Assembly: GCA_012839765.1 (NCBI GenBank)
Contig: DUMW01000109.1
Span: forward strand, 1 to 39,709
Direction of reading: 5' to 3'
DNA length: 39,709 nucleotides
Source: Bacillota bacterium
GTDB lineage: Bacteria > Bacillota > Limnochordia > DUMW01
Position numbers and translations under genes: made by a program
Shown here: piece after piece, positions 1 through 39,709 of the stretch
Layout of the letters: every line of letters begins with the position of its first letter
Position numbering within the stretch: the stretch's first letter is position 1
The notes under the pieces: generated by a model
The model's input: only the letters and a program-made list of their open reading frames with translations
Database searches by the model: none
What the model was told of the DNA's origin: nothing

Positions 1-217
1 AGCCCTTTAAAATTCAAACAACAATTAAAAAGCCTTGGTCTGGCGGCGTAAAACAGATCATCGAGCAAACTTAAGAAATAGCGAGTAAAGAACACGAAAC
101 GGTGTCCGATTATCTGGGAAAGGCTCAACTTCAGCTTTTTCGATCCAATGGTTGCGATAGAGTAATTACACTGAAACGGAGGCAATTTTCCGACTGCTGA
201 ACCCCATCAAAATTGCT

Positions 218-820
218 GTGGATCAGGATGGCTGCCTGGTTGCCAGAGTAGGTACATCAACAAATAGATACATTCCAACCGATTCGGGTGTGTTTCGTAG
301 TCTAGATGGAGGATCATCAATGTATCCAGTAACAGATGGAACCGGCAAGGTTATTCAATACTACACAGACTCTCCGGGAGTCCTCCTGAGAACACCCTGG
401 TATGCAACAACTGAGTTTGCCTTGCTTTTAGGAGGAGTTTCTTTATTAGTGTTTCTCGGTACGATTATCCGTTGGGCATTGCTGCTGGTAAAGCGGCAGA
501 CGAGGCGGATTACTTTTACCCGGCCTGCCGTTTTTGTTGTGACTTTACTAACTCTTGCTCAAATTGGTTTCTATGTACTGTTATTCACTTTAGTAGGAAA
601 TGTTCACCCTGTATATGGGATACCTATGGTGGCCCTGGAACCTACGCCAGCTTTAGGATATGTTCAGCTGGTCAGTTGGGTTTATGCTGTTTTGACTGCA
701 GCCATCACTTTGATCGCTCTGAATCAGATTAGAAAGCGGATGAAATATCTTAAGCCTCTTCTATATTCCATTCTATCTCAAGGGTTTGTGTTCTTGCTGT
801 ATTATTGGAACTTCCTGTGA
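218..820 (+). pseudogene. C-terminal fragment of a serine hydrolase (beta-lactamase-family) membrane protein
   Basis: The first ~60 residues (for example GVFRSLDGG and the WYATTEFALLL junction) resemble the region after the catalytic domain of beta-lactamase/PBP4-type serine hydrolases that end in membrane helices. Four hydrophobic segments follow, at about residues 68-92, 104-127, 148-168 and 180-200. The catalytic SxxK and YxN motifs are absent. The frame stays open upstream only to 161, behind a TAG at 158-160, and the extra residues (NYTETEAIFRLLNPIKIAV) continue the same domain. The GTG at 218 has no good ribosome binding site; an ATG at 320 follows GGAGG, but that lies inside the domain. 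I read it as the decayed or frameshifted 3' end of a longer gene whose front is lost or lies left of the window. A short independent membrane protein is the alternative. Confidence 0.5.
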
Positions 821-941
821 TTCAGTTAAAAAATGTCACAAACAATGATTACTTCAAGGAGGATAGAGATTTCGCGTAGGAGAATAAAAAAGTGGTTGGC
901 ATTTATTGCCATCAATCCATAATGAGGGATGGTTAGGCCGA

Positions 942-3938
942 ATGGACTATGTACACCGATTGGTACGGGCGCTGGCTTTTGCAGTAGTATTTGTTGTACT
1001 GCTCACGAGTTCATCCCAAAGTTTCACGGAATTGCGTGTGGAGCAAATTGGCAATAGGCTCCAGGCTGGAGAAGGATATCTGGAGATAATGGGGCCGATG
1101 GTCTTTATGCATCTCAAGGGCACTCCCTATGAGATGGGGCTTCAACATGGTGCGTTGCTTGCACATTTAATTTCCGCAGAGGAACTGCTGCAGATGAAAG
1201 ATGAGCTAAATCCGTTGAACGCTCAAAGCTCAGGATTTGATCGGCTTGTTCAGGGTTTTAAAAAATTCTACTTTCAGTACAAGATGGCTCCTTGGATTCG
1301 CAGAAATATCCCGGAGCATTTATTTTTGGAGCTCGAGGGCATTGTTCATGGAGTGAGTGGGGGGAAAGATACTGATCCCACGGATGTTATTATCGGCAAT
1401 GTGTATCAGGATCTAAGCATGAGCTTTGGCTGTACCTCCGTAGTGGCTTATGGTGAGGCCACAGCCAGCGGGTCCTTATACCATGCCCGCAACCTCGATA
1501 ATCTATCCATGGTGGATTGGGCGCAATATGGCTATGTGGTAGTTTTTGAACCGGATCAAGGATATCCTTTTATCACTCACATATATCCGATTCAAGCTGG
1601 TACCATGCAGGCCATGAACAACCATGGAATTACTGTTTCCATGAATTATTCTTTAGTGGATCAGGCTGATAACTCGCTCGATGGTATGGCCATGGTCTTT
1701 TTGATGCGTCAAATAGTGCAGTATGCATCAACTTTAGACGAAGCCATCGAAATTGTACTAAGTACACCACGTACCTTTGGTATGAATATTGTGATTTCCG
1801 ACAGCAAGATCCCTGATGCAGTAGTGCTGGAAGTCGATGCAAATCGTTATGCCATACGAAGAGCCGAGGAAGGACTACTGTTTGCCACTAACCGGTATAA
1901 CACCGAGTATATGCAGCAGTTCCAAGCCTCAGGCTGGCTGTCTTCTGTACGCCGTGACGGCCGGATCACTCAGTTCCTTTCCGACAATTACGGAGAGATT
2001 TGTGCAGAATCCATGGTTGAGCTGCTGCGGGATCGGGGTAAGCCCGGCAGTGCCGAATATGAAGGCCTTTTGGACGGAGTCAACAACGCTGGATCTTTGT
2101 TAAGTTGTGTGTTTTCACCCGAAGAGCAGATGGTGTGGATCTCCATTCCCGATGAAGGGCGGGGATCTCCAGACAGCGAATTCTATGCCTTTAGCCTTGC
2201 CAGAGCACTGGCAGGCGATCAGCCGGCAGTCTTTTCGCGAAACATTAAGCCCACCAATGAGGATCACAACCTTGCCAACTGGCTGCTTGTCCGGCAGGCA
2301 GCACTTGCTTACTCCCAAAACCAGTTAGCTGCCACCCTGGATTATCTTGATCAGCTTGATCTCGAGTTTGCTGATGCTGAAGCGGTATTGAATCTAAAGG
2401 CTCGTGCCTGTCTGCGGCTGGGAGACCTAGCGCAAGCTCAACACTACTTCCAGGCCATAGCAGATAGGCCCCATGTATCTGAACCCTATTATCTGCTGGA
2501 AGCGCTGGCCACTCTTGGTTCTTTTCACGACAATGCAGGGGATCGAGCTGCAGCAGTTGAGAGCTATCGAGCAGCCTTGGAAGTACAAACTGCCGATTTA
2601 GGTGGTGACCCTGACTTTTACCGGCAGCTCGCCGGGGTAGGCCTGCAAAGACCTGTTTATATAGAGCATTCCGGCTCTTCGTATTACTTTACGACTAAAG
2701 ATAGTGCCATCGCTCGTTTCCTTAAGGCTCTACAGGTTGTCCCATACAATGATGCCGATTTGTACAACCAGTATGACGGGATGCAAATAGCCAATGTTCG
2801 AATCCTCGGTGCCCACGACACAAATGAAAGGGTAGTCTCTCGGATTATCCGGCTTGAACCAGGTTCATCGTTTGACGCTTCCCAGTTTGCATCCGGGAAG
2901 CGTAGACTTGATGCCCTGGGAGCACTCGATCAGGTTCAAATGCATGTGGTTCCCATACAGGAAAATGCCGTGGATATCGTTGTGCGGATCAGTGAAGGAT
3001 TTGGCTTCTACTTAGACCCTGTCCAATTCGTGATAGAGAATATCTTGAACCTTTCCCACAAGACAATAGCGATTCGGTACTATAATGTGGCAGGGACCTT
3101 GGCATCTATCGGTGGCGAATACAGTTTTGGGCCAAGTCGCCGCAGAACGGCCTACCTGACATTCCCCCTCGGCCTCTGGCCGACTACTGTACGCTATCAA
3201 TCACAAACAACGAACACCAAGCTCGGTTGGGGTAAACATGAGGGAAGTCAATACAGTCTTGATCGGAAGGACATTTCCATCACCAGCAATGTACCGCTTG
3301 GGCATTACAGTGGGATAGGCCTCATGCTGGGATATTCGCAGAGTTACGTTAACGACATCAGTACAACCACAGGCTTTGTTGTACCTAGTGGTGAGTATGC
3401 GACCCTGGCTGCAACGCTCCAAACAGGTATACCCGGTACTACAACTTGGACCCAAGGAGGGACTTCCGTAAAGGCTGGTGTTGCCATCCTGGCAAATAGA
3501 GAAGACTTAGCTGAGAGTTTTACCAGCTGGCACATTGGAGCGAGAAACCTGTCCTATCTTGGGGAAGGCTTTGTTGCTTGTGCAGAGATAACTGCTGCTC
3601 GGACTGAAAGCGGGACTCCGTTTGATCGCAGACTTCGTTTGGGTGGCAACGGGCAACTAGGTACAGATTCTCCCATATTTGTGGGCGAGATGTATCTGTA
3701 TTCTAAGTTGGAAGTGAGGCGTTATTTCACTTATGACCTGGCAGCTCATGTTGATTATGAGGTAGCCAAAATCTGGGAAGATGCAGCTAAAAGAGATCAA
3801 AGCAACCTGCTGCATAGTATTGGTGTGGGTTTAACCTACCAAACACCAATAGGCATAAAAGTTCAAGCACGGTACAGTAAGAATCTGACCTTGCCAGATA
3901 CAGACAGCTTAAGAATTGGCATTGTCAATCCCATATAG
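942..3938 (+). CDS. C45-family autoproteolytic acyltransferase/hydrolase fused to TPR, POTRA and an Omp85-type beta-barrel
   Basis: This is a 998-residue protein. Residues 1-28 look like a signal peptide (basic start, then AFAVVFVVLLTSSS). Residues ~50-420 match the C45/acyl-CoA:6-aminopenicillanate acyltransferase family: the entry motif GTPYEMGLQHGALL, then FGCTSVV with the presumed N-terminal nucleophile Cys164, then LYHARNLDN. Members self-cleave before this Cys and hydrolyse or transfer acyl or amide groups. Residues ~440-548 are helical TPR-like repeats. Residues ~618-685 are a POTRA domain (RLEPGSSFDASQF, RLDALGALDQVQ, IVVRISEG). The last ~310 residues are rich in alternating strands and end like BamA/TamA/PlpD barrels (RLRLGGNGQLG, SKLEVRRYF, HSIGVGLTYQTPIGIKVQAR). 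The loop-6 RGF/Y motif is not recognisable. I chose ATG 942 because it begins the signal peptide; a TTG at 906 is in frame but lacks a ribosome binding site. The substrate is unknown. Confidence 0.85.
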   Translation: MDYVHRLVRALAFAVVFVVLLTSSSQSFTELRVEQIGNRLQAGEGYLEIMGPMVFMHLKGTPYEMGLQHGALLAHLISAEELLQMKDELNPLNAQSSGFDRLVQGFKKFYFQYKMAPWIRRNIPEHLFLELEGIVHGVSGGKDTDPTDVIIGNVYQDLSMSFGCTSVVAYGEATASGSLYHARNLDNLSMVDWAQYGYVVVFEPDQGYPFITHIYPIQAGTMQAMNNHGITVSMNYSLVDQADNSLDGMAMVFLMRQIVQYASTLDEAIEIVLSTPRTFGMNIVISDSKIPDAVVLEVDANRYAIRRAEEGLLFATNRYNTEYMQQFQASGWLSSVRRDGRITQFLSDNYGEICAESMVELLRDRGKPGSAEYEGLLDGVNNAGSLLSCVFSPEEQMVWISIPDEGRGSPDSEFYAFSLARALAGDQPAVFSRNIKPTNEDHNLANWLLVRQAALAYSQNQLAATLDYLDQLDLEFADAEAVLNLKARACLRLGDLAQAQHYFQAIADRPHVSEPYYLLEALATLGSFHDNAGDRAAAVESYRAALEVQTADLGGDPDFYRQLAGVGLQRPVYIEHSGSSYYFTTKDSAIARFLKALQVVPYNDADLYNQYDGMQIANVRILGAHDTNERVVSRIIRLEPGSSFDASQFASGKRRLDALGALDQVQMHVVPIQENAVDIVVRISEGFGFYLDPVQFVIENILNLSHKTIAIRYYNVAGTLASIGGEYSFGPSRRRTAYLTFPLGLWPTTVRYQSQTTNTKLGWGKHEGSQYSLDRKDISITSNVPLGHYSGIGLMLGYSQSYVNDISTTTGFVVPSGEYATLAATLQTGIPGTTTWTQGGTSVKAGVAILANREDLAESFTSWHIGARNLSYLGEGFVACAEITAARTESGTPFDRRLRLGGNGQLGTDSPIFVGEMYLYSKLEVRRYFTYDLAAHVDYEVAKIWEDAAKRDQSNLLHSIGVGLTYQTPIGIKVQARYSKNLTLPDTDSLRIGIVNPI

Positions 3939-4091
3939 AGAAGGCTCATAACGATTTTCCAAGGAGCTTACAGGAATTTCATTATGACCCGTGGGCGAAA
4001 GTGAGTCAACAAAATCTGGTGAATCATCTTATGTTATGGATATCGGTAATCGAGTTGGTGCAGGATGAACAAAATCAAAGGAGTGTCAAAC

Positions 4092-4703
4092 ATGTCAAGA
4101 TCTAAAGGACGACTTTGTAGTGGGTTGTATCAAGTTGGGGCGGTTAAGAGAACCATCATCATTTGGCTCCTTCTCCAGTCTGTACTCTGGCTGTTTTTCG
4201 CAGTAGGATATTGGGCAAAGCCTGGTGCGTGGGTAGATGTGCAGACAGTAGCACCTTCCAGCGCAGCAGTCGGCGGGGTGGCCACTACAGCAGGCTACAT
4301 CGTGGCCAGGAACTGCATCGTGCTGCTGCTAATTGGTGCAGGTAATTTATTGGTTCGGTTTGGTTCGGTTACTCCTGGTCTGTTAGTACTACTTGTTCAG
4401 GGCGCGGCAATTGGTTGGGTAGCAGGGACGAATAGCTTTGAAGTTCCGTTTGCTAGTGTGGCGGCGGCAAACATGCAGTATTTGCGAATAGGCTTATGGG
4501 AGACAAGTGCCTATGCCATTTTTTGTGCAATTACTCTCACCAAATCATTGCTTGTCGCTAACAGTTTTCCCGCTAGGGAGTGGGCTGAACAGCATACTTT
4601 GCGATCCCTGAAGTTTACCGGTACAGAAATAGCATTAGGTCTGTTGGCATTTCTTTTTCTGGTCGGAGCAGCCTTGGTCGAAGCATTATATCTCACGAGA
4701 TAA
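4092..4703 (+). CDS. SpoIIM/DUF95-like integral membrane protein
   Basis: A 203-residue polytopic membrane protein with about five hydrophobic segments. The order of features follows the SpoIIM/DUF95 family: a first helix, a conserved Asn in a second helix (ARNCIVLLLIGAGNLL), a Gly-rich segment (LLVLLVQGAAIGW), a helix starting ETSAYAIFCAI that corresponds to the family's E-x-x-A motif, and a last helix ending in AALVEALYL. Canonical SpoIIM works in the engulfment complex, but many DUF95 proteins lie outside sporulation and their role is unknown, so no specific function is claimed. ATG 4092 is chosen because AAAGGAG lies at the right distance; an upstream in-frame ATG at 4065 has no such site. 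It lies between the barrel-fusion gene and a CPBP protease gene on the same strand, possibly co-transcribed. Confidence 0.5.
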   Translation: MSRSKGRLCSGLYQVGAVKRTIIIWLLLQSVLWLFFAVGYWAKPGAWVDVQTVAPSSAAVGGVATTAGYIVARNCIVLLLIGAGNLLVRFGSVTPGLLVLLVQGAAIGWVAGTNSFEVPFASVAAANMQYLRIGLWETSAYAIFCAITLTKSLLVANSFPAREWAEQHTLRSLKFTGTEIALGLLAFLFLVGAALVEALYLTR

Positions 4704-4840
4704 GAGCAGTGAAGACATTGTGGATTTGCCTTATACTACGGCAGTCGAGAAAAGTTTGACCAGAGGGGATCAGAATGAACGTTAGTAAAGCGGTCCATCT
4801 CAAGCATCACATGTAATCTACGGAAGAATAGGTGGTTGTC

Positions 4841-5743
4841 ATGGTGAAGAAACTTTTAGGTTTTTACCAGCGCTTAGTATGTCATCCTGTGCCTATTATC
4901 TTTGCGCTGGCGTTTTTATCTGCAAAAGTATGGTCCAATACTTCATATGGTGGTAATCTGTTCAACGGATTACGCTCTGGTATCGTAGGCATTGTAGTCT
5001 ATGGACTTGCCTTAGGGATAATATACCTCCTGTCAGAGAAGCCTTTAGGGGAACGATTCGCTGTGCAGAGATTGGAGCCAAGACAGGCAAAGCGAGGTGC
5101 GGTGATCGTTTTTATCATTTATTTGTTCATCCTGGGCTCGATTGTGGACAGATTGCAGAGACAAGGGTTTATGCCGGGGCATCCATTGTTTTCAGTGATC
5201 CCGGGATGGAATCTTTGGCATAATCTTTTCAATGAATTTCCAGGGGGATATATGACTGCCAACATTGTACGCAGCTTGCCATTCTTCGTATTTATTCCTG
5301 CCTTTGTTTTGTATAGATTAGGAGTGAAGCGGGGAGGGCTTGGCTTTTCTGGAGGCGATTTGAAACCTGCGCTCCCGTTTTTGATTATCTACATGATAGC
5401 ATTCCTCTTTAGTGGCTTGACAATAGAACGCTGGGTTTTTCTATTTTACGCCATATTGTACGCGGGATTTCAAGAAGAGTTCTTTTACCGCGGTGTGATG
5501 CAACCTTTGTTCATAGCCATCACCAAGAAACCAATCTGGGGGATCGGTCTGTCTGTATTGTTGTTTGCTCTCTTGCACATTCCAGATTTTGTTTTTCGGG
5601 TTTATCCTACTGTACCCTTGGCTTTAAGTAGTGTTGCGAGCACCGGATTGTTTGGAGGCTTGCTGGCCTATGGGGTTTATCGTACAGGAATGCTCTGGCC
5701 TTGGATCCTGATCCACGCTCTCAGTAATGTGGTAGGTTTTTAG
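4841..5743 (+). CDS. CPBP-family intramembrane metalloprotease (CAAX protease-like)
   Basis: A 300-residue protein with about eight hydrophobic segments. The three signature motifs of the CPBP (Abi/Rce1) family are present near the C-terminus: QEEFFYRGVMQ (EExxxR), LLFALLHIP (FxxxH) and ILIHALSNVVGF (HxxxN). These residues form the metal and catalytic site inside the membrane. Family members cleave membrane-bound substrates or protect against peptides; the target here cannot be read. ATG 4841 is used because AGGTGG lies just upstream; an in-frame GTG at 4832 would add three residues. It is the last of three consecutive plus-strand membrane or envelope genes and is followed by two hairpins (5815-5837, 5859-5903), of which the second may terminate transcription. 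Confidence 0.85.
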   Translation: MVKKLLGFYQRLVCHPVPIIFALAFLSAKVWSNTSYGGNLFNGLRSGIVGIVVYGLALGIIYLLSEKPLGERFAVQRLEPRQAKRGAVIVFIIYLFILGSIVDRLQRQGFMPGHPLFSVIPGWNLWHNLFNEFPGGYMTANIVRSLPFFVFIPAFVLYRLGVKRGGLGFSGGDLKPALPFLIIYMIAFLFSGLTIERWVFLFYAILYAGFQEEFFYRGVMQPLFIAITKKPIWGIGLSVLLFALLHIPDFVFRVYPTVPLALSSVASTGLFGGLLAYGVYRTGMLWPWILIHALSNVVGF

Positions 5744-5814
5744 GTGCCAGGTCTTCCTCTGCACAGGTAGCACACTGCTGGAGGATTGTGTCCAACTACT
5801 AGATGGAGGTCATT

Positions 5815-5837
5815 ATACACGGGCAGAAGCCGTGTAT
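5815..5837. repeat. Perfect 8-bp inverted repeat (hairpin)
   Basis: ATACACGG at 5815-5822 pairs perfectly with CCGTGTAT at 5830-5837 across a 7-base loop. It lies 70 bases after the CPBP gene and has no T-tract, so it is not a classic terminator. It could be an operator or an RNA-stabilising hairpin; the role is unknown. Confidence 0.5.
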
Positions 5838-5858
5838 GCTACGTTGAATGGATAATAC

Positions 5859-5903
5859 TCCCTGCCGATGCCAGGACAGCCCTGTCATGTGGCAGGGATT
5901 TTC
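5859..5903 (+). terminator. Probable intrinsic terminator after the CPBP protease gene
   Basis: TCCCTGCC (5859-5866) pairs with GGCAGGGA (5891-5898), and TTTTC follows. Inside the loop a second small palindrome (GACAG/CTGTC) can form. The short T-run makes it moderate rather than strong. The 5744-5970 interval contains only this and the preceding hairpin. Confidence 0.5.
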
Positions 5904-5970
5904 ATTATTACTAATTTATGCGATTCTGTGGACGAAGTTTTCTTTACGATGTGCCTAAAATGATTCACAT

Positions 5971-6387
5971 ATGACTGCTAGCGATGAACAGACAGCCATA
6001 TTTTTACGATTAATGGATGAACTGCTGATTGAAAAGACGCTCGATGGATACCACGATGCTTTGGTTTCCCAAAATGTCGATTTGCTCTCTTCGGTATATA
6101 GCAGTCATGTGTTGGTGAACACACCTAATATGGAGGGAACTCTACCAAAAAACTCAGTCATTGAAATGCACAAAGCGGAATGGGATATTGCTATTTATGT
6201 GGAGAGTCAGATAACTAATTACAAAATAGAATTCAAGGGTAATGATCGCGCTACCGTAGTAGGGATATGGAATTACGCAATAAAACAAAACGGATTTGTA
6301 CAAGGTATTACTGATGTGACCGGGTACAGTCTGAGAAAAATAGATGGAACATGGTTGATAGATGGGATTGCGATAATTTGGCAATGA
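5971..6387 (+). CDS. NTF2-like/SnoaL-type (DUF4440-like) small protein
   Basis: A 138-residue soluble protein with the layout of the NTF2 superfamily. N-terminal helices (LLIEKTLDGYHDALVSQNVD) are followed by a strand reading LLSSVYSSHVLVNTP, then alternating strands ending in a conserved-type close (GYSLRKIDGTWLIDGIAIIW), like the R-x-x-G-x-W-x-I motif of nuclear transport factor 2-like enzymes. Such domains serve as small-molecule binding or isomerase-like folds, and no substrate can be inferred. ATG 5971 has no ribosome binding site. A TAAAAT box with TG upstream (5953-5961) ends 9 bases before the start codon, so the message could be nearly leaderless; this is speculation. The next feature is the tRNA-Leu terminator on the other strand. 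Confidence 0.55.
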   Translation: MTASDEQTAIFLRLMDELLIEKTLDGYHDALVSQNVDLLSSVYSSHVLVNTPNMEGTLPKNSVIEMHKAEWDIAIYVESQITNYKIEFKGNDRATVVGIWNYAIKQNGFVQGITDVTGYSLRKIDGTWLIDGIAIIWQ

Positions 6388-6481
6388 GTTGTGAAGAAAA
6401 CTTTGGGTATACGATTGTATCGAATCAAAGAAACACTACCATTTTATGGATGATGGTCATTTGATCGGCAACTTCATTAAC

Positions 6482-6511
6482 AAAACAACAAAACCCCAGC
6501 TAAACTGGGGT
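6482..6511 (-). terminator. Intrinsic terminator of tRNA-Leu
   Basis: Read on the minus strand, CCCCAG and CTGGGG form a stem with a 5-base TTTAG loop, followed by TTTTGTTGTTTTG. It lies about 12 bases past the tRNA 3' end. The A-rich side could also stop transcription from the plus-strand NTF2-like gene. Confidence 0.85.
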
Positions 6512-6522
6512 TAATCTTCTTA

Positions 6523-6610
6523 TGGTGCCGAAGGGGGGATTTGAACCCCCACGGGCGTGAAGCCCACTGCGCCCTGAACGCAGCGCGTCTGCCAATTCCA
6601 CCACTTCGGC
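6523..6610 (-). tRNA. tRNA-Leu (anticodon CAG)
   Basis: An 88-nt class II tRNA with CCA encoded in the DNA. The 7-bp acceptor stem is GCCGAAG/CTTCGGC with discriminator A. The anticodon arm is CTGCG-TTCAGGG-CGCAG, giving CAG, which reads CUG leucine codons. A variable arm of the long type (TGGGCTTCACGCCCG) and a T-arm GGGGGTTCAAATCCCCC are present. It has its own promoter (6628-6656) and terminator (6482-6511). Its 3' end faces the accessory-looking plus-strand block. Confidence 0.97.
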
Positions 6611-6627
6611 TCGCTTACGACAATGTG

Positions 6628-6656
6628 ATTTTAGCACATATCCTCCTACAGATCAA
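6628..6656 (-). promoter_or_regulatory. Sigma-A-type promoter of tRNA-Leu
   Basis: On the minus strand, TTGATC and TAAAAT are separated by exactly 17 bases, and a TG two bases before the -10 makes it an extended -10. The -10 ends about 17 bases before the tRNA 5' end. In the rest of the 6611-6911 gap I see no gene or clear signal. Confidence 0.8.
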
Positions 6657-6911
6657 GGGCCCGATGATCTTTTCTTTGCAAAAATCCTTGAGAACCCAGT
6701 GCGCCGATAGTGTTACGGGCATTGTCCCCTCCTAAACCGACCTACACACCAAAGTACCAGCGGTAGTCTAGCCTGCCTTGGCCCACTCCTGTATTAACAG
6801 ACCTCTGAAGCTGCAAGTACTAATAGCCGTCCACCGCGTCTTCCCCCTCCAATAGCCCACAACCCAATGCAGCCCAGAGATACTCAGATCTACTCCCAAC
6901 CAATCCTTGTC

Positions 6912-7526
6912 TTAGAGGTCCGAAAACCGCCGTTTGAGAAACCTAACCACAACTACCATCCCCACTACTCCAACCAGCACTAAGACAATGAGGCTATAAA
7001 TATCCAAGTACTCAACGATTATCTCCCATGCATTTCTCGCGAGTCGACCCAGCAACACCAAAACCACATTCCATATGGAAGTACCGATGATGGTTAGTAT
7101 CAAGAAAGAACGTGGAGGCATTTTGGACATACCTGCCGGCAAGGAGATCAGACTCCGCACAATGGGGACAAAGCGACAAAGGAAGACAGCCAAGTTGCCG
7201 TGCCGCAAAAACCATTCTTCCGCCTTTAGCACATCATCTTTCTTCAAACGCAATACTTTGCCCCATCTACCATCCAGGAGACGTCCCAGCCGTTCAGCAT
7301 TCATCAGCCGCCCAACACCATAGAGGATCACGGCCCCAAGCACCGAACCGACGGTGGCAGCCACCACCACACCCCAAACCCTCAAGCTTGTGTAAGTGGT
7401 TACAAAACCACCAAAGGTCAAGATGACTTCCGACGGTATTGGCGGAAAAACGTTTTCCAGGGTAATCAACAAGAGTATCCCGATATACCCATACCGATTG
7501 ATGATGTCCACGACTACCTCATGCAT
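6912..7526 (-). CDS. DedA-family membrane protein
   Basis: A 204-residue membrane protein of the DedA/SNARE-associated (VTT) family, which includes proposed undecaprenyl-phosphate and phospholipid flippases of the inner membrane. The N-terminal re-entrant motif LENVFPPIPSEVIL and the second motif FLCRFVPIVRSLISLPAGMS, with its conserved Arg and Pro residues, are intact. Hydrophobic helices flank both, and the tail is basic (RFLKRRF). The length is typical. The start ATG follows GGGAG at good spacing. It appears to be a single-gene unit between tRNA-Leu and the sugar ABC operon, which has its own terminator. Confidence 0.93.
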   Translation of the reverse strand: MHEVVVDIINRYGYIGILLLITLENVFPPIPSEVILTFGGFVTTYTSLRVWGVVVAATVGSVLGAVILYGVGRLMNAERLGRLLDGRWGKVLRLKKDDVLKAEEWFLRHGNLAVFLCRFVPIVRSLISLPAGMSKMPPRSFLILTIIGTSIWNVVLVLLGRLARNAWEIIVEYLDIYSLIVLVLVGVVGMVVVVRFLKRRFSDL

Positions 7527-7708
7527 GACGTACTCCCTTTGAATCTAGCCTCCATACATCTTATGTCACTCTCACGATCCTAATGCACGCTACTACGGTA
7601 GACCATCAACATCCAAAAGGGCTTTCCAACTCACTAGGCCCTCCCAAAAGACCTTATCTGCAGCCATATTGCAGTTGCCCCTAACCCAACGCTAGAAACT
7701 TCAACCGA

Positions 7709-7752
7709 CTAAAACAAGAATTGGGCACCCAGCAACAACCCTAGGTGCCCAA
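7709..7752 (-). terminator. Intrinsic terminator of the sugar ABC transporter operon
   Basis: TTGGGCACC (7721-7729 on the plus strand) pairs perfectly with GGTGCCCAA (7744-7752). On the minus strand it is followed by a T-rich tail (TTCTTGTTTT). It lies about 20 bases beyond the last permease gene. The remaining bases up to the DedA gene (7527-7708) show nothing recognisable. Confidence 0.8.
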
Positions 7753-7774
7753 TCGCATCCCACCACAAACTAGC

Positions 7775-8632
7775 TTATGCCTTAATACCTGAATACGCCA
7801 TCGTACTCAGAACCTGACTCTGCAGAATCAGGAACACAATGATCACCGGAGCGGTCATCAGCAACGAAGCCGCGGCCGCAGCACCCGCACGTCCGATACC
7901 GCCGCCTTGAATCGTCTGAATCGCTACCGGCAACGTCTTCATAGCCTCTGTGCGCAGATATACCACGGGAGACCATGAGTCATTCCACACACCCATGAAC
8001 GCGAAGATTGTCACAGTAGCCCAGGCGGGCTTAGCAAACGGTACAACCACCTTCATGAATGTACTCCACTCCGATGCACCGTCCACCTTCGCCGCGTCAA
8101 TGAGTGAATCAGGAATCTGCGTCATAAACTGTCGCATCAAGAACATATTCATGGGACCGGCCAGAGCAGGCAGAATCAACGCCCAGTACGTATCAATCAG
8201 CCCCAACCCGTTGATCACCAGATAACCAGGGATGGTTGTTACCGCGCCGGGGAACATCAACGCGGACACGATAACGTTAAACAAGAAATCCCTACCCGGC
8301 ATACGGTGATGTTTCGCCAAGGGATACGCACATAAACTTGAGACAATAACACTACCGACAACCACGATCACAGAAACCCACAGACTGTTGAACAAGTATC
8401 TTGAAAAGGGGACATCCGTACCGGACGTGGCCACCAGCAGATCAGCAAAGTTGTCCAGTGTTGGGTTCCGCACAAAAAACCTTGGTGGGAACAGGAACAA
8501 CTCATCTAGCGGCTTAAAAGCATGGGATACCATGAAGATCAAGGGAAGCATCTGGAATAGTCCCAGGGCCGTCATGAAGATGATCAGCAACGTCCTCCCC
8601 GAGAAAAATCCTCTCTTCTCAACAATAGCCAT
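7775..8632 (-). CDS. Carbohydrate ABC transporter permease, MalG-like
   Basis: A 285-residue inner-membrane permease of the CUT1 carbohydrate ABC family. Six membrane segments are visible, starting with TLLIIFMTALGLFQMLPLIF. The cytoplasmic EAA loop that docks to the ATPase reads DAAKVDGASEWSTFMKVVVP (about residues 184-203). The N-terminal SHAFKPLDELF pattern is typical of MalG-type subunits. The start ATG follows AGGAGG at 9 bases. It is the third gene of the binding protein, MalF-like, MalG-like order and is followed by a strong terminator. No ATPase gene is in the cluster, so a shared MsmX/UgpC-type ATPase encoded elsewhere is likely. The sugar is unknown. Confidence 0.93.
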   Translation of the reverse strand: MAIVEKRGFFSGRTLLIIFMTALGLFQMLPLIFMVSHAFKPLDELFLFPPRFFVRNPTLDNFADLLVATSGTDVPFSRYLFNSLWVSVIVVVGSVIVSSLCAYPLAKHHRMPGRDFLFNVIVSALMFPGAVTTIPGYLVINGLGLIDTYWALILPALAGPMNMFLMRQFMTQIPDSLIDAAKVDGASEWSTFMKVVVPFAKPAWATVTIFAFMGVWNDSWSPVVYLRTEAMKTLPVAIQTIQGGGIGRAGAAAAASLLMTAPVIIVFLILQSQVLSTMAYSGIKA

Positions 8633-8719
8633 CCGATAAAACCTCCTCGAAATAACGTGACCAACACCACGTCAGCGAAAGCAGCAGGAGAGAGACTCCT
8701 GCTGCCTCTAGACCAGGTC

Positions 8720-9694
8720 TTAGAAGTCACCTCTGGTTGAGAACACCTTCATCAAACCACGGTTCAGCGAGAAAGTCGCCACGAACAAAACCATCGCAAT
8801 CGCACAGGCATAACCAAGCTCATACCTGATGAACGCGTAGTCATGCAAGTGAGCAACTATTGTATGGGTTGCATACAACGGGCTTGGTAAGCCAGTCAAC
8901 GCTACGGCAACTCCAAAGACGTTGAAGGAGTTCACCACCGCCATCACCGCACCGAAGAGCAACTGCGGTCTCATCATCGGCAGCGTGATATACCAAATCT
9001 CCTGGAACTTGCTTTGAATCCCGTCGATGGCTCCCGCTTCATATAGTTCGTCGGGCACCGTCTGCAATCCAGCCAACATCGCCAAGAACCCGGCACCCAT
9101 ACTCATCCACAGGGACACCAAGATTACCACGGGCATCTGGGTGCGTACATCCTGTAGCCACAGGAAGGGCTCCCTCATCACACCCATATTGATCAAGAAG
9201 TTGTTAACCAACCCATAGCGGTCTCCTGAGAAGAAGTACTGCCAGATTACACCCATCGCCACACCCGACGTCATGGACGGAGCATAGAACGCCAGGGTAT
9301 AAGCCAACCGGAACCTTCTGAGCTGGTTAATCAGCCACGCCAATAAAAAGGAGGCAATATATCCCACAGGACCGCTAATTACCGCAAACACGATCGTGTT
9401 CTTAATGGCAATCAGGAATATATCATCTTCCAGGAATAACAGACGATAGTTCGTCCATCCGATCCACCGCGGTGGTTCCAACACGTTAAAGTACGTGAAG
9501 CTCAGGTATATCGCAGCCAGTACAGGTCCAATAGTAAACAGCGCAAACAGGATCATGTACGGGGCCACGAACAAGTACGACAACTTGTGTTGCTTTATAC
9601 TCTTCCACAAATCCTTAAGCTTCTGCCCAAACGTTAGCTCAACCGTTTGAAGCCCACCAGTTTTATTCCCAAATTCCACTTTCTGCTCAGCCAT
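8720..9694 (-). CDS. Carbohydrate ABC transporter permease, MalF-like
   Basis: A 324-residue CUT1-family permease with about six membrane segments after a ~35-residue cytoplasmic N-terminus. The first helix carries the typical LFVAPYMILFALFTIGPVLA. The EAA loop is YEAGAIDGIQSKFQEIWYIT. It begins two bases after the stop codon of the solute-binding protein gene, with GGGAG in front of the ATG, so the two genes are surely co-transcribed. It should form the heterodimeric channel with the MalG-like subunit at 7775-8632, with an 87-base gap between them. Confidence 0.93.
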   Translation of the reverse strand: MAEQKVEFGNKTGGLQTVELTFGQKLKDLWKSIKQHKLSYLFVAPYMILFALFTIGPVLAAIYLSFTYFNVLEPPRWIGWTNYRLLFLEDDIFLIAIKNTIVFAVISGPVGYIASFLLAWLINQLRRFRLAYTLAFYAPSMTSGVAMGVIWQYFFSGDRYGLVNNFLINMGVMREPFLWLQDVRTQMPVVILVSLWMSMGAGFLAMLAGLQTVPDELYEAGAIDGIQSKFQEIWYITLPMMRPQLLFGAVMAVVNSFNVFGVAVALTGLPSPLYATHTIVAHLHDYAFIRYELGYACAIAMVLFVATFSLNRGLMKVFSTRGDF

Positions 9695-9696
9695 AA

Positions 9697-12648
9697 TCAG
9701 TCACTCCCTTCAGCCTGCTGCAAAACGCTGCGGAGATCTTCAGCACTGGTAATACCGAATTCCTCCTGCTTTCTCTTCAGTTCTCGGTTAATATCACGAA
9801 CCGCTTCTTCGAGAGCCTCCATTGGGTTCCACCCTTGCAGAACCACCCGGTTCCAAGCGTTCTTGATATGCCGGTCCGTGTAGTAACCGCCCAATACTAC
9901 CGGGATTTCCTGGAACCATTCCCACTGCTCCAAAATAGCCTCGATATCTTGGCGCGGCCACGGGAGAGACTTCAACGCCTCAACGTTAGCTGTGTTCCAT
10001 CGGGCTTCGACACCGATCAACGCTTCGAGCTCTGTTCCGTATTGGGCTTGCACTTCCGCGCTGGTCCACCACTTCAAGAACTCCCATGCGGCCTCGGGAT
10101 CATCACAGTCTCTCATAATAATGGCAACCTGTGACGAACCTCCAGCACTTCGGTCAATCACACCGTCTTCTCTCATGCGGCCAGGCATCGGCGCCATCTC
10201 CCACCATCCGGTAATCTCCGGAGCGGCAGTGGATAGCTGAGTATACACTCCGTAACCTGCTACACCGATGGGAATCTCACCGGTACGCATCCGCATGTAG
10301 AAGTTGGCTTCCATCGGAATCCTATAACTGGTATACAGGTCCGTGTATTCCTTAAAGGCCTGTAAAGCTTCAGGCGTATCCAGCGCCGACCTCAATCCGT
10401 CGTCAGTGTAGAACTGTCCTCCATGCTGGTATAGGAAGGGCATAAACCCAGCACTAGAACCACCACCGCCGTAGTAGAAGTCAAGTCGGTTGGCATGGAG
10501 GGTCGGAATCATCTTGTAGACATCTTCCCAGGTCTGCGGCGGTTCAAGCCCTAACATACCGAGGATATCGGTACGATAGAACATCATCGAGAAGTCCTGG
10601 TTCTCAGGCAGGGCGTAAACTCCTCCCCGATACTCAAAGGGAGTCATCGCACCAGGACGGAACCGCTGGGCTACTTCCTCAAAATCAGGGAATTGGGATA
10701 GATCCACCAACCCATTACGAATCGCAAACTCTACAGGCATTGTAGGCGGTACGCCCAACGCCAAGTCTGGACCCTGTCCCGCCACGGTGGCTAGCAACAA
10801 CACCTGGGTTTGGTTCGAGGGAAGAATATTCATATTCACATGGATACCTGTTACCGGGGTAAAGGTCTCCTCAGCCATCTCCTTGATGATCTGAGTCCAT
10901 TCACGACCACGTAGAGACCAAACCTCCAGGACACGGCCTTCCTCATGATAGCTTCCTACACCGGTGTAATCCTTGTTGAAGGAATCCCGGAAGTTGAAGA
11001 AGCTAAGGCTCCATCTTTCCCAAAGACTAGACCTGCCGCGAGGCTCAGGCATGTCTGGGCTAGCAAAGGCGATGTAGTCCATTCTAAGCGACTTGTTCTG
11101 CAGGTCCAGGATCCATGTCCCCAAGGACTGTTGGTTGGTCTGGAAGCGCTCAAGTCCAAGAACCATCCGGTCCGGGTCATCCAGGAACTGATCAAGTTGC
11201 TCTAAGACGATCAGAATACTGTTGGCGATAATCGGTCTCTTACCCAGCGCCAATTCAGTAAGGAAATCTACCTCACCGGCCAACTCTTCACGGATGGCCT
11301 GCAAGTCCTCGATCAAATTGGGAATACGCTTTTCCAACTCCCATTCCATGTTCGGGTCGGGATTTCGTCCAATTAGCATACTGACCCTGTGACCCAAATC
11401 AGCCATTTTCCGAATGGTGCTAGTAAACACGTTGACAGTACGGGCCACTTCGCCCACCTTAACGGTCATAGTCAAGGTGTGTTCCCCAGCTTCCAACGGA
11501 ATCAGATAGGGCTGACCATTTTCATCGGAAAAGACTTCAATGCGCCAGTGCTTATCACGGTAGAAGTTGACTTCCTTCATTTCCTCAAAGAGGAACTCAC
11601 CGTCAATTCGAATAGAACGAACCGAAGGTAGGTGCTCGTCCTGGTATACGCGCATAATCAGTTTATAGAAGCCTGTCTCGGGTACGGTAAACTTCCAGGT
11701 AACCTCTTGATTACCCTTACGCCAACGCCAGCCGCCGAATTCATTCAAGCGCCACTGGCCAGCTGCGAAGGGCTCAGAAAGGGGATCGGAACCAAATTCC
11801 CGACGGATAGTAGCGTCGCTCTTAGTGTAGGTGTCTTCGGCTTGGAACTTGACAAAAACGTTCTCGACCTCTTTATAGCCTTTCGCCCTATATTCATTCA
11901 AGACTTCTTCGTAAGTTGGTACCTTCTTCAGGCCACCGAGGACGATCGTGTCAATGGCGATTGGCTCAGATAGGGCCTCTAAACGAATAGTATGGGTACC
12001 TTCTTCTAAATAGAACAGAACCGGATCAATATATAGACCATCGGGATCATACAGTTGAGTTGTAATCCATTGCTTGATCTCAACCTGAGCCGGTTGCACG
12101 TCATTACCGCGGTTATCCTGAATTGGAGGTGCGGCATCTCGAAATAGCCGATTGAATTGGAAGCGACGGGCTTCCCTGAAAGGATACTCGCCGTCAATCT
12201 TCAGCGCTCTACGGATAGGTGCACGCTTGCCTTCAATCGGATAGTAGGTGAAGGTCATCGAATACAGACCGGATTTGGGAATCTCGACGGTCCATTCGAC
12301 CCACGTATCCATGGTTTCGCTTTCGCGCCAAATTAGGATCTCGCCGGTGCGCCCATCCAACTCGCTAACCACTTCCAAAGTGTCTGCATTGGTATCAGAA
12401 TAGTGCGCTCCTTTTATGACGACTTCAACGTCACTAATCTCATACCCTTGTTCCTTATAAGTTTGCATCATGTTCCAGTAGGGCTCTTCCGGTAACTCAA
12501 AGAGACTGGCCCGTACATCAGCGGAAGCATAGGCTTTCTGCAAAGCAAACTGCAAGGAAGCAATCACAAACATGCCAAGCAGCACTATAGTCGCTACCGC
12601 AAGGCGCATGCGTCGCTTGTCCGGAACCCTTTTTGTAATCGCAACCAA
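9697..12648 (-). CDS. Very large extracellular solute-binding protein with two N-terminal beta-sandwich modules
   Basis: A 983-residue protein, about twice the usual ~430 for this family. Residues 14-43 are a signal peptide ending near KAYASA; there is no lipobox Cys. Two related modules follow, at about 76-239 and 261-411. Each begins with an EQGY/AKGY helix, has WTVEIPKSGLYSMTF versus WKFTVPETGFYKLIM, then LKIDGEYPF versus IRIDGEFLF, and ends with an EEGTHTIRLEA/EAGEHTLTMTV strand. They resemble carbohydrate-binding beta-sandwiches, but I cannot name a family. A helical linker (~412-570) leads to a family 1 solute-binding domain (~575-950), with GQGPDLALGVP and DCDDPEAAWEFLKWWTS as typical landmarks. 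TTG 12648 is chosen because GAGGAGG precedes it by 8 bases; a more upstream TTG at 12690 lacks a site. It probably delivers a polysaccharide fragment to the two permeases. Confidence 0.88.
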   Translation of the reverse strand: MVAITKRVPDKRRMRLAVATIVLLGMFVIASLQFALQKAYASADVRASLFELPEEPYWNMMQTYKEQGYEISDVEVVIKGAHYSDTNADTLEVVSELDGRTGEILIWRESETMDTWVEWTVEIPKSGLYSMTFTYYPIEGKRAPIRRALKIDGEYPFREARRFQFNRLFRDAAPPIQDNRGNDVQPAQVEIKQWITTQLYDPDGLYIDPVLFYLEEGTHTIRLEALSEPIAIDTIVLGGLKKVPTYEEVLNEYRAKGYKEVENVFVKFQAEDTYTKSDATIRREFGSDPLSEPFAAGQWRLNEFGGWRWRKGNQEVTWKFTVPETGFYKLIMRVYQDEHLPSVRSIRIDGEFLFEEMKEVNFYRDKHWRIEVFSDENGQPYLIPLEAGEHTLTMTVKVGEVARTVNVFTSTIRKMADLGHRVSMLIGRNPDPNMEWELEKRIPNLIEDLQAIREELAGEVDFLTELALGKRPIIANSILIVLEQLDQFLDDPDRMVLGLERFQTNQQSLGTWILDLQNKSLRMDYIAFASPDMPEPRGRSSLWERWSLSFFNFRDSFNKDYTGVGSYHEEGRVLEVWSLRGREWTQIIKEMAEETFTPVTGIHVNMNILPSNQTQVLLLATVAGQGPDLALGVPPTMPVEFAIRNGLVDLSQFPDFEEVAQRFRPGAMTPFEYRGGVYALPENQDFSMMFYRTDILGMLGLEPPQTWEDVYKMIPTLHANRLDFYYGGGGSSAGFMPFLYQHGGQFYTDDGLRSALDTPEALQAFKEYTDLYTSYRIPMEANFYMRMRTGEIPIGVAGYGVYTQLSTAAPEITGWWEMAPMPGRMREDGVIDRSAGGSSQVAIIMRDCDDPEAAWEFLKWWTSAEVQAQYGTELEALIGVEARWNTANVEALKSLPWPRQDIEAILEQWEWFQEIPVVLGGYYTDRHIKNAWNRVVLQGWNPMEALEEAVRDINRELKRKQEEFGITSAEDLRSVLQQAEGSD

Positions 12649-12699
12649 TTGGACAACCTCCTCTTCGTAAATCAACCCGACTCCAATCAATAGCAGAAA

Positions 12700-12761
12700 G
12701 TGACCTTAATAAAGGCGGTCACAATACCCCCGACATAGAGTAAGGTATTCAGCAAGATACC
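12700..12761 (-). promoter_or_regulatory. Two hairpins in the 5' leader of the ABC operon
   Basis: Within the ~165-base leader, GTGACC/GGTCAC (12700-12705 with 12717-12722) and GGTAT/ATACC (12744-12748 with 12757-12761) form small inverted repeats. Neither has a T-tract. They may be RNA structure or protein sites; nothing matches a riboswitch that I recognise. Confidence 0.35.
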
Positions 12762-12820
12762 CTTATATCCATCATATTGAAACGGAACTGCATCATGCCA
12801 GGAATGTAATATCTTGTATC

Positions 12821-12849
12821 ATTATAGGTTTTCGACTTATTCAAGTCAA
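12821..12849 (-). promoter_or_regulatory. Sigma-A promoter of the sugar ABC operon with an overlapping palindrome
   Basis: On the minus strand, TTGACT and TATAAT are spaced by exactly 17 bases, a near-consensus promoter. The -35 is overlapped by an inverted repeat (GACTT-N4-AAGTC, 12834-12847). Such a position would let a repressor block polymerase, and the DeoR-family protein encoded at 13967-14788 is the obvious candidate. The palindrome is seen; the operator role is inferred. Transcription would start near 12814. Confidence 0.8.
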
Positions 12850-12873
12850 GCTACCGATTAGAGCAGGGTTGAT

Positions 12874-12891
12874 GGGCTTAAAACTAAGCCC
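12874..12891 (-). other. Hairpin overlapping the isomerase stop codon
   Basis: GGGCTTA (12874-12880) pairs perfectly with TAAGCCC (12885-12891) across four bases, and the TAG stop lies in the stem. No T-tract follows on the minus strand, so termination would be weak. It lies just upstream of the ABC operon promoter. Confidence 0.35.
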
Positions 12892-13849
12892 ACCACATTT
12901 CTCCAGCCGCTTCGGTAATGAGGACGTCCTGAAGGAACTTGACAGCCTTCTCAAACCCTTCATTCGGGGTCATCAGACTGTCCTCATGTTCAATACTCAG
13001 AACATGGTCATAACCGACCAACCGAAGATTGCTGACAATGTCCTTCCATACAAGATCGGAATGACCATAGCCCACAGTACGGAAGATCCAGCTTCTATTT
13101 ATCTCATCGCCATAGTGTTTGGTATCCAAGACACCATTGCGGGCAGTATTGATGGGGTCAATGCGACAATCTTTTGCATGCACGTGGAAAATCGCATCAC
13201 CCAATTCTCTTATCGTTGCCACAGGATCCATGCCTTGCCAGAACAAGTGGCTGGGGTCGTAGTTGGCACCAATCTCGGGACCAACGGCGGCACGGAGCTT
13301 CAGCAACGTTTCAGGATTGTATACCAAAAATCCTGGATGCATTTCAAAGGCAATCTTGGTTACTCCGTGGTCCTTCGCAAACTTAACTTCTTCTTGCCAG
13401 AATGGAATGGCCACTTCTTGCCACTGCCACTCTAGAATCTTCAGAAAATCATCGGGCCACGGACAGGTAACCCAGTTGGGATAACGTGCATTAGGTCCGT
13501 CACCAGGACACCCGGAGAAGGTGATAATCGTATCAATACCTAGTTTCTCTGCCAGCAGGATTGCCTTTCTTTGCACTTCGCGATGGGCCTTAGCAATTTC
13601 CTCTTGTGGATGTAGGGGATTACCGTGGCAGCTTAGAGCACTAATCTCGATGCCCCGGTCGTCGAAGAGCTTTTTCCATTCATCTAACTTCTTAGGATCC
13701 TCGAGCAGTTCGTCAACAGGACAATGGGCATCCCCTGGAAAATTACCTGTTCCGATCTCGATGGCTTCCAAACCCAAAGACTTAATGTAGTCCAGGGTGT
13801 CAACTAGACTCCGCTGGGAAAACAACGGATTAAAAACGCCTAGCTTCAT
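12884..13849 (-). CDS. Sugar phosphate isomerase/epimerase (xylose isomerase-like TIM barrel)
   Basis: A 321-residue protein of the AP-endonuclease-2/xylose isomerase-like TIM barrel family, which includes IolE, IolI and sugar epimerases. Visible landmarks are MKLGVFNPLF, YIKSLGLEAIEIGTGN, IEISALSCHGNPLH, the metal-ligand region KIAFEMHPGFLVYNP with its Glu, YDPSHLFWQGMDP, FHVHAKDCRID and LSIEHEDSLM with a final Glu. These supply the usual Glu/Asp/His/Glu divalent metal site. ATG 13849 follows GGGGGAGG by 9 bases; the longer in-frame extension has no such site. It lies between the DeoR regulator and the ABC operon, so it probably converts the imported sugar. The exact reaction cannot be told from sequence. 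Confidence 0.85.
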   Translation of the reverse strand: MKLGVFNPLFSQRSLVDTLDYIKSLGLEAIEIGTGNFPGDAHCPVDELLEDPKKLDEWKKLFDDRGIEISALSCHGNPLHPQEEIAKAHREVQRKAILLAEKLGIDTIITFSGCPGDGPNARYPNWVTCPWPDDFLKILEWQWQEVAIPFWQEEVKFAKDHGVTKIAFEMHPGFLVYNPETLLKLRAAVGPEIGANYDPSHLFWQGMDPVATIRELGDAIFHVHAKDCRIDPINTARNGVLDTKHYGDEINRSWIFRTVGYGHSDLVWKDIVSNLRLVGYDHVLSIEHEDSLMTPNEGFEKAVKFLQDVLITEAAGEMWWA

Positions 13850-13904
13850 TGCTTGAGACCTCCCCCGAGAGTTATATACTACACATATACATAACAATAA
13901 CACA

Positions 13905-13919
13905 GCCTCCCGCAGAGGC
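13905..13919 (-). terminator. Possible weak terminator after the DeoR gene
   Basis: GCCTC and GAGGC form a 5-bp GC-rich stem with a 5-base loop. On the minus strand TGTGTTATTGTTATG follows. The tail is only moderately T-rich. A TATATA box at about 13870 downstream could be a weak promoter for the isomerase gene. Confidence 0.35.
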
Positions 13920-13966
13920 CGTATTATTCGTTCCTTTGTATTCGTTTGTCTCTAACTCTATTCGAC

Positions 13967-14788
13967 CTAAATGGACATATTCCTGCCCACCGTGGAGTCT
14001 TTTTTCTTGGTAATTGGTGCGCATCCTTGTTTTGCCTGAATCACACGAACCCCCTGTTCTCGCATCTTTGCAATATAGCTCTCATCGGTTTTACTGTCAG
14101 TAATAACACAGTCTATCTCGTCCAAACCAATGATGCTACAGAAAGCAACATTTCCAAACTTGGAATAATCTGCAACAACGATGGTTTGCTCTGCAGCCTT
14201 AATCATCAACCGTTTGATCTCAGTATCCACCTCGCTAGCATCAGTGAGGCCATGTTCTATAGTAATACCTTTACAGGAAAAGACAGCCTTGTCCACATGA
14301 AAGTGTCGAAGTGTCCAAGTTGCCACGGGGCCAACAAAGCCTAAACTAGTATTGCACAATGTGCCGCCAACCCCGATCACCTTAATATTTGGAAATGTCG
14401 CCATTTCGTTAATAATCCGCAGAGAATTTGTCACCACAGTAATACCTTTCTTGTTCACCAGTCGCCGCGCGGTATATAGAGCGGTACTGCTGGCGTCTAA
14501 CATGATGGTATCACCATCGTTAATCAACTCCACTGTTTGCAACGCGATACTGGTCTTTTCAGCAGGGTTCTTAATCTCCCGTACATGATATGGCAACTCA
14601 AAACTGGATCCGACGCCGATGGCTCCACCATGGACACGCCTGACTAATCCCTGCTTCTCCAATTCTTCCAAATCTCGACGGATCGTCTCTTCTGTAACGC
14701 CGAACAGCCGGCTTAGATTGGAAACCCGAACCGTACCTCTTTTCTGAATCTCATTAAGAATACCTGCTCGGCGTTCCTCTCCGAGCAT
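13967..14788 (-). CDS. DeoR/GlpR-family transcriptional regulator
   Basis: A 273-residue regulator. Residues 1-57 form the DeoR winged helix-turn-helix: ILNEIQKRGTVRVSNLSRLF, then the recognition helix VTEETIRRDLEELEKQGLVR, then the wing RVHGGA. The remainder is the sugar-phosphate-sensing DeoRC domain (DGDTIMLDASSTALYTARRL, VVTNSLRIINEMA, VGGTLCNTSLGFVGP, DASEVDTEIKRLMIKAA, VVADYSKFG). Members usually repress sugar-use operons and are released by a phosphorylated sugar. It is first in the row DeoR, isomerase, ABC transporter, so local regulation is likely. The ATG follows GAGGTGG. About 15 extra polar residues trail the domain. Confidence 0.93.
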   Translation of the reverse strand: MLGEERRAGILNEIQKRGTVRVSNLSRLFGVTEETIRRDLEELEKQGLVRRVHGGAIGVGSSFELPYHVREIKNPAEKTSIALQTVELINDGDTIMLDASSTALYTARRLVNKKGITVVTNSLRIINEMATFPNIKVIGVGGTLCNTSLGFVGPVATWTLRHFHVDKAVFSCKGITIEHGLTDASEVDTEIKRLMIKAAEQTIVVADYSKFGNVAFCSIIGLDEIDCVITDSKTDESYIAKMREQGVRVIQAKQGCAPITKKKDSTVGRNMSI

Positions 14789-14830
14789 ATAACCACCTCA
14801 GAAGAAAGTTTTGCCCTAGGGCCCCTTCTT

Positions 14831-14846
14831 ATTTCTGCAGAGAAAT
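14831..14846. promoter_or_regulatory. Inverted repeat upstream of the DeoR gene
   Basis: ATTTCT-GCAG-AGAAAT lies about 43 bases before the DeoR start codon. It could be an autoregulatory operator. It does not share sequence with the palindrome at the ABC promoter, which weakens that reading. No clear -35/-10 pair is seen here. Confidence 0.3.
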
Positions 14847-14880
14847 CTTGTTTTCCTTCCGGGACAGTATTGCGACGATT

Positions 14881-14920
14881 AAATAAAAAAGACCCCTAAA
14901 TACGCCCTTCGGGGTCTTTC
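14881..14920 (-). terminator. Intrinsic terminator of gpr
   Basis: AAAGACCCC (14888-14896) pairs perfectly with GGGGTCTTT (14911-14919). On the minus strand it runs into TTTTTTATTT. It lies 40 bases past the gpr stop codon. Confidence 0.92.
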
Positions 14921-14959
14921 AGAATCAAGTCTCTCCGAATCTCTAACTGTAATCCTGCG

Positions 14960-16003
14960 CTACTGCAGGTATTTTACAACCTGATCAAAGTCCACTTGGT
15001 CGTGCAGTGACGCATTAAGACCTGCAGCCACGATATCCGCCACATCGTCAATCAGAACATCAATTTCTTTGGGTGTAACGATCATACTACCCATATAGGG
15101 TTCCAACAGTTGCCGGATAACTTGCTTCCGTTGCGCCCTTCCGTTGTCCTTGGAGGAATCTACTTGAGGTTTGGTGATCAAGTTAGGATCCACGTGAAAC
15201 CTGGTAGGACGTGGCACCTCTTCGTCCTCCTCCAAAGCCTGGGGGCCTTCCTCCAAGATCTTCAAACCATCACTGATGATCGTGGTGGCATGGATCACTG
15301 TAGGTACCCCTATGGAAACCACCGGAACACCTAAGACCTCCGGCGTAATAGACAGACGCCGGTTACCCACCCCTGCACCGGGATTGATCCCAGTATCTGA
15401 GATCTGGACTGTGCTGCATAGTCGCTTAGAACTCCGAGATGCTAAAGCATCGATGCAGATAACAAGCCCTGGGTTGATTCGCTGAACCACACCAAGGATG
15501 ATCTCACCGGTCTCAATCCCTGTAAGCCCCAAAACGCCTGGAGCCAGGGCGGCCACAGGTCGAAGTTTACCCCTTACGTCCGTCGGCAGCATCTGGAACA
15601 GGTGTCGAGTCACCGTCAGCTGATTGACTACTTTAGGTCCGAGGGCATCGGGGGTGGCATTCCAGTTCCCCAAGCCAATCACTAAAATCGGTGTGGCTGT
15701 GTCAAGATCCTTGATGTAGCGCATCAGCTCTTGGGCCAACAACTCAGTAACCTCATCCCGGGTCTCTATGTCCCGTTGACGCAATCCCGGGGCCTCGATG
15801 GTCGTATAGTTTCCGATAGACTTTCCCATCATATCCGCCCCGACTTTGGACTTGATGGAAATCCGCGTGACAATGGCATGGTTTCCTTCTTCCTTATGTA
15901 CCTCTACCCCGGGGATCTCCGGCGGACCCTGCTCCTTTACAAACAACTCTTGGGATTCTATCGCCAAGTCGGTACGGGAATCAAAACCGTCTTCTAACTG
16001 CAT
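14960..16003 (-). CDS. gpr: Germination protease GPR (spore protease)
   Basis: A 347-residue protein of the GPR/A25 aspartic endopeptidase family, which degrades small acid-soluble proteins in the spore core at germination. The N-terminus MQLEDGFDSRTDLAIESQE resembles the propeptide cleavage region of the zymogen. Family blocks are clear: VLVIGLGNWNATPDALGPKV-type (here ILVIGLGNWNATPDALGP), APGVLGLTGIETGEII, VICIDALASRSSKRLCSTVQ, ISDTGINPGAGVGNRR and VPVVSIGVPTVIHA. The ATG follows GGAGGTGA. The gene shows that the organism makes endospores. I found no convincing sigma-G promoter in the ~170 bases upstream. It neighbours rpsT and holA, as in Bacillus. Confidence 0.96.
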   Translation of the reverse strand: MQLEDGFDSRTDLAIESQELFVKEQGPPEIPGVEVHKEEGNHAIVTRISIKSKVGADMMGKSIGNYTTIEAPGLRQRDIETRDEVTELLAQELMRYIKDLDTATPILVIGLGNWNATPDALGPKVVNQLTVTRHLFQMLPTDVRGKLRPVAALAPGVLGLTGIETGEIILGVVQRINPGLVICIDALASRSSKRLCSTVQISDTGINPGAGVGNRRLSITPEVLGVPVVSIGVPTVIHATTIISDGLKILEEGPQALEEDEEVPRPTRFHVDPNLITKPQVDSSKDNGRAQRKQVIRQLLEPYMGSMIVTPKEIDVLIDDVADIVAAGLNASLHDQVDFDQVVKYLQ

Positions 16004-16174
16004 ACCATCACCTCCACCTCTTCCTTATAATTACCGAACCCCGCGGCCTTTATCCCTCCTTATAGCTTGGATCACAACATCACTGCCCATTAGAATTCCC
16101 CGGTACCAAAGGAAAAGATGGTGACCAACGTATTCCCTGGCGCAATACAAAGATGGAGGTGGAAAATGGGATGC

Positions 16175-16203
16175 TTGCAAAGCAGGACAGACCGTGGTAG
16201 AAT
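16175..16203 (+). promoter_or_regulatory. Sigma-A promoter of rpsT
   Basis: TTGCAA and TAGAAT are spaced by 17 bases on the plus strand. The -10 ends 44 bases before the rpsT start codon, leaving a ~38-base leader with GGGAGG at 16230-16235. Confidence 0.85.
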
Positions 16204-16247
16204 TGCTATGTGTAATTTCGCGAATTTTAGGGAGGCTATACACATCA

Positions 16248-16526
16248 ATGGCTAATACACCTTCTGCAAAGAAGCGCATCCGAGTGGCTGAGCGCCGGAG
16301 ATTAAGAAACAAATCGGTCCGGTCTGCCGTCAAGACCGCAATTAGGAAATTCCGGACCGCCCTGCAAAACGAACCGGAAAATGCCCGGGTTTACCTCGAC
16401 AGGGCGATTTCCCTACTTGACAAAGCTGCGACAAAGGGCGTTATCCACCCCAACAAAGCAGCAAGGAACAAGTCTCGTCTCACCAAAGCGTACAATCAGG
16501 CTACAGTAAACAACGCTACTGTGTAG
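16248..16526 (+). CDS. rpsT: 30S ribosomal protein S20
   Basis: A 92-residue, very basic helical protein, typical in length for S20, a 16S rRNA-binding primary assembly protein of the 30S subunit. It begins [20 protein letters not shown], with the usual SAKKR-x-R-x-x-x-R-R pattern, and continues [36 protein letters not shown] and an alanine/asparagine-rich end. ATG 16248 is chosen by homology and by GGGAGG 12 bases upstream; an open extension to 16194 is not S20-like. It is the only plus-strand gene in the right 33 kb, divergent from gpr and convergent with holA. Confidence 0.97.
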
Positions 16527-16533
16527 AATGGGG

Positions 16534-16575
16534 GGGTGGTGTGTGTTAATCTACACCGCCCGATTCTACTATTCT
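16534..16575 (+). terminator. Probable terminator of rpsT
   Basis: GGGTGGTGT (16534-16542) pairs with ACACCGCCC (16553-16561) over nine base pairs, including one G-U wobble. A mixed T/C tail (GATTCTACTATTCTTC) follows. It begins 8 bases after the stop codon. Confidence 0.6.
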
Positions 16576-16686
16576 TCTTCACTCTGTCCCTGTTTTCCCT
16601 GGAAGCTAGCAAAAAGTCTCGTGTCTCGTGCGAAAGTTCAGTGGGTGCAGAGTGTACTTCTTTCGCCACTCTCTGCAAGGTAAAGG

Positions 16687-17700
16687 TTACTGCATGAGCC
16701 TGACGAGGAACATCTCTAGGTTAAGGGCCTGGGTTTCATAGCTTTCCTTAAGTTTCCTCTCTCCTTCCATAATCATCTCCATAATCCCTCGCAGTTGTTG
16801 AGGTGAGTACAGCCTGCTTTGGTTCGAAACTTTGTTGACGACAAAGGGATGGCACCCTAGCACCTTGGCCATATCCGCCGGCTTGTATCCAAGCCGACTT
16901 AAGCGCTGCACGCCCATAATTAACCGATACTGTCGGGCAATCATGATGAATATGCCCATCGGCTGTTCACCAAAGGACAGCATCTGCCTAAGGAGAGTCA
17001 ACGCCTGCTTCTTTTCCTTCTTTCCCACGGCATCAACCAAAGCAAAAATAGTCTTCTCCTCGGAACCACTACCACCACTAAGCAGCAAAGACACGGTCCG
17101 CTGATCAAGGGTGCCGCCCTCTCGGCCGCAATAGCAGCTAAGCTTGTCTATCTCTCTAGCAGCCAACTGCAGATCGTTCCGAACCCGTTCCATGAGCAAT
17201 TCAAAGGCCGCAGGTTCCAGGGATACTCCTTGCTCCTTGAGCCTTGTGCCCACCCATTTACGAGCATCCTCATCAGTCACAGGACTAAACTCCACAACCC
17301 GTCCTAACTTGCTCACTTCTTTATAGAACCTAGTGCGCTTATCGACCGCTTGCGAGGACAAGATCAGATAGCTATCCCTGGGCAAAAGCGTTAACAGCTG
17401 AAGAAGCTGGTCCTGCTGCAGTTTTATCTCATCAAAACTCAAGATGACCACGACGGAAAGAGAAGCTCCAAGGGGCTGAGAGGTCACGGACTGGACCAGA
17501 GATTCGAATTGCGCATCAGCACCATACAAGGAGGTCAAAGCCCAGTCCCTCTCCCCGGGGGGCACCAACCCGTCCAACAGATCCTGTAGGGCCTTGTCCC
17601 GTAGGTAGGTTTCCTCGCCAAATAGCCAATAAACCGGTGCAAACTCCTTCTTTTTAAGATCCCTTTGAATTACCTCATATCCCTCAGACTTACTGGCCAT
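16687..17700 (-). CDS. holA: DNA polymerase III subunit delta
   Basis: A 337-residue clamp-loader delta subunit, which opens the sliding clamp. Diagnostic stretches are PVYWLFGEETYLRDKALQ at the N-terminus (the degenerate P-loop region of delta), VVVILSFDEIKLQQDQL, SYLILSSQAVDKRTRFYK, ARKWVGTRLKEQGVSLEP, RNDLQLAAREIDKLSCY and the C-terminal helical collar with MIARQYRLIMGVQRL and HPFVVNKVSNQSRLYSP. ATG 17700 is chosen because AAAGGAG precedes it by 5 bases; the in-frame extension to 17742 would run into comEC. It is 20 bases downstream of comEC and very likely in the same operon (comEA-comEC-holA). Confidence 0.95.
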   Translation of the reverse strand: MASKSEGYEVIQRDLKKKEFAPVYWLFGEETYLRDKALQDLLDGLVPPGERDWALTSLYGADAQFESLVQSVTSQPLGASLSVVVILSFDEIKLQQDQLLQLLTLLPRDSYLILSSQAVDKRTRFYKEVSKLGRVVEFSPVTDEDARKWVGTRLKEQGVSLEPAAFELLMERVRNDLQLAAREIDKLSCYCGREGGTLDQRTVSLLLSGGSGSEEKTIFALVDAVGKKEKKQALTLLRQMLSFGEQPMGIFIMIARQYRLIMGVQRLSRLGYKPADMAKVLGCHPFVVNKVSNQSRLYSPQQLRGIMEMIMEGERKLKESYETQALNLEMFLVRLMQ

Positions 17701-17720
17701 AAGCTTCTCCTTTCCCGGGA

Positions 17721-20165
17721 TTACTCTACCATTGGATAACATGCGCCATAGGAAAACACCCTGCTACGATGCGTCCACAGAAACCAATACTGTGGCCCTA
17801 CCCGCAGGGTCACTGCCCCGTCTTCATCGGTACGAAAGACTCGACTACCCTGTCGCTGGAGACTGTCGATCACCGCCGGATTTGGTAGGCCAAAGTTGTT
17901 TCGTCCCACCTGCACCACCGCAATCTCGGGATCCACCAGCCGGTTAAACATGGCGTCAAAAGCGGAAACAGCACCATGATGGGGTACTTTCAGAGCAAAA
18001 CTCGCCAAATCCTGTTCATAGGAAAGCAACAAACGCTGTCCCCGGGCCTCCACATCCCCAGTAAAGAGCAATCTAAGTCCATTTCCCTCCAGCATCAGGA
18101 CTAGGGAAGCATCGTTGACACTCAGGGAGCCCTGATCCACCATAGCCCGGAGAGGATGCAGGACTGTGATCCGATTGTCACCCACCTGCAACCAGTCGCC
18201 CCTGGCTACAGTATAACAAGCCATTCCCCTTTGTTCAATCAAGTCCCGTAGCCGTTGGAAGGATTGTTCCGTGGTATGCTGTCCGTTATACCACACCATA
18301 CCCACATCAATGGCTTCTATCACCGTTGCAAAACCACCAAAGTGGTCCAGATGGGGATGGGTAATGACAATCAAGTCCAATTTCTTGACCCCTTTGTACC
18401 GCAAGAAGGGCAAGAGCACCTGTTCTCCCACATCGTAGGGTCGCCGGTCCGGGGCATTGGGCTGGCCACCGGCATCAATCAACATGTGATAGCCTCCCGG
18501 CAACCCTATATAAACCGCATCCCCTTGGCCCACATCAAGGAAGACCACCTCTATAGTGTCTGCCCACAACTGGAACAGGGTAAACCACAGAGCAACGATT
18601 AGTAACCCCATGGTCCAGTTGATCCAACGCAATGTCGGTATCCAGGCCAAGGTCCTGGGTACCACAGTGACGGTCCGCAGCATCGGACGACAGACAATCA
18701 ACCAAAAGTAAAACAGCGCCGGATAGAACCAGCTGAATCCCGGCACCTGCAAAAAACCAGGCAGTTCCGCAAAGCGATACACCAACCACCAAAACACAAC
18801 AGCTACGTAGTGGGCGACAATGCCTCCCCAGGGAAGTACTACCGGGACAATGATCCCCACCGCCCCCAGTAGAAAGATAACAAATAACAAGACAGCAAAG
18901 AGCGGAACCAGCACTAGGTTAGAAATGACAGCAATCAAACTGGCGGTTTGAAAGTAGTATAACGTCAGTGGGGTCACGGCTATCCATGCACTAAGCGAAA
19001 TGGCCAGACTGCTGGCCACCTTCTTAGGGAGAAAAGACAGCAGTTTTGTGAAGAAGGGGGCCAAAGACAGAATGCCAAACACCGCGGCGAAGGACAGTTG
19101 CCAGCCCACCCCAGTGATGAATAGGGGGTTAATGATTAGAGTAAACCAGGCGGTAAGAACTAGCCAACGGTGAGGAGGCAGGGTTCGGCGGCAAAGTCCA
19201 CTAACCATTGCCAAGACTATGCCAATGACCGCGCGAAGGGTCGAGGCCTGGGCTCCCGTAAGCAATAGATAGACATATAGTACCGGCAAAGAAACCAGTA
19301 CACACTGCCACTTCAACTTGCGCAACCAACGGCCTATGAAATAAAACGCTCCCACGAGCAAACCGATATGTGTACCCGAAATGGAAAGCAGGTGGGCGGC
19401 CCCTGCCCGGTCGATGGCCATTTGTTCTTCCACAGTAAACAAGCTGCGGTCCCCTAAGAGTAGAGAACGGAAGAAGGGAATCACAGAGCCGGGAAGATCT
19501 GCTTCCAAATCCGCAAGCTTCCCCCGCAACCGGTGCAGCAAACTGCCGAACAATCCTCCGCTATTGACACCTACCACTTGCAGTTGCTCCGGATCGTACA
19601 CCGCTACCGTCGCGGAATACCCGTTTCTATACGCGTAGTTTCGCCAATTGGGTTCTCCCGGGTTGCCGCCCCGGGTGGGTTTACGCACCCAGCCCCGGAC
19701 AACAACCACATCACCATAATTCAACCTATCAAGCCGTGCCCTGTCCTCGAAAGACCACGCCCAGGTATCTACGCCGATCCGTATTCTGCCCCGGGTAGTT
19801 TTTCCCTCTAGTTCCTGATCCACCGCCACGATAAAGTAGAACTTGCCGTCTCGCTCGGTGGGGGGCGAGACCACCATCCCGCTCAACTCAACGCGCAAGT
19901 CACGCAGATGGCTGAACCGCGCCTCATGAACCTGGAAACGGACCAGATAGTACTGGCAACCCACAAGAACCCAAGCTAAGGCAACTACCATCAGAAATCC
20001 TTTGGAACCGAGGGAAAACAGCAGGATGCTGGTCAGAAGAAGCAACCCCCCGATCCCCAAGATGACCGTTACGGATAGGTGATCCGCGGTCAGGGCCGCC
20101 AGGGCAACCCCCACAATGAAGGCCAAGGCATTATGGTAAACGTAGACTGGAGAGCTATTCCACAC
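17721..20165 (-). CDS. comEC: ComEC/Rec2 DNA-uptake channel protein
   Basis: About 814 residues. ComEC forms the inner-membrane channel through which single-stranded DNA enters during transformation. An N-terminal membrane pair and a DUF4131-type beta domain (ELSGMVVSPPTERDGKFYF) come first. The Competence domain follows, with LLSISGTHIGLLVGAFY and around eight membrane helices. The C-terminal metallo-beta-lactamase domain starts at VVFLDVGQGDAVYIGLPGG and carries THPHLDHFGG, NDASLVLMLEGNGLRLLFTGD and KVPHHGAVSA, so the metal ligands look intact. The start is uncertain: GTG 20165 overlaps the comEA end by 11 bases, and an in-frame TTG at 20204 is possible. I favour the shorter form because family members begin close to the first helix. 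Confidence 0.93.
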   Translation of the reverse strand: MWNSSPVYVYHNALAFIVGVALAALTADHLSVTVILGIGGLLLLTSILLFSLGSKGFLMVVALAWVLVGCQYYLVRFQVHEARFSHLRDLRVELSGMVVSPPTERDGKFYFIVAVDQELEGKTTRGRIRIGVDTWAWSFEDRARLDRLNYGDVVVVRGWVRKPTRGGNPGEPNWRNYAYRNGYSATVAVYDPEQLQVVGVNSGGLFGSLLHRLRGKLADLEADLPGSVIPFFRSLLLGDRSLFTVEEQMAIDRAGAAHLLSISGTHIGLLVGAFYFIGRWLRKLKWQCVLVSLPVLYVYLLLTGAQASTLRAVIGIVLAMVSGLCRRTLPPHRWLVLTAWFTLIINPLFITGVGWQLSFAAVFGILSLAPFFTKLLSFLPKKVASSLAISLSAWIAVTPLTLYYFQTASLIAVISNLVLVPLFAVLLFVIFLLGAVGIIVPVVLPWGGIVAHYVAVVFWWLVYRFAELPGFLQVPGFSWFYPALFYFWLIVCRPMLRTVTVVPRTLAWIPTLRWINWTMGLLIVALWFTLFQLWADTIEVVFLDVGQGDAVYIGLPGGYHMLIDAGGQPNAPDRRPYDVGEQVLLPFLRYKGVKKLDLIVITHPHLDHFGGFATVIEAIDVGMVWYNGQHTTEQSFQRLRDLIEQRGMACYTVARGDWLQVGDNRITVLHPLRAMVDQGSLSVNDASLVLMLEGNGLRLLFTGDVEARGQRLLLSYEQDLASFALKVPHHGAVSAFDAMFNRLVDPEIAVVQVGRNNFGLPNPAVIDSLQRQGSRVFRTDEDGAVTLRVGPQYWFLWTHRSRVFSYGACYPMVE

Positions 20166-20562
20166 AGATGTAGGGTCGGATCCTTTCCAGGGTCTTCTCA
20201 CCAATACCGTTCACCCGCAAGAGATCTTCCACCTGCGTAAAGGGACCATTCTCCTCCCGATATTCCAAAATCCTTGCCGCCAAGGCCGGCCCGATTCCGG
20301 GCAATTGTTGCAACTCCAAGGTTCCAATGCGATTGATATCCAGCTTCACCCCAGCTTCAGCCACAGCTTCCTCAGGCGAAGATGAATCCTCCAGACCCTC
20401 TTCCCCATCCTCACCCCAGCTGAAGAACACCTCCACACTGGCACCTGCCTTGGTCTGCAGGTAATAGTAAGCTGTAACACTCAGGAAAAGACACAGCGCC
20501 AACCCCAATGAAAACCTCCAACTAGGATGGCGACCTCTTCGCCCTTGACTCAGTTTCCACAC
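20155..20562 (-). CDS. comEA: ComEA-type DNA receptor (helix-hairpin-helix)
   Basis: 135 residues: a short basic N-terminus, one membrane anchor (FSLGLALCLFLSVTAYYYL), an acidic linker, then two helix-hairpin-helix motifs, KLDINRIGTLELQQLPGIGP and EDLLRVNGIGEKTLERIRPY, which bind double-stranded DNA. It lacks the SLBB domain seen in longer ComEA proteins. ComEA captures DNA outside the inner membrane and hands it to ComEC, whose gene overlaps its 3' end. The start is uncertain: GTG 20562 sits directly against GGAGGT, too close for ideal initiation; TTG 20508 follows TTGGAGG at a better distance but removes part of the basic head. Confidence 0.92.
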   Translation of the reverse strand: MWKLSQGRRGRHPSWRFSLGLALCLFLSVTAYYYLQTKAGASVEVFFSWGEDGEEGLEDSSSPEEAVAEAGVKLDINRIGTLELQQLPGIGPALAARILEYREENGPFTQVEDLLRVNGIGEKTLERIRPYICVE

Positions 20563-20649
20563 CTCCGTTCACCGCCAATATTTATCTTAATTGTATCTCG
20601 TATAATCTTGCTTGTCAACTAATTTACCATCACTTTACTACTAGGCGTC

Positions 20650-20680
20650 AAAAAATGCCCTGTGTCAATTGCACAGGGCA
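20650..20680 (-). terminator. Intrinsic terminator of leuS
   Basis: TGCCCTGTG (20656-20664) pairs perfectly with CACAGGGCA (20672-20680), and on the minus strand TTTTTTG follows. It lies 11 bases after the leuS stop codon and separates leuS from comEA. Confidence 0.95.
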
Positions 20681-20690
20681 CGAAGCTTTA

Positions 20691-23159
20691 TCACTTCACC
20701 ACAACGTTTACCAGTTTCCGCGGGACTATGATAACTTTGACCACGGTCTTACCCGCGATGTAAGGAGCTAAAGTCTCCCGGGAGAGAACAAGCTCCTTGA
20801 GTTCCTCCTCGGAAATATCCACCGGTACACCCACCCGGTCACGGACTTTACCGTTCACTTGCAACACGATGGTGATCTCTTCAACCCGCAGTGCCGCTTC
20901 GTCCACTTGGGGCCAGGGTTCCCTGTGTACACTTCCGGTACCACCCAGCATCTCCCACAGTTCCTCCGCCACATGGGGTACAAAGGGAGCCAGCATCAAT
21001 ACCAGCTTCTCCAACCCCTCCCTACACAGTGCCATATTCTCCCCTTTTTCCTTGTAATGGTAAAAGGCATTGACGTATTCCATGATGGCACTGATGGCGG
21101 TGTTAAAGTTGAATCGTTCAATGTCATAGGTTACCTTGGCAAGGGTCTGATGCATCACCCGACGTAGTTCCTTATCCTCACCAACCAATCCGTCGCTTTT
21201 GGTGGTGGGCTCCACATCATTGACTTGTGGTACATAGTCCTGCACCAACCGCCACACCCGGTTAATGAACCGATAGGCACCCTCCACACCGGACTCGCTC
21301 CATTCCAGATCCCGCTCCGGGGGTGCAGCAAACAAGATAAACAGACGGGCGGTGTCCGCTCCAAACCGCTCGATAATATGATCCGGGTCCACAACGTTAC
21401 CCTTGGACTTTGACATCTTGAAACCGTCTTTCAGCACCATACCCTGGGTAAGCAGATTGGTGAAGGGCTCCTCCACGGACAACAACCCTAGATCATGGAG
21501 GACCATGGTGAAAAACCGCGCATACATTAGGTGCAGGATGGCATGCTCAACCCCACCGATATACTGATCCACCGGCATCCAGTAATCGACAATGTCTTTA
21601 TCAAAAGCCTTCTCGGAATTGTGAGGATCACAATAGCGCAGGAAATACCAGGAGGAACAAACAAAAGTATCCATGGTGTCCGTCTCCCGTCGCGCCTTTT
21701 CCCCACAATTAGGACATCGGGTCTCCGCAAAGGCAGCGTGTTGCGCCAGCGGCGACTTGCCATCGGGAGCAAAATGCACATCCTCCGGCAGAAGGACCGG
21801 CAATTCCTCCTCGGGCACAGGTACCAGTCCGCACTTATCGCAAATCACGATGGGAATGGGTGCTCCCCAATACCTCTGACGGGAGATCAGCCAGTCCCGG
21901 AGCCGGTACTGGACCTTGAACATACCAAGGTTATTTGCCTCCAAATACCGGGTAATTCGCTCCTTGGCTGTGTTGCTGTCCAAGCCGGAAAACTCTCCGG
22001 AATTGACCAGCACGCCCTCTGCCTCGAAGGCTGCATCCAGCTCCTCAGCCGGCATCTTCGTTTCCGGGTCAGCGATCACTTGCCGGATCGGTAGATCATA
22101 CTTCTTGGCAAACTCAAAGTCCCTCTGATCGTGGGCGGGAACCGCCATGATGGCACCAGTCCCATACCCCATCAGAACATAATTGCCCAGCCAGATGGGG
22201 ATCTCGTCGCCGGTGAGCGGGTTGACACAATACCTTCCTGTGAAAACGCCCAATTTCTCCGTGTCCTCAGCGGTCCTGGAGATTTCGTCTTGCCGCGTCA
22301 CTTCCCCGATAAACTCCCGGACTTTCGCCTCATGCTCCACTCCGGCAATCAATTCATCAACCCAGGGATGTTCCGGGGCCAAAACCATGAAGGTAACGCC
22401 AAAGACCGTATCGGGCCGGGTGGTGAATACTTCCAAGGTCTTTTCCGTACCGACGATGGGGAACCGGATCGTCGCTCCCTCGCTGCGGCCGATCCAGTTA
22501 TGCTGCATGGTCTTAACCTTTTCCGGCCACCCTTCCAGTTTCTCGAGGTTATCCAGGAGCCGGTCTGCATATTTTGTAATGCGGAAAAACCACTGTTCCA
22601 GGTGCTTCTGTTCCACGGCACTGTCACAGCGCTCACAATTGCCCCCCACCACCTGCTCATTAGCCAGCACCGTAGCGCAGGAGGGACACCAGTTCACCAC
22701 CGCATCGGCCTTGTAAACAAGACCGGCTTTATAGAACTGCAAGAACAACCACTGGGTCCAGCGGTAATAATCGGGCCAGCATGAAGCAATCTCCCTGGAC
22801 CAGTCATAGCTCAATCCCAGTCGTCTTAACTGCTTCCGCATATAGGCGATATTATCCCTGGTCCAGATGGCAGGAGGAATCCCCCTCTGGATCGCGGCGT
22901 TTTCCGCCGGCAATCCGAAGGCATCCCAGCCCATGGGATGCAACACATTGTAGCCGTGCATCGTTTGAAACCGGGCCAAGACATCCCCGATGGCGTAATT
23001 GCGGACGTGTCCCATGTGCAGCTTGCCCGAGGGATACGGCAGCATTTCCAGACAATAAAACTTGGGCTTGTCCGAATCCTCGGTAACCTTATATAACTCC
23101 CATTCATCCCAACGCTGTTGCCATTTCAACTCCACTTGGTTAAAATCGTAGGTTCGCAC
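20691..23159 (-). CDS. leuS: Leucyl-tRNA synthetase
   Basis: 822 residues, the normal length for bacterial LeuRS, which charges tRNA-Leu with leucine. The class I HIGH motif reads [20 protein letters not shown] zinc-finger-like insertion (CPSCATVL with NCERC) follows. The editing domain has [20 protein letters not shown] and [18 protein letters not shown] second Cys pair lies in CDKCG and RCPNCG, and the KMSKS motif is [16 protein letters not shown]. The C-terminal anticodon-binding and [11 protein letters not shown]-type end is present (here [16 protein letters not shown]). Translation starts at GTG behind GGAGGAG. Expression is controlled by the T-box leader at 23253-23592, whose specifier is the leucine codon CUC. 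Confidence 0.98.
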
Positions 23160-23252
23160 CTTGATCTCCTCCGTATTACCTCCGAAATACCGGGGCTACC
23201 CACCCCGTCGCCAAGCAATCCTATTGTCAAGATGACCTGTCTTTTCTGACAA

Positions 23253-23279
23253 AGAAAAAACCCCTGCAAAATGCAGGGG
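23253..23279 (-). terminator. Regulated terminator of the leuS T-box
   Basis: A perfect 8-bp stem CCCCTGCA/TGCAGGGG (23261-23268 with 23272-23279) is followed by TTTTTTC on the minus strand. Its 5' arm overlaps the CCCCT needed to pair with AGGGG-type T-box bases, giving mutually exclusive structures. Confidence 0.92.
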
Positions 23280-23329
23280 CGAGAAATCATTCCCGTGGTA
23301 CCACCCTAATTGGCAGTCACATAAAAAAA

Positions 23330-23405
<76 letters not shown>

Positions 23406-23598
23406 ACACAATGACAACCCACTCTAAGCCGGTAACGGTGGCTACCGTCACATGCTATCCCGTCGCATGTGCATCTCCGAGGCGAGTTCCCCAGCCGCTT
23501 CACATCGACTTACACCTGCCGTCGACTCTCTGTCGTGAACTACGCTGGCTACTACTCCTCTTCATTGATTTTCAATGTTAAATCTCTTTTCGCCTCGT

Positions 23599-23627
23599 AT
23601 TATAACTAACCTTTTGGGGAAAGTCAA
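23599..23627 (-). promoter_or_regulatory. Sigma-A promoter of the leuS T-box / tRNA-Ala transcript
   Basis: On the minus strand TTGACT and a perfect TATAAT are separated by 17 bases. Transcription should begin near 23592, about 28 bases before T-box Stem I. A strong promoter suits a tRNA-bearing transcript. The 23628-23765 interval otherwise holds only a GC-rich repeat (GGGGC/GCCCC near 23630-23642) without a T-tail. Confidence 0.92.
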
Positions 23628-23765
23628 GGGGGGCACGCCCCTGCTTCTTAACCAATTTCGTCCTGGCCTTCTATAGGTTATCTCTATCACTTTCCCTATA
23701 TCGAATTCAAGCTTCCCTTTTCGTTCTCACTTACCTTTCAGATGACCCTTCATAATATGTTAGCT

Positions 23766-24524
23766 TCATCCTCGCCGTTGGGCCACAAAGTTCCAGCGAT
23801 AACTCTCCTCCCTTGCCGGTTCCAGGGTAAAACCCTCAAATACGTCCAATAGCCGAAAATGGGTCCTTTCCAGTCCTTGCATCAACTGCTCCAGGGAATA
23901 GGCCTGCTCGATGTGTCGTTCTCTGTATACCCTGGGTTCACCTTCCACCTGTACAAAAAAAGTAAGATCCATCTGACATCGCTGCTGGTTCTTATGGTAA
24001 CGGGTCTCCCATTTCAATTCTCCACCGGGTATCTCATCGTAATAAACACCGGTGCCGTAAAACATCTCGAGAGCCCGGGCAGTATTCACATCAAAAACGA
24101 ACAGGCCACCGGGGTTGAGACAGCGGTATACACCGGCAAAACACTGCTGGACCTCTTCGATGGACAAAAGGTAGTTTATGCTGTCGCACAGACAAATGAC
24201 AGCATCAAAGGTGCGATCCAGCTGCAGATCCCGCATATCCTGTTGAAAGAGAGATATCCTCAACCCGGCTCTACTGGACTTTTCATAAGCCACAGCCAAC
24301 ATGTCTTCTGAGAGATCCACCCCGGTCATTTCATAGCCTTGCTGGGCCAGGTGCAACAGGATCCCGCCCGTCCCGCAGGCCAAATCCAGCACCGTACGGG
24401 GCTCGAAAGCATAATGCTGCCAAACCTGAATGATATATTGGCTCCAGGTCGCGTAATCCACTTCACTTTTCATCTGGTCGTAAACGGCAGCCAAGAATCG
24501 ATATCTTCCCAGTTCTTTTCTCAT
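23766..24524 (-). CDS. yqeM: Class I SAM-dependent methyltransferase, YqeM-like
   Basis: 252 residues of the Rossmann-type methyltransferase fold. Motif I, which binds S-adenosylmethionine, reads VLDLACGTGGILLHLA (about residues 44-59). MTGVDLSEDMLAVA is motif II, FQQDMRDLQL is motif III, and FDAVICLCDSINYLLS is motif IV. The N-terminus FLAAVYDQMKSEVDYATW is typical of this subfamily. The substrate is unknown. The YqeM name rests on place: directly after rsfS and near the com genes, as in Bacillus. It begins 12 bases after the rsfS stop codon, so the two are probably co-transcribed. Confidence 0.88.
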   Translation of the reverse strand: MRKELGRYRFLAAVYDQMKSEVDYATWSQYIIQVWQHYAFEPRTVLDLACGTGGILLHLAQQGYEMTGVDLSEDMLAVAYEKSSRAGLRISLFQQDMRDLQLDRTFDAVICLCDSINYLLSIEEVQQCFAGVYRCLNPGGLFVFDVNTARALEMFYGTGVYYDEIPGGELKWETRYHKNQQRCQMDLTFFVQVEGEPRVYRERHIEQAYSLEQLMQGLERTHFRLLDVFEGFTLEPAREESYRWNFVAQRRG

Positions 24525-24536
24525 CTTTTACCCCGT

Positions 24537-24887
24537 CTAAGCTTCCAAGATCAGTTCCACTCGTCGAGCATCGCCCCAGAGTCTCTCCAGACCGTAATAC
24601 TCCCGCTGTTCAGGGGAGAAAATATGCACCACCACATCACCGTAATCCATGAGCAACCAACCGGAACCGGGTTCTCCTTCCCGATGGGAGGGCTTCTTTC
24701 CCAGTTCGGCCAGTTGCTTTTCGATATGGTCGGCAATGGTCTTCCTCAAGACATCGGAATCTGCGGAGCAAATCACAAAGTAGTCACACATGATGGATAG
24801 TTCACTGAGATCGAGTATCAACACATCTTGGGCATGCTTATCATAGGCGGCAAGGGCCGCTTGTTTGGCCAAGTTCTCAAGCTTCAG
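24537..24887 (-). CDS. rsfS: Ribosomal silencing factor RsfS
   Basis: About 116 residues. RsfS binds ribosomal protein L14 and blocks joining of the 30S and 50S subunits when nutrients are low. Family features are DVLILDLSELSIMCDYFVICSA, KTIADHIEKQL, EGEPGSGWLLMDYGDVVVHIF and YYGLERLWGDA. The start is odd. The only ATG/GTG/TTG candidate is TTG 24872, which is 23 bases from the GGAGG at 24896-24900. A CTG at 24885-24887, in frame and directly after a TGA, sits at the ideal 8-base distance and restores the usual N-terminal helix. I therefore use CTG, with moderate certainty. It lies between the LCP gene and yqeM. Confidence 0.92.
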   Translation of the reverse strand: MKLENLAKQAALAAYDKHAQDVLILDLSELSIMCDYFVICSADSDVLRKTIADHIEKQLAELGKKPSHREGEPGSGWLLMDYGDVVVHIFSPEQREYYGLERLWGDARRVELILEA

Positions 24888-24907
24888 TCAAACCACCTCC
24901 AGGAAGA

Positions 24908-26185
24908 TTACAGCAAGTCGGGAATCTCATAGTCCTTCCCGATGATTACTAGCAAATCGGAACGCTGCCCCTCATCCTCGCGAATCAAACCGACACCACC
25001 CATGAGGACACGCACCCGCTCCGCATGCTCCCGTTGGGCGGCATCCCGGTAACTAATCTGGGTATGTTGATATTCATAATGATCAGCGTTACCGATTTCC
25101 TCTATTTTATAACCATTCTGCCGCAAAAAACCCGCCACCGCTGCGGCAATACCCCGCACTCCGGAGCCATTAAGGACCACCACTTCCGGACGGGAAACCC
25201 CGGTGAATGTCCCGATCACCTCATGGGGCAACACATTGGGATCAGCTACCCAGTAACTCGCGCCACCGATCCGTTGTTCACCCCCAGGGACCACGCCAAA
25301 ACGCACATCGTCGCTGTCAAAGAAACGCCGCAAGACACCAACAGCCTTCCACAGGGGCAAATTGGTCTTCAGACTTTGGCTAGCCGTAAAGAGCAACGCT
25401 GGCAAATGAAGCACGGTTCTGGGACGGAGGATCTGCCTTTGGAGGGCACTGAGGAACTTCTGTTGTCTTACCACCCGACCCTTATACTGATCCCGCAAGG
25501 GATCCGCTGCGGTAATATCCCCCAGTCCGTCACCCCGATACCGAATATACTCCAAGGCCGTACGACCGTCAAGGACCTGCAATCCAGCAGGGATATCGAT
25601 ATGCAAGTTTCCAGCGTGATCGTCATACTTCATATCCCGCTCCACCTGAATTTCCACACCACCGAGAATGTCGATAATTTTCTCAAAGGCCTGGAAATTC
25701 AGAAGAATATAATAGTCGATCTCGATCCCCAACAGCTCCTCGACACAGTCCATAGCCAGTCCAGGGCCACCCCGGCCATTCAGTTCATTAATCCGGCTGA
25801 CCACACCGTCTACTTCCACGAGGGTATCCCGGGGGATGGTGAAGATACTAACGAAATCTCGGTTAGGCAGGTATCCCAGGACGAACATGGTATCGGTCCG
25901 TCCTTCTTCCCGGTCGATGATATCCCCGCCCATCACCAAGATCGTCGTCAGTTCCTCTACGCCCTCGAAAACCAACCCCCGCTGATCGTTTAACCTTTGG
26001 GAACGGGGCACATCCCAGTAGATTTGAAAATAGTAAGTGAGCCAGGCCGCAAGGCAGGTGAGCACAACGGCAAACAGGATCACTAGGATCACAAGGCGCG
26101 TTTGCTTCCTTTGCTGCAGCTTACGTTCCGCAGCCAGGCGATCCAACTCTTCCATCCGCTTTTCATATTCTTCTCTGGGAAGCAT
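24908..26185 (-). CDS. LytR-CpsA-Psr (LCP) family protein with LytR C-terminal domain
   Basis: 425 residues. A charged, coiled N-terminus (about 1-30) is followed by one membrane helix (TRLVILVILFAVVLTCLAAWL). The extracytoplasmic LCP domain (about 75-300) has ILVMGGD, RTDTMFVLGYLPNRDFVSIFTIPRDTLVEV with its conserved Arg residues, RINELNGRGGP, LGGVEIQVERDMKYDD and LDGRTALEYIRYRGDGLGD. These enzymes attach glycopolymers from undecaprenyl carriers to peptidoglycan. A LytR_C domain (about 330-425) begins EVVVLNGSGVRGIAAAVAGFL. ATG 26185 follows AAGGAG at good spacing; the ATG at 26203 does not. It lies between yqeK and rsfS, in a row usually made of yqe genes. Confidence 0.93.
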   Translation of the reverse strand: MLPREEYEKRMEELDRLAAERKLQQRKQTRLVILVILFAVVLTCLAAWLTYYFQIYWDVPRSQRLNDQRGLVFEGVEELTTILVMGGDIIDREEGRTDTMFVLGYLPNRDFVSIFTIPRDTLVEVDGVVSRINELNGRGGPGLAMDCVEELLGIEIDYYILLNFQAFEKIIDILGGVEIQVERDMKYDDHAGNLHIDIPAGLQVLDGRTALEYIRYRGDGLGDITAADPLRDQYKGRVVRQQKFLSALQRQILRPRTVLHLPALLFTASQSLKTNLPLWKAVGVLRRFFDSDDVRFGVVPGGEQRIGGASYWVADPNVLPHEVIGTFTGVSRPEVVVLNGSGVRGIAAAVAGFLRQNGYKIEEIGNADHYEYQHTQISYRDAAQREHAERVRVLMGGVGLIREDEGQRSDLLVIIGKDYEIPDLL

Positions 26186-26273
26186 AACGACTCTCCTTAG
26201 CATGAACGACTATGGACACAACATAACTCTAGGAAACCTATAGAAGAATTACGAAGCCACAGGTTTTCCTGCA

Positions 26274-26900
26274 TCAATCATCTTCCCTGGTCCCATCCTG
26301 TTTGTGCCCCAGTTGAGATGATCTCGCTTCCCCAAAGGCCCGATGCAACAGCAGGTCGTTATAGGCCTCTACCGTCTTGGGGTGCAAAGTTCTACCGCGC
26401 CGCAAAACATGGATGCTTGTCCGGCGCAGGGCCAAAAGACAAGCCTGGTCCAAATCGCAAAGGGCCAGACTTCTTACCCCGACAAGGCCCGGGAAGCTTC
26501 GCCCCGGTTCAATATAGTCCGCCAAATAGATGATCTTCTCCAGGGAAGACATTCCGGCGCGTCCTGTGGTATGGTAACAAATGGCGTTCAAAACATCCTC
26601 ATCAGCAATTCCAAAGTCCCGGCGGGCCAGTTCTGCCGCCACCGGGCCATGGAGCAAATCCGGATTGCACTTTTCGATCTGTAGCTTCAATATACCAAAG
26701 TCATTTGACCTTTGCAATAACTCCTGGTCTGACAGTTCCCGCGCGTAATCATGAAGAAGAGCCGACAATTCCGCTTTAGTCGAATCAACGCCCCAGCGCT
26801 GGGCTAGCAAGTCTGCGGTTTTTACCACCCCCAGCGTGTGACAAAACCGCTTTGGACTCAAAACCCGCTCAACTTGCGCCCGTACTCGGTCTATATCCAT
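26274..26900 (-). CDS. yqeK: HD-domain diadenosine tetraphosphatase, YqeK-like
   Basis: 208 residues of the YqeK HD family, which hydrolyses Ap4A symmetrically into ADP. Metal-binding motifs are complete: RFCHTLGVVKTADLLA (first His), ALLHDYARE (HD pair), LLHGPVAAEL, ICYHTTGRAGMS and KIIYLADYIEPGR (final Asp). The last ~20 residues are polar and not conserved. The ATG overlaps the end of nadD by 32 bases, with AAGGAG inside nadD, so translation is probably coupled. This nadD-yqeK order is common in Firmicutes. Confidence 0.94.
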   Translation of the reverse strand: MDIDRVRAQVERVLSPKRFCHTLGVVKTADLLAQRWGVDSTKAELSALLHDYARELSDQELLQRSNDFGILKLQIEKCNPDLLHGPVAAELARRDFGIADEDVLNAICYHTTGRAGMSSLEKIIYLADYIEPGRSFPGLVGVRSLALCDLDQACLLALRRTSIHVLRRGRTLHPKTVEAYNDLLLHRAFGEARSSQLGHKQDGTREDD

Positions 26901-27495
26901 ACAACCTGTGCTCCTTGATGTAAGCTGCCACCGGCTCTGGGATCAGATATCTCACCGAGCGGCCTTCTTTGATCCTTTGACGAATACTGGTAGAAGAGAT
27001 CTCGATAGCTACAGAGGGAACAAATCTGATCCTTTCCCTTATGTATAACGCTCCCAATTTGTCCTGGACTTCGTGAATGGGGAATCCTGGCCGGAACACT
27101 ACCGCCAAATAGCAAAGGGCCAACACCCGCTCCGGTTCCCGCCAATTGGGAAGATCCAGTAAGTTATCGGACCCAATGATGAAAAAGAGTTCCTGGTTCG
27201 GATACAAGCGCCGCAGATCCCCCAAGGTATCCACCGTATAAGTAACCCCTTGCCTCGCCAGATCCACCGTGGAAAGCTCAAACCTGGGATTGTCGGCGAT
27301 GGCCAGCGCCGTCATCCGGCACCGGTGTTCTGGCGAGGTAACCGCGTCAGGTCTTTTATGCCCGGGGGTACCGGCGGGCACAAACAAGACCTTTTCCAAA
27401 CCCAAAGACTCTGCCACATGCTCTCCCAGAATGAGATGGCCCACATGAATCGGATCAAAGGTACCGCCCAGCACCCCCAATGCACCCACGGACAT
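26869..27495 (-). CDS. nadD: Nicotinate-nucleotide adenylyltransferase
   Basis: 208 residues. NadD makes nicotinate adenine dinucleotide from nicotinate mononucleotide and ATP in NAD synthesis. The nucleotidyltransferase motif is GVLGGTFDPIHVGHLILGEH, FVPAGTPGHK and IIGSDNLLDLPNWREP follow, and the C-terminal signature is EISSTSIRQRIKEGRSVRYL. The ATG follows GGAGGTAGG and lies 8 bases after the proA stop codon. It overlaps yqeK at its 3' end. Confidence 0.97.
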   Translation of the reverse strand: MSVGALGVLGGTFDPIHVGHLILGEHVAESLGLEKVLFVPAGTPGHKRPDAVTSPEHRCRMTALAIADNPRFELSTVDLARQGVTYTVDTLGDLRRLYPNQELFFIIGSDNLLDLPNWREPERVLALCYLAVVFRPGFPIHEVQDKLGALYIRERIRFVPSVAIEISSTSIRQRIKEGRSVRYLIPEPVAAYIKEHRLYGYRPSTGAS

Positions 27496-27503
27496 CCTAC
27501 CTC

Positions 27504-28763
27504 CTAACGCCGCACCTGTCCCTCGCCCAAGATGATATACTTCACCGTGGTCAGTTCCCTCAAACCCATCGGACCCCGGGCATGCAGTTTTTGGGTACTG
27601 ATCCCCATCTCAGCCCCCAGGCCAAACTGTCCACCATCGGTGAAGCGGGTAGACGCGTTGACATAAACAGCCGCGGCATCCACCTCCCGCAGGAATCTCC
27701 GAGCCACAGAATAATCCTGGGTAATAATACACTCCGAGTGTTGGGTCCCGTGCCGGGTAATATGCTCCACCGCAGTATCGTACCCGTCCACCACCCGCAC
27801 CGCCAGAATCAGATCCAGATATTCCGTATCCCAATCTTCCTCGGTGGCCCTATCCCACTGGGGTACGATCTCCAAGGACCTAGCACACCCTCGCACTTCC
27901 ACCCCTGCCTCGGCTAACTTCTCCGCCAAACGCGGCAATAAAGCTTCCGCCACTTCTTCGTGTACCAAAAGGGTCTCCACCGCATTGCACACCCCAGGCC
28001 GTTGGGTCTTGGCGTTCAGCACCACTTCCAAGGCCATGTTCAGATCGGCCGCCCGGTCTATGTAGATATGGCAGTTGCCCATGCCGGTGGCAATCACAGG
28101 GATCGTGGCCTGGTCCACAACGGTACGAATCAGCCCCGCACCCCCCCGGGGAATCAGCACATCAATGCACTCGTTCAATTTCAGCATGGCGGTGACGCCC
28201 TCCCGGCTAGCCTCATCGATCAAGCCGACAGCCTCCTCCGGCAGGCCACTGTCCACAGCCCCGCGACTAATTACCTGGGTAATCATGCGGTTGGAATTCA
28301 AAGCCTCGCCACTGCCTCGCAATACCACGGCATTGCCTGACTTCAGGCATAACCCAGCGGCATCCACGGTAACATTGGGCCTAGCCTCGTAAATGACACC
28401 TACCACGCCCAAGGGAACCCGCATTCGGCCAATCTGCAGACCATTGGGCCGTAGCCACATCTGCTCAATCTCCCCCACGGGATCCGGCAGTGCTGCCACA
28501 TCCCGAAGGCCGTCCGCCATATCCTGCACCCGTTGGGGCGTTAAGGTCAATCGGTCCAAAAGGGCCCCGGAAATACCCTTCTCCTTGGCCGCTTGCACAT
28601 CTTCGGCATTGGCGGCGAGGATCTCCTGAACATTCTCCTCGATGGCCTGGGCCATAGCCAACAACGCCCGATTCTTCTGCTCACTGGACAGGGAGGCCAA
28701 CAGGCGACTTGCGGCCTTGGCCTGTTGTGCGATACCCTTTACATAACTCTCAATCTGAGACAC
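27504..28763 (-). CDS. proA: Glutamate-5-semialdehyde dehydrogenase (gamma-glutamyl phosphate reductase)
   Basis: 419 residues, standard for ProA, which reduces gamma-glutamyl phosphate with NADPH in proline synthesis. Landmarks are VIYEARPNVTVDAAGLCLKS, NAVVLRGSGEALNSN, CIDVLIPRGGAGLIR, the catalytic Cys in NAKTQRPGVCNAVETLLV, and GTQHSECIITQD, with FGLGAEMGISTQKLHARGPM near the end. Translation starts at GTG preceded by a G-rich site. It begins two bases after the aminotransferase stop codon. The partner kinase gene proB is not in the window. Confidence 0.97.
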   Translation of the reverse strand: MSQIESYVKGIAQQAKAASRLLASLSSEQKNRALLAMAQAIEENVQEILAANAEDVQAAKEKGISGALLDRLTLTPQRVQDMADGLRDVAALPDPVGEIEQMWLRPNGLQIGRMRVPLGVVGVIYEARPNVTVDAAGLCLKSGNAVVLRGSGEALNSNRMITQVISRGAVDSGLPEEAVGLIDEASREGVTAMLKLNECIDVLIPRGGAGLIRTVVDQATIPVIATGMGNCHIYIDRAADLNMALEVVLNAKTQRPGVCNAVETLLVHEEVAEALLPRLAEKLAEAGVEVRGCARSLEIVPQWDRATEEDWDTEYLDLILAVRVVDGYDTAVEHITRHGTQHSECIITQDYSVARRFLREVDAAAVYVNASTRFTDGGQFGLGAEMGISTQKLHARGPMGLRELTTVKYIILGEGQVRR

Positions 28764-28765
28764 CT

Positions 28766-29959
28766 CTAAACCCCCTCACTACTGGCACATGCTCCCCTTC
28801 TGTATCGGCGCACAAATCGCTCCATACGGGTAAGTGCCTCTTGAATCTCCGCGATACTGGCGGCATAGGAGCAGCGTACAAAGCCCTCACCACTGGCCCC
28901 AAAGGCCGTTCCTGGCACCACCGCCACTTTCTCCTCCTTCAACAAACGCTCGCAGAAGGTTTCCGAATCGAGTCCCGTGGCCCGGATCGAGGGAAACACA
29001 TAGAAGGCCCCTTGGGGCAACAGACAATCCAGCCCCATCTCATTCAGCCCATGCACAATCAACCGCCGCCGTTCACTATACTGCTGATGCATATCTTCCC
29101 GATCCCGCTGGCCGTTGCGCAAGGCCTCGAGGGCCGCCTTCTGACTGGTGATCGAAGCACACAACATGGTGTATTGGTGGATCTTGTTCATCGCTGCGAT
29201 CACATCCTCACGACCCATAGCATAACCCAGCCGCCAACCGGTCATCGCAAAGGCCTTGGAAAAACCGTTGAGGACGATCACCCGATCCACCATCCCAGGC
29301 ATTTGGGAAATACTAACATAATCCTCATCATAGACCAACTCACAATAGATCTCGTCCGCTACCACCAAAAGATCGTATTTAACGGCCAGTCGGGCAATAT
29401 CCGCCAACACTTCCCTCTGCAATGTGACACCGGTGGGATTGTTAGGACTGCACAGTAGAATCACCTTCGTGCGGTCCGTAATCACTTTCTCTATGGCGGC
29501 TGCCTTCAACTGAAACCCATCCTCCAATGTGGTGGGCACAGTGCGGGGAACACCACCGGCCAAAAGAACCGTAGGTTGGTAAGAAACATAGCTTGGTTCC
29601 GCCATGATTACCTCATCCCCGGGACTAAGGACCGCCCGCATCAGAAGATCAAGGGCCTCACTGACCCCCACGGTAATCAGGATCTCCCGGCGGTAATCAT
29701 AGCGAATACCCCGGCGTTCGAACCAATAATCGCTGATGGCCTTGCGGAGTTCCGGCAGTCCCTGGTTAGACGTATACATGGTATACCCTTGCTTCAAGGA
29801 ATGGATCGCGGCCTCCCTGATCCGCCACGGGGTGACAAAATCCGGTTCACCGATTCCGAGGGAGACCACATCGTCCATCTCAGCCACCAGATCAAAAAAA
29901 CGCCTTATCCCAGAAGGAGGTAGAGATTTTACTAAAGGAGAGACAAAATCACGTTTCAT
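28766..29959 (-). CDS. Pyridoxal-phosphate aminotransferase, class I/II (fold type I)
   Basis: 397 residues, close to Firmicute PatA/AspC-like enzymes that are often next to an Lrp-type gene. VVSLGIGEPDFVTPWRI and YTSNQGLPELRKAIS bind substrate and cofactor. VSEALDLLMRAVLSPGDEV, LCSPNNPTGVTL and VADEIYCELVYD carry the Asn and Asp that contact PLP. The Schiff-base lysine is in NGFSKAFAMTGWRLGY. VRCSYAAS carries the conserved carboxylate-binding Arg. The amino acid used cannot be fixed from sequence. Its ATG overlaps the stop codon of the Lrp gene by four bases (ATGA), and proA follows at two bases, so the three genes are one operon. Confidence 0.93.
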   Translation of the reverse strand: MKRDFVSPLVKSLPPSGIRRFFDLVAEMDDVVSLGIGEPDFVTPWRIREAAIHSLKQGYTMYTSNQGLPELRKAISDYWFERRGIRYDYRREILITVGVSEALDLLMRAVLSPGDEVIMAEPSYVSYQPTVLLAGGVPRTVPTTLEDGFQLKAAAIEKVITDRTKVILLCSPNNPTGVTLQREVLADIARLAVKYDLLVVADEIYCELVYDEDYVSISQMPGMVDRVIVLNGFSKAFAMTGWRLGYAMGREDVIAAMNKIHQYTMLCASITSQKAALEALRNGQRDREDMHQQYSERRRLIVHGLNEMGLDCLLPQGAFYVFPSIRATGLDSETFCERLLKEEKVAVVPGTAFGASGEGFVRCSYAASIAEIQEALTRMERFVRRYRRGACASSEGV

Positions 29960-30438
29960 GGAGACACCGCCATCCTCTTTGGTTTCACCTTTCCATCCAG
30001 CAGGACGCCCTCTTGTTTGTATTTCTTCAGCACAAAGTAGGTTACCGTACTTTTAACCCGGTCGATGGTGGCCAGCTTGGTGGAGACAAATCGCGCCACT
30101 TCGCGAATATCCCTTCCGGTGACAAACACCGACAGATCATAGCTGCCGGACATGAGGTACAGGGCCCTCACCTCGGGGAAATTACTGATCCGTTCGGCAA
30201 TATCATCGAAACCCACGTCCCGCTCCGGCTCCACCTCAACGGCGATCATCGCTTCCACCAAATCATCGTCGACTTTTTCCCAGTTGACCAGGGCATGGTA
30301 CTTAACAATAATCCCCTGCTCCTCCATCTGAGCGATCTGCTCGACAACTTCTTCTTCCGGCAGATTTAGCATGATGGCTATATCTTTGGGAGAAATCCGG
30401 TCATCTTGCTCCAATATTTCCAGGATCCGTTTCTTCAA
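29956..30438 (-). CDS. Lrp/AsnC-family transcriptional regulator
   Basis: 160 residues. Residues 1-50 form the helix-turn-helix (RILEILEQDDRISPKDIAIM, then EEEVVEQIAQMEEQGIIVKY). Residues ~60-145 form the RAM amino-acid-sensing domain (LVEAMIAVEVEPERDVGFDD, RISNFPEVRALYLMSGSYDL, VTGRDIREVARFVSTKLATI, STVTYFVLKKYK). Such proteins sense amino acids and regulate nearby metabolic genes. TTG 30438 is chosen because GGAAGGAAG precedes it by 7 bases and the domain starts here; the open frame extends upstream but its sequence is not Lrp-like and includes the promoter. It leads the aminotransferase-proA-nadD operon. Confidence 0.92.
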   Translation of the reverse strand: MKKRILEILEQDDRISPKDIAIMLNLPEEEVVEQIAQMEEQGIIVKYHALVNWEKVDDDLVEAMIAVEVEPERDVGFDDIAERISNFPEVRALYLMSGSYDLSVFVTGRDIREVARFVSTKLATIDRVKSTVTYFVLKKYKQEGVLLDGKVKPKRMAVSP

Positions 30439-30474
30439 GCCATCACTTCCTTCCAAGCTGAGGTTTTGCTTAAC

Positions 30475-30483
30475 ATTATAGCA
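30475..30483 (-). promoter_or_regulatory. Extended -10 promoter of the Lrp-aminotransferase-proA operon
   Basis: On the minus strand TGCTATAAT gives an extended -10 with a perfect TATAAT, 36 bases upstream of the TTG start of the Lrp gene. No good -35 is visible at 17 bases, as allowed for extended -10 promoters. The remainder of 30439-30740 holds no gene that I can support. Confidence 0.6.
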
Positions 30484-30740
30484 TATGCAGAAGCCGTTAC
30501 CATACCCAGTTGTACAACCTGCCCTATTGGTTTTGAAGCCCTTTAGTTCGGCTTCCACAACCGCTAGGGTTCCCGAAGACAATTTTTTCTGGTAATACAT
30601 ACAGAGAACCTATGACCTAGACTTGGGATGAACTCTGGGTAATCCTACCTATTGAGAAGCGGCCCTATTCAGGACGGAAAAACCTGAGGGTTGGTCACAG
30701 CGGGCGAGGGAAGGCCAAAACAGGACTCCCTCCGAGGAAG

Positions 30741-30777
30741 TTTTAGGAAAACAGGAAGACCGGGGAAAACCCCGGGT
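30741..30777 (-). terminator. Intrinsic terminator of the cyclic glucan synthase gene
   Basis: CCGGGG (30760-30765) and CCCCGG (30770-30775) form a perfect stem with a four-base loop, extendable by one A-T pair. On the minus strand TCTTCCTGTTTTCC follows. It lies 10 bases past the stop codon. Confidence 0.8.
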
Positions 30778-30786
30778 CCACCACCA

Positions 30787-33700
30787 CTAATCACTCCATT
30801 GGGTAAGCACCGCGGATTGTTCTCCGAGGGCCTTGGCATAGACCACAACACTGTGGTGCCTGCCGTCATCCTGCAAGGGGATGGCCCCATCCTCCAAAGG
30901 CACATCATCGAAGAAAACCGGCTGGGCCACCTCCGCTTGATTGTCCACGGTGATCTCATAGATGGTATTCCGATAGCGATATCGGAGGGAAAACCCGGGC
31001 CAGTGGTCAGGGATCCGGGGACGGATCACCATCCTGTCCTTCTTGATTTTTATCCCCAAGGCACTCTCCACGATCACTTTGTACACCCAACTGGCAGAAC
31101 CTGTATACCAGGTCCAACCGCCCCGCCCCACATGGGGATAGACACCGTAGATATCCGCGGGGACCACGTAGGGTTCCACCTTGTACCGCTCCACCTGTTC
31201 CGGGGTCAAGGTGTGATTGATGGGACTGAGCATCAGGAGAAGTTCCATGCCCCGGGCCCTTTCCCCCAAAAGTAGCTTGGCCAGGACCACCCAAGTGGCC
31301 GCATGGGTATACTGTCCACCATTTTCCCGCACTCCGGGGACGTAGGCCTTGATATAGCCTGGTTCCAGCCGGGTGTTGTGAAAGGCCGGGGTTAACAACT
31401 TAATGATCCCGTCTTCCTCGGATACCAGGTAATCGTCCACGGAACGCATGGCTGTTTTCACCCGGTTCTTGTCCCCTTCCCCGGAGATCACAGCCCATGC
31501 CTGGGCGATGGCATCGATCTTGCACTCATCGTTTTCCTTGGAACCCAGGGGTGTGCCATCGTCAAAGAAGGCCCGCATATACCATTCCCCGTCCCAAGCG
31601 TGTTGCTCGATGGCATTACGGATCCCTTCGATCTGTTCCCGAAACCGCTCTACCAAATGCTCATCCCGTTTCAGCCGGCACAGGGGGATGAAATCCTTCA
31701 TGACCCGACAGAGGAACCAACCGAGCCAGACACTCTCACCACGTCCCTGCCAACCGATCCGGTTCATGCCGTCATTCCAGTCGCCGCCACCCATCAAGGG
31801 CAAACCGTGAACGCCAAACTTCAACCCATATTCAATTGCCCTTAGGCAATGCTCGTAGACGGTACCGGTTTTATCCGAAAGTTGGGGCACCTCGTAGCGC
31901 TCTTGCTCGTGGTCTTCCAAGGACCGGCTGCGCAGGTAGGGTACCTCTTCATCCAAAACACCGGTGTCCCCCGTCACTTGTACGTACCTGGCCGTGACAA
32001 AGGGTAACCAGAGGTAATCGTCGGAGAACCGGGTACGCACTCCCTTGTTCTCCTCCGGATGCCACCAGTGCTGTACGTCTCCCTCCTCGAACTGGTGCGC
32101 CGCTGCCCGCAGAATGTGTTCTCGGGTGATCTGGGGAGAGGTGTAGACCAAGGACATGACATCCTGTAACTGGTCCCGATACCCATAGGCTCCCCCCGAT
32201 TGATAGAACGCGGAGCGGCCCCAGTAGCGACAACTGATCACCTGGTACAACAGCCAGCCATTGACGAGGTAATCCAGGGAGGGCTCCGGTGTACGCACCA
32301 TAAGCCGTCCGATGAGTTCGTCCCAGTTGCTGCGCACCCGATCGAATTCCCCCTGAACTGCCCCTTCTTGGCGGAAACGGCTAACCAAGTCCTTGGCCTC
32401 CTGCCAGGTGGCACATTCCCCAAGGAGGAAGGTCACCTCTGTAGAAGCACCCGGTTCCAGGGTCACCGGCACAAGTATGGCCGCGCAGGGAACCATGGCC
32501 GCTCCCACCCTTCCCGACAGTTGCACCTGCTGGAGGCCAATGGGATCCGTGAGGGAACCGTTCCGACCTAAGAACTCCAGTCGATCGCCGGTGTAAGAGA
32601 AATCTTCGGCCAGTGTAGCCAGAAACGCCACATGGTCCCCGTAGTGTTCCCGGGCCCGGTTGGTGATTACCAATCCGTTCAGTTGTGGATCAAAGTCGGT
32701 CACCACATATTGGTAGGTCTCTTCGGGCAATACGCCCAGCACCGGTTCCAGGTAATAGGATACTCCGAGACTGCGCCGGCGATTGGATTTGTTCTGCAAC
32801 CGGATCCGGATGAGCTTCACCGGATCATTGGCTGCCGCGTACAGGTCCACCGTCTGATGCAACCCTTGGTCACCGTATTCGTATCGGGTGTACCCAAAAC
32901 CATGGCGGGTCACATAGGGATTCTCTCCCCGGATGGGAGCGGCGGTAGGGGACCAGATCTGTCCCGTCTCCTGATCCCGCAGGAAAATGGCCTCGCCGTG
33001 TAACGGGATCACTGGATCATTGGTCCAGGGAGTAAGGCGATTTTCCCTGCTGTTTTTCGCCCAGGTGTAGCCCCCGCCGGTCTCCGTGGCCAGGAACCCA
33101 AACTGCTCGTTGGCGATCACGTTGATCCAGGGAGCCGGGGTGCTTTGCCCCTCCTCGAGAATAATCACATATTCCTTCCCATCGGGAGTAAAGCCACCGT
33201 ACCCATTGAAGAAGCGCAGTTGGTTGACCAGCGCCACCGTATCGATCTTGTAATCATAGGCCACCGCAGGACGCGCCGGCTGCAATTGTTGGGGTTTTGT
33301 CCCCCGGGCCATCTTGATTCGGGGTTGGCAAGCCTTCAGACCACCGGGGCCCATCAGCACCAAACGGGCACTACTAAACAGGGCATCGAGTTCCTCCCTT
33401 TTCAGAAGACTTGCCTGCTTAAGGAAGACACCGCCCGGCCGATTTTCCTTCATTTGGGCATGGCAGCTTTGGATCAGTTGGCGCAGGTGGTGATGGAGCA
33501 GGTTAGCGTAATCCACTTCCTGCTCGTTGAGGATCACCACATCCACCGGCAGTCCCTTCATCCGCCAATACTCATGGGCCACCAAGACCTGCCGGACCAG
33601 GTCACCGTCATCTAACTGCCGAACGCGCAGCAGCAAGATGGGATGATCCCCCGAAAGACCCTGGGACCACAGAAACTTCTTCACAGTCCGGGCAATACCT

Positions 33701-36700
33701 AGGGTCTCCTCGCGGCCTTGAAAACACTTAGGCTCCGCAAACAAAAGCTGTGAGGCTAGCCGCTGGAAGAGATGGGCTTCGTCCAGGCTGACGTTTAGGT
33801 AACGCAACTCCACTTGGCTGCGGGTCCACGCCAGATCGAAGGCCCGCTCCACCATAGCCGTATCATGGTAGTTACCAGCCAAATCGACAGCAGCCTGCCG
33901 GGAAGAAGTAACCGCGACAGAAAACACCACCGAGGAAGTTTGGCCCGGCGCCACCCGGATCCGGCGTCGAAGACTCATACAGGGATCCAGCACCGCGCCC
34001 GCGGTACCCCCTAGTTTACCACCGTAGATCCCCGCGGGATTCTGCACCGTCTGATCCCTTCCAATAAAACGACTCCGATCGGTCTCATATTCTAACTCAC
34101 CCACCACTTGCCCATCCACCGCCACGGTGTGCATAACCCACAGGGGAGTACGATCCTGTTCTCTAGCTCGCCGTGTCGCCAACAGGGCATTGACTTCTGG
34201 AACATACTCCGTCAGGACAAAGAGGTTGCCGAAGGCCGGGTGGGCCGCATCGGCCTTAGGGTGATCCAGCACCACTTCGAAGAAGCTGGTAATCTCCAGC
34301 ACACAGGGTTCAGTGCCATGGTTGGTAACAGAGACCCGACGGATCTCCCCATCGTTTTCGGAACAGACAATGATCTCGGTCACGGTCTCAATGTCCTGAT
34401 CCACCCTCCTGAATTCTGCCTTATCCTCGGCAAAGGTCACTTCATACTCGTCGGGAACCACCCGGGTGGGTTGGTAAGTGGCGGACCAAACCGCGTTGGT
34501 ATTCAGGTTTCGAATGTAGATGAACATGCCGCGGTCGTTGGCCACGGGATCCTCCCGATATCGAGTAATGCTCTGATCCCGCCATTTACTGTAACCAGAC
34601 CCACTGTTGGTAAGCATGATGGAATAATCGCCATTGGAGGCCAGGTACACCTCCAACCCACCGAGGTCTGCTTTGCTGAAGCGACGATGCATGGCAATCC
34701 CCACGGGAGCCCTCCTTTGTACCGTCCAGCGCGTGACGGGTTCTTGATCCACCACCGAAGGCTGCAAGGGAAGCCGCTCCTGCAGGAGCATTTCCGTTGC
34801 CTTCACGTAAGGGTCCAAATGGAAACGTTGTTGCATAATCCCATCGTGAAAATAGTTGGCTAAAGCCAGAAAGCTCATCCCCAGATGGTGTACCATGAAG
34901 GATTTCACCACCACGTAGTCAGCCCCCCGTGGCAGCCGTTCCTTGGTGAAATCCACGGCCTCATACAAGCCATATTTCCCCTCCATGCCCAACTTCGCCA
35001 ATCGTCTCAGGTTTGTGGTGGCCGTAACCGGATCCACCATCAAGGCCAGGAAGGAGGCATAGGGGGCCACGATCAGATCACTTTCCATCCCCCGCTTTAG
35101 GGCAAGGGTGGGGACGCCAAAGGCCCGATACTGGTAGTTCAGATGCAGATCCATGGCATTAAAGGCACATTCAGAGATCCCCCAGGGCACCCGGTGCTGC
35201 TGTCCATAGCGTACCTGCTCCTGAACCGCGGCCATGTAGGTATCGTCCCACAGGGTGTGGGGATAGTTCTGCATGATCAGTAGCGGCATCAGGTATTCGA
35301 ACATGGTGCCGGTCCAAGAGACCAAAGCCCGGGAACCGCCGGCCACGGTGACCATCCTCCCCAGGCGGAACCAGTGCTTTTGCTCCACATCCCCTTTAGC
35401 GATGGCCAGAAAACTGGCCTGTCTCGCTTCCGAAGCCATCAAATCGTAGTGCACCCGGCTTAAGCGGTTTTCTTCCAGGTTATATCCGATGGAAAAAAGC
35501 TTCCGCTCCGGGTTGTACAGTCTCCGGAAATCCATGTTCAAAACGGTCTGCATGGCCGCAGAGCACAAATCCTCCAACTGATCTGCCAGCTCTTCCACCT
35601 TGTCACAGGTAACCAGCAAAGCTTCCCGAAGAGAATGCCACTGGGGATCTTCTCCACCCAGTTTTCCAACCTGCTCCTTCTTTTCCCGTAGTCCTTGGAG
35701 ACTGGTCATGGTCCATAACAGCTTCTGTTGCTCCGGTGCCAGCTTTAACTTCGCGGCCTCCCGAAGCCAGGGCAAGTATTCGTCGGCCTCGGCCAAGAAG
35801 GCGCCAATCATGTCCTGCAGTTGCTCTACCCAGTACCCGTGGACCAGTTGCTGCCCCATCCTTTGGGCCAAGGCTTGTAGGTCCTCCAGGATCCGGAGCC
35901 CTTCCCAAGGGAGAAGCTTGGGGTCCTGGAGTCTGTCACAGAGCGTACGGAAGTCCTGGACGTAGTCCTTGACCACTTCTTCCGAGGCTACCACCAAGAA
36001 GGTGTCCCAAAGGCCCCGGCCGATCTTGGCGAAATCTAACAAAGGCCCTTCTGCGACCTGATTTAAGCCTTGGACCAAGGTAATCAGGTAGCCCGCAAGG
36101 TTACCGCTGTCCACGGTGGAGACGAAGCGGGGCTCCAGGGGTTTCAAAGTCTCGGTGTCGTACCAGTTGTACAGATGGCCATGCCAGCGTTTCAGACGTA
36201 ACATGCTGGCAAAGGAGGCCTCTAAGCGGTCCAACATTTCCCTGACCCCAATATAGCCGAAATCCCAGGCCGCGAGATTCGCGATCAGCCCTAACCCAAT
36301 ATTCGTGGGCGAAGTACGGTGGGCGATCTTGAAATGGGGCTCCTCCTGGATGTGGTCCGGTGGTAACCAGTGGTCCTCAGGCCCAATAATATCCTTAAAA
36401 TACTGCCAGATCTTGCGGGTCTGCACCCGCAGGTATTCCCGGTCCTGGGCAGAAAGGGCAGCCCGGCGGCGCTTAGTGGGTAGACTGACCCAAAAGGCTA
36501 AAGCAGGCGCCACCATCCAAAGGGCCAGCATCGGCAGGATCGGTGCCAGAAATCCAGGGGTGATGGCAAAAACCAAGACCCCAACAAGAACACTGAATAC
36601 CGGACACGGCCACATTCTCCCAAAGAACCCCTGCACATTGGTACCCCGCCGGCGCTCCGCATCGAAAGCGGTGACCCATTCCAACAGATTCCGCTTGGTG

Positions 36701-39447
36701 ATCCCCAACCGAAAGAGAGTACGCACAATGGCGTCGACCATCAGCCAGGCTTGATGGGGTAAGAAGGCAAGTAAAAGAAAACCTTGCCGCAAAAGGGAAC
36801 GGGCATCAAAACTGGCCGTCCAGAGGTGTCCAGCAAAGTGAATGCCCCGGGGTAGACTCATCAGGGCGCTAGCTAAGTGGGACAACACCGGGTATAAGAC
36901 GGTCAGCCCGAAGATGGTCAGAAGCAGGGAAGCCCGCTCAGACCACAGGGTTATGGCCGTGACAAACAGGACCACCAGGCTGATGGGCAGCAGACTGCGC
37001 CGCAGGTTATCCAGGATCTTCCAACGGGCCAAGGGGCCGAGGGGGTTGGGCTGCCATTGGCCAGCACTGTTGCGGATCTTTGCACGAAGGTAGGGCAATA
37101 GCTGCCAATCTCCCCGCACCCAGCGGTGCAGCCTGGAGGTATAGGCCGGGTAGTGGGTGGGGTATCCGTCCAGGAGCTCCACATCGCTCACCAGACCCGC
37201 CCGGATAAAGGACCCCTCCAAAAGATCATGGCTCAAGATCCGGTTTTCCGGAAACCGCCCACCCAGAACCTCATGGAAAGTATCTAAATCGTAGATCCCC
37301 TTACCAGTAAAACTGCCCTCGCCAAAGAGGTCCTGGTAAACATCGGACACCGCGGTGGTGTAGGGATCGATCCCCGTTTGCCCCGCAAAGGTCCGGGAGA
37401 ACAGGGTGCTAGCGGCACTGACCACCGAAATGCCGATCCTAGGTTGCAGCACCCCGTAGCCCGCCACCACGATACCCCGTTTGGCATCGAGCAAGGGACG
37501 GTTCAAGGGGTGGGCCATGGCACCGATCAAGCGGCGAGCCGTATCCCGCACCAGGTTGGTATCGGCATCCAGGGTGATCACATATTTTACCCCCTCAAGC
37601 TCCGGCGGCAGTTCCTGGAGGAAGGTGGTGTCCCGGACACCCTTTAACAAGGCATTGAACTCCTCCAGTTTGCCCCGCTTGCGCTCCCAACCCATCCAGC
37701 GGTTTTCCCGGGGGTTATATAAGGGTCGGCGGCAAAAGAAGAAGAACCGGTCCTCCCCCTCATTGCCATAGATGGCGTTTAACCGGGCCGCTTCCTGCGC
37801 GCCGGTCTCCAGGATTTCCTGATCAGTTTGTGCGTGTTCCTCCTGTCGATCCGTGAAATCACCCAAGAGGGCGAAATACAGGTGGTCCATGGCATTGGCC
37901 AGGTAGTATACTTCCAACTGCTCGAAAAGCTCCCGTACCCGTTCGGCATCGGGCAGGAGGGTGGGCACCACCACTACGGTCTTCGCTTCCTTAGGAATCC
38001 CGTGTTTAAACTCCAACTTCGGAATCACCCGGGGTCTTAGGACCCGGGTAATCAGGGAGTTCACGGTGGTCACCACCAGATCACTCACGGGGATCAGCAA
38101 CACCAAACAGGCCCCCATAAAGGACCAACCCATCCCCACCAAGGAAGCCAAGAACACCGTAAGCAGCCCTGTGGCCAACCCAATAACGGCCAAGTAGGGA
38201 ATAATCGGGTATTTAGACACCCGGTACCAGAACGATGGCTTGGCCCCCAGGGCCTTCAGCAAAGATTCCTTGCCGTCGTCCAAAAGATAATAGCCCACGT
38301 GACTGGTGCGGAGATCGGAGCCTTCCCGGGCCAGGGAGACCGCCTGACGGGCCACTTGGACCTCGGAAATCCTGAGGGTCTTCGCCAATCTCTCCACCTG
38401 ATGCCGGTAAAGATCCCTGCCGGCAAAATCCATTTCCCCATAGACCCCGTTGGGATCCTCCCGGAGGATCCGTTCACACGCGTTCAGTTTTTCGAAGTGA
38501 TCGGACCAATCCAAGGAAGCCAGAAAACGCAGGCTGCTAATCCGGTTGCCCATGGCCACCTTCCGAGCCGATTGGCGCTGATGCTCCAAGTGAACCAATT
38601 CTTCGGCATCTAAGCCCTCATCGGCCAGGAACCGTTCCAACCAACAGGTGATGTCCACCGCGGTACCCCCCTGGTTGCGAAAGCGGTACAGCAGTTCCAC
38701 AATGAAGGCCGCATCCTTGGACTTGAGTTGGGGTAAGAAACGCCGTAGTTGCCGGCTCAGGTCCGCAGGTTCACCGTCAAAGGCCTCCATAAGCCTTTGG
38801 GCCCATTTGTCCGCCTTGTGCTGGTTACGGAAAGTATGAAGAATTTCCAAGGACAGATCACTAATCTCTTCGATGAGGGCTAGCTTGAGCAGTGCCGGCA
38901 GTGCCCACACTTCCCCGATGGAAAGCAAGGACACCGATTGATAACCCCGCAGAAAGACCGAAACGACCTCGTCGTCAATGCGCCCGTCGGTGTGGCTGAC
39001 GATTTCCTGAGCAATGGCATAGGCCCGGGGCAATCCTTTCTGGGGACCACCGGCAAGCTTAGGCAGATCCCGGTAGTAACCCACGGGCAGACTGTATCGA
39101 ACATCCTTTACCGCCGCTTGGATCACGTAGTAGTTGTCGAAGAACCACTCCGCGGCTGGAATAATATGGTCCCTGCGATCCACCGCCTTGGAAACGTAGC
39201 GATATACCGTACGCAAAAGATAGTCGATCTCACCTAGATCGGGGAGCTTCCCCTTCACAGCCCCATCCCCCAACCGGTGGCGGGTAGCCACATCCCGGGC
39301 ATGTTGCTCCAGCTGGGCGGAACTCAGTAACACCTCCTCGGAGCGATCGTCCCGACCCTTGGTAATCAACTGCCGGCGCCGGTTGAGACGCAGCAGGATC
39401 AGGAATCCAATGATCAAATATACAGCTAGCACAATCTGTAGCAGCAT
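30787..39447 (-). CDS. Cyclic beta-1,2-glucan synthase-like protein (GT84 plus GH94 domains)
   Basis: 2886 residues, one of the largest enzyme types in bacteria (NdvB/ChvB family). A first helix (LLQIVLAVYLIIGFLILL) is followed by a helical domain, then membrane helices near 410-460, 825-870 and 950-990. Between them lies the inverting glucosyltransferase domain, with YVITLDADTNLVRDTARRL near 620 as its DxD region. A glycoamylase-like domain (~1000-1500) starts at HRTSPTNIGLGLIANLAAWD. Two GH94-type beta-sandwich/catalytic halves follow (~1600 and ~2090 onward), with GGGDWNDGMNRIG near 2552 and VGRGGWTWYTGSASWVYKV near 2770. Known relatives build UDP-glucose into beta-1,2-glucan, set its length by phosphorolysis and cyclise it. 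ATG 39447 starts the first helix, with AGGAGG 13 bases ahead; an ATG at 39600 has no site. Confidence 0.93.
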   Translation of the reverse strand: MLLQIVLAVYLIIGFLILLRLNRRRQLITKGRDDRSEEVLLSSAQLEQHARDVATRHRLGDGAVKGKLPDLGEIDYLLRTVYRYVSKAVDRRDHIIPAAEWFFDNYYVIQAAVKDVRYSLPVGYYRDLPKLAGGPQKGLPRAYAIAQEIVSHTDGRIDDEVVSVFLRGYQSVSLLSIGEVWALPALLKLALIEEISDLSLEILHTFRNQHKADKWAQRLMEAFDGEPADLSRQLRRFLPQLKSKDAAFIVELLYRFRNQGGTAVDITCWLERFLADEGLDAEELVHLEHQRQSARKVAMGNRISSLRFLASLDWSDHFEKLNACERILREDPNGVYGEMDFAGRDLYRHQVERLAKTLRISEVQVARQAVSLAREGSDLRTSHVGYYLLDDGKESLLKALGAKPSFWYRVSKYPIIPYLAVIGLATGLLTVFLASLVGMGWSFMGACLVLLIPVSDLVVTTVNSLITRVLRPRVIPKLEFKHGIPKEAKTVVVVPTLLPDAERVRELFEQLEVYYLANAMDHLYFALLGDFTDRQEEHAQTDQEILETGAQEAARLNAIYGNEGEDRFFFFCRRPLYNPRENRWMGWERKRGKLEEFNALLKGVRDTTFLQELPPELEGVKYVITLDADTNLVRDTARRLIGAMAHPLNRPLLDAKRGIVVAGYGVLQPRIGISVVSAASTLFSRTFAGQTGIDPYTTAVSDVYQDLFGEGSFTGKGIYDLDTFHEVLGGRFPENRILSHDLLEGSFIRAGLVSDVELLDGYPTHYPAYTSRLHRWVRGDWQLLPYLRAKIRNSAGQWQPNPLGPLARWKILDNLRRSLLPISLVVLFVTAITLWSERASLLLTIFGLTVLYPVLSHLASALMSLPRGIHFAGHLWTASFDARSLLRQGFLLLAFLPHQAWLMVDAIVRTLFRLGITKRNLLEWVTAFDAERRRGTNVQGFFGRMWPCPVFSVLVGVLVFAITPGFLAPILPMLALWMVAPALAFWVSLPTKRRRAALSAQDREYLRVQTRKIWQYFKDIIGPEDHWLPPDHIQEEPHFKIAHRTSPTNIGLGLIANLAAWDFGYIGVREMLDRLEASFASMLRLKRWHGHLYNWYDTETLKPLEPRFVSTVDSGNLAGYLITLVQGLNQVAEGPLLDFAKIGRGLWDTFLVVASEEVVKDYVQDFRTLCDRLQDPKLLPWEGLRILEDLQALAQRMGQQLVHGYWVEQLQDMIGAFLAEADEYLPWLREAAKLKLAPEQQKLLWTMTSLQGLREKKEQVGKLGGEDPQWHSLREALLVTCDKVEELADQLEDLCSAAMQTVLNMDFRRLYNPERKLFSIGYNLEENRLSRVHYDLMASEARQASFLAIAKGDVEQKHWFRLGRMVTVAGGSRALVSWTGTMFEYLMPLLIMQNYPHTLWDDTYMAAVQEQVRYGQQHRVPWGISECAFNAMDLHLNYQYRAFGVPTLALKRGMESDLIVAPYASFLALMVDPVTATTNLRRLAKLGMEGKYGLYEAVDFTKERLPRGADYVVVKSFMVHHLGMSFLALANYFHDGIMQQRFHLDPYVKATEMLLQERLPLQPSVVDQEPVTRWTVQRRAPVGIAMHRRFSKADLGGLEVYLASNGDYSIMLTNSGSGYSKWRDQSITRYREDPVANDRGMFIYIRNLNTNAVWSATYQPTRVVPDEYEVTFAEDKAEFRRVDQDIETVTEIIVCSENDGEIRRVSVTNHGTEPCVLEITSFFEVVLDHPKADAAHPAFGNLFVLTEYVPEVNALLATRRAREQDRTPLWVMHTVAVDGQVVGELEYETDRSRFIGRDQTVQNPAGIYGGKLGGTAGAVLDPCMSLRRRIRVAPGQTSSVVFSVAVTSSRQAAVDLAGNYHDTAMVERAFDLAWTRSQVELRYLNVSLDEAHLFQRLASQLLFAEPKCFQGREETLGIARTVKKFLWSQGLSGDHPILLLRVRQLDDGDLVRQVLVAHEYWRMKGLPVDVVILNEQEVDYANLLHHHLRQLIQSCHAQMKENRPGGVFLKQASLLKREELDALFSSARLVLMGPGGLKACQPRIKMARGTKPQQLQPARPAVAYDYKIDTVALVNQLRFFNGYGGFTPDGKEYVIILEEGQSTPAPWINVIANEQFGFLATETGGGYTWAKNSRENRLTPWTNDPVIPLHGEAIFLRDQETGQIWSPTAAPIRGENPYVTRHGFGYTRYEYGDQGLHQTVDLYAAANDPVKLIRIRLQNKSNRRRSLGVSYYLEPVLGVLPEETYQYVVTDFDPQLNGLVITNRAREHYGDHVAFLATLAEDFSYTGDRLEFLGRNGSLTDPIGLQQVQLSGRVGAAMVPCAAILVPVTLEPGASTEVTFLLGECATWQEAKDLVSRFRQEGAVQGEFDRVRSNWDELIGRLMVRTPEPSLDYLVNGWLLYQVISCRYWGRSAFYQSGGAYGYRDQLQDVMSLVYTSPQITREHILRAAAHQFEEGDVQHWWHPEENKGVRTRFSDDYLWLPFVTARYVQVTGDTGVLDEEVPYLRSRSLEDHEQERYEVPQLSDKTGTVYEHCLRAIEYGLKFGVHGLPLMGGGDWNDGMNRIGWQGRGESVWLGWFLCRVMKDFIPLCRLKRDEHLVERFREQIEGIRNAIEQHAWDGEWYMRAFFDDGTPLGSKENDECKIDAIAQAWAVISGEGDKNRVKTAMRSVDDYLVSEEDGIIKLLTPAFHNTRLEPGYIKAYVPGVRENGGQYTHAATWVVLAKLLLGERARGMELLLMLSPINHTLTPEQVERYKVEPYVVPADIYGVYPHVGRGGWTWYTGSASWVYKVIVESALGIKIKKDRMVIRPRIPDHWPGFSLRYRYRNTIYEITVDNQAEVAQPVFFDDVPLEDGAIPLQDDGRHHSVVVYAKALGEQSAVLTQWSD

Positions 39448-39676
39448 AGGCTTCCAGTGACCTCCTCGGACAAATGCTACTCCCTGATGGCTAGTGTTTC
39501 TCAAAGGGCTCCGGATTAAACATCCAAGGCTAGGGGGAAGGCTGATCGACGGTGAAACCTGCCCGTCGGGTAGTAGTAATTTGTACTGAGGTTTTGACAT
39601 AAGGTTTGTGGGGTTGGGACGGTTTTTCGTTGTCGCGAGAAAAAGTTCTGTGGCGTTGCAGGAGATCCAGAAAATT

Positions 39677-39709
39677 CCGCGAACTTATCAGATAATTGCA
39701 GTTTCGCGG
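39677..39709 (-). terminator. Inverted repeat at the window edge, possible terminator of the next gene
   Basis: CCGCGAA (39677-39683) pairs with TTCGCGG (39703-39709), extendable with a one-base bulge to include CT/AG. On the minus strand AATTTTCTGG follows. It could end a minus-strand gene lying beyond the window. Between it and 39447 I see no convincing promoter for the glucan synthase. Confidence 0.45.

Follow-up and report, generated by a model that had tools for sequence, protein, structure and literature searches.

A C45 Ntn-hydrolase in one chain with a BamA-related outer-membrane barrel in Limnochordia, and the possible use of the barrel as an anchor

When a hydrolase and an Omp85-type barrel are encoded as a single chain, the barrel may carry the enzyme to the cell surface or may simply hold it at the membrane. 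This question is raised by a gene in a 39,709-nucleotide stretch of a Limnochordia genome (contig DUMW01000109.1; the whole stretch is called the window here), the product of which the earlier note had read as a type Vd-like autotransporter displaying a C45 N-terminal-nucleophile (Ntn) hydrolase. A TTG codon at position 906 is an alternative start, giving an open reading frame 12 residues longer. In a profile scan all domain matches fall in a single frame, the C45, TPR and POTRA domains being recognised by profiles and the barrel by AF2 modelling, Foldseek and hhalign, so that the domains named in the earlier note are indeed present in one open reading frame. Feature coordinates are collected in Table 1.

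Table 1. Features of the C45-barrel gene and its downstream neighbours (window positions)
Feature	Position	Strand	Basis
Open reading frame, 998 amino acids	942 to stop 3938 (coding 942-3935)	+	ATG start
Signal peptide, Sec-type, residues 1-28, without lipobox Cys	942..1025	+	sequence MDYVHRLVRALAFAVVFVVLLTSSSQS; AF2 low-confidence break at residues 22-28
C45 Ntn-hydrolase head, residues 33-440	1038..2261	+	NF040521, PF03417, Foldseek IAT/NAAA
Cys164 nucleophile codon; expected self-cleavage site Gly163/Cys164	1431..1433	+	alignment; cleavage inferred from family
TPR helices between head and POTRA, residues 441-570	2262..2651	+	Pfam TPR_8/TPR_2; AF2 helices
Single POTRA, residues 613-685	2778..2996	+	PF07244; beta-alpha-alpha-beta-beta in AF2 model
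Predicted helix at BamA beta-1 position, residues 693-705	3018..3056	+	both AF2 models; BamA/TpsB alignment
Omp85-type beta-barrel, residues 708-998, 15 strands by DSSP	3063..3935	+	AF2 model, hhalign, Foldseek
L6 loop; (V/I)RG(Y/F) lid-lock tip replaced by LGTD	3606..3689	+	alignment
Hydrophobic protein, no family match; conserved at the position immediately downstream of close C45-Omp85 homologues	4065..4703	+	neighbourhood comparison
CAAX (Rce1-like) protease, downstream in several close homologues	4832..5743	+	PF02517; neighbourhood

A sensitive profile search covering the window's own phylum found the C45-TPR-POTRA-barrel architecture in at least 13 genomes. Within the class the frame is unbroken in G069, G066, G061, G050, G051, G020, G024 and G017, the last being a single-contig genome of 3.8 Mb, and continuous in G026, where the contig ends within it; G079 and G183, beyond the class label, carry the architecture as well. 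The host genome itself holds a second copy on another contig (G000:C95:3063-6056, locus L039), 78% identical to the window gene. Whole-gene dN/dS is 0.12-0.18 wherever computable and well below 1 in each domain, the part 3' of Cys164 being the most constrained region or nearly so; the gene is under purifying selection. Broken copies also occur, with one in-frame TAG in G062, a frameshift in G038 and a gene spread over contigs in G014; the first two are as expected of fragmented metagenome-assembled genomes, and no support was found for reading the gene as a chimera of two genes joined by assembly, a case the earlier note had allowed for, or as a pseudogene. Because the architecture recurs and is maintained by selection, we consider such an artefact exceedingly improbable, and with intact frames in other genomes and the second copy at hand it was ruled out. 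A scan of viral contigs gave no relatives of the window protein, and among plasmid records no full-length relative was found, the best matches being barrel-less C45 proteins covering at most 38% of the query.

The host is a spore former, since a gene for the GPR spore endopeptidase lies within the window, and several lines of evidence concern its outer membrane. Limnochordia are diderm by microscopy (PMC11456536). In the host genome a BamA gene adjoins OmpH/Skp-like and LpxD-like genes, and LpxC is also present. Omp85 proteins were found in 71 of the 73 genomes of the class; Omp85 matches were present in every checked genome with a barrel-linked C45 enzyme, and LpxC in all of them except one; two genomes with barrel-less C45 relatives have neither. 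Elsewhere in the window, a 2937-residue protein with GH94 and glucoamylase-like domains (positions 30787-39600) resembles cyclic beta-glucan synthase of the NdvB type, which is unusual in a Firmicute and fits a periplasm, and a sugar ABC solute-binding protein (9697-12690) has about 590 extra residues before its binding domain. TpsB translocators were noticed in Limnochordia genomes (L162-L165, L167 and L169), several of their genes adjoining the end of a long repetitive frame that resembles a TPS exoprotein.

The head belongs to the C45 Ntn-hydrolases, both the profile match and the nucleophile cysteine being present. NF040521 (C45_proenzyme) matches residues 59-397 with an E-value of 2.7e-50, over its cut-off, and PF03417 (AAT) matches residues 178-404 (E 1.9e-19). 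The nucleophile had been placed at Cys164, in the sequence FG-CTS, and this residue is invariant: in an alignment of the 25 closest heads, all 24 letters at the position are Cys. In Foldseek comparisons the head resembles isopenicillin-N acyltransferase (IAT, PDB entry 2x1c; TMt 0.77) and NAAA (6dxw; TMt 0.73). With IAT (2x1c/2x1d) and the bacterial C45 proenzymes of NF040521 it shares the fold, the cysteine following a propeptide, and Asn184 and Asp186; those enzymes, however, are soluble, whereas export and attachment to an outer-membrane barrel are predicted for the window enzyme. The lipid amidase NAAA is likewise a cysteine Ntn amidase of similar fold, but of a different family. Enzymes of the C45 family cleave themselves before the nucleophile cysteine and then consist of two chains, and by analogy the window protein is expected to do the same before Cys164, as the earlier note had reasoned. 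Exported and tethered as it would be, the enzyme is unlikely to use acyl-CoA. As we know of no acyl-CoA in the periplasm, hydrolysis or lipid transacylation would be likelier than CoA-dependent transfer. The neighbouring genes, for the CAAX protease and the small hydrophobic protein, give no clear pointer to a substrate; our guess, from the NAAA-like structure and the location, would be acyl-amide lipids.

Behind the head, the TPR helices (TPR_8 at residues 520-549, E 8.8e-6) are modelled at a pLDDT of about 90-98 up to residue 550, and are followed by one POTRA domain, which the earlier note had also named and which PF07244 matches at residues 616-686 (E 2.4e-7). The AF2 model used here was made from a 56-row alignment (pLDDT 89.9, pTM 0.86) and replaced a first model from 11 close homologues (pLDDT 55). 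Its pTM implies a fixed arrangement of head, TPRs, POTRA and barrel in the model, rather than a flexible passenger. The barrel has diverged too far for any Pfam Omp85 model to match it in the window protein itself. Homologues of the barrel exceed the PF01103 cut-off, and TIGR03303 (BamA) matches residues 614-802 (E 1.1e-12), below its equivalog cut-off. The modelled C-terminal region is a barrel, as had been predicted, with TamA and BamA as its best Foldseek matches (TamA, PDB entry 4c00, E 1.3e-13), and hhalign against BamA of the same class gives an E-value of 7.7e-37. By the homology of its POTRA and barrel to BamA and TamA, the protein is a member of the Omp85 superfamily, but differs from those two proteins in having one POTRA, an enzyme head, a helix for beta-1 and, in the window's clade, no lid-lock.

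The lid-lock of Omp85 proteins is formed by the motifs (V/I)RG(Y/F) and (F/G)xDxG (PMC4490367). In the alignment for these bacteria, (V/I/L/A)RG(Y/F) and its partner aspartate are kept in 9/9 BamA and 6/6 TpsB sequences, but the arginine and the aspartate are both lost in all eight members of the window's C45 clade, the window protein included. In fusions to S41 peptidases the arginine is lost in six of six and the aspartate is retained in one, while the most distant C45 fusions (G024 and G020) and the barrels encoded by separate genes retain RGY or RGF (RSF in one) together with the aspartate; as judged from these alignments, lid-lock loss is not universal across enzyme-linked barrels. All 24 members have a segment at the position of BamA beta-1, mostly of the form (D/S/E)P-x(2)-F...NL, and in both AF2 models of the window protein a helix takes the place of this gate strand. 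The 15 strands correspond to beta-2 to beta-16 of BamA. Loops on the L6 side have a mean length of 10 residues and the turns on the opposite side of 4.3, which fits a placement of L6 outside and of the carboxy-terminus in the periplasm. If the barrel closes with 15 strands, the chain would enter beta-2 from the outside, and then either the helix would cross the lumen or the head would be outside. Alternatively, residues 685-692 (EGFGFYLD) may form an irregular first strand beta-1, the helix then being an outer loop of the modelled barrel.

In a POTRA-barrel tree rooted on TpsB, the 24 enzyme-linked barrels form one group (support 100/99), from which the BamA (97/90) and TpsB (100/100) proteins of the same and related genomes stand apart. 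The group comprises 12 C45-fused, six S41-fused, five split and one solo barrel. The S41 fusions are found in G051, G054, G060, G152, G125 and G163; they intermix with the C45 fusions at the base of the clade, and the number of head changes is thus not readable from the tree. In family f35 (G091, G306, G352 and G172), the C45-TPR and POTRA-barrel proteins are encoded by neighbouring genes and both have a signal-like amino-terminus, which shows that the two parts belong together; in G205 they are on separate contigs. G034 and G013 encode C45-TPR proteins that lack a barrel, and G015 encodes a barrel that lacks an enzyme. On this sequence evidence from relatives in other diderm Firmicutes, the heads are modular on a shared barrel clade.

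Several further proteins were noticed in these genomes. The S41-POTRA-barrel fusions of the same clade (L040, L041, L042, L103, L104 and L105) are apparently undescribed, and a stand-alone divergent S41 peptidase gene lies upstream of the L039 copy, a pairing also seen in L005 and L018. In G024, a barrel-less C45-TPR paralogue (L051:4361-6052, contig C85) apparently has threonine in place of the nucleophile cysteine. G091 encodes further barrel-linked hydrolases of these bacteria, namely an aminopeptidase-like protein of the gluzincin type (HELAH) with a strand-rich carboxy-terminal region and a weak Omp85 signal (L175:2429-5437) and a propeller-type protein adjoining a separate Omp85-like barrel gene (L176:1261-3499). 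Upstream of the split pair of G352 lies a patatin protein (L108:882-2627) with a strand-rich carboxy-terminal region without any Pfam match.

The comparison with PlpD and FplA (PL-Omp85, 'type Vd') bears on what the barrel does. Signal peptide, amino-terminal hydrolase, one POTRA and carboxy-terminal Omp85-type barrel in one chain are common to all three, but PlpD and FplA carry a patatin Ser-Asp lipase where the window protein has a C45 cysteine Ntn-hydrolase and a TPR spacer; no patatin-like domain (PF01734) was found in the window protein by the Pfam scan, and the different passenger class proposed in the earlier note holds. The window barrel also lies outside their Pfam family Omp85_2 (PF19143), which does not match the window protein at any E-value up to 1 and has no hit over its cut-off in the 73 genomes of the class. 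The claimed autotransport of the head to the cell surface, where its substrates would be amides outside the cell (signals, beta-lactams or lipids, for instance), draws on this shared domain order, and a 15-stranded barrel with L6 outside would have its first strand starting outside. However, PlpD is itself periplasmic: its patatin domain stays against the POTRA without sign of secretion, and FplA was not detected on the cell surface (Hanson et al. 2024, PMC11116518). A folded 44-kDa enzyme, together with its TPRs, would need to move through a barrel that has neither gate strand nor lid-lock and is nearer to BamA/TamA than to TpsB. Related genomes own TpsB translocators with intact motifs for export, and in the model head, TPR and POTRA form a single rigid unit. 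We consider surface display unlikely and do not retain the autotransporter assignment.

Secretion by two partners, in which the barrel of the split form would translocate the C45-TPR protein and the fusion would be its covalent version, agrees with the gene order, enzyme then barrel, and with the lid-lock arginine and aspartate of the split barrels. TpsB translocators carry two POTRAs; the barrel here has one and stands apart from TpsB in the tree, and the enzyme has neither a TPS domain nor a beta-helix, making this reading very improbable. The identity of the barrel as a TpsB translocator was dropped, given its separate clade. The protein might instead be an active BamA/TamA-like assembly factor whose built-in enzyme would edit or acylate substrates. 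Such a role would account for the BamA homology and the TamA/BamA structural matches, but a canonical BamA is also present, the POTRA is single, and beta-1 and the lid-lock are absent in the window's clade; we regard it as decidedly unlikely. Rather doubtful, too, is the more far-reaching idea of a diderm Firmicutes Omp85 subfamily that would have abandoned insertase work and would now serve as a general-purpose socket for interchangeable hydrolase heads (C45, S41), with a helix for the gate strand and a barrel closed with 15 strands. Odd-stranded barrels have so far been described just for the 19-stranded mitochondrial barrels (PMC7586230); if true, closure with 15 strands would place such a barrel in the outer membrane of a bacterium.

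The barrel has probably lost its role as an insertase and become an anchor that keeps an amide hydrolase at the outer membrane's periplasmic face. We favour this reading because of the PlpD precedent, the rigid head-TPR-POTRA unit and the eroded barrel motifs; it would be weakened by a 15-strand closure, which would need the helix across the lumen or the head outside, and the lid-lock residues kept in the most distant C45 fusions and the split barrels also count against it. Its computed bases are the domain order, the conserved nucleophile, the IAT/NAAA-like fold, the exchangeable-head clade, the lid-lock loss and the predicted beta-1 helix. POTRAs are periplasmic in every characterised Omp85 protein, and PlpD forms a homodimer and has a lid touching the barrel; loss of PlpD alters phospholipid levels (PMC11116518). 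In the proposed sequence of events, the protein would be exported by Sec and its BamA-derived barrel inserted in the outer membrane, where it would no longer act as insertase or translocator but as an anchor. POTRA, TPRs and enzyme would remain periplasmic, the enzyme close beneath the inner leaflet, and after cutting itself before Cys164 it would act on amide-linked substrates, probably amphiphilic, that reach the periplasmic face, hydrolysing or transferring their acyl groups, much as PlpD acts on phospholipids there; the substrate class is again a guess.

Omp85 barrels serving as a platform for another domain are known from the WD40-, metallo- and patatin-Omp85 architectures of Heinz and Lithgow (2014), the main text of which describes neither a C45 nor an S41 head. 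In the open-access literature we found no earlier report of a C45 enzyme or Ntn-hydrolase joined to Omp85. A cysteine Ntn-hydrolase and an S41 protease would thereby join the very short list of Omp85-borne enzymes, in a bacterial group where such enzyme-barrel proteins seem not yet described. The system occurs naturally in fused and split forms, with swapped heads and without the barrel, and these versions offer new proteins for the disputed 'type Vd' question of head secretion against mere anchoring, and if the favoured reading is right, they would show the reuse of an essential insertase fold as an anchor.
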